Assembly: GCA_003213115.1 (NCBI GenBank)
Contig: QCNU01000001.1
Coordinates: forward strand, 248,001 to 312,000
From: Pelagibacteraceae bacterium AG-426-L23
Lineage (GTDB): Bacteria > Pseudomonadota > Alphaproteobacteria > Pelagibacterales > Pelagibacteraceae
DNA length: 64,000 nt
Direction: 5' to 3'
Shown here: one piece after another, positions 1 through 64,000 of the stretch
Numbering within the stretch: position 1 is the stretch's first letter
How the letters are laid out: each line of letters starts with the position of its first letter
The notes under the pieces: model-generated
The model's database searches: none
What the model saw: the letters and a program-made list of their open reading frames with translations, nothing else
What the model was told of the DNA's origin: nothing
Made by a program: the position numbers and the translations under genes

Positions 1-175
1 CAGTGCTGCTATATCGACTAAATTAATGAAAACATTTGGTGGGGCAAAATTAATTGGCCCCCTTTTAATTGGATTAGGTTTGCCTATTGAGGTAGCTCCC
101 TTAAGATCCTCAACATCTGACATTTTAAATTTAGCATCTGTTGCTGCGTATTCATCTGATGTAATTGATTATTAA
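1..175 (+). CDS. maeB: C-terminal end of a malic enzyme with phosphotransacetylase-like domain (partial)
   Basis: An open frame enters from the left edge (frame begins at base 2) and ends in TAA at 173-175, giving 57 residues. The run GGAKLIGPLLIGLGLPIEVAPL, followed by SDILNLASVAAY, matches the very end of the phosphotransacetylase-like domain that forms the C-terminal half of MaeB-type malic enzymes. Those enzymes decarboxylate malate to pyruvate using NAD(P). A stand-alone phosphate acetyltransferase has a similar ending, so the malic enzyme call rests on family knowledge rather than on the missing N-terminus. It converges on the next gene with only two bases between stop codons. Confidence 0.7.
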   Translation, partial: SAAISTKLMKTFGGAKLIGPLLIGLGLPIEVAPLRSSTSDILNLASVAAYSSDVIDY

Positions 176-177
176 AT

Positions 178-765
178 TTAAATTTTGTTTCTACTCAATT
201 CAGAAACTAAAAAAATAGTTGGTATGACTTTTTCAACATTATAAACTTCTTCTGCTTCTTTAAGAACTTCTTTTTTTTCCTCGTCTGTAAAGGAAATGCC
301 AAAAATATAAACTCTTTTATTGATAGTTTCTAAAGTATAATTCGATGATTTAATTTTTTTATTAAATATCATAGCTGTTCTCAATTGTGTTGTAATTAAA
401 ACATCTTGGGCAGAGCTCTTAAAGTTTGTTTTTCCTTTTATTTCAATAGCGTTATTAACTGATCTCACTCCCTTCGTTTCCCAGGCAAGTTTTGTTATTT
501 TTAGTTTTTCTTCTGGTTCGTCGACTTTTCCAGTAATAAATATTCTTCCATCTAAGACTTCAACCTGTATGCCCAAAAAATATTTTTTATCTGTTAAAGT
601 TAACCTGGCAATTAAATTTTTTTGCATCAATGTATCGTCTATTTGCATACCGACAGTCCTTGGATCAAACGAGATGCTTACACCTCTTCCAAAAGGGCCT
701 GCTTTTGAAGCTTGGCAAGAGTACAAGAACAAAGATAAAATTATTATATTAAGAAATTTTCTCAT
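178..765 (-). CDS. BON-domain outer-membrane lipoprotein (DolP/YraP-like)
   Basis: A 195-residue protein starting with a lipoprotein signal peptide. The lipobox LYSC puts the lipidated cysteine at residue 17. Two BON domains follow, at about residues 47-112 and 122-190, each showing the typical pattern of hydrophobic strands around GKV or FGI turns. BON domains bind phospholipid, and the E. coli relative DolP (YraP) supports outer-membrane integrity. It overlaps the end of rsmI by 17 bases, and an LpoA-like gene lies beyond. The same trio (rsmI, LpoA, DolP) clusters in E. coli, which supports the DolP-like reading, although generic OsmY-type function is possible. Confidence 0.8.
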   Translation of the reverse strand: MRKFLNIIILSLFLYSCQASKAGPFGRGVSISFDPRTVGMQIDDTLMQKNLIARLTLTDKKYFLGIQVEVLDGRIFITGKVDEPEEKLKITKLAWETKGVRSVNNAIEIKGKTNFKSSAQDVLITTQLRTAMIFNKKIKSSNYTLETINKRVYIFGISFTDEEKKEVLKEAEEVYNVEKVIPTIFLVSELSRNKI

Positions 766-1591
766 TTTTTATATCTAAACAAATTTTATAAACTAACCTC
801 TTATTCACCTTTTCCTTTTCGGATATAATTTTAACAACATCTTTTAAGCTATTTTTTTTTAAAAGTTTAATAGCTAGTCCTTTAATTTTAGAATCATTTG
901 CTAAAGTTTTAGTTTTATTATTTTTTTTAGAAATTACAACTGTTAACTCCCCTTTCAAGGGTGAATTAAAAAGTTGGATTGAATCCACATTATCTCTATA
1001 AAAAGTCTCATGAATTTTAGTAATTTCTCTCGCTATTAGAATTTCTCTAGAAGAAAAGTATTTTTTAAAAAAATTTAAATAATAATTAATTTTTACTCCT
1101 GGAATAAAAAATATAATGGAGAAAGAAGAATCCTTTAAGTTTGAAAGTTCGTTATTTAATTCTTTTTCTTTTTTCGGTAAAAAACCATAAAAAATAAATT
1201 TATCATCAAAACCAGATATACTCATAGAGGCGGTGATTGAAGAAGGTCCTGGAACTGGGTGTATATTTATTTGATCTTTTATACATTCTTTAACTAAAAG
1301 CTTTCCGGGATCAGATAATAAAGGTGTGCCAGCATCAGATATTAATGACAAAATTTTGCCTTCATTTAAATATTTCATAATTTTGTTTAGCTCTTTTTTT
1401 TCGTTAAATTTATGATAAGGGAAAAGTTTTTTTTTAATTTTATAATGATTTAACAATTTTAATGATCTTCTTGTATCTTCACACAATATAATGTCTGATT
1501 TTTTTAATATATCTAATGATCTTAATGTTATATCATCGAGATTCCCTATTGGAGTAGAAACAATGTATAGACCTGGTAAAAAAGAATTCAT
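749..1591 (-). CDS. rsmI: 16S rRNA 2'-O-methyltransferase RsmI
   Basis: A 280-residue SAM-dependent methyltransferase of the tetrapyrrole-methylase fold. RsmI methylates the ribose of C1402 in 16S rRNA, near the ribosomal P site. Family motifs are present: LYIVSTPIGNLDD at about residues 8-20, EDTRRS near 38-43, LISDAGTPLLSDPG near 83-96 and HPVPGPSS near 112. Length is normal for the family. The start is supported by the conserved N-terminus. Its start codon lies only three bases from the divergent start of the LpoA-like gene, so each gene's upstream signals must lie inside the other's coding sequence. Confidence 0.95.
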   Translation of the reverse strand: MNSFLPGLYIVSTPIGNLDDITLRSLDILKKSDIILCEDTRRSLKLLNHYKIKKKLFPYHKFNEKKELNKIMKYLNEGKILSLISDAGTPLLSDPGKLLVKECIKDQINIHPVPGPSSITASMSISGFDDKFIFYGFLPKKEKELNNELSNLKDSSFSIIFFIPGVKINYYLNFFKKYFSSREILIAREITKIHETFYRDNVDSIQLFNSPLKGELTVVISKKNNKTKTLANDSKIKGLAIKLLKKNSLKDVVKIISEKEKVNKRLVYKICLDIKNEKIS

Positions 1592-1594
1592 TTT

Positions 1595-2749
1595 ATGATT
1601 AAACCAATCATTGCAATATTATTCTATATATCAATTTTTTTTAATAGCAATTTAATGTGTGATGAAAATACTAAAGAACTTAAAATTGGTTTATTGGCTC
1701 CTTTTTCAGGTATTTATAAAAACCTTGGTGACTCATTATTGCTTTCAACACAACTAGCATTAAATGAATTGAACAATAAAAAGATAATAATTATTCCAAG
1801 AGACTCAGGCTCAAATGACAAAGAAAAACTCAATACTGCAATACAAGAAATAATTAGTTCAGGCGCAAAAATAATTATTGGACCACCTGACTCTCAGGAT
1901 TTTGAGGAAATTAAAAAATATAAAGATACAATCTTTATTTCTTTGTCAAATAAAGAGTCCAAAATTGAAAACAACATTATAAGTATTGGAATAAGTTTAG
2001 AGTCCCAAATGAGAACGATCGAAGATTTTATTATAAAACAGAAAAAGAAAAAAACTGTAATAATGTATCCAAAAAATGAATACACTAAGTTTATCGACGA
2101 AAGAATAAAGTCAACAAAACTTAAAAATTACAAAATATTCAAATATAATCCTGATCCAAAAGTTTTGACCGGTGAAATAGAAAAATTAACTAATTATACA
2201 CAAAGAAAACGTAACTTGAGCACAAGAATCGAAATTTTAGAAGACAAAGATGATGAGGCATCAAAAAGAGAACTATCTAGATTAGAACAAAAATACACTC
2301 TAGGTAAAGTAAACTTTGACTCAGTTATTATTATTGATTTTGGTAATAGTTTAAAAAGTGTTTTGGCCTCGCTTGTTTTTGCTGATGTTAATGAAGAGGA
2401 TGTTTTGTTTACTACAGTAAATCAATGGTTTGATGAAAGTATATTCTATGAAAATTCAGTAAAAAGTTTGTACTACCCTTCAATAAATTTTGATAATTTT
2501 AAAAAACACAATAATAAGTATTATAAAACTTTTCAATTATACCCAAATGAAATTACGATTCTCGCATACGATGCTTTGGGTTTAATTTATTATGTTTGGA
2601 ATAAAAATAAAGGAATTAACTCTATTAATGACTTTTTTTTGAAAGAAAAAATAAAAGGTAAAATCGGAAACTTCAATTTTAACGATAAAAAAGTTACTCA
2701 AGAACTTAAAATTTACAAGGCAGAAAACAAAAAATTTAAAGAATTTTAA
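1595..2749 (+). CDS. LpoA/LppC-like periplasmic binding-fold protein (penicillin-binding protein activator)
   Basis: A 384-residue exported protein with a hydrophobic signal peptide (residues 1-21). The following LKIGLLAPFSGIYKNLGDSL is the opening of a type-1 periplasmic binding fold (Leu/Ile/Val-binding class). Next to rsmI, this fold is characteristically LppC/LpoA, an outer-membrane activator of penicillin-binding protein 1A. A cysteine at residue 22 (NLMC) might be a lipidation site, but the lipobox is poor. A KRNLSTRIEILEDKDDEASKRE stretch near residue 205 is highly charged and may form a helix inserted in the fold. A branched-chain amino-acid binding protein is the alternative. Its last 14 bases overlap rdgB, which converges. 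Confidence 0.7.
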   Translation: MIKPIIAILFYISIFFNSNLMCDENTKELKIGLLAPFSGIYKNLGDSLLLSTQLALNELNNKKIIIIPRDSGSNDKEKLNTAIQEIISSGAKIIIGPPDSQDFEEIKKYKDTIFISLSNKESKIENNIISIGISLESQMRTIEDFIIKQKKKKTVIMYPKNEYTKFIDERIKSTKLKNYKIFKYNPDPKVLTGEIEKLTNYTQRKRNLSTRIEILEDKDDEASKRELSRLEQKYTLGKVNFDSVIIIDFGNSLKSVLASLVFADVNEEDVLFTTVNQWFDESIFYENSVKSLYYPSINFDNFKKHNNKYYKTFQLYPNEITILAYDALGLIYYVWNKNKGINSINDFFLKEKIKGKIGNFNFNDKKVTQELKIYKAENKKFKEF

Positions 2750-3341
2750 CTTTTCTTTTAAGCTTTCTATAAGCTAAAAATCTATGATCTATATTAATCT
2801 TTTTTTTTTTATTCATTTGTCCAAAAGAGATTTTGTATTTTTTTGGTATAAAAATAGAGTCAAAACCAAAGCCCTTGGTTCCTAAAATTTTTGTTGCAAT
2901 CTTCCCATAAACTACTCCTGTTGTGCTTACAGAATTTTTGTTCGGTTCTTTAAAAGTTAAACTGCAAACAAATTTTGCTTTGTAATTTTTATTTTTTTTA
3001 TTTTTATTTACTTTTTTAACTAGAAAAATAATTTTTTTCATTGCTTTTCTAAAACCTCCGTATTTTTTTGCCCACCGTGCCGATAGAACTCCAGGCTTTC
3101 CTTTTAAGCAGTTAACACACAATCCTGAGTCATCAGATATTGATGTAATTTTTGAGATTTTAGAAAAATAATTAGCTTTGATTTTCGAGTTTGCTAAAAA
3201 GCTTTTACCACTTTCTTTAGGACTTTTAATCTTGAGTTTTGAAGGAGATATTTTCTTTAATCTTTTAGGTAGTAAATAGCTCAGTTCCTTAAATTTACCT
3301 TTATTGTTTGTGCCTATTAAAATAATCTTATTTTTTTTCAC
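2736..3341 (-). CDS. rdgB: XTP/dITP diphosphatase (non-canonical purine NTP pyrophosphatase)
   Basis: A 201-residue HAM1/RdgB enzyme that hydrolyses ITP, dITP and XTP to monophosphates, keeping deaminated purines out of nucleic acids. The substrate and metal motifs are visible: NNKGKFKEL at residues 12-20, SISDDSGL with the catalytic Asp at 70-71, KPGVLSARW at 82-90 and GFGFDSIF near 160. The usual GFGYDP reads GFGFDS here. The C-terminal INIDHR supplies the conserved His-Arg. The protein is very lysine-rich, as are its neighbours. In alphaproteobacteria rdgB often lies beside heat-shock genes such as grpE, as it does here. Confidence 0.93.
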   Translation of the reverse strand: MKKNKIILIGTNNKGKFKELSYLLPKRLKKISPSKLKIKSPKESGKSFLANSKIKANYFSKISKITSISDDSGLCVNCLKGKPGVLSARWAKKYGGFRKAMKKIIFLVKKVNKNKKNKNYKAKFVCSLTFKEPNKNSVSTTGVVYGKIATKILGTKGFGFDSIFIPKKYKISFGQMNKKKKINIDHRFLAYRKLKRKVKIL

Positions 3342-3382
3342 TTTTATCTAGTATTTAATTTTTTTATTCCTATATAGCAATA

Positions 3383-3937
3383 ATGGAAAACAAGAACGAC
3401 AAAAAACCTGATAAGAATAAGGATAATAGTGAAAAAAAAGACTTATCATTAGAGGAAAAGTTAAAAGAAAATGAAGACAAGCTTTTAAGAACACTCGCTG
3501 AATTAGAAAATCAAAGAAGAAGGTCTGAAAAAGAAATTAAAGAGGCTTTCGAGTTTGGAGGCTTCAATTTTGCTAAAGAGACTTTGGCGCTTTTAGACAA
3601 TTTACAACGTGCGCAAATTTCAATTAAAAACGACCAAAAATTAAAAGATAACAAAGATTTAGATAAGTTTTTAAAAAATATTGATGTCATTGAAAAAGAC
3701 CTTGTAAAGATATTTGAGAGGAACAACATCAAAAAGATAAACTGTCTTAAAGAAAAATTTGATCCCAATTCACATCAAGCTATGCTTGAGGTTGTTGATG
3801 AGTCTGTTGAACCAGGAACTGTGGTTCAGGAAATACAACCAGGATACATGTTTGGTGACAGGCTATTAAGGCCCTCTCTAGTTGGTATATCTAAAAAAAA
3901 TGAGGCAGATAATAAGGAAAAAGACATAAAAAAATAG
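3383..3937 (+). CDS. grpE: DnaK nucleotide exchange factor GrpE
   Basis: A 184-residue co-chaperone that releases ADP from DnaK. The first 25 residues are charged and probably disordered. A long coiled-coil helix follows (about 25-110), then the beta-sheet head that contacts DnaK (about 115-172), ending with GYMFGDRLLRPSLVGIS. HQAMLEV near residue 130 is the family signature. A lysine-rich tail closes the protein. It directly precedes dnaK and dnaJ on the same strand, forming a standard Hsp70 chaperone unit. Confidence 0.96.
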   Translation: MENKNDKKPDKNKDNSEKKDLSLEEKLKENEDKLLRTLAELENQRRRSEKEIKEAFEFGGFNFAKETLALLDNLQRAQISIKNDQKLKDNKDLDKFLKNIDVIEKDLVKIFERNNIKKINCLKEKFDPNSHQAMLEVVDESVEPGTVVQEIQPGYMFGDRLLRPSLVGISKKNEADNKEKDIKK

Positions 3938-3947
3938 AATATCATGA

Positions 3948-3975
3948 CTTGTAGAATTGAAAAAAACACCCATAT
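3948..3975 (+). promoter_or_regulatory. Candidate sigma-32 (RpoH) heat-shock promoter of dnaK
   Basis: CTTGTAG (3948-3954) and CCCATAT (3969-3975) are separated by 14 bases. This resembles the RpoH consensus CTTGAAA-N(13-15)-CCCATNT in sequence and spacing. The element sits in the 64-base grpE-dnaK gap, 26 bases before the dnaK start, with an AAGGA ribosome site between. A housekeeping promoter reading of the same bases (TTGTAG with CATATA) cannot be excluded. Confidence 0.55.
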
Positions 3976-4001
3976 AAGAGCTAAATAAAGGAAAACGTAT
4001 T

Positions 4002-5930
4002 ATGAGTAGAGTAATTGGAATAGATCTTGGAACAACTAATTCTTGTGTGGCCATCATGGATGGTTCGCAGGCTAAAGTATTAGAAAATACTGAAGGCGCT
4101 AGAACAACACCTTCGGTAGTAGCTTTTTTAGATAATGAGGAAAAGTTAGTTGGTCAACCTGCAAAAAGACAAGCTGTAACAAATCCAGAAAATACTATTT
4201 TTGCAGCAAAAAGATTAATTGGAAGAGTTTTTGATGACAATTCTGTACAAAAGGATGTTGAAAAAGTTCCTTTTAAAATAATTAAATCTGATAAAGGAGA
4301 GGCCTGGGTAGAAGGTAAAGGCAAAAAATACTCACCAGCTCAAATCTCAGCTTTTGTTTTACAAAAAATGAGAGAAACTGCTGAAAAATATTTAGGTCAA
4401 TCTGTTACAAAGGCAGTTATAACTGTACCAGCTTATTTTAATGATGCTCAAAGGCAAGCAACAAAAGATGCAGGTAAAATTGCTGGACTAGAAGTTTTAA
4501 GAATTATAAATGAACCTACCGCTGCATCTTTGGCTTATGGACTAGACAAAAAAGGTGGAAAGAAAATTGCAGTATACGACTTGGGTGGAGGTACTTTTGA
4601 TGTATCTATTTTAGAAATAGGTGACGGTGTATTTGAGGTTAAATCAACCAATGGAGATACTTTTTTAGGTGGTGAAGATTTTGATGATGAAATTGTTAAT
4701 TATTTAATTTCTGAATTCAAGAAAGATAATGGAATAAATCTTAAAGGTGACAAACTTGCTTTACAAAGATTAAAAGAAGCAGCAGAAAAAGCTAAAATAG
4801 AATTATCTTCTGCAACACAGACTGAGATAAATTTACCTTTCTTAACTGCTGATAAAACTGGTCCTAAACATTTAAATTTAAAATTTACTAGAGCTAAGTT
4901 AGAAGCATTGGTAGAAAGTTTAATAGAAAAAACACTAGCTCCATGTAAAACAGCACTTAAAGACTCTGGTTTTTCTGCTGCAGAAATAAATGAGGTAGTT
5001 TTAGTTGGTGGAATGACAAGAATGCCTAAAATAATTGAGACAGTAAAAAACTTTTTTGGAAAAGAACCTAATAAAAGTGTAAACCCAGATGAAGTTGTAG
5101 CAATGGGGGCTGCTATTCAAGCAGGAGTACTTCAAGGTGATGTAAAAGATGTATTATTATTAGATGTTACGCCACTATCACTGGGTATTGAAACTTTGGG
5201 GGGTGTTTCTACAAAACTTATAGAAAAAAATACAACAATACCTACAAAAAAAAGTCAGGTATTTTCAACTGCTGAAGATAACCAGCCTGCTGTTTCTATA
5301 AGAGTTCTTCAAGGTGAAAGAGAAATGGCAGCAGATAATAAAATTTTAGGTAACTTTGAATTAGTTGGAATTCCTAATGCACCCAGAGGTGTTCCTCAAA
5401 TAGAGGTTACTTTCGATATTGATGCTAACGGAATAGTTAATGTTTCTGCAAAAGATAAAGGAACTGGTAAAGAGCAAAAAATTCAAATCCAAGCGTCAGG
5501 TGGCTTATCTGAGGAAGAAATAAGCAAAATGGTTAAAGAAGCTGAGGCAAATAAAGATGCAGATAAAAAGAAAAGAGAAACTGTGGATGTAAGAAACCAG
5601 GCAGATAGTATTATCCATACAACAGAGAAAAGCCTTAAAGAACACGGCGATAAAATTACGTCTGAAGAGAAAAAGGCAATTGAAACAGCCATGTCCGACT
5701 TAAGAAATGCTTTAAAAGGTACTGACACTGAAGAAGTTAAAAAGAAAACTCAAGGTTTGATACAAGCTTCAATGAAATTAGGTGAGGCAGTTTACAAGAG
5801 CCAACAAAAACCTGGTGGAAAGTCTGATAATAAAAAAACCGATAAAGAGAATAAAGAGGATAAAGAGAAAGACAACGTTGTTGATGCAGAAGTAGTTGAC
5901 GGCAAAGAAGACAAAGAAAAAAGAGCCTAA
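4002..5930 (+). CDS. dnaK: Hsp70 chaperone DnaK
   Basis: A 642-residue Hsp70. The ATPase domain opens with [14 protein letters not shown] (5-18) and contains the phosphate-binding [13 protein letters not shown] near residue 190. The interdomain linker and substrate-binding domain begin at [16 protein letters not shown] near 388-402. A helical lid and a charged, flexible tail ([15 protein letters not shown]) follow, then VVDAEVVDG, a recognisable DnaK ending extended by a few residues. It acts with GrpE and DnaJ in cytoplasmic protein folding. The start is fixed by the conserved N-terminus and an AAGGA ribosome site ten bases upstream. Confidence 0.98.
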
Positions 5931-5957
5931 GACCAATTAGTAAGGACAAACCTTTTT

Positions 5958-7094
5958 ATGGCTAAAAGAGATTATTACGATGTCTTAGGCGTAGCTAAAT
6001 CATCTAATAAAGAGGAAATCAAAAAAGCTTACAGAAAATTAGCTCTCAAATATCATCCTGATAAGAATAAAGGTGATAAAGGTGCTGAGGAAAAGTTTAA
6101 AGAGGCGAGCGAAGCCTATCATGTGCTGTCCGATGAAAAAAGAAAAGCAAATTATGATCAGTTTGGACATGCGGCTTTTCAAGGTGCAGGAGGACAAGGA
6201 GGTTTTAGCAATTTTGATTTTTCATCATCTTTTTCTGATATTTTTGAAGATGTATTTGGAGATTTTGGAGATTTTGGTTTTGGAAGACAGTCTAGAAGAG
6301 GAAAATCAAGAAATAGGGGTAACGATTTAAGATACGATATATCAATAAATTTAAATGATGCATTTATAGGAACAGAAAAAAAAATAAATTATACAACTTA
6401 TAAAAAATGCAAAACATGTTCAGGAAGTGGCGCTAAGCCGGGGTCAAAACCTTCTGCGTGTGGTTATTGTGGAGGTCAAGGTAGAGTTAGATCTAGTCAG
6501 GGCTTCTTCACTATACAGCAAACCTGTCCTGAGTGTGGTGGCGAGGGACAAAAAATTACAAATCCTTGTGGTAATTGCAGTGGTATGGGAAAACAACAGT
6601 CTAACGAATTTGTTGCTGTAAAAATTCCTCAAGGTGTCGATGATGGAACAAGAATTAGATTAGCAGGAAAAGGTGAGGCAGGAAGCAAAGGAGGGTCTAA
6701 TGGAGATTTATATTTGTTTATTTCAGTTGAACCACATAGTATTTTTAAAAGATCTGAGGAAAATCTATATTATGAGTTACCAATTTCGTTCACAGATGCA
6801 GCCTTAGGATCTACTGTTGAGGTACCTTCTATTGATGGTAAAAAAACAAAAATTAAAATTCCATCAGGAACTCAAAGTGGAAAACAATTAAGACTTAAAG
6901 GAAAAGGCATGCCTATACTTAAAAGAAATGTATATGGAGATTTATATATAAGAATTGTAACTGAGGTACCAACTTCATTAACTAAAAGACAAAAAGAGTT
7001 ACTTTCAGAATTTAAAACATTAGAAGATACTAAATCAAACCCCTTAATTAAAAGCTTTTTTGAAAAAGCTAAAAAATTTTGGAATAAGTCATAA
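5958..7094 (+). CDS. dnaJ: Hsp40 co-chaperone DnaJ
   Basis: A 378-residue type I DnaJ. The J domain (1-70) carries the HPD motif in KYHPDKNKG, which stimulates DnaK ATPase. A Gly/Phe-rich segment spans about 75-125. Four zinc-binding CxxCxGxG repeats follow at about 147-215 ([32 protein letters not shown]). Two C-terminal substrate-binding beta domains complete the protein. It lies 27 bases after dnaK and is probably co-transcribed with it. Confidence 0.98.
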
Positions 7095-7099
7095 ATTAA

Positions 7100-7267
7100 A
7101 TGGAATTTCATCAGATAATATCTGCAATTTTTTTAATTGCAGTTTTGGCGTTGGTGTTACCTGGTTTTTTAGCTACAAATTATAAGGTAAAACAGTTTTT
7201 AAATAATTTATCAATCTGGGCTATAATTGTGCTTATTATTATTGTAATTATTTACTTAATTAAATAA
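7100..7267 (+). CDS. Small two-helix membrane protein of unknown function (55 aa)
   Basis: A short frame from ATG at 7100 to TAA at 7265-7267 encodes 55 residues. There are two hydrophobic helices (about 6-24 and 39-54) joined by a short polar loop (TNYKVKQFLNN). The stop codon overlaps the dapB ATG by one base (TAATG), the arrangement expected for translational coupling. It also follows dnaJ by only five bases, so it fills the gap exactly. I do not recognise a family. The frame, spacing and coupling support a real gene, but composition alone could produce a hydrophobic frame in AT-rich DNA. Confidence 0.6.
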   Translation: MEFHQIISAIFLIAVLALVLPGFLATNYKVKQFLNNLSIWAIIVLIIIVIIYLIK

Positions 7268-8040
7268 TGAAAAAAATCAATTTAACTATTATTGGATGTG
7301 AAGGCAGAATGGGTAAACAGCTCATCAGGTCTGCTAAAATAAATAAGAATTTTAAATTAGTGTCTTTAACAGAGAGTAGAAAAATTAATAAAAAGATTAG
7401 CGGAATAAAACCTGAACTAAATACAAGCCACGCTTTTAAAAGAACAAATGTTATAATAGATTTTACTGTTCCAAAATGTACTTTGGAAGTTTTAAAATTT
7501 GCAGTAAAACATAAAAAAAGAGTTGTTATCGGTACAACTGGCTTTACTAAAAAACAAGAAAAAATTATTAAAAATTACTCAAAAAAAATTCCTATTTTAA
7601 AAGCCGGGAATATGAGTTTAGGAGTAAATCTATTAATGTATTTAACTGAAATAGCATCAAAATCGTTAGGAAAAAAATTTTTAAGTAAAGTCTACGAAGT
7701 TCATCATAAACATAAGAAAGATTATCCTTCTGGGACTGCTTTAATGCTTGGAAAAGGAATAGCTGTTGGAAAAAATAAAAATTTTAATAATTTAATTGGT
7801 AAAAAATTTTTAAATAAAAAGACTTTTCCTTATGGTAAGAGAATAAACTTTAACTCGATTAGAAAAGGAGAAGTTGTTGGAGAACATGAAGTTAGGTTTT
7901 CTAGTGGCAAAGAAATTGTAACTTTAAATCACGAGTCTTTCGATCGCGCTTTATATTCCGAAGGAGCTTTGGCTGCAGCTAAGTGGATAATGAGTAAAAG
8001 GCCAGGTCTTTACTCGATGAGAAATCTTTTAAACTTTTAA
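7267..8040 (+). CDS. dapB: 4-hydroxy-tetrahydrodipicolinate reductase
   Basis: A 257-residue NAD(P)H-dependent reductase of the diaminopimelate/lysine pathway, supplying both lysine and peptidoglycan. The Rossmann motif IIGCEGRMGKQL occupies residues 7-18. FTVP and GTTGFTKKQ follow, then the catalytic and substrate loop EVHHKHKKDYPSGTAL. HEV and ALAAAKWIM near the C-terminus are also typical. It overlaps the small membrane gene by one base and abuts nth without a gap. Confidence 0.95.
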   Translation: MKKINLTIIGCEGRMGKQLIRSAKINKNFKLVSLTESRKINKKISGIKPELNTSHAFKRTNVIIDFTVPKCTLEVLKFAVKHKKRVVIGTTGFTKKQEKIIKNYSKKIPILKAGNMSLGVNLLMYLTEIASKSLGKKFLSKVYEVHHKHKKDYPSGTALMLGKGIAVGKNKNFNNLIGKKFLNKKTFPYGKRINFNSIRKGEVVGEHEVRFSSGKEIVTLNHESFDRALYSEGALAAAKWIMSKRPGLYSMRNLLNF

Positions 8041-8694
8041 GTGAACAACCAAAAAAAATCCAAGATTATTTTAAGAGTCTTAAATAAAACTTATCCAAAA
8101 GTTCCAGTACCTTTGAATTATAAAAATACATTTACTCTTTTAGTTTCTGTTTTACTTTCAGCTCAATGTACTGATGTTAATGTAAACAATGTAACAAAAA
8201 ATATTTATCCAAAATACAATCGTCCTCATCATTTCGTAAAATTGGGAAGAAGGAAGATAGAAAAATTAATAAAAAGTATTGGTATTTTTAGAGTAAAAGC
8301 TAAAAGTATTTTTTATTTGTCTAAAACTTTAGTTGAAAAGTATAAAGGTAAAGTTCCAAGATCTTTTGAAGAGCTTGAGCAACTTCCTGGTGTAGGACAT
8401 AAAACGGCTAGCGTAGTAATGTCTCAAGGATTTGGATACCCTGCTTTTCCAGTCGATACTCACATTCATAGGCTTGCTCAAAGATGGGGCTTAACCAACG
8501 GCAAAAATGTTGTGCAGACTGAAAAAGATCTTAAAAAGATTTTTCCTAAAAAATGCTGGAATAAACTTCATTTACAAATAATTTGGTATGGAAGAGAATA
8601 TTGTAAAGCAAGAGATTGTTTCGGTATAACTTGTAAAATTTGTAAAAGCTGTTATCCCAATAGAAAAAAAGCAATTAAAACAAAAAAAGCTTAA
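8041..8694 (+). CDS. nth: Endonuclease III (DNA glycosylase/AP lyase)
   Basis: A 217-residue base-excision repair enzyme that removes oxidised pyrimidines and cleaves the abasic site. The helix-hairpin-helix LPGVGHKTASVV carries the catalytic Lys, and FPVDTHIHRLAQRWG carries the catalytic Asp. Five cysteines near the C-terminus (within positions 8602-8652) should hold the 4Fe-4S cluster, but their spacing is C-x4-C-x4-C-x2-C-x2-C rather than the classic C-x6-C-x2-C-x5-C. Translation starts with GTG directly after the dapB stop, without spacing. No better start is visible. Confidence 0.93.
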   Translation: MNNQKKSKIILRVLNKTYPKVPVPLNYKNTFTLLVSVLLSAQCTDVNVNNVTKNIYPKYNRPHHFVKLGRRKIEKLIKSIGIFRVKAKSIFYLSKTLVEKYKGKVPRSFEELEQLPGVGHKTASVVMSQGFGYPAFPVDTHIHRLAQRWGLTNGKNVVQTEKDLKKIFPKKCWNKLHLQIIWYGREYCKARDCFGITCKICKSCYPNRKKAIKTKKA

Positions 8695-9624
8695 ATGAAA
8701 ATATTAGGTATCGGAAATGCAATCGTTGATGTTATTTGTAAAGTAGATGAGAATTTTTTATTAAATAATAATTTGACTAAAAGTACAATGAAACTTGTAG
8801 ATGAAGCTGAATTTAAAAAATTGTTATCTAATCTTAAAATAGAAGAAACAGTTTCCGGTGGTTCAATAGCGAACTCAATTGTTGGTATTTCACAGCTTGG
8901 TAATAAAGTTGGATTCATAGGCAAAATAAACGATGATGAATTAGGCGTCAAATATGAGGAAGGTCTAAAAAAAGAAAATGTTAAATATTTTTACTCTAAA
9001 AAAAAAGAAACATCACCGACTGGAACTTGTTTAATATTAATAACGCCAGACTCTGAAAGGACTATGTGTACTTTTTTGGGTGTTGCTGGAAAAATTAATA
9101 CAAATGACATTAATGACTCGGCTATTAAAGAAAGTGATTTAATCTTCTTAGAAGGCTACTTGTGGGATGAGGGAGACGCAAAATCAGCTTTTGATAAAGC
9201 ACTAAAACTTTCAAAAAATTCTGCGATGTCTTTATCAGATAAATTTTGTGTAGATAGACATAAAAAGAATTTTTTGGATTTGGTAAAAAATAAATTAGAT
9301 ATTATTTTTGCAAATGAGCAAGAAATAATGTCATTAATTGGAACTAAATCTTTTAGTGATGTAGTGGAGTTTGGAAAAAAATTAAATAAATTATTAATTA
9401 TAACAAGGGGAGAAAAAGGAAGTATGTCTATAAGTGGAAAGAATATTTTTGAATGTCAGAGTAAAAGAAATCTAAAAGTTATTGATTTAACGGGAGCTGG
9501 TGATTTATTTGCAGCTGGATTTTTACATGGCTTTATCAATAAAATGTCTGAACAGGAAAATTTAGAAAAAGGGACAGAAATGGCTTCAAAAATTATTCAA
9601 AAGATTGGCGCTAGACTTAGTTAA
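8695..9624 (+). CDS. PfkB-family sugar or nucleoside kinase
   Basis: A 309-residue ribokinase-fold kinase. The N-terminus ILGIGNAIVDVICKVD and VSGGSIANSIVGISQLG are the substrate-binding signatures. VIDLTGAGDLFAAGFLHG near residue 262 is the PfkB signature 2, with its catalytic Asp and anion hole. The closest alphaproteobacterial relatives are annotated as adenosine kinase-like, but the sequence does not settle whether the substrate is a nucleoside or a sugar. It starts directly after nth and ends by overlapping the convergent ArfA-like gene by eight bases. Confidence 0.85.
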   Translation: MKILGIGNAIVDVICKVDENFLLNNNLTKSTMKLVDEAEFKKLLSNLKIEETVSGGSIANSIVGISQLGNKVGFIGKINDDELGVKYEEGLKKENVKYFYSKKKETSPTGTCLILITPDSERTMCTFLGVAGKINTNDINDSAIKESDLIFLEGYLWDEGDAKSAFDKALKLSKNSAMSLSDKFCVDRHKKNFLDLVKNKLDIIFANEQEIMSLIGTKSFSDVVEFGKKLNKLLIITRGEKGSMSISGKNIFECQSKRNLKVIDLTGAGDLFAAGFLHGFINKMSEQENLEKGTEMASKIIQKIGARLS

Positions 9625-9736
9625 ACTTCTTCTTCTTTTTTCTTGAGTAACTGCCTTTTCCTTTTTTTGGTTTTATAACTCTCAGTCTATACTTCTTTGA
9701 ATGTAGATCCATAGCTATTTTATTTCTTTTTTTCAC
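9617..9736 (-). CDS. arfA: ArfA-like alternative ribosome-rescue factor (39 aa)
   Basis: A tiny minus-strand frame with GTG start at 9736 and TAA at 9617-9619 encodes 39 very basic residues. The stretch KPKKGKGSYSRKKKKK closely matches the conserved core of ArfA (KGKGSYxRK), which enters the empty mRNA channel of stalled ribosomes and recruits RF2. The N-terminal KKRNKIAMDL resembles the short leader of ArfA relatives. The GTG overlaps the TGA of the upstream regulator gene (GTGA), suggesting translational coupling. It lacks the longer C-terminal region of E. coli ArfA. A small basic ribosomal protein is the alternative. Confidence 0.65.
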   Translation of the reverse strand: MKKRNKIAMDLHSKKYRLRVIKPKKGKGSYSRKKKKKFN

Positions 9737-10368
9737 AAAGAATACCCTGATTTAGAATTGCTAATAAAATTTTGATCTTTAAATTGATCAAAAATTTTTT
9801 TTCTTAATCGATAAATATGTGTCTCTACAGTGTGTGTATCGGCATCATCTGAGTACTTCCACACTTCTTTCAAAATGTTTATTTTTTTAATAGGTTTTTT
9901 TTTGTTAAATAATAATTCTAATAATTGAATTTCTTTTTCTGTAAGAATTATAAATAAGTCATTTTTTTTTAATTTTTTTTCATTTTTGTCGAGAATGTAT
10001 TCTTTTAGTTTAATAAATGAATTTTTTACAAATTGTTTTTTAGTCACCAAACCAATTATTTTTTCATTAAAATCATGAATATTTATCGGTTTTGAAATTT
10101 TATCATCAAATTTTAAGTCAGAAAAAGTATCAGACTTATAAATAATTAATTTCGGAATATTGGTTGTTTTCAAAAATTTAAAAATCTTTTTGTCTTTAAG
10201 AATTAAATCTTCTATAACATATGCTTTGTAATTGAGAGATGTATTGACTTTTTTATCATCCTCAAAAAAATCAAAATTAAAATTGAAATGATCTTTAAGT
10301 TCAACAAATGAGTTGATAAAATGATCTGAGGAAAAAATTAGTACTTTTATGTCGTTATTACTATGCAT
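9733..10368 (-). CDS. OmpR-type winged-helix regulator with an atypical receiver domain
   Basis: A 211-residue protein. Residues about 8-110 look like a receiver domain: VLIFSSDH would be the acidic pocket, VIEDLIL holds a plausible phospho-acceptor Asp, and SKPINI keeps the conserved Lys. The usual Thr/Ser position reads Lys (IIYKSD), and only one pocket acid is kept. Residues 140-211 form a winged helix: LTEKEIQLLELL, VWKYSDDADTHTVETHIYRLRKK and SGYSL are classic OmpR features. No histidine kinase is nearby. It may therefore be phosphorylation-independent. Its start codon shares an ATGCAT with the divergent transpeptidase gene, and its stop overlaps the ArfA-like start. Confidence 0.8.
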   Translation of the reverse strand: MHSNNDIKVLIFSSDHFINSFVELKDHFNFNFDFFEDDKKVNTSLNYKAYVIEDLILKDKKIFKFLKTTNIPKLIIYKSDTFSDLKFDDKISKPINIHDFNEKIIGLVTKKQFVKNSFIKLKEYILDKNEKKLKKNDLFIILTEKEIQLLELLFNKKKPIKKINILKEVWKYSDDADTHTVETHIYRLRKKIFDQFKDQNFISNSKSGYSL

Positions 10369-10854
10369 ATAAAACTTAAAAATAAAAATCTACACTTTCA
10401 TAATTATAAAGTAAAATGCGCTATAGGTAAAAGAGGAATTTCGAATAAAAAAAGAGAAGGTGATAATTGTACGCCAAAAGGAACTTTTAAATTTATTGAG
10501 GTTTTTTATAGAAAAGACAGAAATAAAAAAATAAAGACTTTATTAAAAAAAACAAGCATCACAAAAAATATGGGATGGTGTGATGACTCTAGATCAAAAA
10601 AATATAATAAATTAGTTAAATTGCCATTTAGATATAAATCAGAAAAACTTTACAAAAAAAATAATCTATATGACGTACTAATCGTAATTAATTATAATTG
10701 TAAACCGACTGTTAAAAACAAAGGTAGCGCAATTTTTTTACACATAGCAAATAAGAGTTACAAATCTACTAGGGGATGCATAGCTGTTTCAAAAAAAGAT
10801 ATGAAAATTCTCTTAAAGTATATCACTAAGAAAACAAAACTTTTTATTTACTGA
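10363..10854 (+). CDS. L,D-transpeptidase (YkuD) domain protein
   Basis: A 163-residue protein made almost entirely of a YkuD domain. REGDNCTPKGTFKF opens the domain, and HIANKSYKSTRGCIAVS holds the catalytic His and nucleophilic Cys. YkuD enzymes form 3-3 peptidoglycan cross-links or attach proteins to peptidoglycan. No signal peptide or membrane segment is visible, so export is unexplained; many alphaproteobacterial relatives are similarly short. It is divergent from the OmpR-type regulator, with six shared bases at the start codons, and converges on the YggS gene with seven bases of overlap. Confidence 0.85.
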   Translation: MHIKLKNKNLHFHNYKVKCAIGKRGISNKKREGDNCTPKGTFKFIEVFYRKDRNKKIKTLLKKTSITKNMGWCDDSRSKKYNKLVKLPFRYKSEKLYKKNNLYDVLIVINYNCKPTVKNKGSAIFLHIANKSYKSTRGCIAVSKKDMKILLKYITKKTKLFIY

Positions 10855-11501
10855 TTTCTTTCTCCAAATATTCCACTACCAATTCTTAAAAAGTTTGCAT
10901 GATATTTTGCTGCTTTTAAATAATCTGAAGACATTCCCATACTTAAGTTTTTTAAGTTTAATAATTTATTTTTTTCACTCATAATTTTAAAATATTTTTC
11001 TTCATTATTATCGTTTGGTGGAATACACATTAAACCTATAACATTCAGTTTTTTTTCCTTGGTACAATAAGAGAAAAAATCATTCAAATCATTTAATGAA
11101 ATTCCTGATTTTTGATCTTCATTTCCAATATTTACTTGAATAAAATATTTTAAATTTTTTTTTGCATCTGATTCAGCTTTACTTAGACTATCCGCTAATT
11201 TTTTATTATCAAGGGAATGAATAAAATCAAAAAGTTCAACAGCTTTTTTCGACTTGTTAGATTGTAATTTACCAACCATATGTAGCTTTAGGTTATTATC
11301 ATTTTTCTTTATTTCTTTCCATTTAGACATCGCTTCTTGTACTTTGTTTTCTCCAAAATGATCGTGACCTATATTTAATAATGGCTTTATATGTTCTATA
11401 GAAAACGTTTTGCTTATTGCAACTATGTTGATAGTTTTGGAATTATCTAAACTATTAATATTAGATTTTATTTTTTTGAATCTATCAACTATTATGGACA
11501 T
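10848..11501 (-). CDS. PLP homeostasis protein, YggS/PLPBP family
   Basis: A 217-residue single-domain alanine-racemase-fold protein. VAISKTFSIEHI carries the PLP-binding lysine, and GENKVQEAMSKW, HMVGKLQSNKSK, IGLMCIPP and LSMGMSSDYLKA are family signatures. Members bind pyridoxal 5'-phosphate without known enzymatic activity and buffer vitamin B6 and amino-acid pools. Length is slightly short but complete. It is divergent from the ThiE-like gene, with two bases between start codons. Confidence 0.93.
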   Translation of the reverse strand: MSIIVDRFKKIKSNINSLDNSKTINIVAISKTFSIEHIKPLLNIGHDHFGENKVQEAMSKWKEIKKNDNNLKLHMVGKLQSNKSKKAVELFDFIHSLDNKKLADSLSKAESDAKKNLKYFIQVNIGNEDQKSGISLNDLNDFFSYCTKEKKLNVIGLMCIPPNDNNEEKYFKIMSEKNKLLNLKNLSMGMSSDYLKAAKYHANFLRIGSGIFGERNQ

Positions 11502-11503
11502 AA

Positions 11504-12067
11504 ATGTTTATATTTAAAAATAATTATTATTTATACATTGAGAATATCAAATTATTAAATTTAAATTTAATAAAAAAAAGGGGTAAATTTAACATTATTT
11601 ATCGAAATAACCTAAAAGATGACAATTTTGAAAAATTAAGAATATTTCGAAACACATGTAAAAAAAAATCTATTAAATTTTTTATAGCTAATGACATTAA
11701 GTTATTTCAAAAAATTAATGCAGATGGGCTTTATATTTCCTCTTACAACAAGAGTTTAAAATATCTAAATTATAAAACAAATAAAATAGGTTCGGCACAT
11801 AATGTTAGAGAGATAAACACAAAAATATTGCAAGGATGTAGTGAGATAGTATTTTCAAGACTATTTAAAACAGACTACAAAAATAAGAGGTCATATTTAG
11901 GAGTGGTAAAATTCAACCTTATTACTTATTTACATGGCAGTAGTTTCGTTCCTTTGGGAGGAATACGTTCTAATAATTTAAATAAACTTAATGAGGTCAA
12001 TGCAAGTTCATTTGCACTTATGTCTGAAATAAAAAAAAAGCCGGCTGTAATCAGCCGGCTTTTTTAA
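11504..12067 (+). CDS. Thiamine phosphate synthase-like protein (ThiE/TenI fold)
   Basis: A 187-residue divergent member of the ThiE/TenI family, which joins the pyrimidine and thiazole parts of thiamine. ADGLYIS near residue 84, IGSAHNVREI (the GxSxH motif), IVFSRLFKTDYKNKRSYLGV (equivalent to the PvfpTxTK loop) and FVPLGGI follow the family order. Several ThiE substrate residues are not obvious, so a TenI-like or altered role is possible. The last codons, KKKPAVISRLF, are encoded by the arms of a strong terminator hairpin, and the TAA begins at the final base of the hairpin. Confidence 0.65.
   Translation: MFIFKNNYYLYIENIKLLNLNLIKKRGKFNIIYRNNLKDDNFEKLRIFRNTCKKKSIKFFIANDIKLFQKINADGLYISSYNKSLKYLNYKTNKIGSAHNVREINTKILQGCSEIVFSRLFKTDYKNKRSYLGVVKFNLITYLHGSSFVPLGGIRSNNLNKLNEVNASSFALMSEIKKKPAVISRLF
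12034..12065. terminator. Bidirectional Rho-independent terminator embedded in the 3' end of the ThiE-like gene
   Basis: A perfect hairpin has an eight-base GC-rich core, GCCGGCTG (12040-12047) pairing with CAGCCGGC (12052-12059). Six flanking A-T pairs extend it to a 14-bp stem, and the loop is TAAT. A-runs on the left and T-runs on the right give a U-tract in either direction. It can therefore end both the ThiE-like gene and the convergent porin gene. Confidence 0.9.
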
Positions 12068-12088
12068 ATCTTTTAACTTACTACGTAA

Positions 12089-13189
12089 TTAAAACGCCAT
12101 TGAAACTGAAAATACAGTCTCTGCAGCATCTTTATCGTCAGTATAGTCCATATTCTCTAGCTTTTTGTTAGCTACAGATAATGTCATACCGCCCATAGTG
12201 TAGGCTGCTTGGATTGTTCTAATTTCGAACTCAGTTGTAGTTCTAGTAGTCGTGTTAGTTTGAGTCTCGTTCTTGTTGCTTTCTTCAGACTGCTCTAAGT
12301 TGTAAGAGAATGACAAATTGTCATTCGCAACAACACCTATTGACCATGAAGTATTTTCATAATCAAGAACACGAGCTGTACCTTGAGTAGCAGCACCTAA
12401 TGTTGGAGCTACATAGAACTTACCATAACCAATAGTCGCTGGACCAAATGCATATGTAGCAGCAACACCACCGTGCTCAGCTTGCTGAACAGTTGCTGTT
12501 GAACCTGCGTCTGCATCATCTATTTCTAAGTATGAAGCCGCAATTGTTAATCCGTCAATTGGAGTTGCATCAACTCTATACTGAGTAACACCGTTACCTG
12601 CCTCAGAAGAAGTCGCTGCAGCGTTTGATGAGTTCATTGTGCCGTCTGCTTCAGGAGCGTAAGCAACTTTTACCACTAATCCAAACGGTAACATGTCCGC
12701 TGGAGTGTGGAACTGTACGTTGTTGTACGAACTAATGTTTGTACCCCAAGTAAATGTAGTTGCGTCATCACCAGCTGCCGTTGTAGCTGCTGATGTTCCT
12801 GTTAGACCGTAGTCTGATCCTGCTCCGTATACTGAGTTGTCAAACGCTAAATTAGCTGAAAGACCACACTCGTGTACACAAGCTTTAAATAGACCGAATG
12901 AAGTGTTTAATGACATTGCAGCATCGTCTTGTACAGTTGCACCATCGATATCTTGTGCGTACGTCCAAGCCATACCATTGTCTAACTCTCCACTAGCACT
13001 TAAAGTAAATTCGTTAGCTATACCAATACCTTGTGGGTTACCAACTTGAGCTGCCGCACTTTCAGAACCTCTGATTGAGTACGTTGCTTTAGCAGAACCT
13101 GTGATAGATAAATCACCAGCAAGAGCTGCAGTAGTTGAAACCATCAAAGAAGCAATAAGACCTAACGTTAATTTAGTTAGTTTATTCAT
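12089..13189 (-). CDS. Outer-membrane porin
   Basis: A 366-residue protein with a clear Sec signal peptide cut after AALA at residue 24. The rest is alternating polar/hydrophobic beta-strand sequence rich in Gly, Ala, Thr and Asn with few lysines, ending in a Phe (SVSMAF), the usual barrel-insertion signal. Alphaproteobacterial general porins have this layout. Base composition is visibly less AT-rich than the neighbours, consistent with codon choice for high expression. AAAGGA lies upstream of the start, and a strong shared terminator follows. Likely one of the most abundant envelope proteins. Substrate selectivity cannot be read from sequence. Confidence 0.85.
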   Translation of the reverse strand: MNKLTKLTLGLIASLMVSTTAALAGDLSITGSAKATYSIRGSESAAAQVGNPQGIGIANEFTLSASGELDNGMAWTYAQDIDGATVQDDAAMSLNTSFGLFKACVHECGLSANLAFDNSVYGAGSDYGLTGTSAATTAAGDDATTFTWGTNISSYNNVQFHTPADMLPFGLVVKVAYAPEADGTMNSSNAAATSSEAGNGVTQYRVDATPIDGLTIAASYLEIDDADAGSTATVQQAEHGGVAATYAFGPATIGYGKFYVAPTLGAATQGTARVLDYENTSWSIGVVANDNLSFSYNLEQSEESNKNETQTNTTTRTTTEFEIRTIQAAYTMGGMTLSVANKKLENMDYTDDKDAAETVFSVSMAF

Positions 13190-13374
13190 TTTATGTTTCC
13201 TTTGTTATTTGTTTATAAACTGAAGATAACTTAGCTTTTTTTAACTATATTTAACCAAAAAACAGCTAATAATCGTAAAATATTGAATTACTGTAGTATT
13301 TATACAACACCTAAATAAATGGCTAATTTACTTATTTTTTTTGGTTTTTATTGAGTTCATGATAATAATTAACA
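13190..13374. promoter_or_regulatory. Divergent intergenic region between porin and DUF3576 gene
   Basis: This 185-base AT-rich gap must hold the promoters of both the porin (minus) and the DUF3576-leuS-lptE-holA series (plus). On the minus strand AAAGGAAAC forms a good ribosome site for the porin. Several TTG- and TATA-like boxes exist, but none stands out enough to assign start sites. I see no riboswitch-like or repeated structure. Confidence 0.4.
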
Positions 13375-13914
13375 ATGCGTTTCAAGGGAATCTCTAAATT
13401 GTTAATTGTGCTGTTTGTAACAACTCTACTTTTAAACTCTTGCGGGACTTTTAAAAAAGTTGATGCAAAAAAAGTACCTGTAAAGGGAATGGATAGAGCA
13501 AGAAAAAATGTTGAGGAAGGCAGAGGTATATCCCTAAAAAATCTTGGGAAAAGAGGGGGGAGTATGAATTATGAATTTAGTTCTTCCAATCCAATGTGGA
13601 GAGCATCTCTAGAAATTTTAGATTTCTTACCTCTGGTTACAGTAGACTATTCTGGTGGTGTAATAATTACTGATTGGTACAGCGATATTTCAAATAATAA
13701 TGATGCTATTAAAATAACTCTTAGATTTTTATCTAATGAAATTCAAAGCAACAGTTTAAAAATAGTTGTTCATCAAAAGAGATGTTCTAAAGATTTGCCT
13801 GCTTCCTGTTCTGTAAACAAGATTGACTCAAAGATAGAGGAAGAGTTAATAATCTCAATTATAAAAAAAGCAGCTTTACTTGAAAAGCAAGATAAAGATA
13901 AAAAGAAAAAATAG
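13375..13914 (+). CDS. DUF3576 lipoprotein
   Basis: A 179-residue protein with a lipoprotein signal peptide (LLNSC, lipidated Cys at about residue 23). The core has two recognisable patches: [32 protein letters not shown] and a strand-rich section with [10 protein letters not shown]. These are characteristic of the alphaproteobacterial DUF3576 family, which usually sits just before leuS, as here. The function is unknown. Its position before leuS and lptE suggests an envelope role, possibly in outer-membrane assembly. A lysine-rich tail ends the protein. Confidence 0.85.
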
Positions 13915-13925
13915 TCTCACCTTCA

Positions 13926-16460
13926 ATGGATAAGGTAAATTTTAATAATATAGAAAAAAAGTGGCAAAAGATTTGGGAAAAAACAAATCTTTATAGGGCT
14001 GATAAAGAAAAAAAGTTTTATTGCTTGGAAATGTTTCCATATCCATCGGGAAAAATTCATATGGGCCATGTTAGAAATTATACAATCGGAGATGTGATAG
14101 CTAGATACAAATACCTAAATTCCTTTAATGTTTTACATCCTATGGGTTGGGACTCTTTTGGTTTACCGGCTGAGAATGCAGCACGTGAAAATAATCTTAA
14201 CCCAAAAATTTGGACACAAAAAAATATTTCGGAAATGAAAAGACAACTTAAAATGCTTGGATTATCAATAGACTGGGATTTAGAAATTTCAACTTGTGAC
14301 GAGGGTTATTACAAACATCAGCAAGAAATATTTATAGACTTATATAATAAAGGCTTAATAAGCAGAAAGGAGAATTACGTAAATTGGGATCCTGTAGAAA
14401 AAACTGTTCTTGCGAACGAACAAGTTATAAACGGTCGTGGTTGGAGATCAGATGCGCCTGTTGAAAGAAAAAAACTTGCTCAATGGTTTTTTAATATTTC
14501 TAAATTTTCAAATGAACTACTCGAAGATTTAAACAAACTAGATAACTGGCCTGAAAAAGTAAAATTAATGCAAAAAAATTGGATTGGAAAATCAATAGGT
14601 TGTGAAATTAATTTTGAAACAAGTGAATCAAAAAAAACTAATATCAAAGTTTTTACAACTCGTCCCGATACTATATTTGGTGCCTCTTTTATCGCTATCT
14701 CTGCTGATCATCCTTTCTGTGAGAAATTTAAAAATGAAAAAACTTTTATAGATTTTAAAAATGAATGTTTAAAAGTAGGAACAACTGAAGAGGCATTAGC
14801 TATTGCTGAAAAAATTGGCTATAAAACTAAATCATCTGTTAAACATCCTTTTATTAAAGATAAACTATTACCAATATTTGTTGCCAACTTTGTTTTAATG
14901 GATTACGGAACTGGTGCTATATTTGGATGTCCTGCGCATGATCAAAGGGACATGGATTTTGCCAAAAAATATAAACTTGATATTTTAGAAGTAGTATCAC
15001 CCGATGGAAAAAAACACAGAGATTTCGATAAAAGAAGTGAAGCTTTTACTGAGGAAGGAGTTTTAATAAATTCAGAGTTTTTAGATGGTTTAAGTGTGGA
15101 AGATGCAAAAAGCAAGATTATAACGGAAATAGAAAAAAAAAAGATAGGAAAAAAGAAAATTACTTTCCGTTTGAAAGATTGGGGTATATCAAGACAAAGA
15201 TATTGGGGATGTCCAATTCCAATGATTTATTTAGAAGATGGAAGTATTGTTCCAGTTGAAAAAGATGAACTTCCAGTTAAACTTCCTGAAAATATAGACC
15301 TAAACACCTCGGGAAATCCTTTAGAGAATCATAAAGAGTGGAAAAAAACAAAGCATAAAAAAACAGGAAAACCAGCAATAAGGGAAACGGATACATTAGA
15401 CACTTTTGTAGATTCTTCTTGGTATTTTATGAGATTTTGCTCTCCAAAATCTAAAGGGAAACCATTTGAAATAGAGGATTTAAATTACTGGATGCCTGTT
15501 GATCAATATATTGGAGGGATTGAGCACGCAATTCTTCATTTGCTTTACTCAAGATTTTTTATGAAAGCTTTAAAAGCTAATAATAGTTCTATTAAGTTCA
15601 GTGAGCCTTTTAAAGGACTGTTCACACAGGGAATGGTTTGTCACGAAACATACAAAGATAATAAGGGGAGTTGGTTATCTCCTGATGAAATTGAAAAAGG
15701 ATCAAACGATCATGTAGTTAAAAAAACTGATAAGTCAAAAATTACTGTTGGACCCTCTGAGGCGATGTCAAAATCTAAAAAGAATATAATAGATCCTGAA
15801 AGTATGATTAAAATTTATGGTGCTGATGCAGTAAGATGGTTTATTTTGTCTGATAGTCCGCCAGAAAAAGATATCCAATGGTCAAACCAAGGAGTAACTG
15901 CTTCTTATAAATTCTTACAAAAAATTTGGAGTTTGAATAGCAAAGTTATTGAACGTAAAAATCCAGAAATATCAAAGGAAATTGAAGAAAAAATTGAAAG
16001 CCAATTTCATAAACATTTACATAAAATTACAGGCTCAATTGAAAATTTCCAAATTAATGTTGCGGTAGCAAATGTGCATGAAATTTATAACTTAATTAAT
16101 GAACATTTATCAAAAGCAATTTCCAATGAATTACTAAGAAAAATTTTGATAGATTTTATGAAGGTTTTAATACCCTTTATACCTCATGTTGCTAGCGAGT
16201 CTTTGGAAAAATTAGGAGAGAAAAATATAGATAAATGGCCAATTATTAAAGATGATTTAATGCAAAATCTCTTAATAAAAGTTGCAATACAAATTAATGG
16301 GAAAACAAGAGAAATTATAGAGGCTAAGCAGAATTTATCTGAAAAAGATCTAGTCAAATTAAGTAAGGATAGTGCTAAAGTTAGCAAACATTTACAAAAT
16401 AAAAATATAAAAAAAGTGATTTTTGTAAAAAATAAAATACTGAATTATTTAACAGATTAA
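13926..16460 (+). CDS. leuS: Leucyl-tRNA synthetase
   Basis: An 844-residue class I synthetase charging tRNA-Leu. [15 protein letters not shown] near residue 38 contains the HIGH-type ATP motif (HMGH), and AMSKSKKN near residue 617 is the KMSKS loop. The CP1 editing domain, which clears mischarged isoleucine or norvaline, contains [12 protein letters not shown] near residue 240 and the GCPAHDQRD loop. The [12 protein letters not shown] segment is diagnostic for LeuRS. Length is normal. It lies 11 bases after the DUF3576 gene and 4 before lptE. Confidence 0.98.
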
Positions 16461-16464
16461 GACG

Positions 16465-16929
16465 ATGAAAAAATTTTTAAATTTATTTTTACTTCTAATT
16501 TTTATGACATCTTGTGGATATAAAAATATTAATCTTGAGGATGGAAATGATCTTAATATTAGTCAAATTATATTAGTTGGAAATAAAAAAATTGGCCGTA
16601 TTTTACAAAGTGAAATTTCATTAATTTCCTCTAGTGAAGGTAGTGATAAAATAGCAATTAATTTATCCTCTAATAAATCAAAAAGTGTAAGTAATAAAGA
16701 TAACAGTGGTAAAATTACGAAGTATGATATTGTTATTACTGTAGATTTAATAATCACTAGCTTAAATAGTGAGAAAATAACAAGAAAAAGTTTTATAAAA
16801 ACAGGAAGTTTTGATGTTAAAACTAAACATATTGATACAATTAACACTGAAAAAAAGGAAACAAGAAACTTAACCAATCAGGTAGCTGAGGAAATTTTAA
16901 ACTATTTTAAAATCTCATATAAAGATTAA
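16465..16929 (+). CDS. lptE: LPS-assembly lipoprotein LptE
   Basis: A 154-residue lipoprotein with lipobox FMTSCGY (Cys17), starting with the SCGY context typical of LptE. The body alternates strands and ends in an amphipathic helix (NLTNQVAEEILNYF). LptE plugs the LptD barrel and helps deliver lipopolysaccharide to the outer leaflet. Sequence conservation in this family is weak, so the call leans on the signal peptide, length and the alphaproteobacterial order leuS-lptE-holA. Its stop is immediately followed by the holA ATG. Confidence 0.85.
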   Translation: MKKFLNLFLLLIFMTSCGYKNINLEDGNDLNISQIILVGNKKIGRILQSEISLISSSEGSDKIAINLSSNKSKSVSNKDNSGKITKYDIVITVDLIITSLNSEKITRKSFIKTGSFDVKTKHIDTINTEKKETRNLTNQVAEEILNYFKISYKD

Positions 16930-17934
16930 ATGATATTAAAAAGTTATATTGTAGAGAAAGATCATAAAATTTTAAGTAAATTTAAATCTGTTTTAATGTA
17001 TGGTGAAAATCAGGGTATTAAAGAAGATATTAAAGAAAAAATATTAAAAGACAGTATAGGTTCTGAGGTAATTAATCTTTTTCACGAAGAGATTTATAGT
17101 AATAAAGAAATATTAAATAATTTAATTTCAAATTCTTCGCTATTCTCTGAAAAAAAAATAATTTTTATCCACGAAGTATCAGATAAAGTTTTTGATGAAG
17201 TTTTTGAAGCTTTAAGTAATTTGGTTGAAGATGTAAAAATTTTCATTTTTTCTAATCAATTAGAAAAAAGATCAAAATTGAGATCTCACTTTGAAAAAAC
17301 AAAAGATTTAGCAATAATTGCTTGCTATCAAGACAATGAGATAACTCTGAGAAATTATATAAATTCAAGTTTAAGAACTTATAAAGGTGTGACTCCAGAA
17401 ATAACGAATTTGATCATAATGAATTCTAGTAGAGATAGGAAAACCATAAAAAGTGAGATTAAAAAAATTGAAAGTTATTTTAATAAAAAATTGATAAATA
17501 AAATAGAGCTAGAAGAGCTTTTAAATATAAAGACTAGCTCGAACTTTAATGAGATAAGTGATGCAGCTCTAAATGGAGATAAAAACAGCCTAAACAAACT
17601 AATGGGAGAAGTAGAGTTTTTACAGGAGGAAACTTTTTTTTATCTTAATTTAATATCAAACAAAATTTTTAAACTTTTAGAAATTAAGCTAAATAGTACT
17701 AATCCTCAAAATGAGATTGAGCTAGTTGAAGGAGCAAAAAGTAAAATATTCTGGAAAGATAGACCAATATTTTTAGCTCAATTAAAAAAATGGAATCATT
17801 TAAAATTAGAAGAAGCTCTAAAAAAAATAATAGATATAGAATTAATTATGAAAAGTAATTCGCTTATTAAGAAAGATGTTTTGATAAAAGACCTATTAAT
17901 CAAAATCTGTGGGGAAGCCTCTACTTCTGCTTAA
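16930..17934 (+). CDS. holA: DNA polymerase III delta subunit
   Basis: A 334-residue clamp-loader subunit that opens the beta sliding clamp. The N-terminal part shows the weak delta pattern (LMYGENQGI..., EEIYSNKEILNNLISNSSLFSEKKIIFIHEV), and the middle region fits the delta AAA+ domain, which lacks a real P-loop. The C-terminal helices (KSNSLIKKDVLIKDLLIKI) resemble the collar domain. It directly abuts lptE and converges on parB with a 14-base overlap. Confidence 0.88.
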   Translation: MILKSYIVEKDHKILSKFKSVLMYGENQGIKEDIKEKILKDSIGSEVINLFHEEIYSNKEILNNLISNSSLFSEKKIIFIHEVSDKVFDEVFEALSNLVEDVKIFIFSNQLEKRSKLRSHFEKTKDLAIIACYQDNEITLRNYINSSLRTYKGVTPEITNLIIMNSSRDRKTIKSEIKKIESYFNKKLINKIELEELLNIKTSSNFNEISDAALNGDKNSLNKLMGEVEFLQEETFFYLNLISNKIFKLLEIKLNSTNPQNEIELVEGAKSKIFWKDRPIFLAQLKKWNHLKLEEALKKIIDIELIMKSNSLIKKDVLIKDLLIKICGEASTSA

Positions 17935-18790
17935 GTAATTTAGATATCAAATCGAACTGTTCTAAATTATTATAATGTATAATTATTTTTCCTGAATTAT
18001 TTTTTTTATTCGAAATCGTAACCTTTAATCCAAGACTCGACTCAATTTTGTTTTTGATTTCTTCGACATTTGAATCAACAGTTTTTATTAACGATAAAGG
18101 TCTCTTTTTGGTATTAGTGAAACTTTCAACTTGCCTGGCGCTTAACCTTTTATTTATAATCTCCTCAGCAATATCTGAAGCTCTAGGTAATCCAATCAAT
18201 GGACGCGCCTGACCAGCTGTAAGTAGCCCGTCTTCTAACATTGAAATTACATCCTTTGGAAGAGTGAGCAATCTTAAGGTATTGCTTACGTGACTTCTAC
18301 TTTTCGCCATAAATTTAGCAATTTTTTCGTGATCATATCCAAATTCAGATCTTAATCTTTCATATCCTTTTGCTTCCTCAACGACGTTTAAATCTTGTCT
18401 TTGAATGTTTTCAACTATAGCAACTTCTAAAGCTTGGTTATCATCTAAATCTAAAATAACAATAGGAACTTCATGTAATCCAGCTCTTTGAGCCGCCATC
18501 CATCTTCTTTCTCCGGCTACTATTTCAAATTTACCAGGATCAGTTTTGTCTTGTCTTACTGCTATAGGCTGTATTAATCCATTTTGTTTTATTGAGTCAG
18601 AAAGCTCATTAAGCTTTTCCTCATTAAAATTTGATCTAGGTTGAAATTTATTTCTATTTAGTTCCCCTATTAATGCTGTTTTTTGATTTTGATTTTGATT
18701 TTCGCCACCACTTTGAACTTCTTTTACATTAAGTTCGCCGAATAAAGCAGAAAGACCTTTACCTAATCCTTTTTTTTTTGAGCTATTCAT
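17921..18790 (-). CDS. parB: Chromosome partitioning protein ParB
   Basis: A 289-residue ParB. KKGLGKGLSALFGE is the ParA-interacting N-terminus. IQPIAVRQD and the CTP-binding AGERRWMAAQRAG (about 91-103) form the nuclease-like clamp domain. The helix-turn-helix HEKIAKFMAKSRSHVSNTLRLL (about 150-172) reads parS. A C-terminal dimerisation domain follows a variable linker. Two parS sites lie about 1 kb away in rsmG. Its ATG overlaps the parA stop by four bases (ATGA), a standard parAB operon. Confidence 0.97.
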   Translation of the reverse strand: MNSSKKKGLGKGLSALFGELNVKEVQSGGENQNQNQKTALIGELNRNKFQPRSNFNEEKLNELSDSIKQNGLIQPIAVRQDKTDPGKFEIVAGERRWMAAQRAGLHEVPIVILDLDDNQALEVAIVENIQRQDLNVVEEAKGYERLRSEFGYDHEKIAKFMAKSRSHVSNTLRLLTLPKDVISMLEDGLLTAGQARPLIGLPRASDIAEEIINKRLSARQVESFTNTKKRPLSLIKTVDSNVEEIKNKIESSLGLKVTISNKKNNSGKIIIHYNNLEQFDLISKLLKQK

Positions 18791-19587
18791 GCTGCGCTTC
18801 CTAATTTGTCTTTTGATTGAGTAATAAATTCCTCTGCTAAATTAAAATATGATTTACTTCCTAAACAATTTTTATCATAGACCACACAAGGCATGCCATG
18901 GGAAGGAGCTTCTGATAATCTAACATTTCTTGGTATGACAGTTTGATAAACTTTATCTTTAAAAAATTTTCTAGCTTCATTATCAACCTGTGAAGAGAGT
19001 TTATTTCTTTTATCAAACATCGTTAGTAAGATACCCCTTATATTTAAACTTGGATTGAGGTTTTTTTTAATCCTATCAATGGTTTTAGTTAATTGTGTAA
19101 TTCCCTCTAAAGCAAAGAATTCTGTTTGAAGTGGAACTAAAATTTCATCTGCTGCCACTAATGACATTATTGTTAAAAGACTTAGCGAAGGCGGACAATC
19201 AATGAATATATTTTCATATTTAGAGATAAAATTATTTTCTTCGTTTTTTAAAATTTCTTTTAAAATAAATGCTCTGTTAGAGTCGTTAGCAGTTTCCACT
19301 TCTAGACCTGAAAGATTTACATTTGATCCTACTAGGTCTAATCCTGATACATTGCTTTGTTGTATAACATCTTTAAGAGACACTTTTCCAATTAAAAGAT
19401 TATAGATATTTTTAGTCTCGTCACTGTTTGATTTTCCTAATCCTGTTGTTGCGTTACCTTGAGGATCCAGATCAATTACTAAAATTTTCTTACCCTTCAA
19501 TGCTAAAGTACTCGCAAGGTTAATTGCAGTTGTAGTTTTGCCAACACCGCCCTTTTGATTGATTACAGATAGTATAGATCTAGTCAT
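18787..19587 (-). CDS. parA: Chromosome partitioning ATPase ParA
   Basis: A 266-residue Walker-type ATPase. The deviant Walker A motif NQKGGVGKTTTAINLA covers residues 9-24, with the signature first lysine. DLDPQGNATTGLG and FIDCPPSLSLLTI complete the nucleotide site. ParA binds DNA non-specifically when ATP-loaded and moves ParB-parS complexes toward the cell poles. Only three bases separate it from rsmG upstream, and it is coupled to parB downstream. Confidence 0.97.
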   Translation of the reverse strand: MTRSILSVINQKGGVGKTTTAINLASTLALKGKKILVIDLDPQGNATTGLGKSNSDETKNIYNLLIGKVSLKDVIQQSNVSGLDLVGSNVNLSGLEVETANDSNRAFILKEILKNEENNFISKYENIFIDCPPSLSLLTIMSLVAADEILVPLQTEFFALEGITQLTKTIDRIKKNLNPSLNIRGILLTMFDKRNKLSSQVDNEARKFFKDKVYQTVIPRNVRLSEAPSHGMPCVVYDKNCLGSKSYFNLAEEFITQSKDKLGSAA

Positions 19588-19590
19588 TTA

Positions 19591-20211
19591 TTATTTAACT
19601 GTCTCAGCAATAACTATTTTAGATTCTTTATTGGTTATGCTGTTTATCAATCTATACTTATGATTATGACCTTTAAAAGCACTTTTTATCTTTTCCTGTG
19701 TATCTTTTCCCTTAAGAATAATTAATTTATGTGGTTTGACGGCCTTTTCACGTGAAATTTCAAGTATTTTAGGTAATTTTTTAAATGCTCTACAAACTAT
19801 ATACTCACTATCTATTATATGATATTGATAATCATTCTCATATAGGGTAAAGTTTATTGAAATCTTTTTTTTTAAACTATTTAGGAATTTGCATTTAACT
19901 TTGGACTTCTCAAAGAGTTTCACGTGAAATTTTGGGTTCTTATTAAATATTGCTAAAACGATTCCAGGAAACCCTCCTCCTGTACCTAAGTCAGATAAAG
20001 AAGAGTTAGACTTAAAATTAATAAAATTAGTTAATTGAGCTGAATCAAGTATGTGCCTGTTCCAAACATCTTTTTCCGAATTCTTTGATATTAGATTATA
20101 ATTTAAATTAAAAGATAGAAGTTCTTTTTTGAAGATTTGTAACTTCTTAATATCATTTGGCGTAAAATTTAACTTATCAGAAAGGCAATGCTTTACATTT
20201 AACTCATTCAT
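19591..20211 (-). CDS. rsmG: 16S rRNA 7-methylguanosine methyltransferase RsmG
   Basis: A 206-residue SAM-dependent methyltransferase (GidB) that makes m7G527 in 16S rRNA. The SAM motif LSDLGTGGGFPGIVLAI sits near residue 70, preceded by NRHILDSAQL, a family signature. The YIVCRAFKKLPKIL segment is also typical. It is unusual in carrying two parS palindromes within its coding sequence (19746-19757 and 19918-19929), so the frame serves both as a gene and as a partition locus. It overlaps the mnmG stop by one base. Confidence 0.96.
   Translation of the reverse strand: MNELNVKHCLSDKLNFTPNDIKKLQIFKKELLSFNLNYNLISKNSEKDVWNRHILDSAQLTNFINFKSNSSLSDLGTGGGFPGIVLAIFNKNPKFHVKLFEKSKVKCKFLNSLKKKISINFTLYENDYQYHIIDSEYIVCRAFKKLPKILEISREKAVKPHKLIILKGKDTQEKIKSAFKGHNHKYRLINSITNKESKIVIAETVK
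19746..19757. promoter_or_regulatory. parS-like ParB binding site 1 (inside rsmG)
   Basis: The 12-base palindrome TTTCACGTGAAA is the invariant core of the conserved chromosomal parS (TGTTTCACGTGAAACA). The outermost two bases on each side differ (CT...TT). It lies about 160 bases from parA, in the position expected for alphaproteobacterial parS clusters. Confidence 0.85.
19918..19929. promoter_or_regulatory. parS-like ParB binding site 2 (inside rsmG)
   Basis: A second exact TTTCACGTGAAA palindrome lies 172 bases from the first, flanked by AG on the left and TT on the right. It matches 13 of the 16 bases of the full parS consensus. Finding two perfect 12-base palindromes in one 620-base gene beside parAB is very unlikely by chance. 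Confidence 0.87.
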
Positions 20212-22079
20212 TAAGCAGTTGCTTTAACTTTATGTTTTTTAACATATCCCAAGAGGATTATAGCAGCCGCAGGAGTAACTCCATCTATCCTTAAAGCTTG
20301 TCCAAGTGTCTTTGGTCTTATTTTCTCCAATTTCGACTTAATTTCATTAGATAAACCACTAAAAGAAGAGTAATTGATATCGCCAGGTATTAATAAACCC
20401 TCATCTCTCTTGAAAGCTTCTATGTCGTGCCACTGTCTTTTTAAATATCCAGAGTAGTGAGCATCGATTTCAACCTGATTATCAATTTGATGTCCAAATT
20501 GTGGTATATCAACCCAAATTGATCTGATGTGCTGTAAATTGACACCTTTCATTCCTAAAATCTCAAGAGCAGATCTTTTCACTCCATCTTTTGCAATCTT
20601 AATAGAATACTTGGCTGCCTCAGTAGGAGTAATAAAATTATTTTTAAGTGCTTCGGTTATCTGCACTAAGTTTTTTTGTTTGTCTAAAAAATCTTTTTTT
20701 CTTAAATTTTTAACTAATCCAATTTTAATTCCTAAAGGTGTAAGTCTTTGATCAGCATTATCTGCTCTCAGCTGCAACCTATACTCAGCTCTTGATGTAA
20801 ACATTCTATATGGTTCTGAGACGCCTTTTGTAATCAAATCATCGATCATTACTCCTATATAAGAATCAGATCTATCTAAAATAAACTCCTTTTCATTTCT
20901 GACTTTAAGCGCAGCATTTACTCCAGCAATTAAACCCTGTGCTGCGGCTTCTTCATAACCAGTAGTTCCATTAATTTGCCCTGCTAAGAAAAGTGATTTA
21001 ATTTTTTTTGTCTCTAAGGTAGCTTTTAATTCTCTTGGATCTACATAATCGTACTCGATTGCATAACCTGCTCTTTTCATCTTAACCTGCTCTAAACCCT
21101 TGATTTTAGCTAATATTTTGAGCTGTATTTCTTCTGGAAGGGATGTTGATATTCCATTTGGGTAAACAGTACTGTCCTTTATTCCTTCTGGTTCTAAAAA
21201 TATCTGGTGATATTGTTTTTCTCTAAACTTAACTATTTTATCTTCTATAGATGGACAATATCTTGGTCCCACTCCTTTGATGCTGCCTGAATACATTGCG
21301 CTTCTGGAAATGTTTTTAGATATTATTTTATGCACTTCATAGTTAGTATGGGTAATGCCACAGGCTACTTGTTTATTAAAAAGCTTGTTAGTCATGAAAG
21401 AAAAGAAATATGGATTTGAATCAGCTTGTTGCATCTCCAATTCAGAATAATCAATTGTTTTTCCATCTAATCTTGGGGGAGTCCCAGTTTTTAGTCTGCC
21501 TATTTGCATTTTAAATTTTGCCAATTGTTCACTCAAACCAGTTGATGGTTTTTCATCATATCGACCAGCTGGTATTTTCTTTTCACCAATATGAATTAAA
21601 CCATTGAGAAAAGTTCCAGTAGTTAAAATTAACTCTTTAGTTTTTATTTCATTGCCGCTTTGACAAATAAGACCTGTTACTTGGTTGCCCTCAAATAGAA
21701 ATTTAACCACCGGGTCAGCAATTACTTCTAGATAATTATAATTAAGTAAAATTTTTTGCATATGCTCCTTATAAAGAGCCCTATCTGATTGAGTTCGTGG
21801 TCCCTGAACTGCTGGACCTCTACTTCTATTTAACAATCTAAATTGAATACCAGATTTATCGCTTACAACACCCATTACACCATCTAGTGCATCAATTTCC
21901 CTGACTAAATGACCTTTGCCAAGACCTCCAATCGCAGGGTTACATGACATTTCACCAATAGTCTCTATTTTATGGGTAAAAAGGGCAGTATTTACGCCCA
22001 TTCTAGCTGATGCGGCTGCTGCTTCACATCCTGCATGTCCACCACCTATAACCACTACATCATATCTTTGTTTACTCAT
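20211..22079 (-). CDS. mnmG: tRNA uridine-34 modification enzyme MnmG (GidA)
   Basis: A 622-residue FAD protein that works with MnmE to add carboxymethylaminomethyl to U34 of certain tRNAs. The dinucleotide motif [13 protein letters not shown] covers residues 9-20. [22 protein letters not shown] and the [23 protein letters not shown] block are unique to MnmG. The helical C-terminal domain ends with the typical ITPAA-like sequence [12 protein letters not shown]. Length is normal. MnmE follows upstream on the same strand after a 42-base gap. Confidence 0.98.
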
Positions 22080-22121
22080 GAAATGAATGTAACGCTCTTA
22101 ATTTGGATTACAAGTAGTATT

Positions 22122-23453
22122 TTATTTACCTATGCAGAAATCTTTAAATATAGATCCTAATATTTCTTCTACATCGACTTTTCCAGCTATGCTACCAAGA
22201 TGTCTAGTAGCCATTCTTAAGTCTTCAGCGGCTAATTCAAGATCTTTACTTTGATCTTTTTTAAGAAAATTATCTAATTCTTTACGGCACTCATTTAGTT
22301 TAATTCTGTGCCTTTCTCTTGTGATTAAATGACTATTATTTTTCAATGAAAACTTTTTACTCAATTTTTCCTTAATCTTATTTATCAACTTATCTATATT
22401 TTTATTATTTTTTACAGAGGCCAAAACTGTATCTACATCAAATTTATGATTTTGTTTGTCTTGAACATCTGATTTGTTCAATAGAACTATGGTGTCTTTG
22501 TTAATCATTTTTTTAATTTTATTATTTATATTTTTTGATGAATTATCGATAACTACTATATTCAAATCTGACTCTTTCGATTTACCTAATGCTAGGGAAA
22601 TACCTTTTTTTTCAACTTTATTTTTGACATCTCTTATTCCTGCTGTATCAGAGAGAATTACGGGGTAACCATCTAGATTTAAGTAAGTCTCAATAATGTC
22701 CCTGGTTGTTCCAGCTTCATCTGATACTATTGCTACTTCTCTTTTTGAAAGTAAGTTTAACAAAGATGATTTACCAGCATTAACCTCACCTGTTATTAAA
22801 ACGTGGAATCCGTCTCTGATCTTCTCACCGATTTTGTTATCCTCTATAATATTTGAAATATCACTATGAATATTTTTAATAGATTTATGTGCTTCTTTTA
22901 ATACTTTTTCAGGTAAATCATCTTCTGCGAAATCAATTTTTGCTTCAATATATGCTAGTGATTTAATTATTTTTTCTCTTAAATCATTATAATAATTAGA
23001 GGCATTTCCTTGAACTAATTTCACTGCTTGCTCTCTTTGAAATTCTGTTTCAGAGTTTATTAAATCTCCAATGCTTTCAGCTTTTAATAAATCAATTTTA
23101 TCGTTTTGAAATGCTAGTTTTGTAAATTCACCAGGTTCAGCCAATCTACAATTTTCTTCCTCAGATAAAACTTTAAATAAAGCATTAATCACTGCATTAC
23201 TTCCATGAATTTGGAGTTCAGCTAGATCTTCACCAGTATAACTATTCGGCCCAGGAAACCACAATAATAGAGCTTCAGGATCAATAACTTTATCATTTTT
23301 TGGGTCGTAAAATTTACAAAAATTAACTTCATTAGATTTAATACTTTTTAATTTAGTTATTTTTTCACAAATCTTTAAAGTTTCTTTTCCAGAAATTCTA
23401 ATTATAGCTATTCCGGACGGGCCTCTGCCTGATGATAAAGCGTAAATATTCAT
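22122..23453 (-). CDS. mnmE: tRNA modification GTPase MnmE
   Basis: A 443-residue GTPase, partner of MnmG. The N-terminal formyl-folate-binding domain opens with IYALSSGRGPSGIAIIRISG. A helical domain is interrupted by the G domain: TGEVNAGKSSLLN near residue 220 (P-loop), DEAGTTRDI (switch I), DTAGIR and NKSD. The protein ends in CIGK, the invariant MnmE tail with its catalytic cysteine. It lies four bases downstream of the UbiH-like gene. Confidence 0.98.
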   Translation of the reverse strand: MNIYALSSGRGPSGIAIIRISGKETLKICEKITKLKSIKSNEVNFCKFYDPKNDKVIDPEALLLWFPGPNSYTGEDLAELQIHGSNAVINALFKVLSEEENCRLAEPGEFTKLAFQNDKIDLLKAESIGDLINSETEFQREQAVKLVQGNASNYYNDLREKIIKSLAYIEAKIDFAEDDLPEKVLKEAHKSIKNIHSDISNIIEDNKIGEKIRDGFHVLITGEVNAGKSSLLNLLSKREVAIVSDEAGTTRDIIETYLNLDGYPVILSDTAGIRDVKNKVEKKGISLALGKSKESDLNIVVIDNSSKNINNKIKKMINKDTIVLLNKSDVQDKQNHKFDVDTVLASVKNNKNIDKLINKIKEKLSKKFSLKNNSHLITRERHRIKLNECRKELDNFLKKDQSKDLELAAEDLRMATRHLGSIAGKVDVEEILGSIFKDFCIGK

Positions 23454-23457
23454 TAAG

Positions 23458-24567
23458 CTATAAAGATAAGCCTTGATTAGAGATAATCTTACTTATTTTT
23501 TTTAATGTTTCATTATTTCTAATATTTTTAATAATAGTTTCTTTAAATGGTTCTAAATATTTATTTCGTTTAAAAAAATTATGCGTTACATCAATACCTA
23601 ACCCCATAATTATATTTTCTGGTTTTCGACTATTATAAAAATCATTTAAGGCATAACTACTCTTTATAGATATACCTAATGTAGAATAATATTTTATAAT
23701 TTCTTTTAATTTTTTTATATCTCTAAGAACAAGATTAAAACCTTGTCCAGCAACGGGATGTATAGTGTGAAGTCCTTCTCCCAAAATTAAAATATTTTTA
23801 TCATGGTATTGTGCTTTTAAATCAAGCGATATTGGATAAGACTGGGTATTAGTCATACTTATATTTTTCTTTGTTTTTAAAATTTCCAATATCTTAGCTT
23901 TTACTAAATCGTTAATCTTTTTTGAGTTATCTTTATAAAATTCTTTTTTTAAACTCCAAACAAAAGAAAAGTAATTCTTTGAGAAAGGTAGAATGGCTAG
24001 TGGTCCCTCTTTCAAAAAAAATTGGCTAGTATTTAATCTCTTAAATTTGTGTTTTATGTATCCGGTAACCGCTACTTCTTTATAGTCTTTATTTATAGAT
24101 CTTTTATTTACTATTTTGTTATAAATTTTTGAATTTCCACCTAAACAAAGAATTGATAAATCATATTTTTTAAGTTCCTCTAAATTATTTATTTCCCTTC
24201 GATTAATTTTAATTTTTTTCTTTGAAATTTCCTTTAAAAAGATATTTTTGATTTTATCGTTCTCAAAAACATACATAAGATTGGAATTTTCTTCTTTAAT
24301 ATTTAAAAAATTTATTTTTTCATTAGATGTTTCGTAAAAAAGTTGAATATTTTTCGATGGCCAAAATAAATTCTTTTTAAGATGAGTAATATTTTCTTTT
24401 ATAAATTTAAAATTCGTATCTGAAATTGCAGTAGTTCTTTTATCAAAATTTTTTGATGTTTTTTTAGCTATTAGATTTACTTCTATTCCAGGAACTTGAC
24501 TTATGACAATAGCAGTCATTAAGCCCGATAGACCGTCGCCAACAATGCATATTCTCTGCTTATTCAT
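23458..24567 (-). CDS. UbiH/UbiF-family FAD-dependent monooxygenase (ubiquinone biosynthesis)
   Basis: A 369-residue flavin hydroxylase. RICIVGDGLSGLMTAIVI is the FAD-binding Rossmann motif at residues 4-21. RTTAIS near residue 45 and GEGLHTIHPVAGQGFNLVLRD near residue 265 are the signatures of the UbiH/COQ6 family, which hydroxylates the ring of ubiquinone precursors. Which ring carbon it attacks is not evident. The sequence is otherwise highly diverged and lysine-rich. It is divergent from ftsK across a 56-base gap. Confidence 0.82.
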   Translation of the reverse strand: MNKQRICIVGDGLSGLMTAIVISQVPGIEVNLIAKKTSKNFDKRTTAISDTNFKFIKENITHLKKNLFWPSKNIQLFYETSNEKINFLNIKEENSNLMYVFENDKIKNIFLKEISKKKIKINRREINNLEELKKYDLSILCLGGNSKIYNKIVNKRSINKDYKEVAVTGYIKHKFKRLNTSQFFLKEGPLAILPFSKNYFSFVWSLKKEFYKDNSKKINDLVKAKILEILKTKKNISMTNTQSYPISLDLKAQYHDKNILILGEGLHTIHPVAGQGFNLVLRDIKKLKEIIKYYSTLGISIKSSYALNDFYNSRKPENIIMGLGIDVTHNFFKRNKYLEPFKETIIKNIRNNETLKKISKIISNQGLSL

Positions 24568-24623
24568 ATTAAAATTTTTAACACTTTCATAAAAATGGTA
24601 AAAAGTAAGCTTAATGATTCGTT

Positions 24624-26723
24624 ATGAATGCTAACTTTTTAAATAGTGTAACAAATTTTTTAAAAAAACGAACCTTTGAGTTAGTAGGTTTATTGCTAAT
24701 TTTTATAGGTATCGCTCTCTCTGTCTCATTTATAACCTACTCTCCGAACGATCCTTCTTTTGTGTATGGAGAAAGTAATACAAATATAAAAAATTTTTTC
24801 GGAATATATGGAAGTATTATTTCTGATTTTCTTCTTCAAAGTTTTGGTATTACTTCTTTTTTAATTTTAGTTACTATGATTTCTTGGGGAATTAATTTAT
24901 TTTTAAAAAAAGAAATTAGAAAAATATTATTTAAACTATTTTGTATTGTTTTATACATTATTTCAGGATGTATTTTTATCTACATAACTTCCAATAATTC
25001 TTTCTGGCTAGTTGACAATGGTAATTCAGGATTTGTGGGAAAAATTTTTTATAATTTAATTTATAAAAACTTTCCAATAATCGATAACCAATATTCAGCT
25101 ATTTTTTTTATTTTTTTAACAACTTTATTTTTTTTGATTGGTTCAAACATAAGTGTCTTAGGTTTTGGAAAAGCATTGCGAAGAGTTTTTAAGTTTTTAA
25201 TTAGTTCTAATAAAAATAAAATTGATAATAATTTGGCAGACATAAATATTGGAGAGAATGAGGAAAAAAATTCCAAAGAGAGTTTTTTAGAAAAAGCCCA
25301 GCAGTCTTTTATGTTTGAGAAAGAAATGAAAAAAGATTTATCTCCGAAAAAAGAATTCCGGCTTCCTAATATTGATTTACTTGAAAAAAATACCTCTAAA
25401 ATTAGTATTTCAACCGCTTCCAAAAATCGTCCGGATGCAGAATTTATGGAAAAAATCTTACTCGATTTTGGAATTGAGGGGAAAATTAAAAAAATTAATA
25501 ATGGTCCTGTAGTTAGTTTATACGAATTTGAACCTGCACCAGGAGTTAAGGTTTCAAAAATAATCAATCTTTCTGACGATATCGCTAGAAATACAAGCTC
25601 AACATCGACAAGAGTCTCTACCATCCCTGGAAAGAACACTGTTGGAATTGAGATACCAAATGATCAAAGAGAAAATGTTGTTTTAAGAGAGATAATCTCA
25701 AATGAAAAATTTAAAAGTAAGGAAATTAAATTGCCATTAGCTTTGGGAAAAAATATCTCAGGAGTTCCTATTATAGGTGATTTGTCCTCAATGCCTCATC
25801 TTTTAATTGCTGGGACGACTGGATCAGGTAAATCAGTTTGCATCAACACAATAATTGTATCTCTGCTTTACAAGTTAAACCCTGATCTCTGTAAATTTAT
25901 ACTGATTGATCCAAAAATGTTGGAACTTTCAAGTTATGAGGGAATCCCTCATTTATTGTGTCCGGTTATCACGGATGCAAAAAAAGCCACTTCTGCTCTA
26001 AATTGGACAGTAAGAGAAATGAATAATCGCTACAAACTAATGAGCAAAGAAGGTGTTAGGAATATTGATGGTTATAATGCCAAGCATAAACTTAAAATGC
26101 CTTACATTGTGGTGGTCGTTGATGAGATGTCTGACCTTATGCTTGTTGCTGGAAAAGAAATAGAAAATTATATCCAAAAGTTATCTCAAATGGCTAGAGC
26201 AGCAGGCATTCACATTATTATGGCAACTCAAAGACCTAGTGTAGATGTAATAACTGGAACTATCAAAGCAAATTTCCCAACAAGAGTTTCTTTTCAAGTC
26301 AGCTCAAAGATAGACAGTCGAACAATATTAGGTGAACAAGGCGCAGAACAACTTTTAGGTAAAGGTGATATGTTGTTTATGTCATCTGCAAACAGAATAT
26401 TTAGAATTCATGGGCCTTACGTTTCTGAAAAAGAGATAGAAAAAATAACAAGTATTTTAAGAGCACAGGGTGAGCCAGATTATATAGATGAGATCACTAT
26501 TGATAACAAGGCTGAGAGTTCGGAACAATTTTCTTCTGATGATGAAGATAATCTTTATCAAAAAGCAGTTGAAATAATTAAAAGCGAGGGAAAAGCTTCA
26601 ACAAGCTTTTTACAAAGAAAACTTCAAATAGGCTATAATAGAGCAGCTAGAATTATTGATATGATGGAAGAAAAGGGCATTGTGAGCAAGGCAAATCATG
26701 TTGGTAAACGTGAAGTTCTTTAA
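24624..26723 (+). CDS. ftsK: DNA translocase FtsK
   Basis: A 699-residue cell-division ATPase. The N-terminal quarter has four membrane helices (starting at about residues 20, 67, 99 and 150) that anchor it at the septum. A short linker (about 190-240) replaces the long one of E. coli. The motor contains Walker A AGTTGSGKSVCIN near residue 393 and Walker B VVVVDEMSDL, with ATQRPSVDVITG also typical. The C-terminal winged gamma domain (TSFLQRKLQIGYNRAARIIDMMEEKGIV) reads polar KOPS sequences and activates XerCD. LolA overlaps its last 26 bases. Confidence 0.97.
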   Translation: MNANFLNSVTNFLKKRTFELVGLLLIFIGIALSVSFITYSPNDPSFVYGESNTNIKNFFGIYGSIISDFLLQSFGITSFLILVTMISWGINLFLKKEIRKILFKLFCIVLYIISGCIFIYITSNNSFWLVDNGNSGFVGKIFYNLIYKNFPIIDNQYSAIFFIFLTTLFFLIGSNISVLGFGKALRRVFKFLISSNKNKIDNNLADINIGENEEKNSKESFLEKAQQSFMFEKEMKKDLSPKKEFRLPNIDLLEKNTSKISISTASKNRPDAEFMEKILLDFGIEGKIKKINNGPVVSLYEFEPAPGVKVSKIINLSDDIARNTSSTSTRVSTIPGKNTVGIEIPNDQRENVVLREIISNEKFKSKEIKLPLALGKNISGVPIIGDLSSMPHLLIAGTTGSGKSVCINTIIVSLLYKLNPDLCKFILIDPKMLELSSYEGIPHLLCPVITDAKKATSALNWTVREMNNRYKLMSKEGVRNIDGYNAKHKLKMPYIVVVVDEMSDLMLVAGKEIENYIQKLSQMARAAGIHIIMATQRPSVDVITGTIKANFPTRVSFQVSSKIDSRTILGEQGAEQLLGKGDMLFMSSANRIFRIHGPYVSEKEIEKITSILRAQGEPDYIDEITIDNKAESSEQFSSDDEDNLYQKAVEIIKSEGKASTSFLQRKLQIGYNRAARIIDMMEEKGIVSKANHVGKREVL

Positions 26724-27267
26724 AAAAAAATTTTATATAACAATATTCATTTTGTTTTCATTTAATCTTTATGCAAATGAAAAAGATCAAATCATTAAAC
26801 AATTGATAAGTTTGAATTCTTTAGAATTTACATTTAAACAGTCAATTAATGATGCCACTGAGAAGGGTAGTTGTCTTTTGGAGTTCCCAGGAAAATTGAA
26901 ATGCGATTATTTTGATAATAAACAGAAAGAGCTTATTATAAATAATAGAAAGTTGTCGATTACACAGAAAAGATATAATAAAACTTATCATTATCCTTTA
27001 TCTAAATCTTTTTTTTTAAACATTTTGTACAAAGATAAACTTTTAGAAATAATTCAATTAGGGGAATTAAAGCTCACTGATCAATTAATTAAACTTATTT
27101 ATCTTAATGAAAGTGAAATAATTTTTTTATTTGATAGAGAAACATTCGAGCTAAAAGGATGGAATATTATAGATCAATACAATAATAAAATAAATTTTTC
27201 TTTAAAAATTGTAGCTAAAAATGACACCTTTAAGAAAGGAACTTTTAAAGTCCCAGAATTAAACTAG
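26698..27267 (+). CDS. lolA: Outer-membrane lipoprotein carrier LolA
   Basis: A 189-residue periplasmic carrier that shuttles lipoproteins from LolCDE to the outer membrane. A signal peptide (FYITIFILFSFNLYA, ending near residue 28) precedes an N-terminal LNSLEFTFKQ segment and the FPGKLKCDYFD strand typical of LolA. The alphaproteobacterial ftsK-lolA order supports the call. The ATG at 26698 lies inside ftsK; a later GTG within the same frame could also serve as the start. It overlaps the convergent GNAT gene by four bases. Confidence 0.85.
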   Translation: MLVNVKFFKKKFYITIFILFSFNLYANEKDQIIKQLISLNSLEFTFKQSINDATEKGSCLLEFPGKLKCDYFDNKQKELIINNRKLSITQKRYNKTYHYPLSKSFFLNILYKDKLLEIIQLGELKLTDQLIKLIYLNESEIIFLFDRETFELKGWNIIDQYNNKINFSLKIVAKNDTFKKGTFKVPELN

Positions 27268-27782
27268 GCAACAAAATCTATTTCTTCTTCCTTAAAAATT
27301 TCAAAACCTTTAGATTTATAATTTTGTAATGCATGTTTGTGATCTAAACTGCAAGTATGCACCCACATCCTTTTAGGATTTTTTCGAGAGGCGCTTGCTA
27401 TTGCATGATTTAAAAGCATAGAGCCAAGTTTTAAGCCTCTGAATTCTTTAAGAATACCCATGTTTATTAATTCTGTTTCGTTAGATTCTGGGTGATATTC
27501 TTGTTCATAAAATCCAACTAAATTCTCATTTTCTCCTTTTCCTTTTTTTAAAATATGAGTTTCAAGATTATCATTTTGAACATACCTGAACCATTGCTGC
27601 TCAGACCAGACCAGTCTATCTCTCCAGTAATGATCGGCTCCTATTTGCTTGTAAAAGAATTTGTTATATTGAAAGTCTTTTTTTTCATCTAAAATAATTT
27701 TATAATTTTTTGGTATATTTAATTCAATTGGATTTGAGAAATCCTTTATCTCTAAAAAATATCTTTTGACTTTAGAAATCAT
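27264..27782 (-). CDS. GNAT-family N-acetyltransferase
   Basis: A 172-residue protein with the acetyl-CoA-binding core of the GNAT fold. VGFYEQEYHP and TELINMGILKEFRGLKLGSMLLNHAIASA (motif A, with the R/G-x-x-G/A loop as RGLKLGS) are clear, and YKSKGFEIF is the C-terminal strand. The substrate is unknown. Its unusual first third, with several Trp and Tyr residues (DHYWRDRLVWSEQQWFRY), could form the acceptor pocket. Its start overlaps the stop of the HIT gene by one base, extending the histidine operon. Confidence 0.8.
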   Translation of the reverse strand: MISKVKRYFLEIKDFSNPIELNIPKNYKIILDEKKDFQYNKFFYKQIGADHYWRDRLVWSEQQWFRYVQNDNLETHILKKGKGENENLVGFYEQEYHPESNETELINMGILKEFRGLKLGSMLLNHAIASASRKNPKRMWVHTCSLDHKHALQNYKSKGFEIFKEEEIDFVA

Positions 27783-28138
27783 TAACTAACCATTTTACCT
27801 ATTTTTTGGCCCGCAAATATATGAAAGTGTAAGTGAGGCACTTCTTGGCCTCCGTCACTACCAATATTTGTCAAAGCACGATATCCTTTGTCTTTAGCTC
27901 CTATCAAATTTGAAACATAAGTAATAGCTTTGTTTAGTTCAACTATTTCTTTATCTGATGCTTTGCTATTAAAATCATCTAAGTCTACATATTCGCCTTT
28001 TGGAATAACCAAAACATGTATTTTTTTTTGTGGATTAATATCATGAAATGCTAATACGTGATCATTCTCATACACTTTCTTGCATGGAATCTCTTTTCTA
28101 AGAATTTTGGCAAATATATTATTTTTATCGTAACTCAT
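27782..28138 (-). CDS. HIT-family nucleotide-binding protein (HinT-like)
   Basis: A 118-residue histidine-triad hydrolase. NIFAKILRKEIPCKKVYENDHVLAFHDI is the standard N-terminus, and VPHLHFHIFAG near the C-terminus carries the H-x-H-x-H triad with the catalytic histidine. Family members cleave purine nucleoside phosphoramidates, including acyl-AMP adducts. Location directly after hisE with a four-base overlap is common in alphaproteobacteria, though no link to histidine synthesis is known. Confidence 0.94.
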   Translation of the reverse strand: MSYDKNNIFAKILRKEIPCKKVYENDHVLAFHDINPQKKIHVLVIPKGEYVDLDDFNSKASDKEIVELNKAITYVSNLIGAKDKGYRALTNIGSDGGQEVPHLHFHIFAGQKIGKMVS

Positions 28139-28407
28139 TTTTGTCTTTTTTTAAGTTCATTCATCACGTCTTCAATTTTGATATTATTAGCTTCAAGATA
28201 AACCATCAAATGATAAATTACATCAGTTGCTTCGTGTATTTTGTTAGAATTTTTTTCTACAGAATCTATTAATTCTCCTATCTCTTCTTTAACTTTAGCA
28301 ACACTGAGGTTTTTATCGTTTAGAAGTTTATTAGTATAAGATTTATCTGGAGAAGAATTTTTTCTTTCTCTTATTACTTTTATTAATTGTTCTAGATTTT
28401 CAAACAT
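28135..28407 (-). CDS. hisE: Phosphoribosyl-ATP pyrophosphatase
   Basis: A 90-residue all-helical MazG-like enzyme for the second step of histidine synthesis, hydrolysing PR-ATP to PR-AMP. SYTNKLLNDKNLSVAKVKEEIGELI contains the metal-binding EExxE-type pattern, and HEATDVIYHLMVYLEANNI is the second metal helix. It is complete as a stand-alone HisE (no fused HisI). It follows hisF by one base. Confidence 0.93.
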   Translation of the reverse strand: MFENLEQLIKVIRERKNSSPDKSYTNKLLNDKNLSVAKVKEEIGELIDSVEKNSNKIHEATDVIYHLMVYLEANNIKIEDVMNELKKRQK

Positions 28408-28408
28408 T

Positions 28409-29167
28409 TTATAATCTTACTGATACATTTTTAGAATTCAAATATTCTTTAGCTTCCTTAATTTTATATTCACCATAGTGAAAAATAGAGGCCGCTAAAA
28501 CTGCACTTGCTCCTCCTTTTACTATGCCATCGTATAAATGATCTAACGTTCCAACTCCACCAGATGCAATAACAGGAATATTAGTGTTCCTAGTAATTTC
28601 TTTTAATAGATCAACATCGTAACCAGATTTAGTTCCGTCTTTATCCATTGAAGTTAATAAAATTTCACCAGCTCCATTGGCCTCTGTTTGTTTCGCAAAC
28701 CCCACAGCATCAATACCTGTTTTATTTCTTCCACCATGTGTAAATACTTCCCATTTATTTTCTGAAACTTTTTTCGCATCAATGGCAACAACAATACATT
28801 GAGATCCAAATTTTTTTGATGCCTCTTTAACAAATTCTATATTCTTAACAGCTGCGGTGTTAATAGAAACTTTATCTGCACCAGCTAACAAAAGATCAGT
28901 GATATTTTGAATTGTTCTAACGCCACCTCCGACAGTTAGAGGAACAAAGCATTCTTTTGCAGTTTTTCTAACAATATCAATGATTGTTTCTCTATTTTCA
29001 TTAGATGCGGTAATATCTAAAAAACAAATTTCATCAGCACCTCCATCACTATAAAATTTAGCCTGTTCGACTGGATCTCCAGCATCTTTTAATTCAACAA
29101 AGTTTATACCTTTAACAACTCTTCCGTTTTTAACATCAAGACAAGGTATAATTCTATTTTTAAGCAT
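28409..29167 (-). CDS. hisF: Imidazole glycerol phosphate synthase cyclase subunit
   Basis: A 252-residue TIM barrel that, with HisH, makes imidazole glycerol phosphate and [20 protein letters not shown] has the catalytic Asp near residue 11, and [10 protein letters not shown] has the second catalytic Asp near residue 130. [12 protein letters not shown] and ASGGVG form the phosphate-binding loops. Its start overlaps the end of hisA by eight bases. AICAR released here feeds purH, which is also in this window. Confidence 0.98.
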
Positions 29168-29885
29168 CGATCTCCTTCGCTAACTCATCAAGTTTAATAT
29201 CGCTATCATAAATAGCTTTACCAACAATTATACCTTCAATTTTTTTATTATTTAAATCTTTCGCCTTCTTAATGTCATTTATTGAAGAAACTCCGCCTGA
29301 TATGACAACTGGGCAATTAGAAATTTCAGCAATTTTAACTGTCTCTTCATAGTTAGGGCTATTTTTCATTCCGTCTCTATTTATATCTGTAAAAATAATT
29401 CTGCTAACACCAAAATCATTCACTTCTTTTAGGTAGTCTGTAGTTTTAATATTTAAATTTTCTTTCCAACCAGAAACTGAGAGATTTCCATCCTTTGCGT
29501 CTAATCCTAAGGCAATCTTATTTTTAAACTTTTCACATGCTTCTTTTAAAAATTCTTTATTTTTAATTGCGCCGCTACCTAAGATCACTTTCTCTACTCC
29601 TGTTTCAATATACTGCTTAATATTATCTATATTTCTTATTCCGCCACCTATTTCAATTTTCAAATCATATTTGCTTACTATTTCTTGAATAATATCTAGG
29701 TTAACTGTCTTACCAGTTAACGCGCCATCTAAATCAACAATGTGTAAGTTTTTAAAACCATGATCTTTATATTTTGCTGCTTGATCAACTGGTGAAGTAT
29801 TATATTCAGTTTTATTTTCAAAGTCGCCTTTGATTAATCTTACGCACTTCTTATCTTTAATATCTATTGCTGGAAATATTTTCAT
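29160..29885 (-). CDS. hisA: ProFAR isomerase
   Basis: A 241-residue TIM barrel that isomerises 5'-ProFAR to [23 protein letters not shown] carries the catalytic Asp near residue 8, and [14 protein letters not shown] carries the second acid. VVISGGVSS is the phosphate loop. The sequence is clearly paralogous to hisF. It lies two bases from hisH and eight bases into hisF. Confidence 0.97.
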
Positions 29886-29887
29886 AA

Positions 29888-30514
29888 TTACAAATCTAAA
29901 AAATTTTTAATTATATTTAAACCAGTTTTATCACTCTTTTCGGGGTGAAATTGCGTACCGAACAAATTTTCTTTTTCGATTGAACAAACAATTTTTGATG
30001 AATAATCAGTTGTTGCTGAAATGACTGATTTATCATCAGGAATAAATTCATAACTATGTACAAAATACATGTGAGATTTATTTTTTATATCCTTAAATAA
30101 TTTGCTTTCCTTTTGTATCTCAATTTCGTTCCAACCAATGTGTGGAAGTTTGAATTTTCCATTTTGGTTATCTATCTTAGAAACTTTTCCTGAAATCCAG
30201 CCCAATCCTTTTGTTTCAGCTTCTTCATAACCAATATCAGCAAACATTTGTAAACCAACGCAAATTCCTAATAGCGGTTTTTTCTTTGTAATTGCAAATT
30301 CTTTAAGAGTATCAACTAATCCGTTAATATTGTTTAGAGAATCAACACAGCTTTTAAATGAACCTTGACCAGGTAGAACAATTTTATCGCTAGCATTTAT
30401 TTTTTTAATATCTGAAGTTACTTCTAGATTGACTTTGCCTTTAGCGACCTCTGTAAAAGAGTTAATGACTGAGCTAATATTGCCCGATTGGTAGTCAACG
30501 ATTGTGACATTCAT
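29888..30514 (-). CDS. hisH: Imidazole glycerol phosphate synthase glutaminase subunit
   Basis: A 208-residue class I glutamine amidotransferase that supplies ammonia to HisF. VDYQSGNISSV is the N-terminus, GICVGLQMFAD holds the nucleophilic Cys near residue 86, and FGTQFHPEKS holds the His and Glu of the triad. The oxyanion-strand segment VLPGQGSF is present. Spacing is four bases after hisB and two before hisA. Confidence 0.97.
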   Translation of the reverse strand: MNVTIVDYQSGNISSVINSFTEVAKGKVNLEVTSDIKKINASDKIVLPGQGSFKSCVDSLNNINGLVDTLKEFAITKKKPLLGICVGLQMFADIGYEEAETKGLGWISGKVSKIDNQNGKFKLPHIGWNEIEIQKESKLFKDIKNKSHMYFVHSYEFIPDDKSVISATTDYSSKIVCSIEKENLFGTQFHPEKSDKTGLNIIKNFLDL

Positions 30515-30518
30515 TTAT

Positions 30519-31109
30519 TTATAAAGAGCCTTTTGTAGATGGCACAGAGTTTTTTATTCTTTTATCTATTTCAAGTGCATCTTTTAGAGACCTTGCTAAA
30601 CCTTTAAAGCATGACTCTATTTTGTGGTGACTGTTATCACCATAAATATTTTCTATGTGTAAAGTAACTCCTGCAGATTGTGAAAATGCTTGGAACCATT
30701 CCTTGAATAACTCAGTATCCATCTCGCCTAACTTTTCAACCGCTAAATCTACTTTCCAAATTAAATAAGGCCTATTAGACACGTCAATTGAAACTCGGCT
30801 TAATGTTTCGTCCATTGGTATCATAGTAGAAGCGTATCTTGTTATGCCTTTTCTATTACCTGCAGCTTTTTTGATAGCTTCTCCAATAGCGATACCTGTA
30901 TCTTCTGTAGTGTGGTGAAGATCAATGTGAGTATCGCCTTTGGCTTTAACTTCAATATCAATTAAGGAATGCTTTGATAGCTGCTCAAGCATGTGGTCAA
31001 GAAAGCCTATTCCAGTTTTAATATTGTATTTACCTTTACCGTCAATATTGACTGCGACAGAAATATTAGTTTCCTTAGTTTTTCTTATAATTTTTGCTTT
31101 TCTTGTCAT
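30519..31109 (-). CDS. hisB: Imidazoleglycerol-phosphate dehydratase
   Basis: A 196-residue mono-functional dehydratase (no phosphatase domain). The metal-binding histidine motifs appear in order: [14 protein letters not shown] near residue 35, [16 protein letters not shown] near 65 and [15 protein letters not shown] near 168. It is the first gene of the leftward hisBHAFE-HIT-GNAT unit. HisG, HisD, HisC and HisI are not in this window. It is divergent from hslV across a 104-base gap. Confidence 0.97.
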
Positions 31110-31213
31110 AAAAATCAGAAAATATAATCAAAGATATATAATTAAATGGTCATTTTAGCAATAAATCCAAATTATCTATTGAAGAAATAAAATTAATCTC
31201 CACATACAATATC
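31110..31213. promoter_or_regulatory. Divergent promoter region hisB / hslV
   Basis: A 104-base AT-rich gap between two divergent operons. Toward hslV, ATTGAAG (31178-31184) and TCCACATA (31199-31206) loosely resemble an RpoH promoter, fitting a heat-shock protease, but the -10 match is imperfect. I could not identify a hisB promoter or a leader-peptide attenuator. Confidence 0.35.
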
Positions 31214-31753
31214 ATGAATACAGCTGAAAAATGGCATGGAACAACCATAGTATTGCTTAGAAAAAATAAACAAACTGTCGTTGCAGGTGACGGCCAAGTA
31301 AGTCTAGGAAATACGGTTTTAAAAAGCAAAGCTAAGAAGGTAAGAAAAATAGATAAAAGGGGAGTAATAGCAGGTTTTGCTGGATCTACTGCTGATGCAT
31401 TAACTTTATTTGAGAGACTGGAAGCAAAACTCGAAAAACATGCAGGGAATTTACCAAGGGCCGCAGTAGAACTTGCTAAAGATTGGCGAAGCGATAAATA
31501 CTTAAGAAGATTAGAAGCTTTGATGGCCGTTGCTGATAAAGAGAATAGCTTTATTATCTCAGGAACAGGCGATGTTTTAGAACCTGAAGATGGAATAATT
31601 GGAATCGGTTCTGGTGGAAACTACGCTTTGGCTGCCGCTAAAGTTTTAATAGAAACTAATTTAAATGCTGAAGAAGTGGCGAGAAAAGCAATAAAAGTTG
31701 CTTCAGATATCTGTGTATTCACAAATAACAACGTAACCGTAGAAAAAATTTAA
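31214..31753 (+). CDS. hslV: HslV protease subunit (ClpQ)
   Basis: A 179-residue proteasome-type peptidase. The start [16 protein letters not shown] has a short propeptide that should be cut before the Thr-Thr, exposing the catalytic threonine. [32 protein letters not shown] and [11 protein letters not shown] are hallmark segments. HslV forms a double hexamer capped by HslU for ATP-dependent proteolysis in the cytoplasm. hslU starts two bases later. Confidence 0.98.
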
Positions 31754-31755
31754 TA

Positions 31756-33135
31756 ATGCCAGGAAGTAAAAAAATTACCAACTTAAATTTAGTAAAAGAC
31801 AGTAAAAAGAAAACTGACTCAAAAGTTAGTGCATTATCTCCAAGAGAAATTGTTTCTGAATTAGACAGGTATGTAATCGGTCAAAAAGAAGCAAAGAAAG
31901 CAGTAGCTGTTGCACTAAGAAATAGATGGAGAAGACAGGCGCTAACTGACGAAATGAAAGAAGAAGTTTTACCTAAAAATATTTTAATGATCGGGCCTAC
32001 AGGTGTAGGGAAAACAGAGATTTCTAGAAGATTATCTAAATTAGCTGAAGCACCATTTATAAAAGTTGAGGCAACTAGATTTACTGAAGTTGGTTATGTA
32101 GGTAGGGACGTAGAACAAATTATAAGAGATTTGATCGAGATAGCTATCGCTATGGAAAGAGAAAAGAAAAGAAAAGAGGTAAACGCTAAAGCACAATTAG
32201 CTGCAGAGGAAAAGGTTTTAGATGCTTTAGTAGGAAACAAAGCCAGCGTTGCCACTAGGGAAAGTTTCAGAAAAAGACTTAGAAGTGGAGATTTAGATAA
32301 TAATGAAATTGAAATTGAAGTAAATCAAGGCGCTTCGAACATGCAAAGTTTTGAAATTCCTGGGATGCCAGGAGCCAATGTAGGAATGGTTAATATTGGG
32401 GAAATTTTAGGTAAATCTATGGGTAACAAAAAAGGTAAAAAGAAAAAAATGAGTGTTAAAGAATCTCATGAAATCTTAGTTGCCCAAGAGTCTGATAAAA
32501 TGATTGAAGAAGACAAAATAATAAAAGAGGCGAAAAAATATACTGAGGAAAACGGAATAGTTTTCTTAGACGAAATAGATAAAGTCTCAGCTAGAGGTGA
32601 TAGAGCAGGTGGAGATGTTTCAAGAGAAGGTGTTCAAAGAGATTTACTTCCACTTATAGAAGGAACAACTGTGAGCACGAAACATGGTCCAATTAAAACA
32701 GATCATATTTTGTTCATTGCATCAGGTGCTTTTCAATTGGCAAAACCCTCTGATTTGTTACCTGAACTTCAAGGAAGATTGCCAATTAGAGTCGAATTAA
32801 GTGCTCTCAATGAAGAAGATTTTAAAAGAATTCTGAAAGAGCCAGACAATAGTTTAATTAAACAATACAAGGCATTACTTAAAACAGAAAATGTTGACTT
32901 AGAATTTACAGATGACGGCATTGATATGCTTGCTAAATTATCTGCGGAAATAAACGCTTCTGTAGAAAATATTGGAGCTAGAAGGCTACATACTATAATT
33001 GAAAAAGTTTTAGATGATATAAGTTTTAATGCTTCAGATAAGTCAGGAGAAAAAATTATAATAAACAAATCTTACGTTGAAAAAAATCTAGGCAATTTAG
33101 TCAAAGATACTGATTTATCGAAATTTATTTTATAA
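31756..33135 (+). CDS. hslU: HslU ATPase subunit (ClpY)
   Basis: A 459-residue AAA+ unfoldase. [34 protein letters not shown] opens the domain, [14 protein letters not shown] is Walker A and [16 protein letters not shown] is Walker B. The I domain in between ends in a lysine-rich stretch (KKGKKKKM). The C-terminus DLSKFIL matches the tail that inserts into HslV and activates it. The last six bases overlap the convergent Smr gene. Confidence 0.98.
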
Positions 33136-33546
33136 TTTTTTTAATTTAATAATTAATGCGCCTTCTCCACCATCTTTTTTATCCGCTGATGTAACCGTAT
33201 GGACTAAATCAGAAAGCTCAGTGGTAGACTTAATATAATCTGGTATTGAATATCTTAATTTACTTAAATCTTCCGATTTAAACACGTTTTTTTCAGTTTT
33301 AGAGTGAATGCCCTTGCCAGTTACTATTAATATTTCTTTATACCTTTTTTCAAAGCAAAATTTTATAATTTCTTCTATTTTTTTGTTCGCTTCCTCTAAA
33401 CTAAAGCCATGAAAATCAAATTTATATCTTTCTTTATTTGAAAAAATTTTATTTTGTCTATCTTTATCAAAAATATCTTTTGGGTTCTTTATGTACTCTT
33501 CCCAGTCTTTTTGATTAGTTTTAGATAGAAAATCTTTTTTTTTCAC
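33130..33546 (-). CDS. Smr-domain protein
   Basis: A 138-residue protein. Its second half is an Smr (small MutS-related) domain: [15 protein letters not shown] is the LDLHG motif, and [12 protein letters not shown] is the TGKG motif. [12 protein letters not shown] closes the domain. Smr domains nick DNA or, as in recent bacterial examples, cleave mRNA at collided ribosomes. The short N-terminal part is unique and charged. It is the second gene after the Tim44-like gene, overlapping it by four bases, an order common in alphaproteobacteria. Confidence 0.88.
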
Positions 33547-34151
33547 TTATTACTGACAATTTCAGCTAAGTACCAATTAGGTTTTTTACTAAACACATTT
33601 CTAGAGAATTTCCAGTGGTCAGTAACTGTCTTAATTTTATCTGGATTCCCCTCAATAATTTTATTTTCTTTGTCCCTTTTTACAGAAATTATTTCACATA
33701 CGAATTTAACTGTCGCATAAAATTCATTTTTAATTTTTTCAAATTTCTCTAGTTTCGATTGTTTAAAGCCTACAAAAGTAAGCTCAGATTTAATATTTTC
33801 TATTTCTCTTTGATTAATGGCCTCTTCAAAGTTTGATGACATTTGAGAAGTTAGTAAGTTTTTTAAATTTTTCTTATCGCCTTTTGCAAATGAAGTAATA
33901 ATACTCTCATATGCTTTTTCTGCTCCCTTTAAAAATTTTTCTTTCTGTTCTCCTTCTAAACCTGTCTCTTCAAACTTTTCTTCTTGGATATTTTCTTTTT
34001 TAAATTGTTCAAATTTTCTTTCACTGAACCCGCTAAATGCCTTGTCTTCATGACCGGTTTTTCTACCTAGGATATTTCTCAATCTTAAGATTATAAATCC
34101 TGCTATCATTGCCAATAAAATTATGTCTATATATCCAAAATTGTTACTCAT
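33543..34151 (-). CDS. Tim44-like domain protein (TimA family)
   Basis: I place the start at the internal ATG at 34151, giving 202 residues, because MSNNFGYIDIILLAMIAGFIILRLRNILGRKTGHE matches the conserved N-terminus of this family. The longer reading from 34205 would overlap fxsA. One membrane helix (about 8-24) is followed by a charged linker and a Tim44-like domain (about 60-202) ending in DHWKFSRN and WYLAEI. Alphaproteobacterial relatives (TimA) are inner-membrane proteins related to the mitochondrial import factor Tim44; their role is not settled. Confidence 0.85.
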   Translation of the reverse strand: MSNNFGYIDIILLAMIAGFIILRLRNILGRKTGHEDKAFSGFSERKFEQFKKENIQEEKFEETGLEGEQKEKFLKGAEKAYESIITSFAKGDKKNLKNLLTSQMSSNFEEAINQREIENIKSELTFVGFKQSKLEKFEKIKNEFYATVKFVCEIISVKRDKENKIIEGNPDKIKTVTDHWKFSRNVFSKKPNWYLAEIVSNK

Positions 34152-34195
34152 AATTTGATAAATATACATGAATAATATATTTTTGTAATAGACAA

Positions 34196-34633
34196 ATGAA
34201 CTCATTATTACTAATCATTATTGGCCTACCTATTTTAGAAATATGGATTATGATTAAGATAGGGGCGCAAATCGGTGCTCTCAACACTATATTATTAATA
34301 TTTTTAACTGCGGTTTTAGGTCTTTATTGCGCAAGGGTTCAAGGTTTGAGCACTATTAAATCAGGCTTTTACAATTTGTATCAAAATAAAATTCCAGTGT
34401 ATGAAATTATCTCAGGTGCATCTATTGCAATAGCTTCGGTTTTTTTAATTATTCCAGGATTTGTGACTGATTTTATTGGTTTTGTTTTGCTTATTCCCTT
34501 CACTAGAAAGATAATAATAAATTATTTGTTGAGAAATTATCAGCCAAAAAATCAGCGCAATAATGTTGTAGATGGTGAAATTATAGAAGAAAAAGAAACT
34601 ATAGAGAAGAAAAAAGAAAAAGATGAGCTATAA
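34196..34633 (+). CDS. fxsA: FxsA-family membrane protein
   Basis: A 145-residue protein with about three membrane helices in the first 105 residues. GLPILEIWIMIKIGAQIGALNTILLIFLTAVLG is the diagnostic start, and LIIPGFVTDFIGFVLLIPFTR is the second signature. A charged cytoplasmic tail ends the protein. In E. coli FxsA relieves exclusion of phage T7 by F plasmid PifA, but the normal role is unknown. It overlaps secB by 11 bases. Confidence 0.93.
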   Translation: MNSLLLIIIGLPILEIWIMIKIGAQIGALNTILLIFLTAVLGLYCARVQGLSTIKSGFYNLYQNKIPVYEIISGASIAIASVFLIIPGFVTDFIGFVLLIPFTRKIIINYLLRNYQPKNQRNNVVDGEIIEEKETIEKKKEKDEL

Positions 34634-35039
34634 AATAGTAGCAAAGTATATTAAAGATTTAAATTTCGTTATTGATGATCCAAAAAACTTTTTCTTATTA
34701 ACAAAAAATATTTCTAACTATAAAATTAAGATTGATATAAAAAGCAAAATTTTAAAAGAAAAAACAATTGAGGTTGATACTGCTCTTTCCCTTAATTCAA
34801 CAAAGAGTGATTTTGATAAAATTGATGTTAAGATTGTTTATTCAGCTATAATTGAGCTAGGTATAAATCTTAGCGATAAAAAAGAATTAGAAAGAATTAT
34901 TTTAGTAAATGTTCCTACAGAGATTTACCCTAATATTAGAGAAATATTTATTTTACTTTTTGAAAAATCTGGTTTTAAAGACGTTAAAATTGAAAAAATT
35001 GTAGATTTTGAAAAACTTTATCTTCAAAGTCGAAATTAA
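34623..35039 (+). CDS. secB: Protein-export chaperone SecB
   Basis: A 138-residue cytoplasmic chaperone that keeps preproteins unfolded and passes them to SecA. The N-terminal YIKDLNFVIDDPKNFF segment matches the SecB opening YVKDLSFENP. The beta-strand core and VPTEIYPNIREIFILLFEKSGF (the LFPYAREtI-type helix) follow family order. It is diverged but of normal length. It ends with a four-base overlap into convergent dnaQ. Confidence 0.9.
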   Translation: MSYKIVAKYIKDLNFVIDDPKNFFLLTKNISNYKIKIDIKSKILKEKTIEVDTALSLNSTKSDFDKIDVKIVYSAIIELGINLSDKKELERIILVNVPTEIYPNIREIFILLFEKSGFKDVKIEKIVDFEKLYLQSRN

Positions 35040-35704
35040 TAAAAATTTTTTTTTAAGTCATTTTTAAGAAAATTTTTATGCTTTGTCAGCTCTTCTGCAG
35101 AAGGTTTTATAATTTTTTTACAATAGTTTAAATTAATTTTTTCATCTTCCTTGGTATTATCTTCGTCTTTTTCATTAAAAAATAGTTTTGGTTCCTTAAC
35201 ATCGAGCAAATTAATATATACTTCTCTTAATAATTCACAGTCTAGAATTGCGTTATGCTTTACTCTTCTTGATAAATCAATATTAAATCTTTTACAAAGT
35301 CCATCTAGTGAATTTGAAGAGCCAGGATATTTGCCTCTAGCTATTTCTAAAGTATCAATAACGTTATCTTTTTTTATTTCATTTTTTTTTATTAATTTAA
35401 GTTCATGATTAATAAATCCTAGATCAAAAGGAGCATTATGTATAATAATTTTTTTTCCTGCGATGAAGTTGATTAGCTCGTCTGCTATTTTTTCAAATTT
35501 ATCTTTATCCTTTAAAAACTCACCTGTAAAACCATGAACTTTTACAGCATCTTCAGGTACATCTCTATCGGGATTGATGAGTTTGTGAAAAAAGTTTTTA
35601 GTCGGGATAAGATCTTTGGTCTCAATACATGCAATTTCAACTATTCTGTGATTTTCTTTCAAAGATAGGCCAGTTGTTTCAGTATCTAGAAAAATTTCAT
35701 TCAT
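35036..35704 (-). CDS. dnaQ: DNA polymerase III epsilon subunit (proofreading exonuclease)
   Basis: A 222-residue DEDDh exonuclease. ExoI is FLDTETTGLS at about residues 5-14, ExoII is IIHNAPFDLGFINHEL near residue 92, and ExoIII is RVKHNAILDCELLREVY near residue 143, carrying the catalytic His and Asp. The C-terminal part (about 180-222) holds the segment that binds the alpha subunit. It overlaps coaE by four bases within a tight leftward block (coaE, aroE, maf, ppsR) that lies beside the origin in many alphaproteobacteria. Confidence 0.96.
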   Translation of the reverse strand: MNEIFLDTETTGLSLKENHRIVEIACIETKDLIPTKNFFHKLINPDRDVPEDAVKVHGFTGEFLKDKDKFEKIADELINFIAGKKIIIHNAPFDLGFINHELKLIKKNEIKKDNVIDTLEIARGKYPGSSNSLDGLCKRFNIDLSRRVKHNAILDCELLREVYINLLDVKEPKLFFNEKDEDNTKEDEKINLNYCKKIIKPSAEELTKHKNFLKNDLKKNFY

Positions 35705-36258
35705 AGTTTTTTTTTCAACTTGTTAACTTTTTTTTTTAAGTTTTTTAAAGATTTATTATTATAAATTACATAGTCACAGTTTTTTATTTTTTTTTTGTTT
35801 TTAAACTGTCTATTATCTAAAATTGTGAATATCTCCTTATTTCCTCCTTTTCTTAGATATCTTTTTAATCTTAATTTTTTTTGAGCAGCAATATTAACAA
35901 TTAAATCAAAATGTTTATTTAGTTTACTCTCAATTAAAAGTGGTATTTCGAAAATTTTGATTTTTCCCTTTTTTTTCAAAAATGCCCTCATCTCCTTTCT
36001 AACCAAAGGATGGATGATTAATTCTAGTTCCTTTAATTTTTTTTTATCATTTTTGATAATGCTTTTTATTCTTTGTTTTATTCCTTTTGTGCTTTTTATG
36101 TTAAATTTTTTTTTAATTTTTTTGATAAAAAGTTTTTTGGAATATAAATTTTTTACTGATTTATCCGCACTAAAAAAAGGGTATTTACCTCCAGAAATAA
36201 GCTTAGCAACTGTAGATTTACCTGATGATAGAGTTCCGGTAATACCAATATTAATCAT
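35701..36258 (-). CDS. coaE: Dephospho-CoA kinase
   Basis: A 185-residue P-loop kinase for the last step of coenzyme A synthesis. The P-loop GITGTLSSGKSTVAKL occupies residues 5-20. LIIHPLVRKEMR near residue 80 and FEIPLLIESKLNKHFDLIVNI near residue 99 are the substrate signatures. It is extremely lysine-rich and slightly short. It overlaps aroE by eight bases and dnaQ by four. Confidence 0.94.
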   Translation of the reverse strand: MINIGITGTLSSGKSTVAKLISGGKYPFFSADKSVKNLYSKKLFIKKIKKKFNIKSTKGIKQRIKSIIKNDKKKLKELELIIHPLVRKEMRAFLKKKGKIKIFEIPLLIESKLNKHFDLIVNIAAQKKLRLKRYLRKGGNKEIFTILDNRQFKNKKKIKNCDYVIYNNKSLKNLKKKVNKLKKKL

Positions 36259-37045
36259 TTAAAATTTTTAGCACTTTCTCGTCTACCTTAGGTTCAACTC
36301 CATTCCATATACTAAAAGAAAGTTGTGCCTGGTAAGCAAACATCATTTTGCCATTTTCAACTTGATTTCCTAATTTCTCAGCTTTTTGAAGAAAATTTGT
36401 CTTAGGTGGATTATATATTAGATCATAAAATAATTTATTTTTTCCAAAACTTTTCAAATCTATATCAATAACATCATTTTCATTTAGGCCAAGGCTTGTG
36501 GCGTTTATAACAATATCTATTTCTTTAGTTGCTCCCCAATCAATTATCTCAATATCTGAATAAAATTTTTTTATTTCGTCTGCGTGTTTCTTGGTTCTAT
36601 TGCTTACAAAAATCTTAGAAACACCTAATTTTTTTAGGGCGAAGATAATTGAGGTAACGACACCACCAGCTCCAAGTATAAGTGCAGATTTATTTTTAGT
36701 TTCAAAATTTGTATATTGAATAGCCTTTCTAAAACCATTAGCATCAGTGTTTTCTCCAAAGATTTTTCCATCTTTCTTAAATACTGTGTTTACAGATCTT
36801 GTTTCCTTAGCCAATGGAGTAAGCCCATCTAATAAAGGAATGATGGCTTTCTTAAAAGGCAATGTAATGTTTAATCCATCAATTTTACCAGATTTAACTT
36901 CTTTTATAATTTCTTTTAACTCATTTTTATCAAGAAGGGCTTTTTCATAAATAGCCTTGATGTTGTGTAAACTCATCCAATAATTATGAAGCTTTGGTGA
37001 CAAAGAGTGGTCAATTGGATTTCCTATAACTAAGAACTTTTTCAT
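36251..37045 (-). CDS. aroE: Shikimate 5-dehydrogenase
   Basis: A 264-residue NADPH-dependent enzyme of the chorismate pathway. VIGNPIDHSLSPKLHNYW binds shikimate at the N-terminus, and NITLPFKKAI contains the catalytic Lys. The NADPH site ALILGAGGVVTSIIFAL sits near residue 125, followed by SNRTKKHA. INATSLGL and GKMMFAYQAQLSFSIW complete the family pattern. It overlaps maf by four bases. Confidence 0.96.
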   Translation of the reverse strand: MKKFLVIGNPIDHSLSPKLHNYWMSLHNIKAIYEKALLDKNELKEIIKEVKSGKIDGLNITLPFKKAIIPLLDGLTPLAKETRSVNTVFKKDGKIFGENTDANGFRKAIQYTNFETKNKSALILGAGGVVTSIIFALKKLGVSKIFVSNRTKKHADEIKKFYSDIEIIDWGATKEIDIVINATSLGLNENDVIDIDLKSFGKNKLFYDLIYNPPKTNFLQKAEKLGNQVENGKMMFAYQAQLSFSIWNGVEPKVDEKVLKILND

Positions 37046-37623
37046 TTAATCCTACTTAAATAATCTTTTATTTTTTGAATTGGTAGACCCATTATACTAT
37101 TTTCATCACCTTCTATTTTAGAAAACAAATATCTGCCTCCAGCCTCTATTTGATAAACTCCGTAAGCATATAGTTCTTTGTCTTTAATTTTTTTTAAATA
37201 AGACCTAATCTCTTCTAAATTAAGTTCCTTCATTGTTAACTTTGAGGCATCAGTATAATTCCAGATCATCGATCCATTTTTGGAAATACAAACTGAGCTA
37301 ATTAATTGGTGTTCCTGACCATTAAGATCTTTAAGAATGTTTAGAGCCTCTTCTCTATTTTTTGGCTTCGAAATTAATTTACCCTTTAGATCTATAACGC
37401 TGTCAGCCCCGATTACGTATGATTCGGGTTGTTTCTTGCTAATCTTGTTAGCTTTTAACTCAGCCAAATTCTTAGAAATTAATTCTGGACTTGCTTTTTC
37501 ATTTTGCAAAGACTCTTTGACTTGGTCTTCGTCTACATTTGAAGGCATAACTTCACATTTAATATTGTTTTTGTCTAGAATTTCTTTTCTTACCCCGCTT
37601 TTTGAAGCTAAAATAATTTTCAT
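37042..37623 (-). CDS. maf: Maf-like nucleotide pyrophosphatase
   Basis: A 193-residue Maf/YhdE-type house-cleaning pyrophosphatase that hydrolyses non-canonical or TTP/UTP-type nucleotides. IILASKSGVRKEIL is the conserved N-terminus, YVIGADSVIDLKGKLISKPKNREEA holds the catalytic Asp, and AYGVYQIEAGGRYLFSKIEGDENSIMGLP is the C-terminal signature. Substrate preference within the family is not evident. It overlaps ppsR by four bases. Confidence 0.95.
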   Translation of the reverse strand: MKIILASKSGVRKEILDKNNIKCEVMPSNVDEDQVKESLQNEKASPELISKNLAELKANKISKKQPESYVIGADSVIDLKGKLISKPKNREEALNILKDLNGQEHQLISSVCISKNGSMIWNYTDASKLTMKELNLEEIRSYLKKIKDKELYAYGVYQIEAGGRYLFSKIEGDENSIMGLPIQKIKDYLSRIK

Positions 37624-38441
37624 TTATTCTTTTTAATATCATATATTTTTAAAACTGAGGCCGCAGTTTCTTCTATTGATTTACGAGTGATATCTATCGT
37701 GGGCCAATTGTATTTTTTAAATAATTCTTTCGACTCATCCAGCTCCTGTCTAATAGACTCTAAGTCTGTATAAGAAGGTAGATTTTTTTCATTCATGATT
37801 GCTACTCTATTCCTTCTAATATCTGACAGTCTCTCAGGGTCAGCAAATAAACCTACTATACAAGCAGACAATTCTTTTTTTTTTAGTCCGTTTGGGATTT
37901 CTTGTTTATGTATGAGTGGAATATTCATGGTTTTATATCCTCTATTAGATAAATAAATAGAAGTTGGTGTTTTGCCGGTTCTACTCACTCCAAGTAACAC
38001 TATATCTGATTTATCTATATCTTCTGTTTTTTTTCCATCGTCATGGGACATTGTAAACTGTATAGCTTCAATTCTCTTATAATAATCTTCGTCCATTACG
38101 TGTTGTGCGCTAGGAGTGTGAGACGCCTTTTGGTTAAGTAACTTTGAAAAAGTTAAAATTAAATTACCTAGAACTCCAAAACAAGGAATGTTTTGCTCCG
38201 TGCTTTTGGTTGCTAAGTATTTTGCTAGTTTGGTTTCAACGATAGTATAAAGAATTATTGAATTACTTAGAGAAGCAGACTCTTTAATAATTTTATCAAT
38301 TTGTTGTTCTGTTCTAACAAATACAAATTCTTTTTTATCATAATTAAAGTTTGCAAATTGAGATTTCAGCGACAAAAATATTCTATCTAATGTCTCTCCA
38401 GTTGAATCTGAAATTAAGTATACGTTGTATTTTTCGGACAT
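37620..38441 (-). CDS. ppsR: Pyruvate, phosphate dikinase / PEP synthase regulatory protein (DUF299)
   Basis: A 273-residue ADP-dependent kinase/pyrophosphorylase of the DUF299 family, which switches PEP synthase or PPDK on and off. YLISDSTGETLDRI opens the protein. The P-loop-like LLGVSRTGKTPTSIYLSNRGYKTMNIPL lies near residue 148. Its target enzyme is not in the window. In Caulobacter and Rickettsia the homologous gene flanks the replication origin opposite hemE, exactly the arrangement seen here. Confidence 0.95.
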   Translation of the reverse strand: MSEKYNVYLISDSTGETLDRIFLSLKSQFANFNYDKKEFVFVRTEQQIDKIIKESASLSNSIILYTIVETKLAKYLATKSTEQNIPCFGVLGNLILTFSKLLNQKASHTPSAQHVMDEDYYKRIEAIQFTMSHDDGKKTEDIDKSDIVLLGVSRTGKTPTSIYLSNRGYKTMNIPLIHKQEIPNGLKKKELSACIVGLFADPERLSDIRRNRVAIMNEKNLPSYTDLESIRQELDESKELFKKYNWPTIDITRKSIEETAASVLKIYDIKKNK

Positions 38442-38724
38442 AAATATGTTGATATTTAAGTTATAATTCTATTTTATACATTTTAATTTTTCTTTTAAAA
38501 AAAATATTAACATTAATTAACATATTTTGAACATTTTATTGGATGTTAATATTTTTACTAAGACAATTGGATAAATGTTGATGTTTTTTTTAAATTGAGC
38601 AAAAAAACTATATTTTAAGATATATAGATGGGAATAAAATGTGAGAAAACATGTATAAATAGTTATATCTCTTACAAACATGACCTATTACAAATAATAC
38701 TCTTATAAATATATTATTATATTA
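38442..38724. other. Probable chromosomal replication origin (oriC)
   Basis: A 283-base non-coding, extremely AT-rich region between divergent ppsR and hemE, the known oriC location in Caulobacter and related bacteria. It contains imperfect DnaA boxes: TTATCCAAT on the minus strand at 38566-38574, TTATACATT on the plus strand near 38475, and TTATACATG on the minus strand near 38650; each matches 7 of 9 consensus bases. Four copies of a 12-base motif ATGTTRATRTTT occur (three direct at 38446, 38543, 38575; one inverted at 38502-38513). parABS lies about 18.5 kb away. The hemE promoter must also lie here. Confidence 0.7.
38446..38586. repeat. Family of 12-base repeats in the probable origin
   Basis: ATGTTGATATTT (38446-38457), ATGTTAATATTT (38543-38554) and ATGTTGATGTTT (38575-38586) are direct copies. 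AAATATTAACAT (38502-38513) is the exact reverse complement of the second copy, 29 bases away from it. The motif may be a binding site for an initiation or cell-cycle factor. AT-richness makes chance similarity more likely than in balanced DNA. Confidence 0.5.
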
Positions 38725-39720
38725 ATGAAGAAAATTAATAAGTGTTTAGTTAATAAAGACTGTTCATCATTACCTATTTGGTTTATGAGACAAGCAGGAA
38801 GATACTTACCTGAATTTCGTGAAATAAGAAGTAAAAACCAAAATTTCGTAGAATTATGTCTCAATAGTGAATTATCGTCAGAGATTACATTACAACCTTT
38901 AAAAAGGTTCGACTTAGATGCCGCAATTATCTTCTCAGATATTTTAATGGTGCCCTACGGTTTAGGTCAAAATGTAAATTTTGTAAAAAATGAAGGACCA
39001 GAAATGTCAAAATTTAATTTATCTGTTTTTTTAAGGAGTAGCAAAGAAAGCTTCACAAAAAAATTAAATCCTATTTATCAAGCAATTTCAAAAACAAGAA
39101 AGAAATTGAATAACGAAAAATCCCTTATATGTTTTATTGGTGCTCCATGGACACTGTTGTTCTATATGTTTAATGGAAAAAAAAATCCTAATTTTATAAA
39201 AGATAAGAGTGTTGACTTTAAAATTATTTTAGAAAGATTAAATAAATACCTAATCCTACATGTCGAAAATCAATTCAATGCTGGTGCTGATGTTGTTCAG
39301 ATTTTTGATTCTTGGGCTGGGCTTATTCCAGAAAATAGTTTATATGAATATTGTTATATTCCTAATCAAAAATTAGTTGAGCACTGTCAAAAAATCAAGC
39401 TACCGGCAATCTGTTTTCCAAAAGGAATTAAAAAAAAATATAAAGAGTTTATTGAAATTGTAAAACCGAATGGAATTAACATTGATTATGATATTGATCC
39501 TATTTGGGCAAGGGACAACTTAACAAATGTTTGTTTACAAGGGGGAATGAGCCCAAAAATTTTATTAGAAGATGAAAAAAAAATCTTTTCAGAAGTTGAT
39601 AAATATTTAAATATATTTAATAATTCGCCTTATATATTTAATCTCGGTCACGGGTTACTCCCTGAAACAAACCCAGACGTGCTTAAAAAAGTTATAGAAA
39701 GAGTAAACTCATACAAATGA
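38725..39720 (+). CDS. hemE: Uroporphyrinogen III decarboxylase
   Basis: A 331-residue TIM-barrel enzyme that converts uroporphyrinogen III to coproporphyrinogen III in haem synthesis. PIWFMRQAGRYLPEFR near residue 17 is the catalytic-site signature. AAIIFSDILMVPYGLG, FIGAPWTLLFYMF, IFDSWAGLI and FNLGHGLLPETNP follow in family order. It starts the rightward series hemE-hemH-hemJ-rho directly after the probable origin and overlaps hemH by four bases. Confidence 0.97.
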   Translation: MKKINKCLVNKDCSSLPIWFMRQAGRYLPEFREIRSKNQNFVELCLNSELSSEITLQPLKRFDLDAAIIFSDILMVPYGLGQNVNFVKNEGPEMSKFNLSVFLRSSKESFTKKLNPIYQAISKTRKKLNNEKSLICFIGAPWTLLFYMFNGKKNPNFIKDKSVDFKIILERLNKYLILHVENQFNAGADVVQIFDSWAGLIPENSLYEYCYIPNQKLVEHCQKIKLPAICFPKGIKKKYKEFIEIVKPNGINIDYDIDPIWARDNLTNVCLQGGMSPKILLEDEKKIFSEVDKYLNIFNNSPYIFNLGHGLLPETNPDVLKKVIERVNSYK

Positions 39721-40721
39721 AGACAGATCATCCAAAAGTTAATTACGGAAAAACAGGAGTATTATTAGTTAATTTAGGAACCCCTAACTCAACTAGCTGG
39801 TTAGACATAAGAAAGTATTTAAAAGAATTTCTTTCAGACAGAAGAGTAATAGAAGTAAACCCGATAATTTGGAAAATAATATTAAATCTTTTTATTTTGA
39901 CTTTTAGGCCAGGAAAAACAGCTAAAGCCTATAAAAAAATTTGGATGAAAAAAGAAAATATGTCACCGCTTAGATACTACTCTATTATGCAGACAAAGAA
40001 ACTAGTTGATAGAATTGGGTCAGAAAAATTATTATTAGATTTTGCAATGCGATACGGAGATCCAAGCATAAAAAGTAAAATTGAAAAACTTAAAGATGCA
40101 GGTTGTGAAAACATAATTGTCTTACCTTTGTACCCACAATACGCAGCCGCGACAACAGCAACAGTCTGTGATGAAGTTTATAGAAGTTTGATGAAAATGA
40201 GATGGCAACCAAGTTTACAAATCATACCTCATTACGAGTCGGAACAGCTCTATATTAAGGCATTAGCAAACAGCCTAAATAAAAAGATATCAGAAATTAG
40301 TTGGAAGCCAGATTTAATAATTGCATCTTACCATGGAATACCAAAAAAATACTTTGATAAAGGAGATCCCTACCAATGTTATTGTCAAAAAACTTCTAGA
40401 CTAATTACAGAACAATTTAATAATAAAATTCCAATTAAGACAACTTTTCAATCTAGGTTCGGTCCACAAGAATGGTTACAACCTTATACCGACAAAACCT
40501 TTGAAGCTTTACCAAAAGAAGGAACTAAAAATATCTTAGTTATTTGTCCTGGATTCTCATCAGATTGTGTAGAAACCTTGGAAGAAATTTTAATTCAGGG
40601 CAAAGAAAGTTTCCTCGGTGCTGGAGGTAAAAACTTCGATTTAGTTCCTTGCTTAAATGATAATGAGGACCATATCGATTTATTTCAACATTTAATAAAA
40701 AGATATCTCTTAATAAAATGA
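39717..40721 (+). CDS. hemH: Ferrochelatase
   Basis: A 334-residue enzyme that inserts iron into protoporphyrin IX. GVLLVNLGTPNS is the N-terminal motif, SYHGIPKKYFDKGDPY holds the catalytic His, and VICPGFSSDCVETLEEI holds the acidic residues. FQSRFGPQEWLQPYTD is the substrate loop. It overlaps hemE and hemJ by four bases each, suggesting translational coupling through the series. Confidence 0.97.
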   Translation: MKTDHPKVNYGKTGVLLVNLGTPNSTSWLDIRKYLKEFLSDRRVIEVNPIIWKIILNLFILTFRPGKTAKAYKKIWMKKENMSPLRYYSIMQTKKLVDRIGSEKLLLDFAMRYGDPSIKSKIEKLKDAGCENIIVLPLYPQYAAATTATVCDEVYRSLMKMRWQPSLQIIPHYESEQLYIKALANSLNKKISEISWKPDLIIASYHGIPKKYFDKGDPYQCYCQKTSRLITEQFNNKIPIKTTFQSRFGPQEWLQPYTDKTFEALPKEGTKNILVICPGFSSDCVETLEEILIQGKESFLGAGGKNFDLVPCLNDNEDHIDLFQHLIKRYLLIK

Positions 40722-41152
40722 ATGCTTATTTAACTTTTAAAGCCCTACATCTAATTGCAATAATTTCTTGGATGGCAGGCTTATTATACTTGCCAAGAAT
40801 ATTCGTTTATCATTCTGAGACTTCAAACAATGAGGGACAACTTGAAACATTCAAAATTATGGAAAAGAGACTTTTCTTTTATATTATGAATCCTGCTATG
40901 ATATTGTCGTGGATTTTTGGCTTATTATTGTTGCATTCAATTGGCATACAAAGTCTTGCTGATTTATGGTTACAATTAAAATTAATTCTTGTAATTATTT
41001 TAACGTTTTATCACTTTTTTTTGCTAGTTTGTCTAAGGCGTTTTTCCTTAAATACCAATACATATTCTTCAAGATTTTATAGAATTATTAATGAAATCCC
41101 TACAGTAATACTAATCATTGTTATTTTTTTAGTAGTTTTTAAACCATTATAG
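40718..41152 (+). CDS. hemJ: Protoporphyrinogen oxidase HemJ
   Basis: A 144-residue membrane protein with four hydrophobic helices. FKALHLIAIISWMAGLLYLPRIFVYH has the conserved His and the LPR motif of the HemJ family, and LWLQLKLILVIILTFYH is the second signature, with a conserved Lys and His. HemJ oxidises protoporphyrinogen IX and replaces HemG/HemY in most alphaproteobacteria. Placement after hemH strengthens the call. Confidence 0.94.
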   Translation: MNAYLTFKALHLIAIISWMAGLLYLPRIFVYHSETSNNEGQLETFKIMEKRLFFYIMNPAMILSWIFGLLLLHSIGIQSLADLWLQLKLILVIILTFYHFFLLVCLRRFSLNTNTYSSRFYRIINEIPTVILIIVIFLVVFKPL

Positions 41153-41154
41153 GG

Positions 41155-41183
41155 GTTGAAAAATTTATAAAAACACCTATATT
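41155..41183 (+). promoter_or_regulatory. Candidate promoter of rho
   Basis: TTGAAA (41156-41161) and TATATT (41178-41183) are separated by 16 bases, a good sigma-70-type promoter located three bases after the hemJ stop. Rho could therefore be transcribed independently of the hem genes. The same bases also fit a heat-shock pattern (GTTGAAA-N14-CCTATAT), but the housekeeping reading is simpler. Confidence 0.5.
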
Positions 41184-41216
41184 TATATCACTTACCTTTA
41201 TTATTAATCACACAAT

Positions 41217-42488
41217 ATGAACCTACAACAATTAAAGCAAAAAACCCCAGGAGAATTAATTACTGAAGCTGAAAAGCTAGGCATTGAGAATCCTAGTACC
41301 CTTCGAAAACAAGAAATACTCTTTGCTATACTAAAAAAACTTGCTGAAAAGAATGAGCAAATAACAGGAGCAGGTGTCCTAGAAGTATTACAGGACGGTT
41401 TTGGTTTTTTAAGAGCCATAGAATCAAATTATTTACCAGGTCCAGATGATATTTATGTAAGCCCAAGTCAAATTAGAAGATTTGGTCTTAGAACCGGAGA
41501 TTCGGTAGAGGGCGAAATAAGAGCTCCAAAAGATGCCGAGAGATATTTCGCGTTACTAAAAGTAAATCAAATAAATTTTGAAAATCCAGAAAAAGGAAGA
41601 AATAAAATAGCTTTTGATAACTTAACACCTCTCTATCCTAAAGAGCAGCTGAAAATGGAAATTGAAAAAAATGAAACAGAAAAAAAACCAGATCAAACTG
41701 CGAGACTAATTGATTTAGTTAGTCCAATAGGAAAGGGACAAAGATCTCTAATTATTTCTCCACCAAAAGCAGGTAAAACAATTATTTTACAAAACATTGC
41801 AGATTCAATAGCTAAAAATCATCCTGAATGTTATTTAATGGTTTTACTTATAGACGAACGTCCCGAAGAGGTAACTGATATGCAACGTTCAGTAAAAGGC
41901 GAAGTAATTAGTTCAACTTTCGATGAACCAGCTTCTAGACACGTTGCTGTAGCCGAGATGGTTATTGAAAAGGCAAAGAGACTAACTGAACACAAAAAAG
42001 ATGTAATTATCCTCTTGGATTCTATAACGAGACTTGGAAGAGCTTACAACGCTGTTGTGCCAAGCTCAGGTAAAGTTTTAACAGGAGGAGTAGACGCGAA
42101 TGCACTTCAAAGACCAAAAAGATTTTTTGGAGCTGCAAGAAATATAGAGCAAGGTGGTTCTTTGACAATTATCTCAACAGCTTTAATTGATACTGGAAGC
42201 AGAATGGATGAAGTGATATTTGAGGAGTTTAAAGGAACTGGAAATTCCGAATTGATTCTTGACAGAAAGGTAGCTGATAAGAGAATTTATCCAGCTATAG
42301 ATATTACTCGATCAGGCACTCGAAGAGAGGAGCTTTTATTTAAGAAAGAAGATTTAACAAAGGTAAATGTCTTAAGAAGAATAATAAGTCCAATGGGAAC
42401 AATGGATGGGATAGAGTTTTTGATGTCTAAGCTTAAAAATACAAAAAACAATGCTGACTTTTTTGACTCTATGAATAAAACTAACTAA
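41217..42488 (+). CDS. rho: Transcription termination factor Rho
   Basis: A 423-residue RNA-dependent ATPase. The N-terminal helical domain (1-48) and RNA-binding cold-shock domain (about 50-120; [32 protein letters not shown]) precede the motor. [16 protein letters not shown] is Walker [13 protein letters not shown] and [16 protein letters not shown] (Walker B) follow, and the Q-loop and R-loop regions are intact. Length is normal. A 64-base leader containing a promoter-like element separates it from hemJ. Confidence 0.98.
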
Positions 42489-42491
42489 CAA

Positions 42492-43121
42492 TCATTGAAT
42501 AGTCATTTTTTCTGAACTGTTATTGTAAAGATAAAACTCTAGGATTTCTAACAAAGTTTTAGTTTTATTACTAATACTAATAGCTTCTAAAAGTTTTTGC
42601 TTTTCCTCATTAGATATAGGAGCAATCATCGATATAGTATTGATTTGTTGAACCTGATCAAGTTTTTCAAATTCTTTCCAATTTAATATTAATCCTCTCT
42701 TTTTGAATAGATTTTTTGTTTTATCAAAAAGCAAATTTATTTCCTGTTTTTCAATAGGTTTATCAGCTTTTTTGGTGTCCAGATTAAATTTTTCGTATGA
42801 AACCTCAAATTCTCTGTAGAGTTTTTTATTTAAGATTTCTTTCTCTATTTCAAATCTTATAACACCAGTTAAATTTATTAGAATTCTATTATCTTCACTT
42901 TTATGGAAGTCACTAATTTTACCTAAGCATCCTATTTTATAAACTTCATCACCATCTTTCTTAGATTGAACCATACCCATCAATCTATCTTTTTTAATGC
43001 AATCATTAACTAAATCTAGATACCTTCTTTCAAAAATATTAAGCGGCAAATTTGTTTTTGGAAAATATATTACTCCACTAAGTGGGAAAACTGGTATCTG
43101 CTTTGGAAAATCGTCTTTCAT
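42492..43121 (-). CDS. Lon N-terminal (substrate-binding) domain protein
   Basis: A 209-residue stand-alone LON domain. IPVFPLSGVIYFPKTNLPLNIFERRYLDLVNDCI is the classic opening, and IGCLGKISDFHKSEDNRILINLTGVIRF is the second half of the pseudo-barrel. No ATPase or protease domain follows. Such proteins are common in alphaproteobacteria, and their function is unknown, perhaps recognition of unfolded or protease substrates. It converges on rho with three bases between stops. Confidence 0.9.
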   Translation of the reverse strand: MKDDFPKQIPVFPLSGVIYFPKTNLPLNIFERRYLDLVNDCIKKDRLMGMVQSKKDGDEVYKIGCLGKISDFHKSEDNRILINLTGVIRFEIEKEILNKKLYREFEVSYEKFNLDTKKADKPIEKQEINLLFDKTKNLFKKRGLILNWKEFEKLDQVQQINTISMIAPISNEEKQKLLEAISISNKTKTLLEILEFYLYNNSSEKMTIQ

Positions 43122-43150
43122 AATTTAATTATAATATAAGATAACAACAC

Positions 43151-43179
43151 TTGTAATCTTCTTTCTATGCGGCTAAATT
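43151..43179 (+). promoter_or_regulatory. Candidate sigma-70 promoter of the tRNA-Gly gene
   Basis: TTGTAA (43151-43156) and TAAATT (43174-43179) are separated by exactly 17 bases, placing a predicted transcription start about ten bases before the mature tRNA 5' end. The region upstream of the tRNA contains no gene on the plus strand, so a promoter is required here. Confidence 0.55.
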
Positions 43180-43195
43180 TACCTAATAAATAAAT

Positions 43196-43270
43196 GCGGG
43201 TATAGCTCAGTGGTAGAGCGTCTCGTTGCCAACGAGAAGGTCGAGGGTTCAAGTCCCTTTGCCCGCTCCA
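43196..43270 (+). tRNA. tRNA-Gly (anticodon GCC)
   Basis: A 75-base cloverleaf. The acceptor stem GCGGGTA pairs with TGCCCGC (one T-G wobble). The D arm is GCTC-AGTGGTA-GAGC. The anticodon stem TCTCG/CGAGA frames the loop TTGCCAA, giving anticodon GCC. The T arm GAGGG-TTCAAGT-CCCTT is standard. The discriminator T and CCA are encoded (43267-43270). Glycine with GCC reads GGC and GGU codons. Confidence 0.97.
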
Positions 43271-43283
43271 AAGAGGGGATAGC

Positions 43284-43622
43284 ATGTCTGATTTAGCTGA
43301 TAAAAAATGTGTTCCATGTGAGGGCGGTATACCACCATTTGATGTTACAGAAATTCATAAATATCTCAAAAAAGTTGACGGATGGGACGTTAAAAAAAAT
43401 AAAGCAGAAAGTTTTTTTATTGAAAAAGAATTTAAGTTTAAAAATTTTTTGGAAAGTCAGAATTTTGTCAATAAAGTTGGTGAAATAGCCGAAAGAGAAG
43501 GACACCACCCAGATATTTCTTTTGGATGGGGGTATGCAAAAATAAAAATATTTACGCATGCAATTAAAGGCTTAGCAGAGAGTGACTTTGTGTTAGCAGC
43601 TAAAATAGATAAGATTAACTAA
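43284..43622 (+). CDS. phhB: 4a-hydroxytetrahydrobiopterin dehydratase
   Basis: A 112-residue pterin-4a-carbinolamine dehydratase (PCD/DCoH). GWDVKKNKAESFFIEKEFKFKNFLESQNFVNKVGEIAEREGHHPDISFGWGYAKIKIFTH contains the helix and the GHHPD active-site motif. The extra N-terminus has two Cys (CVPCEGG), common in bacterial members. No phenylalanine hydroxylase is nearby; PCDs without one may serve molybdopterin or other pterins. It converges on purH with a four-base overlap. Confidence 0.93.
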   Translation: MSDLADKKCVPCEGGIPPFDVTEIHKYLKKVDGWDVKKNKAESFFIEKEFKFKNFLESQNFVNKVGEIAEREGHHPDISFGWGYAKIKIFTHAIKGLAESDFVLAAKIDKIN

Positions 43623-45169
43623 TGATTAAAATGTCTGGTGCCTGTTAAGACCATTTTTATATTGGCTTTATTTGCTGCTTCAATTACCTCTTTATCTCTA
43701 ATTGATCCTCCAGGTTGAACAATAATTTTAACACCAGATTTAATTAAAGTCTTAATACCATCGGCAAAAGGAAAAAACGCATCAGATGCGGCTATTGCAT
43801 TTTTTAATCTCGTAGGCTGAAATTGTTTAGCCTTTTGTGTTGCAATCTTACAGCTATCCAAACGACTCGGTTGTCCCGCTCCTATACCAATAGTTGAGAA
43901 GTTTTCAGTTAAAACTATTGCATTAGACTTCACAAATTTACAAACATTGAAAGCAAATTCTATTTCTTTAATTTCTTTCTTTGATGGTTTGTTTTTTGTA
44001 ACAAATTTTAAATCTTTTCTATTAAATATTATATTATCTTTATCTTGTAATAAGAATGAACCATTAAATAACTTTACAGCAGAGTTATTTTTATCTTTAA
44101 AATTAGATATATCTATAATTCTCAAATTTTTTTTTCTTTTTAAGATTCGTAAAGCTTGTGCATCAAAGTTTTTAGCAAGAATAACTTCAAAAAATTTTTT
44201 ATTTAATTCATTAGCAACAGATTTATTTATTTTAAAATTGCAGGCAACAATTCCTCCAAAAGCACTTAAAGGGTCACTCGCCAGAGCGTTATTAAAAGAA
44301 ACTTTAGGTGATTTGTTGGATGAAACACCACAAGGATTTGCATGTTTTATTATAACTGTCGTCGGAATCTTTTTTACTGATAAAAGTATATCCAGTCCTG
44401 AAAAAATATCATTATAGTTATTGTAACTTAAATCTTTACCACTGATTTTTTTTAAACCAATTTCACTATCATTAAAATCATTTACATAAATCGAGCCTTG
44501 TTGATGTGGATTTTCGCCATATCTTAATTGTTCCAGTTTTTTCCCAAAGATTGTTTTTTTGTTAGGAAATTTAATATTTAGTTTATTGTTAAACCAATGA
44601 GCTATTGTAGAGTCATAATACGCTGTCAAACTAAAAGCTTTGCTCGACATAAGCTCTCTAAATTTAAGACTGGTACTTCCTTTATATTTCTTTAGCTCAT
44701 CGACTAATCTTGAATAGTCATTTTTTTCAGTAATTATAAGTACATCTTTATAGTTTTTGGCTGCCGCTCTAACCATTGTTGGACCGCCAATGTCAATATT
44801 TTCAATTATATTTTTTTCATTTTTGGAGTTTAAAACACTATTTTTAAAAGGATAAAAATTTACAACTACTAAGTCTATAGAAAGATATTTTTGCTTTTTC
44901 ATTTCCTTCTTATGTTTTTTATTAGATCTATTAAATAAAATTCCAGAATGGATTTTAGGATGTAAAGTTTTTACTCTTCCATCAAGCATCTCTTTAAATC
45001 CAGTATATAAGGAAACTTCTTCACACTTATAACCAAGTTTTTTAATAGTTTTGTATGTTCCGCCTGAACTAATAATTTCAATGTTATACCTTTTAAGAAC
45101 TTTTAAAATTTGATTTAAAGCAGTTTTGTCAGATACAGATATTAAAGCGTTTTTTATTTTTCTTAACAT
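43619..45169 (-). CDS. purH: Bifunctional AICAR transformylase / IMP cyclohydrolase
   Basis: A 516-residue enzyme for the last two steps of IMP synthesis. The N-terminal MGS-like IMP cyclohydrolase domain (about 1-150) contains ISVSDKTAL and SSGGTYKTIKKLGY. The transformylase domain contains LRYGENPHQQGSIY, the catalytic KHANPCGVS near residue 270, and ASDAFFPFADG near the end. It processes AICAR, which is also a by-product of HisF activity. It lies two bases after the heparinase-like gene. Confidence 0.97.
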   Translation of the reverse strand: MLRKIKNALISVSDKTALNQILKVLKRYNIEIISSGGTYKTIKKLGYKCEEVSLYTGFKEMLDGRVKTLHPKIHSGILFNRSNKKHKKEMKKQKYLSIDLVVVNFYPFKNSVLNSKNEKNIIENIDIGGPTMVRAAAKNYKDVLIITEKNDYSRLVDELKKYKGSTSLKFRELMSSKAFSLTAYYDSTIAHWFNNKLNIKFPNKKTIFGKKLEQLRYGENPHQQGSIYVNDFNDSEIGLKKISGKDLSYNNYNDIFSGLDILLSVKKIPTTVIIKHANPCGVSSNKSPKVSFNNALASDPLSAFGGIVACNFKINKSVANELNKKFFEVILAKNFDAQALRILKRKKNLRIIDISNFKDKNNSAVKLFNGSFLLQDKDNIIFNRKDLKFVTKNKPSKKEIKEIEFAFNVCKFVKSNAIVLTENFSTIGIGAGQPSRLDSCKIATQKAKQFQPTRLKNAIAASDAFFPFADGIKTLIKSGVKIIVQPGGSIRDKEVIEAANKANIKMVLTGTRHFNH

Positions 45170-45171
45170 AA

Positions 45172-46821
45172 TCAGTTATTTTTTTTTATCTCCCAATCAA
45201 TAGTTTCGCTTTTATTAGAAAGATTACCATTAATAGTTATACAAAAATTATTTAATATTTGATTTCTTCCTAAAAATATACTTTTTTCTAAAGAAATTTT
45301 CTGATTTGGAGAAGAAAAAATTAAAGATTTGTTTTTATCTATTTGTATTAAAATAGTATTACCACCAATAGTTTCAGTCGCGGATATGCCTGGATAGAGA
45401 TGAAATCTAATATGATAATTAACTTTAGGTGAGGTGCTCCCTTTTTTTATTAGAAAATCTGATCCTTTTAATTCACTGCTTTTCTTTGAAATACTCAAGG
45501 ATCTTTTATGGATGTACCCAAATTTTTTTTCATAAGCATTATGAGATGCAGATGCAATTAGATGTAAATCATCTTTATTAAAATTAATATCAAACACATT
45601 GAAACTGTTTTTTATAAAAGCACCGAATGTTCTATTTATTATTTTGTTTCGTTCTAATTTAGTCACAGAAGTATCATTTAAACATAAGGTTGATTGGGCT
45701 GAAGTTAATCTACTCACCAACTTTGCTTTTTTAGAAATTTGTTTACCGTAACCACAGTTGGTTATTATTTTTTGATTATTGAAGAAATATTCGAAAGATA
45801 AAGGACCTAATTGATAAGCCTCAGAAAAATTTTTTTTTGGAGGTTCTCCTACATCAAAAAAAACAATACTTTTTTGATTTTTAAGAATTTGAATTTTTCC
45901 AACTAGATTTTTATTTTTTTTACAACTGTAATTCAACCTTTCTATGTAATTGAGATATTTATCCATTTTAATTTCTGTGGCCCCGTTAAATAATGGCATT
46001 TGATTCAATGGATTTAGGATAGTTGTTAGGCAGCTTATATTTTTATCTATTATTTCCTCTAAATAATCAGGAATATACTGATGAGCATCTTTACTACACT
46101 CTTTTATTAAAATTAAATATTTAGAAAACTTAATTAAATCATTTGGATTCCGATTTTTTGGAAAACCATCGTTATCAAAGAAGTTTTCTATAATCTTTTT
46201 TAATTCCTTAAGAGAAAAATTAAAATTTTCAAAATATTCTTTAAACACCAATCCAGAAAGTAAAATAGCTGTTAATATTTCTAATTTTTTAGAATCACTA
46301 TTTTCAAATTTAAAATTTTTTTTAAGATGATTTATTTGGATTATTATCGATTGAAAAAAAATTTCTTTAAAATTCTTATCAGCGTTATTTAAAATGATAT
46401 TAGCATTTAATATCCATGAAATTATTCTTTTACTTGTAATAGAACTATTCCATATAGTTTTTTTGTAGGTATTGTTTTTATTAATCCACTGAATAATAAT
46501 TTTTTGGATAATAACTGCATCGTTTTTTCTATTTATGAGATTAAGCCAAAGAAAGTTATGTAGACTTTCTTCTTCTTTTTTAGAATTTTGCTTAATCCAT
46601 AAAGTATACGGATCAATATCAGACAGATTAAATGAAAAGTTCTCATTGTTTGTAATAGACGAGAGTAAAAATGTATTTGGATAAAAATAAAACTGTTTTG
46701 GTGTTATCGAAACTAAAGATTTTTTATAAAAATTGGTTTTAAAATAAATTTTTTTACAGAATTTTAATGAAGAGATCTTTAAAGCTAAAAAGTAATAATA
46801 AATACTTCTTAAATTTAGCAT
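45172..46821 (-). CDS. Heparinase II/III-family protein
   Basis: A 549-residue protein. The N-terminal two-thirds is alpha-helical with several Trp/Lys patches (SITSKRIISWILNANIIL, QINHLKKNFKFE), typical of the (alpha/alpha) toroid of polysaccharide lyases. The C-terminal third is beta-rich (LGPLSFEYFFNNQKIITNCGYG, HIRFHLYPGI), matching the heparinase II/III-like module. The alphaproteobacterial order rpe - heparinase-like - purH supports the family. No signal peptide is evident, and the substrate is unknown. Action on an uronate-containing cell-surface polymer is the family expectation. Confidence 0.82.
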   Translation of the reverse strand: MLNLRSIYYYFLALKISSLKFCKKIYFKTNFYKKSLVSITPKQFYFYPNTFLLSSITNNENFSFNLSDIDPYTLWIKQNSKKEEESLHNFLWLNLINRKNDAVIIQKIIIQWINKNNTYKKTIWNSSITSKRIISWILNANIILNNADKNFKEIFFQSIIIQINHLKKNFKFENSDSKKLEILTAILLSGLVFKEYFENFNFSLKELKKIIENFFDNDGFPKNRNPNDLIKFSKYLILIKECSKDAHQYIPDYLEEIIDKNISCLTTILNPLNQMPLFNGATEIKMDKYLNYIERLNYSCKKNKNLVGKIQILKNQKSIVFFDVGEPPKKNFSEAYQLGPLSFEYFFNNQKIITNCGYGKQISKKAKLVSRLTSAQSTLCLNDTSVTKLERNKIINRTFGAFIKNSFNVFDINFNKDDLHLIASASHNAYEKKFGYIHKRSLSISKKSSELKGSDFLIKKGSTSPKVNYHIRFHLYPGISATETIGGNTILIQIDKNKSLIFSSPNQKISLEKSIFLGRNQILNNFCITINGNLSNKSETIDWEIKKNN

Positions 46822-46822
46822 T

Positions 46823-47482
46823 TTAATTGGTACGTAGTAATTCTATATTCTTTTTTAAATCACCATTATTTTCTTTAAAAATCGTTGATCCTGATACAAG
46901 AATATTTACTCCTGCTTCTTTGACAGTTTTGCTGTTATCAAAGTTAATTCCTCCATCAATTTCGATATCCACGTTTAATTTTTTTTCAGTAATAATTTTT
47001 TTTAATTTTTTTACTTTATCCAGAACTTCTGGCATAAATTTTTGACCACCAAAACCAGGTTCGACACTCATTATCAAAATGAGATCAATTTTTTCCAAAT
47101 AATTTTCAATTAGATCTATTTTTGATTTTGGTTTAAGTGATATACCAATTTTTTTATTTTCATTTTTTATTAAATTAATTGTGTTGTTTACATCTTTTGT
47201 AGCTTCAGGATGAAATGTAATAATATCAGCGCCAGCCTTAGCAAAATCTTTTATGTATTTATCTACTGGAGAAATCATTAAATGGACATCAAATATTTTC
47301 TTAGTAAGCGGTCGAATTTTTTTAATTACTTCTGGTCCTATAGTTATATTAGGAACAAAATGTCCATCCATAACATCTATGTGTATATAGTCAGCACCAG
47401 CCTTTTCGAGCGACAATACTTCATCTCCTAATTTACTAAAATTAGCAGATAGAATAGATGGTGATATTTTTATTTTGTCCAT
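46823..47482 (-). CDS. rpe: Ribulose-phosphate 3-epimerase
   Basis: A 219-residue TIM-barrel enzyme interconverting ribulose 5-phosphate and xylulose 5-phosphate in the pentose phosphate pathway. ISPSILSANFSKLGDE at residues 6-21, HIDVMDGHFVPNITIGP near residue 34 (metal-binding His and catalytic Asp), MSVEPGFGGQKF near residue 140 and IEIDGGI near residue 175 are all present. Its start overlaps the end of the upstream small membrane gene by 13 bases. Confidence 0.97.
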   Translation of the reverse strand: MDKIKISPSILSANFSKLGDEVLSLEKAGADYIHIDVMDGHFVPNITIGPEVIKKIRPLTKKIFDVHLMISPVDKYIKDFAKAGADIITFHPEATKDVNNTINLIKNENKKIGISLKPKSKIDLIENYLEKIDLILIMSVEPGFGGQKFMPEVLDKVKKLKKIITEKKLNVDIEIDGGINFDNSKTVKEAGVNILVSGSTIFKENNGDLKKNIELLRTN

Positions 47483-47814
47483 TGAGTATAAATTGAATAA
47501 AGTTCTTTAGATATATCACTTTCTAAAGGAAAAGATAACATTCCCATAACTGAGTAACCAAGTAAGTATGGCATTAGATAAAATCGGAAAAGATAAAAAA
47601 ACCAAGCAACATAAAGAGGTACCATTGGCCTTAAAAGAAAACTAGGCGTAATTGGATCAAAAAGTCGTAAAAGAGGGTTAGTAAATTTTACAAAGACCTT
47701 CATAAAAAAGAAGTCTGAGTCCTCTCTTTGAAAAATATTCATTGCTGATCTGCCAATCAAAGTCCACATGACTATGCCAAGTATATAATCTAGCGTTAAT
47801 ATCCATAAAGCCAT
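47470..47814 (-). CDS. Conserved small membrane protein of unknown function
   Basis: I use the ATG at 47814 (114 residues, MALWILTLDYILGIVMWTLIG) rather than the TTG at 47841, because the upstream residues are poorly structured and lie in the terminator region. There are three hydrophobic helices (about 2-22, 64-82 and 85-105). A striking conserved-looking centre reads EDSDFFFMKVFVKFTNPLLRLFDPITPSFLL. Similar short proteins occur widely in alphaproteobacteria without known function. A terminator separates it from the upstream symporter gene. Confidence 0.75.
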   Translation of the reverse strand: MALWILTLDYILGIVMWTLIGRSAMNIFQREDSDFFFMKVFVKFTNPLLRLFDPITPSFLLRPMVPLYVAWFFYLFRFYLMPYLLGYSVMGMLSFPLESDISKELYSIYTQWTK

Positions 47815-47839
47815 ATTAGAACAATAACATTTATTAGAC

Positions 47840-47871
47840 AAAAAAAAAGGGGCGAATAAATCCGCCCCTTT
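47840..47871 (-). terminator. Rho-independent terminator after the ActP-like gene
   Basis: Read on the minus strand, a stem of AAAGGGGCG pairing across an eight-base loop with CGCCCCTTT is followed by a T-run (47840-47848). The GC core is GGGGCG (47849-47854) with CGCCCC (47863-47868). It ends transcription of the DUF4212-symporter pair, 21 bases after the stop. Confidence 0.9.
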
Positions 47872-47892
47872 ATAAATTTTAAATTTAGTTTA

Positions 47893-49740
47893 CTAGTGCT
47901 GTTTGCCTAGAATAGTTCTTCCACTAGGAATTCTAGTTTCCTCAACCATTCTCTGAGTAGCAGCATCAGGTGCTTTGGTCATTAAGCTTACAACAACCAT
48001 AACAACTAAACATACAGGAGCTCCGATCATACCAAATCTTAAGTGATCGATACCTGTTGCATCTGATAGCCATGTATTACCCATAAACTTAGGATATACA
48101 TATACTAGATACATTGTTCCTGCAGCTAAACCTGAAAGCATACCTGCAATAGCTCCTTCTCTTGTAGCTCTCTTCCACCATACTCCAAGTACAAGTGGGA
48201 AGAATAGACCTGACATAGCGAAGTCAAAAGCCCAAGCAACTGCCCCTAAGATACTAGTGATACGCATTGATGCAATATATGCACCTGCAGCACCAATTAC
48301 GACTAACAGTACTCGCGCTACTATTAATCTCTTTCTAACATCTGCTTTAGGGTCAACCATTTTAAAGTAAACGTCATGTGACAGTGCGTTCGCAATTGCA
48401 AGAACTAATCCGTCAGCAGTTGACATCGCTGCAGCCATACCTCCGGCAGCAACTAGTCCAGAAATTACGTAAGGTAATCCTGCTACTTCTGGAGTAGCTA
48501 ACACAACTACACCTGTTCTCATGAACCATTCATTTAATTGAAGTATGCCATCACCATTAAAGTCAGCAATGAAAACTTGTTTCTGAGCTGACCATGCTTG
48601 AACCCAATCAATAGCCATAACTGCACTAATAGGTTTTCCTATAATACCAGTTGGTAAATTAGGATCCATTAATGAAATTTTAGATAATGTTGCAAGCATC
48701 GGTGCTGATGAGTAAAGCAAGAAGATAAAGAATAGCGACCATGCTACTGATTTTCTAGCTTGTTTTACTGATGGAGTTGTAAAGTATCTCATAAGAATAT
48801 GAGGTAACGATGCAGTTCCTATCATCATACACATTGCTAACGAGATATATTTCCATACAGCCATTCCACCTTCAGGTACCCCTGTGTGTGATACTGCAAT
48901 AGATTTTAAGCCACCTGGTACTCCAGCTGCTTTAATATCTGCGGCACTGTTTTTGACTAGTCCAAATGATTGTTCTAGTTCACCTATTCTAGCTACCTCG
49001 TCGCCTAACATTAAGTGAGGGAATACTCCTCCACCTATTCTATTACTAATCCAGAAAACTGGAATTAGATAAGCAACGATTAAAACTATATATTGCGCAA
49101 CTTGCGTCCATGTAACTGCTCTCATTCCGCCTAACATAGAACATAACAAGATACTTACTAATCCTACCCAAACACCTAGTTCAAATGGAATTTGTAAGGC
49201 TCGCGCAGCAATTGTTCCTGTAGCATTAATTTGTGCAGTCACATAAGTAAATGAAGCTAACACAAGAACTAATACAGCACAGAATCTTACTCCGTTACCG
49301 CCATATCTTGTTCCTATGAAATCAGGTACTGTGTAACATCCAAATTTTCTTAAGTATGGTGCTAATAAAGTTGATACAAGCACATATCCACCTGTCCAAC
49401 CAACTAAGAAGGCCATGTAACCATAGCCACCAAAATAGACACCACCCGCTAATGCTACGAAAGAAGCACCAGACATCCAGTCTGCTGCTGTTGCCATTCC
49501 ATTAAATACAGTAGGCACTTGTCTTCCAGCTACATAATATGCATCAACTTGAACGGTTCTTGATAACCATCCAATTAGAGCATAAATGGCAACTGTGAAA
49601 GCAACGAACATTATACCGATCGCCTCTTTAGAGACTCCAGCTTGTTCCATAATAGCCATCAATATGATGAATACTATAAAACCACCAGTATACAGTCCGT
49701 ATATTTTAGGAAGGTTTTGTATAAATCCACCTTTAAACAT
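47893..49740 (-). CDS. actP: ActP-like sodium/solute symporter (probable acetate permease)
   Basis: A 615-residue integral membrane protein of the sodium-solute symporter family with about 13 helices. YYVAGRQVPTVFNGMATAADWMSGASFVALAG is the substrate/Na-site signature, and AGGMAAAMSTADGLVLAIANALSHDV is the second. It belongs to the long-loop subfamily that pairs with a DUF4212 protein, which precedes it here, and lies close to acs. Residues 393-404 (DFNGDGILQLNE) form a perfect EF-hand-type calcium loop between helices. Base composition is enriched in GC relative to neighbours, suggesting high expression. Other short organic acids are possible substrates. Confidence 0.85.
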   Translation of the reverse strand: MFKGGFIQNLPKIYGLYTGGFIVFIILMAIMEQAGVSKEAIGIMFVAFTVAIYALIGWLSRTVQVDAYYVAGRQVPTVFNGMATAADWMSGASFVALAGGVYFGGYGYMAFLVGWTGGYVLVSTLLAPYLRKFGCYTVPDFIGTRYGGNGVRFCAVLVLVLASFTYVTAQINATGTIAARALQIPFELGVWVGLVSILLCSMLGGMRAVTWTQVAQYIVLIVAYLIPVFWISNRIGGGVFPHLMLGDEVARIGELEQSFGLVKNSAADIKAAGVPGGLKSIAVSHTGVPEGGMAVWKYISLAMCMMIGTASLPHILMRYFTTPSVKQARKSVAWSLFFIFLLYSSAPMLATLSKISLMDPNLPTGIIGKPISAVMAIDWVQAWSAQKQVFIADFNGDGILQLNEWFMRTGVVVLATPEVAGLPYVISGLVAAGGMAAAMSTADGLVLAIANALSHDVYFKMVDPKADVRKRLIVARVLLVVIGAAGAYIASMRITSILGAVAWAFDFAMSGLFFPLVLGVWWKRATREGAIAGMLSGLAAGTMYLVYVYPKFMGNTWLSDATGIDHLRFGMIGAPVCLVVMVVVSLMTKAPDAATQRMVEETRIPSGRTILGKQH

Positions 49741-49997
49741 TAGTTATCCTCCTTTTCTCCGAAACCGCACTCTTCGTCGATATCTTCTTGTTTACCTGCA
49801 AACCAGAATATTAATAAAACGAACGCAAGAAGTGATCCTTGTGCCGTCATATAATACGCTAGAGGGTAACCAAGAAAAGTCATAGAGTTTATTTCAGCTC
49901 CGAACATGAAGATAACAGTTGAAAAAAAGAACCAAATAACCAATGTAATGATCATATGGTTTTTAGACTTCTCCCAATGTTTCTCTTTGTTTGACAT
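49740..49997 (-). CDS. DUF4212 symporter-associated membrane protein
   Basis: An 85-residue protein with two membrane helices (about 14-36 and 45-70) and an acidic tail rich in Glu and Asp (QEDIDEECGFGEKEDN). HWEKSKNHMIITLVIWFFFSTVIFMFGAEIN is the DUF4212 signature. It overlaps the symporter ATG by one base (TAATG), and such pairs are common, implying a small accessory subunit. A strong ribosome site, AAAGGGGGA, lies four bases upstream of the start. Confidence 0.9.
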   Translation of the reverse strand: MSNKEKHWEKSKNHMIITLVIWFFFSTVIFMFGAEINSMTFLGYPLAYYMTAQGSLLAFVLLIFWFAGKQEDIDEECGFGEKEDN

Positions 49998-50140
49998 TTT
50001 TCCCCCTTTAGGTTTTTTTCGTAATTTAATGGTTGGATCATACCTAACTAGGTGGTAATTAAAAGTTAAAAAACCCGATCTGAGATGCTACAAAGCATGT
50101 AAAATAAAGGAAAAATATAGACACATATTTTTAATACAAC
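49998..50140. promoter_or_regulatory. Divergent intergenic region of the acetate locus
   Basis: A 143-base gap between the DUF4212-symporter pair (minus) and an unknown gene (plus). It holds the G-rich ribosome site of DUF4212 (50002-50010) and a small inverted repeat ATGC-TACAAA-GCAT (50087-50100). I see no confident -35/-10 pair. Confidence 0.35.
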
Positions 50141-50773
50141 GTGAGATTGAATCTACATAAATTTGTCGACACAATTAAAGCTCTTAAAGAATACTTGTTT
50201 CCAGTAAGAAAAGTAACGGATAGATTTCAATCTTTAACGTCACTGGTTCAACTTAAAAAATTCATCCAAGAAAGGTCCGCTCACGTTTCACAAACTACAC
50301 TCTTTGGGTACATAAAAACCAGGATGGGATTTAAACATTATCTGATGTTTGAGGACAAACCTTTTTTAGAGTCTCTAGATATAGCCAAGTGGAATGTTTA
50401 CGCATCATGTCTTCTTGATTGCACTTTCTACACATTTTCATATCTTTATGAAAAAAAGAATTTCGATTGTACAAAAGATGCAGAAAAAATATTTGTTGAA
50501 ATTCTTCTTGAAGAAGAGTCGAACGGCTTATCAAGAAAAATAAGTGATGCAATTAGAAACGAATTTAAAATAAAATCACGTAGCATTAATTGGAGTAGCT
50601 ATTATTTAAATGAACCGTTTAAGAATAGTGGCTTATCGTTATATAAGTGGTCACCAATTGCTGATGAATTAAAAGAATTAGATAAAGAAATTGTTTTAAA
50701 TTCAATAAAACTTAAATGGAATCTAGTACAAAATGAATTTGATAGCTTAACTAAAGATTTTAAAAATTTTTAG
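50141..50773 (+). CDS. Conserved hypothetical protein in the acetate locus
   Basis: A 210-residue cytoplasmic-looking protein with a GTG start at 50141. There is no signal peptide or membrane helix. It is helix-rich, with a motif-like block [42 protein letters not shown] followed by repeated Trp/Lys segments near the end ([17 protein letters not shown] and [14 protein letters not shown]). I do not recognise a domain. Relatives beside acetate-symporter or acs genes in other alphaproteobacteria point to a shared but unknown role. Its last four bases overlap convergent acs. Confidence 0.75.
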
Positions 50774-52863
50774 TTTTTGTTTTGTCTATTGTCAATTAAG
50801 GAGTCAACAACATTCGGATCAGCTAAAGTAGTGGTATCACCCAAATCGTTATGTTCGTTAGCTGCAATTTTTCTCAAAATCCTTCTCATAATTTTTCCCG
50901 ATCTTGTTTTAGGTAAAGCAGGTGCAAATTGAATTATATCTGGAGTAGCTATAGGTCCAATTTGTTTTCTAACCCAAAGTTTTAATTCTCTTTCTAAATC
51001 TCCACTAGGTTGCTCCCCAGCTTTTAAAGTCACATAACAATATAAACCATTACCTTTAATATCGTGCGGATATCCAACAACAGCAGCCTCAGCTACACGA
51101 TTGTGGGCTACAAATGCACTTTCTATTTCAGCAGTCCCTAGATTATGACCAGAAACAATAATTACATCATCCACTCTTCCTGTTATCCAGTAATAACCAT
51201 CTTTATCTCTTTTGCAGCCATCACCAGAAAAATATTTTCCATCGTATTGAGAAAAATAAGTATCTATAAATCGTTTATGATCGCCATAAACCGTTCTCAT
51301 TTGTCCTGGCCATGAAGCGCTCATACAAAGTCTTCCTTTACAAGCTCCTTTTAAAACTTTACCTGTTTCGTCAACTATGACAGGTTTAATTCCATAAAAT
51401 GGTTTAGTGGCTGAACCAGGCTTAAGATCAATCGCACCTGGTTGTGCTGAAATTAGTATACCGCCAGTCTCTGTTTGCCACCATGTGTCTACTATTGGGC
51501 ATTTTGAATCGCCAACCACTTTGTAATACCACATCCATGCCTCAGGGTTTATAGGTTCTCCCACTGTACCTAATAGCTTGAGAGATTTTCTGCCAGTCTT
51601 TTTAACCGGCCCATCTCCCTCTCTCATTAGTGCACGTATTGCAGTGGGCGCAGTATAAAAAATATTAACTTTATATTTATCTACAATTTGCCACCATCTT
51701 GAAGAATCTGGATAAGTAGGAATACCTTCAAACATTATTGTAGTTGCTGCATTAGATAAAGGTCCATAAACTATATAACTATGTCCCGTAACCCATCCGA
51801 TATCTGCACTACAAAAATAAATATCTTTTGGTTTATAATCAAAAATATACTGATGAGTCATAGAGGCATAAACCATATAACCTCCAGTAGTATGTAAAAC
51901 TCCCTTTGGCTTTCCCGTTGAACCCGAAGTGTATAAAATAAATAAAGGATCTTCAGCGTTCATTTCTTCTGGATCACATTTAGAAGAAACATTTGATGTA
52001 ATCTCATCATAAAATACATCCCTTTCGTGGTTCCAACTAACTTGATTACCAGTCCTCTTTACCACTACACATTTTTTAATTTCAGGGCACTGTAATAATG
52101 CTTCATCTGCAATTTGTTTAAGCGGAATAATTTTACCACCTCTCACTCCTTCGTCTGCTGTGATAAGAAATTCTGACTCGCAGTCATTGATTCTTGTAGC
52201 GATAGAGTCTGGTGAAAAACCACCAAATATTATTGAGTGAATAGCTCCTATTCTTGCACAGGCAAGCATAGTGTAAACTAACTCAGGAATCATCGTTAAA
52301 TAAATTGTTACTCTGTCGCCTTTTTTTACCCCAATATTTTTAAGTCCGTTGGCTGCTTTACAAACATTTTTATGCAACTCTTTGTAAGAAATTCTTTTAT
52401 GATCGGTTGGATCATCTCCCACCCAAATTATTGCAGTTTTTTTACCATTCTTTTTTAAATGTCTATCTGTACAGTTTACTGATGCATTAAGCGTACCATC
52501 GTAAAACCATTTAATCTTAACTTCCTCTTTTGAGTATTTTACATCTTTTATTTTTGTATAAGGCTTAATCCAAGTAATTCGTTTACCCTCTTTTTTCCAA
52601 AACTTATCGTTATCTTTAATAGATAAATTATATTTTTTTTGATATTTTGCTTTATTGACGTAAGCTTGTTTTGACCAGTTTTCAGATACTTTAAAAACTG
52701 AATTTCCATCGTCATCACTGACTTCCAAAGAAGTTCTAGAACTTTTAGTTCTTTTGATTTTTTTAGAAATCTTTTTTCTAGATTTCCTTACAAATCTTCT
52801 TTTTTTAGACTTTCTTCTAGTTTTATTTTTTTTCTTTCTTTTTTTACGACTTCTCTTGGCCAT
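50770..52863 (-). CDS. acs: Acetyl-CoA synthetase with a highly basic N-terminal tail
   Basis: A 697-residue AMP-forming acyl-CoA synthetase that activates acetate via acetyl-AMP. The usual enzyme begins at about residue 56 ([22 protein letters not shown]). [21 protein letters not shown] is the AMP-binding P-loop, and [46 protein letters not shown] and the acetylatable lysine in [14 protein letters not shown] are all present. In front lies an added segment in which 28 of the first 44 residues are Lys or Arg. A strong ribosome site, AAGGGGGAG, lies eight bases upstream, supporting this start. It overlaps the EVE stop. Confidence 0.95.
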
Positions 52864-52878
52864 AAAATTTTCTCCCCC

Positions 52879-53292
52879 TTATTTTATACCCATCTTATAA
52901 ATTATTTTCCAGCTTTTAAAATCTATAGGCATTACGGATAGTCTACTTTGCTTAATTAAAGGTAAATGCTTAATAAGCTTATTTTTTTTAATTTGGTCTA
53001 AAGTTACTGGTTTCTCAAGTTTTTTAATAAACCTAACCTGGACAGCCAAGAATCTTCCTTTTTTATCAGTTTTATCTGGAAAGGAACTTTTAATAACCTT
53101 CACTATCCCTACTATTTCCTTTCCTATGTTTGAGTGATAAAAAAAACAAAGATCATTAACATTCATTTTTGATAAATTATTTCGAGCTTGATAGTTTCTA
53201 ACTCCATCCCAAGCAACTCCTTTATCCCCAGCTTTCTTTTGGTCATCAATCGACCAGACATCTGGTTCAGATTTCATTAGCCAATACTGCAT
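52879..53292 (-). CDS. EVE-domain protein
   Basis: A 137-residue single EVE domain. YWLMKSEPDVWSIDDQKKAGDKGVAWDGVRNYQARNNL is the diagnostic N-terminus, and FYHSNIGKEIVGIVKVI is the second block. EVE domains have a PUA-like fold and are thought to bind modified bases in DNA or RNA. It lies between tsaD and acs on the same strand, a frequent alphaproteobacterial order. It overlaps the tsaD stop by one base. Confidence 0.93.
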   Translation of the reverse strand: MQYWLMKSEPDVWSIDDQKKAGDKGVAWDGVRNYQARNNLSKMNVNDLCFFYHSNIGKEIVGIVKVIKSSFPDKTDKKGRFLAVQVRFIKKLEKPVTLDQIKKNKLIKHLPLIKQSRLSVMPIDFKSWKIIYKMGIK

Positions 53293-54371
53293 TAAAATTT
53301 TAAACCAGGCCCTTTCATGAACGGTGCAGATTTATCGAGAGGCCATCTCGATTTAGCCACCGCAGTGTTTGCGTCATTAGTAAGTTTTTTTTTAAATCTT
53401 CTAATCCCAGCCCATGCAATCATAGCAGCATTGTCTCCACAAAATTTTAAATCAGGAAATGTAGGATTAAAATTCATTTCTTTTGAAATGAAACTTAAAC
53501 TCTCTCTAATTGATTTATTTGCAGCTACTCCTCCAGCAACAACAAAAGTAGCTTTATTTTTTTTTGTCAAATCTTTAAACTGACTCATTGCCACCAAAGT
53601 TTTCTTTTTTAAAATTTGATTAATAGTCTCTTGGAATGATGCTGCTAAATTATACTTAAACTGATTACTTTTTTTATTTTTTTTTGTTTCTCTTAAGACT
53701 GCTGTTTTAAGACCTGCAAAAGATAAATTACAACCACCTTTATTAATGATAGGTTGCGGTAAATTAAAAAATTTTTTATCTCCTTTTTTTGCAAATTTTT
53801 CTAAAATAGGCCCACCTGGATATCCTAGGTCTAACATTTTTGCTGTTTTGTCAAAGGCCTCTCCTAAAGCATCATCAATAGTTGTGCCCAATTGTTTATA
53901 TTTATTTATATTATTCACTATTAAAAACTGAGAATGGCCCCCAGAAATTAAAAGTAAAAGATAAGGAAAATTTATTTTTTTTTCTAAACCTGGGCTTAGT
54001 GCATGCCCCTCTAGATGATTAACAGCAACAAAAGGTTTATTGAGAAATTTGGCGATTGACTTACCAACATTTAATCCCACTGCAAGACACACTATTAATC
54101 CTGGTCCAGCTGTAGCTGCAACACCATCAATCTGACTAAGTTTAATTTTACTTTCTTTTAATGCCCTATTAATTATAAAATCGATATTTTCCACATGAGC
54201 CCTAGCAGCTATTTCAGGAACTACCCCACCAAATTTTTTGTGCTCTTTGATTTGACTAGATACTACGCTGGATAAAACTTTTGCAGTTCCATTACTTTTT
54301 TGTTGCACAATAGCTGCAGCTGTTTCGTCACAGCTGGTTTCAATTCCTAAAAAAGTAAGTTTTTTTTTCAT
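53292..54371 (-). CDS. tsaD: tRNA N6-adenosine threonylcarbamoyltransferase TsaD
   Basis: A 359-residue ASKHA-fold enzyme that transfers threonylcarbamoyl to A37 of ANN-decoding tRNAs. GIETSCDETAAAIV is the N-terminus. NHLEGHALSP carries the metal-binding HxxxH, and LLLLISGGHSQFLIV, GVAANKSIRESL and FCGDNAAMIAWAG follow in order. Length is standard. It is divergent from hemC across 38 bases. Confidence 0.97.
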   Translation of the reverse strand: MKKKLTFLGIETSCDETAAAIVQQKSNGTAKVLSSVVSSQIKEHKKFGGVVPEIAARAHVENIDFIINRALKESKIKLSQIDGVAATAGPGLIVCLAVGLNVGKSIAKFLNKPFVAVNHLEGHALSPGLEKKINFPYLLLLISGGHSQFLIVNNINKYKQLGTTIDDALGEAFDKTAKMLDLGYPGGPILEKFAKKGDKKFFNLPQPIINKGGCNLSFAGLKTAVLRETKKNKKSNQFKYNLAASFQETINQILKKKTLVAMSQFKDLTKKNKATFVVAGGVAANKSIRESLSFISKEMNFNPTFPDLKFCGDNAAMIAWAGIRRFKKKLTNDANTAVAKSRWPLDKSAPFMKGPGLKF

Positions 54372-54409
54372 TAAATTCGATATTATAAAATATAAATTTT
54401 AATTGATAA

Positions 54410-55330
54410 ATGAATAATAAAATAACAATAGGAACAAGAGGCAGCAAGCTTTCATTGGCCTACTCTAATAGGGTAAAGAGTTTAATCCTTAAGGAAGGCT
54501 TAATTGAAGATAAAAATATCAATATTAAGATCATAAAAACTTCTGGAGACTTATTTCAAAATAAAAAAATTTCAGAAATTGGTGGAAAGGGTTTATTTTG
54601 TAAAGAAATCGAAGATGAATTAGTTCGTGGAAAAATTGATATTGCTGTTCATTCTTTAAAAGACATGGAGTCCTTAGAGAGAAAAGAGCTTGAAGTTTTA
54701 GCTTATATTAAAAGAAATGACCCCAGGGATTCTTTAATTTCAGTAAAGTATAAAAGTTTTTCAGAAATGAATTCAGGAACAATAGGTTCTGGCTCAAAGA
54801 GGAGAGAACTACAATTAAGATTAATTAAAAAAAATATAAAAATTAAAAGTATCAGAGGCAATATTGATACAAGGATACAGAAAGTTATAGATGGTCACTA
54901 TGACGGTATAGTTTTAGCACTAGCCGGTTTAAAAATGTTAAGTTTAGAAAAACATGTAATAGAAATTTTCCCTCTAGAAGACTTTTTACCAGCAGTCGGT
55001 CAAGGTATAATTGCCGCTCAATGCAGAAAAGAAGATGTAAAAATAAAACAGATTTTGAGCAAAATAAATCATGAGGAAACTAAAATTTGTGCGATAACTG
55101 AGAGAGCTTTTTTGAAAGCTATCGGGGGAGATTGCGAAACAGCTGTTGGAGGAAATGCAACCATAGAAAAAGATTTAATAAAATTTAAAGTTCAACTTTT
55201 TTCCGATGATGGAAAAAAGGTTTTCAATTTAGAAAAAAAGGGAAGTAGAAATCAACCTGAACATCTTGGAAAGCTTGTTGCGGAAGAAATCCTAAAATCT
55301 GCAGGTGAAGAATTTAAAAAAAAAATATGA
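54410..55330 (+). CDS. hemC: Hydroxymethylbilane synthase
   Basis: A 306-residue porphobilinogen deaminase. ITIGTRGSKLSLAYSNRVK at the N-terminus, DIAVHSLKDMES near residue 82, GTIGSGSKRRELQL near residue 125 and GGDCETAVGG near residue 240 are the family motifs. The last contains the cysteine that anchors the dipyrromethane cofactor. It overlaps hemD by four bases. Confidence 0.97.
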   Translation: MNNKITIGTRGSKLSLAYSNRVKSLILKEGLIEDKNINIKIIKTSGDLFQNKKISEIGGKGLFCKEIEDELVRGKIDIAVHSLKDMESLERKELEVLAYIKRNDPRDSLISVKYKSFSEMNSGTIGSGSKRRELQLRLIKKNIKIKSIRGNIDTRIQKVIDGHYDGIVLALAGLKMLSLEKHVIEIFPLEDFLPAVGQGIIAAQCRKEDVKIKQILSKINHEETKICAITERAFLKAIGGDCETAVGGNATIEKDLIKFKVQLFSDDGKKVFNLEKKGSRNQPEHLGKLVAEEILKSAGEEFKKKI

Positions 55331-56028
55331 ACATTATTTTAACACGACCATTAATAGACTCCGAGGACCTTATGGCTAAATTTTTTTCTTTAGGCCATAA
55401 AATTATACATTTGCCGACTCTAAAAATATCTTCCTTAAATATAGATCCTATTAATCTTGATCAATTTGCTGCAATTGTTTTTACAAGCGCGAATGCTATT
55501 AAGTATTTGAAAACTGAAAAGCAAAAAAACAATATAGTCTGTTTTTGTGTAGGTTCTATAACTGAAAAAATAGCTAGGATGAATGGCTTCACTAACACTA
55601 TTTCAGCAGGTGGAACTGTTAATGCTTTAAAGCATCTAATTATTAATTCAAAAAAAATTAAAAAAAACAAAAAAATTGCCTATATTTGTGGAGATAACTT
55701 AAGTTTTGATTTAGATTTAGATTTAATTAGTGAGGGTTATAAGATAGAAAAAATTGTTAATTATTCATCAGAAAAAATCTTAGATATTAATATTCAAAAT
55801 AAGGAACTTATTAAAAACAATCCGCCACACTATATTTTTGTTTACTCTCAGAGAAGTGCTCAAAGTTTTATTGAAATAGTGAAAAAATACTCATTATATC
55901 CATTAATGACAGGGTCTACCGTAATGTGTATAAGTAAAAAAGTAGCTAGCGTTTTTGAAAAAGAAAAATGGCAAAAAATTAAAATATTTAATCCTGGAGA
56001 GGAATTATTTAGCTTAAAAATTATTTGA
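55327..56028 (+). CDS. hemD: Uroporphyrinogen III synthase
   Basis: A 233-residue two-lobed enzyme that cyclises hydroxymethylbilane. Sequence conservation is weak in this family, but ILTRPLIDSEDLMAKFFSLGHKIIHLPTLKI at the start, FTSANAIKYL and IFVYSQRSAQSFIEIVKKY match the usual pattern. Position directly after hemC with a four-base overlap is strong support. Confidence 0.9.
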   Translation: MNIILTRPLIDSEDLMAKFFSLGHKIIHLPTLKISSLNIDPINLDQFAAIVFTSANAIKYLKTEKQKNNIVCFCVGSITEKIARMNGFTNTISAGGTVNALKHLIINSKKIKKNKKIAYICGDNLSFDLDLDLISEGYKIEKIVNYSSEKILDINIQNKELIKNNPPHYIFVYSQRSAQSFIEIVKKYSLYPLMTGSTVMCISKKVASVFEKEKWQKIKIFNPGEELFSLKII

Positions 56029-56033
56029 TTAAA

Positions 56034-57125
56034 ATGAATGTATTAGAAAATTTTAAAAACTTATTTTTAGAAATCTGGCAAACAGGTATTGCAGGCGTTA
56101 ACTTTACTCAAATTGGGTTAGCAATAGCAATTTTTTTATTCTTTTTATTGCTCCGTGGTTTAATTTCAAAATTTATTCTTCAAAGATTGAAAAACTATGT
56201 TGCCAAAACGTCAAATAAATTTGACGATGCATTAGTCCAAGCATCAGAAGGTCCTGTAAAATTTTTTCCAGTTGTACTAGGAATATTTATGGCTTCTTCC
56301 TACATGGATTTTGATGGAAAAATGTCTATCTTTGTTGACAATGTTAATCGTTCTTTAATTACAATTTTAATATTTTGGCTGATTCATCAAATTGTTGAAC
56401 CTATAACTTTTTTGATTAAAAGAATTGAAGAGCTGTTATCAAAAGATTTGCTCAACTGGGTCATCAAAGCAAATAAAATTTTAATTATTTTTTTTGGTTT
56501 TGCGGCGACATTAGACATTTGGGGTATTAAAATTGCTCCTATTATTGCTGGCCTTGGTTTATTTGGGGTTGCTGTAGCCTTGGGAGCTCAAGATTTATTT
56601 AAAAATTTAATTTCAGGAGTTTTAGTACTTGTAGAAAAAAGATTTAAAATTGGAGATTGGATATATGTTGAAGGAATTATTGAAGGAATTGTTGAAAGAA
56701 TAGGTTTTAGATCTACAGTTATAAGAAAATTTGACAAATCGATTGCTACAATACCTAATGCTTCATTTGCGGAGAATGCCGTAGTTAATATTTCAGAGAC
56801 AACAAATTGGAGAATAAGCTGGATGATTACTTTGCAATATAACTCGACTATTGAACAACTTAAAAACATTAGAGATCAAATAGAAAAATATATTACAACG
56901 TCCAAAGATTATAAAATTAGTGAGAGCACAGAACATGCTGTAAGAATAGACAAATTTTCAGACAGTTCTATTGATATGTATATCAGGTGTTTTACAATGA
57001 CCGATGATTGGAGTGAGTGGCTTAAAGTCAAAGAGAGACTTGCAGTGGAAATAAAACAAATTGTTGAAAAAAATGGAGCATCTTTTGCTTTTCCAAGTAC
57101 TTCAATTTATGTGGAAAAAAAATAA
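56034..57125 (+). CDS. Small-conductance mechanosensitive channel (MscS family)
   Basis: I choose the ATG at 56034 rather than the TTG at 56025, which lies inside hemD; this gives 363 residues. Three to four membrane helices precede the pore helix, IIAGLGLFGVAVALGAQDLFKNLISGVLVLVEKRFKIGDWIYVEG, the diagnostic MscS stretch. A cytoplasmic beta and alpha/beta vestibule domain follows. It releases solutes upon hypo-osmotic shock. It overlaps the YggT gene by one base. Confidence 0.93.
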   Translation: MNVLENFKNLFLEIWQTGIAGVNFTQIGLAIAIFLFFLLLRGLISKFILQRLKNYVAKTSNKFDDALVQASEGPVKFFPVVLGIFMASSYMDFDGKMSIFVDNVNRSLITILIFWLIHQIVEPITFLIKRIEELLSKDLLNWVIKANKILIIFFGFAATLDIWGIKIAPIIAGLGLFGVAVALGAQDLFKNLISGVLVLVEKRFKIGDWIYVEGIIEGIVERIGFRSTVIRKFDKSIATIPNASFAENAVVNISETTNWRISWMITLQYNSTIEQLKNIRDQIEKYITTSKDYKISESTEHAVRIDKFSDSSIDMYIRCFTMTDDWSEWLKVKERLAVEIKQIVEKNGASFAFPSTSIYVEKK

Positions 57126-57415
57126 TGAAATCAATTTTAATATTATTTGATAATATTGTTACGCTCTACATATGGGTATTAATTATAAATGTAATAATCA
57201 GTTGGTTGATAGCTTTTAATATTTTAAATACCAGTAATAGATTTGTTTACTCAGTCTTAGATGTATCGCATAAACTTACTGATCCACCGCTTAATTTTAT
57301 TAGAAGATATCTTCCAAATTTAGGTTCGATCGACATCTCTCCAATTATATTAATATTAGCTTTAATGTTTTTAAGAAATTTAGTTTTCGAATTACTTGCA
57401 CCTACGATGTTTTAA
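57125..57415 (+). CDS. YggT-family membrane protein
   Basis: A 96-residue protein with two membrane segments. VTLYIWVLIINVIISWLIAFNILN and DPPLNFIRRYLPNLGSIDISPIILILALMFLRN carry the family signature: NPPLxxIRRxLPxxGGxDxSPxxxxL reads D-P-P-L here. Function is unknown, although YggT proteins are tied to cell-envelope or osmotic functions. It lies between mscS (one-base overlap) and folD (two-base gap). Confidence 0.92.
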   Translation: MKSILILFDNIVTLYIWVLIINVIISWLIAFNILNTSNRFVYSVLDVSHKLTDPPLNFIRRYLPNLGSIDISPIILILALMFLRNLVFELLAPTMF

Positions 57416-57417
57416 AT

Positions 57418-58257
57418 ATGATTATTGACGGTAAAAAAATATCTAAAGATTTGATAGAAAAAGTAAAAGATGAAGTCTCTAAAATTAAAAAAAATGGTAA
57501 AACTCCTGGATTAGCTGTAATTTTAATTGGAGATTATGCTCCAAGTCAGATTTATGTAAAAAATAAAGAAAAGTTTGCTAAAGAAGCTGGTATTAATTCT
57601 GAGGTTATAAGATATCCAAAAGAAATTTCTGAGAAAGAAGTTTTAAAAAAAATTGATGAATTGAATGACAACTCTAAAATTTCAGGAATTTTAGTTCAGC
57701 TTCCATTACCACCTCATATAAATAAAGAAAAAATCATTAATGCTATAAAACCATCAAAAGATGTTGATGGCTTTCACCCCATGAATGTTGGAGGTTTGGC
57801 ATCAGGCTCAAAATCAATAGTTCCTTGTACGCCGCTTGGATGTCTTTTTTTAATTAAAAGTGTCGAAAAAAATTTAGAGGGAAAGAATGCAGTTATATTA
57901 GGTAGGTCAAATTTAAATGGTAAACCTATGGCTCAGCTTTTATTAAAAGAAAACTGCACAGTAACGATACTTCACTCAAAAACAAAAGATTTAAAAACAG
58001 AATGCAAAAGAGCCGACATACTTATAGCCGCAGTAGGGGTTAAAGAAATAGTAAAAGGAGATTGGATAAAAAAAGATGCAATAGTAATCGATGTTGGAAT
58101 AAACAAGGTTAATGGTAAAATAGTTGGTGATGTTGATTTTGAGTCTTCAAAAAACGTTGCCAAAGCAATCACTCCAGTCCCAGGAGGGGTTGGCCCAATG
58201 ACCATAGCATGTTTGCTTAAAAATACATTAGAGTGCTTCAAAAAATCTAATTCTTAA
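57418..58257 (+). CDS. folD: Methylene-tetrahydrofolate dehydrogenase / cyclohydrolase
   Basis: A 279-residue bifunctional enzyme of one-carbon metabolism that oxidises 5,10-methylene-THF to 10-formyl-THF using NADP. VGDYAPSQIYVKNKEKFAKEAGI-type residues start it, with the catalytic Lys in YVKNKEK. GILVQLPLPPHI, DVDGFHPMNVGGL, VILGRSNLNGKPMAQLLL and ITPVPGGVGPMTIACLL are the motifs. 10-formyl-THF is the cofactor for purH in this window. Confidence 0.97.
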   Translation: MIIDGKKISKDLIEKVKDEVSKIKKNGKTPGLAVILIGDYAPSQIYVKNKEKFAKEAGINSEVIRYPKEISEKEVLKKIDELNDNSKISGILVQLPLPPHINKEKIINAIKPSKDVDGFHPMNVGGLASGSKSIVPCTPLGCLFLIKSVEKNLEGKNAVILGRSNLNGKPMAQLLLKENCTVTILHSKTKDLKTECKRADILIAAVGVKEIVKGDWIKKDAIVIDVGINKVNGKIVGDVDFESSKNVAKAITPVPGGVGPMTIACLLKNTLECFKKSNS

Positions 58258-58284
58258 AGTTTTAAAATTCTGTAGTTTGCTCAA

Positions 58285-59763
58285 ATGAAATTATTTTTAA
58301 TTTTAGGCAATCATCTTTTTAACACAAAATATCTGAAAGAATACTCAGAGTTTACTTTTTATATGTCGGAAGATTATGGATTATGTACATTCCAAAAACA
58401 CCATAAATTAAAAATTCTTCTTTTTTTATCATCAATGAGGTCATACCGAGACGAACTAAGGGCAAAAAAAATAAAATTAATTTATAACGATTGCAATAAA
58501 GAATTTAAAACCCCATACGAAAAGAAACTTGAAAGAGTAATTAAAGAAAAAAAAATTAAAGAAGTAAACTTTTTTGAAATAGAGGATAAATTTTTTGAAA
58601 AAAGGTTAAAATTATTCTTATTAAAAAAGAAAATTAATTTTAAAGAAATTAAATCTCCAATGTTTTTAATGAATAGAGAAGAGTTTAAAAACTATCTTTC
58701 AAAAAATAAAAAACCTTTTATGGCTAACTTTTATAAAATTGTTCGTACAAAAATGAGTTTATTAATGAATAAAAATGGTACACCAAAAGGGAATAAATGG
58801 AGTTTTGATGAGGAAAATAGAAAAAAACTTCCTAATAGTATTAAAATTCCTGAAATTTCTAAAATAAAAGAGACAAAAGATACTTTAATACTTAAGAGAT
58901 TTATAAATTCTAATTTTAAAGACCATCCTGGAAATACAGATAAATTTTGGTTCCCAACAACAAGAAAAGATGCCAACAAATGGCTCGATGAGTTTTTAAA
59001 AGACAGAATAAAGTTATTTGGAGATTATGAAGATGCAGTAACAGATAAGTCTAACACAGTCTTTCATAGTGCCTTGAGTCCTTTGATAAACTTAGGATTA
59101 ATTACTCCAGAAGAAATAATCGAGAAGCTGAGAAAGATCGAGAATAAGATACCAATGAACTCTCTAGAGGGATACATAAGACAAATTATCGGTTGGAGAG
59201 AATTTATGAGAGGAATTTATCAAAATTATGATCAGAGATTAGAAAAAACTAATTTTTTTAATCACAAAAGAAAAATGAAAAAAACTTGGTATGAAGGTAC
59301 TACAGGTTTAGATCCCCTAGATCACGCAATAAACAATGCAAAAAACTATGGCTGGTCTCACCACATAGAGAGATTAATGATTTTAGCAAATATTATGAAC
59401 CTTTGTGAGATTAATCCAAAACAAGTTTACAAATGGTTTATGGAAATGTTTGTAGACTCATCTGATTGGGTTATGGCTCCTAATGTTTATGGAATGGGAT
59501 TATTTAGTGATGGTGGAATTTTTGCTACTAAACCTTATATCTGTGGATCAAGTTATTTTCTTAAAATGATGCATTTTAAGAAAGGACCTTGGTGTGATGT
59601 TATGGATGGTTTGTACTGGAAATTTATAGATAGACACAAGAAATTCTTTTTAAAAAATCCACGACTTTCAATGATGGTTAGAATTTCTGAAAAAATGAAT
59701 ATAGAAAGAAAGTCAAGAATTTTCAAAGCTGCTGAAAAATTTATAAAACAAAATACCATTTAA
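58285..59763 (+). CDS. Cryptochrome/photolyase-family protein (prokaryotic 6-4 / DPRP type)
   Basis: A 492-residue flavoprotein-type photolyase. LFLILGNHLF at the N-terminus is the opening of the 'photolyase-related' alpha/beta domain (about 1-150). The FAD domain contains YIRQIIGWREFMRGIY near residue 297, HHIERLMILANIMNLCEI near residue 359 and DWVMAPNVYGMGLFSDGGIFATKPYICGSSYFLKMMHF near residue 394. Relatives repair (6-4) photoproducts and carry a 4Fe-4S cluster. Only Cys374, 420 and 437 fall in the C-terminal domain, so the canonical four-Cys set is not obvious. A DUF2256 gene follows by three bases. Confidence 0.88.
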   Translation: MKLFLILGNHLFNTKYLKEYSEFTFYMSEDYGLCTFQKHHKLKILLFLSSMRSYRDELRAKKIKLIYNDCNKEFKTPYEKKLERVIKEKKIKEVNFFEIEDKFFEKRLKLFLLKKKINFKEIKSPMFLMNREEFKNYLSKNKKPFMANFYKIVRTKMSLLMNKNGTPKGNKWSFDEENRKKLPNSIKIPEISKIKETKDTLILKRFINSNFKDHPGNTDKFWFPTTRKDANKWLDEFLKDRIKLFGDYEDAVTDKSNTVFHSALSPLINLGLITPEEIIEKLRKIENKIPMNSLEGYIRQIIGWREFMRGIYQNYDQRLEKTNFFNHKRKMKKTWYEGTTGLDPLDHAINNAKNYGWSHHIERLMILANIMNLCEINPKQVYKWFMEMFVDSSDWVMAPNVYGMGLFSDGGIFATKPYICGSSYFLKMMHFKKGPWCDVMDGLYWKFIDRHKKFFLKNPRLSMMVRISEKMNIERKSRIFKAAEKFIKQNTI

Positions 59764-59766
59764 AAA

Positions 59767-59898
59767 GTGATTAAAAAATTTAATCTTCCAAAAAAAAACT
59801 GTGCAGTTTGTAACAAAGCTTTTGCTTGGAGAAAAAAATGGAGACTCAATTGGGAAAAAGTAAAGTATTGTTCTAAGAAGTGTGCAGGATTAAAATAA
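59767..59898 (+). CDS. DUF2256 zinc-ribbon-like small protein
   Basis: A 43-residue frame with GTG start at 59767 and TAA at 59896-59898. The order KNCAVCNKAFAWRKKWRLNWEKVKYCSKKC is the DUF2256 signature: two CxxC-type pairs (C12-x2-C15 and C35-x3-C39) flanking FxWRKKW, suggesting a bound zinc. Small DUF2256 proteins usually neighbour photolyase-family genes, as here, but their role is unknown. It starts three bases after the photolyase gene and ends two bases before the convergent FAD-domain gene. Confidence 0.85.
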   Translation: MIKKFNLPKKNCAVCNKAFAWRKKWRLNWEKVKYCSKKCAGLK

Positions 59899-59900
59899 TT

Positions 59901-61037
59901 TTATTGCAAATTAAAGTTAGTTATAATTTTAGGAATATTATTTTTAAAATTAAAAAATCCTTTGCTTGAGAATTGCCAAGAGAATCTATCTTCATCTCTT
60001 AAAATAAAGTTTAATTTTAAGTTACGTGTCTTTTCAATATTATTTAAGTAAGAATAGTTTTCACCTATACAAGGATATATCACATCAAAATATTTAACTT
60101 TTTCTATCAATGTTTGAAATTTTGTCTCATCATATATTTGTATTTGATTAAATCTTTTTTTTTGATCATTAATCATTTTTAATTTGAATTCGAATACTCT
60201 TTTTTCAAGTTTTATTTTTCGAACATCATTACTTAATAAAATTAAATAAATATTTTTATAATCTTTTAATTTTCTATTTTCTAAATTTAATTCGTTTTCA
60301 AAAACAATTAAGTTTTCATTAGAATTGTCCTCAAAGTTCAAACTTAATGGAGTCATTTTATAATCTCTTACATCTGCTAAAGGAGAAACTTTTTCGTTAA
60401 GTTTTACATCTTTATACTTATTATTTGTAAACTTATTTATATTCCAAGACTGAGCGACATAATGTTTACCCTTAGTTTGAAGTCCCGCAACCCATCTCCA
60501 ACTTAGAGTATTAGATGCTGCATCACCATCCAGTAAATTTTTTATAAAAAACTCAGCTCCTTTTTGCCATGGTAAATTTAAAGTAAATATCCAAATGCTA
60601 GCAAACCACATTCTTGTATGATTATGTAAATAATTATTTTCTTTAAGTTCTTCAACCCAATCATTAAAACATTTAATTTGAGTTTCACCGTTTATAGCTT
60701 TTTTATAACTGTCATCTTCATTAATACCTTTTAAATCCCCAGTAAAATCTGACCATACTTTTGGTCTAAGCTCTAACCAACCCTTCCAATAAATTCTCCA
60801 GAAAATTTCTTGTATAAATTTGTCAACTTTTTGAAATGGATGTTTTAATAAAACTTTTTTAACAGCTTCATACTCTGTTATTAAGCGATGAGTAATATAA
60901 GGAGATAGGCAAGAAACATTATTTCTATTTTTAATGCCAAAGTCAAAATTTCTTTTTGAGTTATAATTTAAAATATCGTTTTCTATAAAACTATTTAATT
61001 TATTTAAAGCACTGGATCTAGATGTTTCAAAATTCAT
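59901..61037 (-). CDS. Photolyase FAD-domain protein with an extra C-terminal alpha/beta domain
   Basis: A 378-residue protein. Residues 1-225 match the photolyase FAD-binding domain: NVSCLSPYITHRLI, FWRIYWKGWLE, HNHTRMWFASIWIFTLNLPWQKGAEFF and GDAASNTLSWRWVAGLQTKGKHYVAQSWNI. The usual N-terminal antenna domain is absent. Instead residues about 240-378 show alternating strands and helices (NLIVFENEL, NIYLILLSND, FDVIYPCIGENYSYL), which might be that domain moved to the C-terminus. Whether it repairs DNA or senses light is not evident. Its start overlaps the upstream small membrane gene by one base. Confidence 0.8.
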   Translation of the reverse strand: MNFETSRSSALNKLNSFIENDILNYNSKRNFDFGIKNRNNVSCLSPYITHRLITEYEAVKKVLLKHPFQKVDKFIQEIFWRIYWKGWLELRPKVWSDFTGDLKGINEDDSYKKAINGETQIKCFNDWVEELKENNYLHNHTRMWFASIWIFTLNLPWQKGAEFFIKNLLDGDAASNTLSWRWVAGLQTKGKHYVAQSWNINKFTNNKYKDVKLNEKVSPLADVRDYKMTPLSLNFEDNSNENLIVFENELNLENRKLKDYKNIYLILLSNDVRKIKLEKRVFEFKLKMINDQKKRFNQIQIYDETKFQTLIEKVKYFDVIYPCIGENYSYLNNIEKTRNLKLNFILRDEDRFSWQFSSKGFFNFKNNIPKIITNFNLQ

Positions 61038-61237
61038 TAATCTTCGTCATCTCTCCATCCATCGATGTACAACTTCCAACATGCAAATGTTACACACGGT
61101 ATACCTACACAAAAGCCTAATAATATTCCGTTATCTCTTCCAAGATAGAATGAACCTATTTGCGTTGAGAGAATAGGCGGCACACAAAGTATTAGTACAA
61201 TAATTAATAATCTTGTAACAAAGCTAGGTCTTTTCAT
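61037..61237 (-). CDS. Small hypothetical membrane protein
   Basis: A 66-residue protein with two hydrophobic helices (about 8-25 and 36-54) and an acidic C-terminus (GWRDDED). GRDNGILLGFCVGIPCVTFACW is the only notable patch, with three cysteines. I do not recognise a family. The TAATG overlap with the photolyase FAD gene suggests co-expression. The coding assignment rests on this coupling and the clean start. Confidence 0.6.
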   Translation of the reverse strand: MKRPSFVTRLLIIVLILCVPPILSTQIGSFYLGRDNGILLGFCVGIPCVTFACWKLYIDGWRDDED

Positions 61238-61292
61238 ATCCCTTAATTGTTACTTTTATTTTCTTTTTTGGGTATTATTCATATAATCGCAT

Positions 61293-61844
61293 ATGGCAAA
61301 AAAAATATTTATATTTATTATTTTTAGCCTATTTATTTCTTCAAATTCGTTCTCAGAGACTGAAAGCATAAAAGATTTGCAAAAAGGAGGTAAAATTGTC
61401 CTTATAAGGCATGCATTAGCACCTGGTGGAGGAGATCCTCCAGAGTTTAAATTAGACGATTGCACTACTCAAAGGAATTTAGACTCAGAGGGGATTAATC
61501 AATCAAAGAGAATAGGTTTATTTTTTTTAAAAAACCAGATTCCTATTGATAAAGTATTATCAAGCGAGTGGTGTAGGTGCAAAGATACTGCAAGATTTGC
61601 TTTTAAAAATTTTGATACTTTTAATGCTTTAAATTCTTTTTTTGACGAGAAATTTAAAAAAAATAAGACCAAACAAATTAATAATTTAAAAGATTTTTTG
61701 AAAAAATGGGATAGTAAAAAAAATCTAATTTTAATCACCCACTATGTTGTGATTTTAGAATTAACAAACAAAGCTGTTTCCTCAGGAGAAATAGTTATTT
61801 TAGATAAAAACTTAAACTTTATTGGTAGTATTAATTATATTTGA
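61293..61844 (+). CDS. Exported histidine phosphatase-family protein
   Basis: A 183-residue protein with a signal peptide (IFIFIIFSLFISSNSFS, cut near residue 21). VLIRHALAPGGGD has the catalytic RH of the histidine phosphatase superfamily, SSEWCRCKDTA contains the second Arg-type motif, and LILITHYVVI holds the second active-site His. Periplasmic members of this group hydrolyse small phosphates, but no substrate is evident. The N-terminal signal and the RHA variant are consistent with alphaproteobacterial relatives. Confidence 0.85.
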   Translation: MAKKIFIFIIFSLFISSNSFSETESIKDLQKGGKIVLIRHALAPGGGDPPEFKLDDCTTQRNLDSEGINQSKRIGLFFLKNQIPIDKVLSSEWCRCKDTARFAFKNFDTFNALNSFFDEKFKKNKTKQINNLKDFLKKWDSKKNLILITHYVVILELTNKAVSSGEIVILDKNLNFIGSINYI

Positions 61845-61902
61845 TTATAATAAGTTTGTTTGTCACAGAGATTTTTTTTAAATAATGTACTAATTATTAT
61901 TT

Positions 61903-62229
61903 ATGTGCCCAATTTGCTGGATATCAGGATTTATAGCCGCTATTTTTGGTGGCTCACTTCTAGCAGTAGTAAATCACCCGATATCTTGGATTATAAGCAT
62001 ACTTCTAATTGCATATGCCGCTTACAAATTTTATGAAGCTAAACAAAAAGGAAAAAAAATGTCAGAAGACACTAAAGCCAGAAATAGAAAAACAATCTTT
62101 AGGTTTATTCAAGGAGTTGTACTTGGATCAGTTGTGACAGCAGCTATTTTTTACAGCCTTACGCATAAAGAGCATGAAAGAATGCATGATCTATTAGAAA
62201 AACACGGCATAGAAAAACACGATCATTAA
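61903..62229 (+). CDS. Two-helix membrane protein with Cys and His-rich termini
   Basis: A 108-residue protein. It begins MCPICWISGF, a CxxC immediately before the first helix (about 7-44), and has a second helix near 66-84. The C-terminus, HKEHERMHDLLEKHGIEKHDH, contains six histidines in 21 residues. This could be a metal-binding tail. No family is recognised. It is 58 bases after the phosphatase gene on the same strand. Confidence 0.65.
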   Translation: MCPICWISGFIAAIFGGSLLAVVNHPISWIISILLIAYAAYKFYEAKQKGKKMSEDTKARNRKTIFRFIQGVVLGSVVTAAIFYSLTHKEHERMHDLLEKHGIEKHDH

Positions 62230-62241
62230 CAATTTTTTAAA

Positions 62242-62475
62242 TTATGTTTTTCTAGGATCTTTGATACTTTTTAATTTGTCTGAAAGTCCAGATATTTTTA
62301 GTGTTATATAAACCAGATATAAAATGCTAAATCCTAAAAACATTGTAGAAAACACCGTGAAAATTGCAGATAAAATTTTCTCCTGAAACCAATTTTCTAT
62401 TCCAGAATTTGATTGATATAAAACGTTCCAGAAAAAAACAAACGCTATTTCATAAATAATTATTAATTTTAACAT
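62242..62475 (-). CDS. Small hypothetical membrane protein
   Basis: Starting from the ATG at 62475, the product has 77 residues (MLKLIIIYEIAFVFFW...). A longer reading from 62532 would intrude into the SDR gene and begins with an unlikely Trp-rich segment. There are two hydrophobic helices (about 2-17 and 33-58) and a lysine-rich tail. It begins two bases after the SDR stop, so it is probably co-transcribed. I do not recognise a family. Confidence 0.55.
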   Translation of the reverse strand: MLKLIIIYEIAFVFFWNVLYQSNSGIENWFQEKILSAIFTVFSTMFLGFSILYLVYITLKISGLSDKLKSIKDPRKT

Positions 62476-62477
62476 TT

Positions 62478-63194
62478 TTAACCTACGTTTGATCTTCCAC
62501 CATCTACTCCAATTATTTGTCCAGTTATCCATGAACTATCATTAGATAATAAAAACTTTGCTAAGGCGGCTGAGTCTAATCCTTCACCTAATCTTTTAAG
62601 AGGATGTTGTTTAGCTATGGCTTCGGATATTTTGGGGTTCCTAAGCATTTTGCTAGCCATTTTTGAATTAGACAAACTAGGTGCAATACAATTTATTCTA
62701 ACATGAGGCGCTAATTCAGAGGCAAGTGATATAGTCAATCCCTCTAAAGATGCTTTAACCGGAGAAATAATGCTATGATTTGGAAAGCCTTGTTTTACTG
62801 CTACTGTAGAAAAAAGAACTACAGATGACTTGTTTTTTTTTAAATTGTCTTGAAATTTTCTAATTACATCAACGATTGGAAAAAAATTAAGAGCAAAACT
62901 ATTTAAATAATCTTTTTTTGTAACAAGATTTACTGGTTTTAAATCAATAGATCCAACGCAATATGCTATCCCAGCAATATCTATTTCTTTCAAATCTTCT
63001 TGTAATTTTTCAATGAAATTATTATCTAAAACATCGATTATGCTATAACTAAATCCATTTTCGCTACTTAATTTTGAAATTTCACTTTCATTTTTACCAA
63101 TAAGGTGGGCTTCAAAAGAATCTTTTTTCATTAATTTCGTTAATGAACTTCCTACTGCTCCTGTAGCTCCGAAAATTAAGAACTTTTTTTTCAT
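62478..63194 (-). CDS. Short-chain dehydrogenase/reductase with a substituted catalytic Tyr
   Basis: A 238-residue Rossmann-fold protein. LIFGATGAVGSSLTKLM is the NAD(P)-binding motif, IAYCVGSI is the NNAG-like segment, and VVLFSTVAV supplies a Ser at the active-site position. The YxxxK motif reads ISPVK, so the catalytic tyrosine is replaced by isoleucine, although the Lys is kept. HVRINCIAPSLSNSKMASKM and WITGQIIGVDGGRSNVG are typical SDR endings. It may belong to an SDR subgroup without the usual proton donor or act as a non-catalytic member. It lies 15 bases after the PsiE gene. Confidence 0.85.
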   Translation of the reverse strand: MKKKFLIFGATGAVGSSLTKLMKKDSFEAHLIGKNESEISKLSSENGFSYSIIDVLDNNFIEKLQEDLKEIDIAGIAYCVGSIDLKPVNLVTKKDYLNSFALNFFPIVDVIRKFQDNLKKNKSSVVLFSTVAVKQGFPNHSIISPVKASLEGLTISLASELAPHVRINCIAPSLSNSKMASKMLRNPKISEAIAKQHPLKRLGEGLDSAALAKFLLSNDSSWITGQIIGVDGGRSNVG

Positions 63195-63209
63195 ATTTTT
63201 GGAATTTAA

Positions 63210-63596
63210 CTAAATATCGTTACTTTTTTTTGTATCTAACTTAAGATACTTACTATTTCTAAGTCTAATAACAACAGTTGCTAACGCAACTATTAAAATT
63301 GCCGCTGATATATAAACTAATGAAGCAGGATCATCATTTTTATCTTGGAGGATTATATATCTAGCAAGAGCTGTTATCGCAATTATCATCGGATAGGTTA
63401 TTCTCACAGATCTAGTTTCCCAATATGATCTCACCAAGCCAATAACCTCAATGTAAATGAACAGTAATAATAAATCTGCCAAATCAATTTTTTTATTTTG
63501 AAACATTTCTACTACTTCTAAAATAAATCCTAACATTGTTGCAAAAAGAACAAACAGGACTGCTGTTAGTTGGATATTTCTGATTGTGTTATTCAT
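63210..63596 (-). CDS. PsiE-family (phosphate-starvation-inducible) membrane protein
   Basis: A 128-residue protein with four hydrophobic helices. LLLLFIYIEVIGLVRSYWETRSVRITYPMIIAITALARYIIL is the PsiE signature, with the conserved E and RSYW. E. coli PsiE is induced by phosphate starvation, but its function is unknown. Its start overlaps the argG stop by one base. Whether it is phosphate-controlled here cannot be seen. Confidence 0.88.
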   Translation of the reverse strand: MNNTIRNIQLTAVLFVLFATMLGFILEVVEMFQNKKIDLADLLLLFIYIEVIGLVRSYWETRSVRITYPMIIAITALARYIILQDKNDDPASLVYISAAILIVALATVVIRLRNSKYLKLDTKKSNDI

Positions 63597-64000
63597 TATA
63601 GTTTTTTTGCGTGATATTTAATAAAATTTTCAACTTTCTTTTTGTTAAAGTGCTTGTTCTCTTCAAAAGATACTTTTTTCATTGAATAAGCTTTATTATT
63701 ACTTCTTCTAGATAAAATTATCACATTACCCTTAAAAATCTTCAGGACAACTTGTCCTACAACCAGATTTCTTTTTTTATCAATAATTTTTTGAAGCTTC
63801 ATCCTTTTCTTTGAAAACCAATACCCATTATAAACAAGTTCTGAATAAAATGGCATTATTCTCTCTTTGTTGTGCATAGTGTCTTTATCTAATGTAATTG
63901 ACTCTATAGCCCTATGAGCACAATATAATATAGTCCCACCCGGTGTTTCATAAACCCCTCTAGATTTTATTCCAATAAATCTATTCTCAACTAAATCAAC
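63596..64000 (-). CDS. argG: Argininosuccinate synthase, C-terminal part (partial)
   Basis: The minus-strand frame runs in from the right edge and stops at 63596, giving 134 residues. VDLVENRFIGIKSRGVYETPGGTIL is the substrate-binding block, ESITLDKDTMHNKERIMPFYSELVYNGYWFSKKRMKLQ follows, and GNVIILSRRSNNKAYS is the C-terminal signature. ArgG joins citrulline and aspartate in arginine synthesis. The ATG at 63877 is an internal methionine, not the real start; the frame is open to the window edge. Confidence 0.95.
   Translation of the reverse strand, partial: VDLVENRFIGIKSRGVYETPGGTILYCAHRAIESITLDKDTMHNKERIMPFYSELVYNGYWFSKKRMKLQKIIDKKRNLVVGQVVLKIFKGNVIILSRRSNNKAYSMKKVSFEENKHFNKKKVENFIKYHAKKL

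Follow-up and report, generated by a model that had tools for sequence, protein, structure and literature searches.

The window studied here (the whole stretch of 64,000 nucleotides from Pelagibacteraceae bacterium AG-426-L23) carries on its minus strand a photolyase gene in which the FAD domain comes first and an alpha/beta domain follows, an order that raises the question of what this second domain is and whether the arrangement is new. Our main reading, to which we give a probability of about 75% on the strength of sequence comparison and structure models, is that 59901..61037 encodes a SAR11 CPD photolyase of the NewPHL type, having behind its FAD domain a divergent antenna-type domain that most likely docks on the FAD domain and closes its pocket, and is probably pigment-free.

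Gene and domain layout

The gene (59901..61037, minus strand; 378 aa) was defined by its open reading frame, Pfam, genome comparison and AlphaFold2; the frame starts with the ATG at 61037-61035 and has no internal stops. Pfam placed FAD_binding_7 (PF03441) at residues 74-196 (E 2.7e-15), covering positions 1-128 of the 203 of the family model; no other family was above cut-off in the 378-aa protein, and the antenna families PF00875 and PF04244 gave no match either before or after the FAD domain. With the FAD domain starting at residue 1, the layout is not that of classes I/III, where an N-terminal PF00875 domain is joined to a full FAD_binding_7.

The AlphaFold2 model of the whole protein (22 sequences; mean pLDDT 89.6, pTM 0.90) shows helices at residues 7-203, a linker, and then strands and helices alternating over residues 242-372. 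Three parts can thus be delimited on the minus strand: an N-terminal FAD/catalytic domain (residues 1-203, 60429..61037), recognized by PF03441, VIA-align and the conserved FAD and lesion residues; a linker (residues 204-240, 60318..60428) modeled without secondary structure; and a C-terminal antenna-like alpha/beta domain corresponding to the Z-domain of NewPHL (residues 241-378, 59904..60317), identified from the model, VIA-align and hhalign. The helical half superimposes on the FAD domain of photolyase 1iqr (VIA-align Z 16.2, 211 residues, rmsd 2.7), and by sequence the class III photolyase 4u63 is the nearest solved relative (profile E 2.2e-20), the alignment being limited to residues 7-185. 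The FAD domain is therefore homologous to that of the class I/III CPD photolyases (4u63, 1owl, 1dnp), which, unlike the SAR11 protein, have an N-terminal antenna domain, a longer FAD domain and a Trp triad.

The protein is a photolyase with inverted domain order, a shortened FAD domain first and an alpha/beta domain second, as the sequence-only reading had proposed. A circular permutation, also proposed there, is ruled out in its plain form since the FAD domain is shortened.

A known inverted class

The other suggestion, a new domain pairing, is overtaken by the literature, where inverted-topology photolyases are already in print. NewPHLs from Dinoroseobacter shibae (A8LJA9) and Methylobacterium mesophilicum (M7YZC8; both accessions as given in PMC13274461) are reported as inverted-topology CPD photolyases acting on ssDNA (Emmerich et al. 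2020, doi 10.1093/nar/gkaa1147), and PMC13274461 treats NewPHLs and SPLs as one class of ssDNA CPD repair enzymes with inverted topology; a Trp dyad is described for the D. shibae protein (PMC8948257) and a conserved asparagine near flavin N5 for NewPHL (PMC12083526). Set beside the type proteins by these reported features, the SAR11 protein agrees in having the FAD domain first, a second domain at the C-terminus, a Trp dyad and the N5 asparagine. Ruegeria sp. TM1040, host of a full-length relative of the same plan (34.6% identity over 99% of the query), belongs to the same family, Roseobacteraceae, as D. shibae.

In picocyanobacteria, Prochlorococcus Phr7 consists of an N-terminal FAD domain and a C-terminal Z-domain according to Haney et al. 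2022 (PMC9426592), who also present Synechococcus Phr4/Phr5 and Cyanobium Phr6 as photolyases whose domains stand in reversed order; a Synechococcus photolyase split over two genes had been noted in 2012 (PMC3441193). Judged by description, the SAR11 protein is like Phr7 in its domain plan, marine host and lack of conserved linker cysteines, Phr7 being characterized in PMC9426592 as devoid of Fe-S cysteines. With Phr4/Phr5 and Phr6, as described, it shares a FAD domain placed first and a photolyase (antenna) domain placed second, in one or two genes; however, those proteins are reported to have Fe-S cysteines and a recognized photolyase domain, whereas the SAR11 protein has neither. The short photolyase-like proteins, SPL (Xu et al. 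2021, doi 10.1093/molbev/msab191; PMC9649867, PMC9178010, PMC9498864), by description also start with the FAD domain and have no N-terminal alpha/beta domain; many alphaproteobacterial relatives (L153, L154, L156-L159; 244-303 aa) are without the C-terminal domain and fall in another tree group.

The SAR11 gene is a well-conserved member of the inverted class described in 2020, and no new invention. Among titles in the open-licence literature we found no work on a NewPHL-type protein in SAR11; checked for priority against that same literature, what is added here is the link between the Z-domain and antenna domains, the split and fused forms of Deinococcus, the pairing with a PhrB-type photolyase in SAR11 and a subclade that yielded no class I photolyase.

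Distribution and conservation

Some match at E <= 0.001 was obtained in 87 of 101 genomes of the window's order. Fifty had a strong match to the NewPHL protein, (nearly) full-length in 48 and partial in 2 (G026, G051), at 52-77% identity with the window itself excluded; the remaining 37 showed weaker matches only, nearly all to other photolyases. As the same ORF recurs in those 50 genomes and in more distant Alphaproteobacteria, a frameshift or mis-assembly fusing two genes was rejected, and the inverted order is not an assembly accident.

The C-terminal domain was present in 28 of 385 alphaproteobacterial genomes; a phylum sample of 299 genomes yielded it in 12, every one of them alphaproteobacterial (the window's own genome is included in both counts). 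All 36 alphaproteobacterial ORFs gathered by their C-terminal domain (36 genomes) have the FAD domain ahead of it in the same ORF. In a tree of FAD domains, for which the program flags long branches (L188, L189 and the class I outgroup), the long inverted proteins form one group (100/99) apart from the short relatives and the Deinococcus relatives. Of the 570 loci in a named-genome scan, the best 80 all bear Pelagibacter-type names, and one viral-contig scan (13 pattern matches) gave no viral relatives. An unusual photolyase class is hereby extended to SAR11, a group that ranks with the most abundant life forms of the ocean's sunlit layer.

A 340-codon frame in another genome (G093 C4:49501-49767) matches query residues 286-373 at 25% identity (E 4.7e-4); no FAD part is reported for it, and the match may be due to chance, or the frame may encode a relative of the C-terminal domain on its own.

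Identity of the C-terminal domain

Residues 225-378 folded alone gave pLDDT 86.9 and pTM 0.78 (37 sequences). When the C-terminal domain was compared with known structures by VIA-align, rows 1-12 were all photolyase or cryptochrome chains (Z 8.8-6.7, 104-139 residues, most over 131-139), the matches running via the antenna domains from about residue 2, with the last aligned residues extending past the antenna domain in several rows. The best non-photolyase rows were Can2 (Z 6.7) and Usp (Z 6.6), so that the lower photolyase rows are tied with others; the antenna fold is found for residues 241-378 at a Z near 8, which is moderate.

Profile comparisons were made with hhalign, using a tail profile of 73 rows (51 after filtering). 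The tail scored 34.9 (P 6e-5) with PhrB-type antenna domains and 35.5 (P 2.8e-5) with the C-terminal domain of the Deinococcus relatives, while column-shuffled targets with the tail as query reached a maximum of 21.7 in 40 trials per pair. Its score against the class I antenna was weak (21.9, P 0.0083; best shuffle 20.1). For reference, class I and PhrB-type antennas, both accepted antenna families, score 35.2 against each other, and the Deinococcus C-terminal domain against the class I antenna scores 58.8 (P 2.2e-9); judged by these profiles, the tie between tail and PhrB antenna appears about as strong as that between class I and PhrB antennas. The clear signal came from the larger alignments only (the 73-row tail set): smaller ones gave nothing against the SAR11 class I antenna (prob 0.4) or against mostly SAR11 PhrB-type domains (prob 0.9), and P 0.0086 against Deinococcus C-terminal domains. 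No antenna family was among the 25 Pfam families listed for the 37 members of the tail alignment, and a PDB sequence search with that alignment returned 3 matches, no photolyase among them.

The same data bear on the possibility that the domain is a member of the HUP-like fold, as are PPAT and universal stress proteins, recruited independently and not descended from an antenna. Foldseek would agree with this, putting PPAT first (E 8.5e-4) and the best photolyase at rank 13, and the antenna profiles themselves score 33-37 against Usp (class I 37.2, Deinococcus 33.4), for which reason hhalign scores near 35 cannot by themselves single out an antenna. The tail, however, does not behave like those profiles: with control alignments of 10 and 13 sequences it reaches just 13.8 for Usp and 12.9 for PPAT, and it reaches 14.2 for SDR, as opposed to its 34.9 with PhrB-type antennas, and the VIA-align rows above are headed exclusively by photolyases and cryptochromes, most of them over 131-139 residues. 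We thus regard independent recruitment as unlikely, and from profiles and models we take the C-terminal domain to be of antenna type, divergent and closest to that of PhrB. Comparison with photolyase antenna domains was what the sequence-only reading had recommended for residues 240-378; the domain being antenna-like in fold and profile, the unrelated fold that had been set beforehand as a refutation did not emerge.

Active site, mechanism and substrate

Residues were numbered after E. coli photolyase through an alignment with 1dnp, conservation was counted in 47 aligned rows, and aligned positions are presumed to have the roles of the E. coli FAD- and lesion-site residues. E77, W80, R81, N139, R142, M143, D170, D172 and N176 (E. 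coli E274, W277, R278, N341, R344, M345, D372, D374 and N378) are identical in 47/47 rows, N176 being the asparagine at flavin N5, and W182 (W384) is conserved in 46/47. The inner and middle tryptophans of the electron chain, W180 (W382) and W157 (W359), are also found in 47/47 rows; the outer one, W306, lies within an insertion and has no matching Trp, leaving a Trp dyad, and W95 (44/47 rows) lies elsewhere in the alignment. Arginine 342 of CPD photolyases is replaced by His in 46/47 rows. As for Fe-S cysteines, Cys occurs in at most 3 of the 47 rows in each column of residues 195-244.

Within the C-terminal domain, columns of at least 85% identity amount to 8 of 22 in residues 349-370 (59928..59993, minus strand), compared with 1 of 82 in residues 241-322 and 1 of 26 in residues 323-348. 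With conservation concentrated in it, the first of these segments, where D350, W354, G360, F362, K365, I368 and P369 are conserved, would more readily suit docking or sealing than the holding of a pigment. In NewPHL, the C-terminal domain reportedly seals the FAD site.

In the mechanism that we propose, the N-terminal domain would bind FAD and repair cyclobutane pyrimidine dimers, light-excited FADH- passing an electron to the dimer, which W80, W182, N139 and M143 would hold in place, and FAD would be photoreduced through the dyad W180-W157. The C-terminal domain would dock on the FAD domain via residues 349-370, closing the FAD pocket, and probably has no conserved antenna pigment now. We infer CPDs as substrate, pocket sealing and pigment loss, and, by analogy with the published class, a preference for single strands.

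Two other functions were weighed against this scheme. The C-terminal domain could still be a light-harvesting antenna, with lumazine, deazaflavin, folate or flavin feeding energy to FAD, which would be in line with its fold and profile link to PhrB-type antennas and with the Deinococcus relatives, which keep a domain resembling PF00875 below cut-off (L165: E 7.2e-4 for the whole protein, 5.5e-5 for the C-terminal domain alone); but in 241-322, the half where antenna pockets mostly lie, only 1 of 82 columns is conserved at 85% or more, and we find it improbable that a pigment is still held. That the protein is a photoreceptor, or repairs a lesion other than CPDs, seems to us very improbable: the His in place of R342 and the conserved pairing with a PhrB-type photolyase speak for it, while the remaining lesion-site positions carry the CPD photolyase residues.

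Neighborhood and photolyase complement in SAR11

Both neighbors named by the sequence-only reading were found by Pfam on the plus strand: a 492-aa PhrB-type (DPRP) photolyase at 58285..59763 (PF04244, E 4.7e-53; PF03441, E 3.5e-8) and a 43-aa DUF2256 gene with a GTG start at 59767..59898 (PF10013, E 4.3e-17). The NewPHL gene is convergent with the PhrB-type gene and the DUF2256 gene lies between them. Among the named loci (the best 80 of 570), a PhrB-type homologue was present on the fetched DNA in 53 (in 50, if only the 71 loci that extend 2.9 kb or more downstream are counted), and an ad hoc pattern picked up a DUF2256-like motif in 61.

The two photolyase genes lie no more than about 2 kb apart on one contig in 20/20 genomes, 15 of them picked for showing no second photolyase in the 101-genome scan and 5 taken for comparison; FAD_binding_7 proteins number only two in the 15 and three in the 5. 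A rule that NewPHL carriers have no class I photolyase was rejected, since 30 of 45 genus members with NewPHL show a second photolyase match in the 101-genome scan. Seven two-photolyase genomes form a supported clade (100/99), and no class I photolyase was found in that SAR11 subclade; the other absences are scattered and, the genomes being incomplete, mean little. In the window's own genome (84% complete) PF00875 was not found and NewPHL and the PhrB-type protein are the only FAD_binding_7 proteins, which is only suggestive of a class I absence. Should some SAR11 lineages have NewPHL as their sole CPD photolyase, the ssDNA preference reported for it becomes testable against biological need.

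The PhrB-type neighbor (58285-59763) is probably a (6-4) photolyase. Fe-S (6-4) photolyases have a CxxC-type cysteine motif, whose cysteines the neighbor apparently lacks; it may belong to the forms without Fe-S, like Prochlorococcus PromaPL.

Upstream lies a small, 66-aa membrane-protein-like ORF (61037-61237, minus strand) without a Pfam family above cut-off, whose stop codon overlaps the NewPHL start codon by one base (TAATG); many SAR11 relatives have a homologue in this position.

Deinococcus forms and origin

On three Deinococcus plasmids the FAD domain is followed by the domain like PF00875 mentioned above. Four of the five Deinococcus C-terminal domains aligned matched PF00875 at E <= 10, and a PDB sequence search with one Deinococcus tail gave no match at E <= 1. 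On plasmid NZ_CP097153.1 of Deinococcus sp. QL22 (L188:1860-3151) a 257-aa FAD-domain gene overlaps by 4 bases a 173-aa gene for a 'hypothetical protein' resembling an antenna domain; by sequence resemblance, the pair amounts to a two-gene photolyase with the FAD half first. By description, Phr4/Phr5 and Phr6 appear to resemble the Deinococcus forms (L165, L186-L188) more than they do the SAR11 protein.

A wider reading, which we hold as possible but short of probable, takes the Z-domain of NewPHL to be a relocated photolyase antenna: NewPHL, the cyanobacterial reversed-order proteins and the Deinococcus forms would derive from one two-gene ancestor, a FAD gene followed by an antenna gene as in Deinococcus sp. 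QL22; the antenna would have become a pigment-free lid, pigment loss and lid role being placed in the alphaproteobacterial line; and NewPHL would be the sole CPD photolyase of the SAR11 subclade, a role at odds with strict single-strand specificity. Should the C-terminal domain indeed be a relocated antenna, it would inform the question of how photolyases acquired their two-domain build.

Outside SAR11, another alphaproteobacterium (L198:775-3462) has a FAD-first photolyase gene followed by a PhrB-type gene with a 4-base overlap, so the pairing is not confined to SAR11. A plasmid of the Bacteroidota member Persicobacter psychrovividus (L189; NZ_AP025293.1, 1962-3071) carries an unannotated FAD-first photolyase relative with a C-terminal domain of its own.
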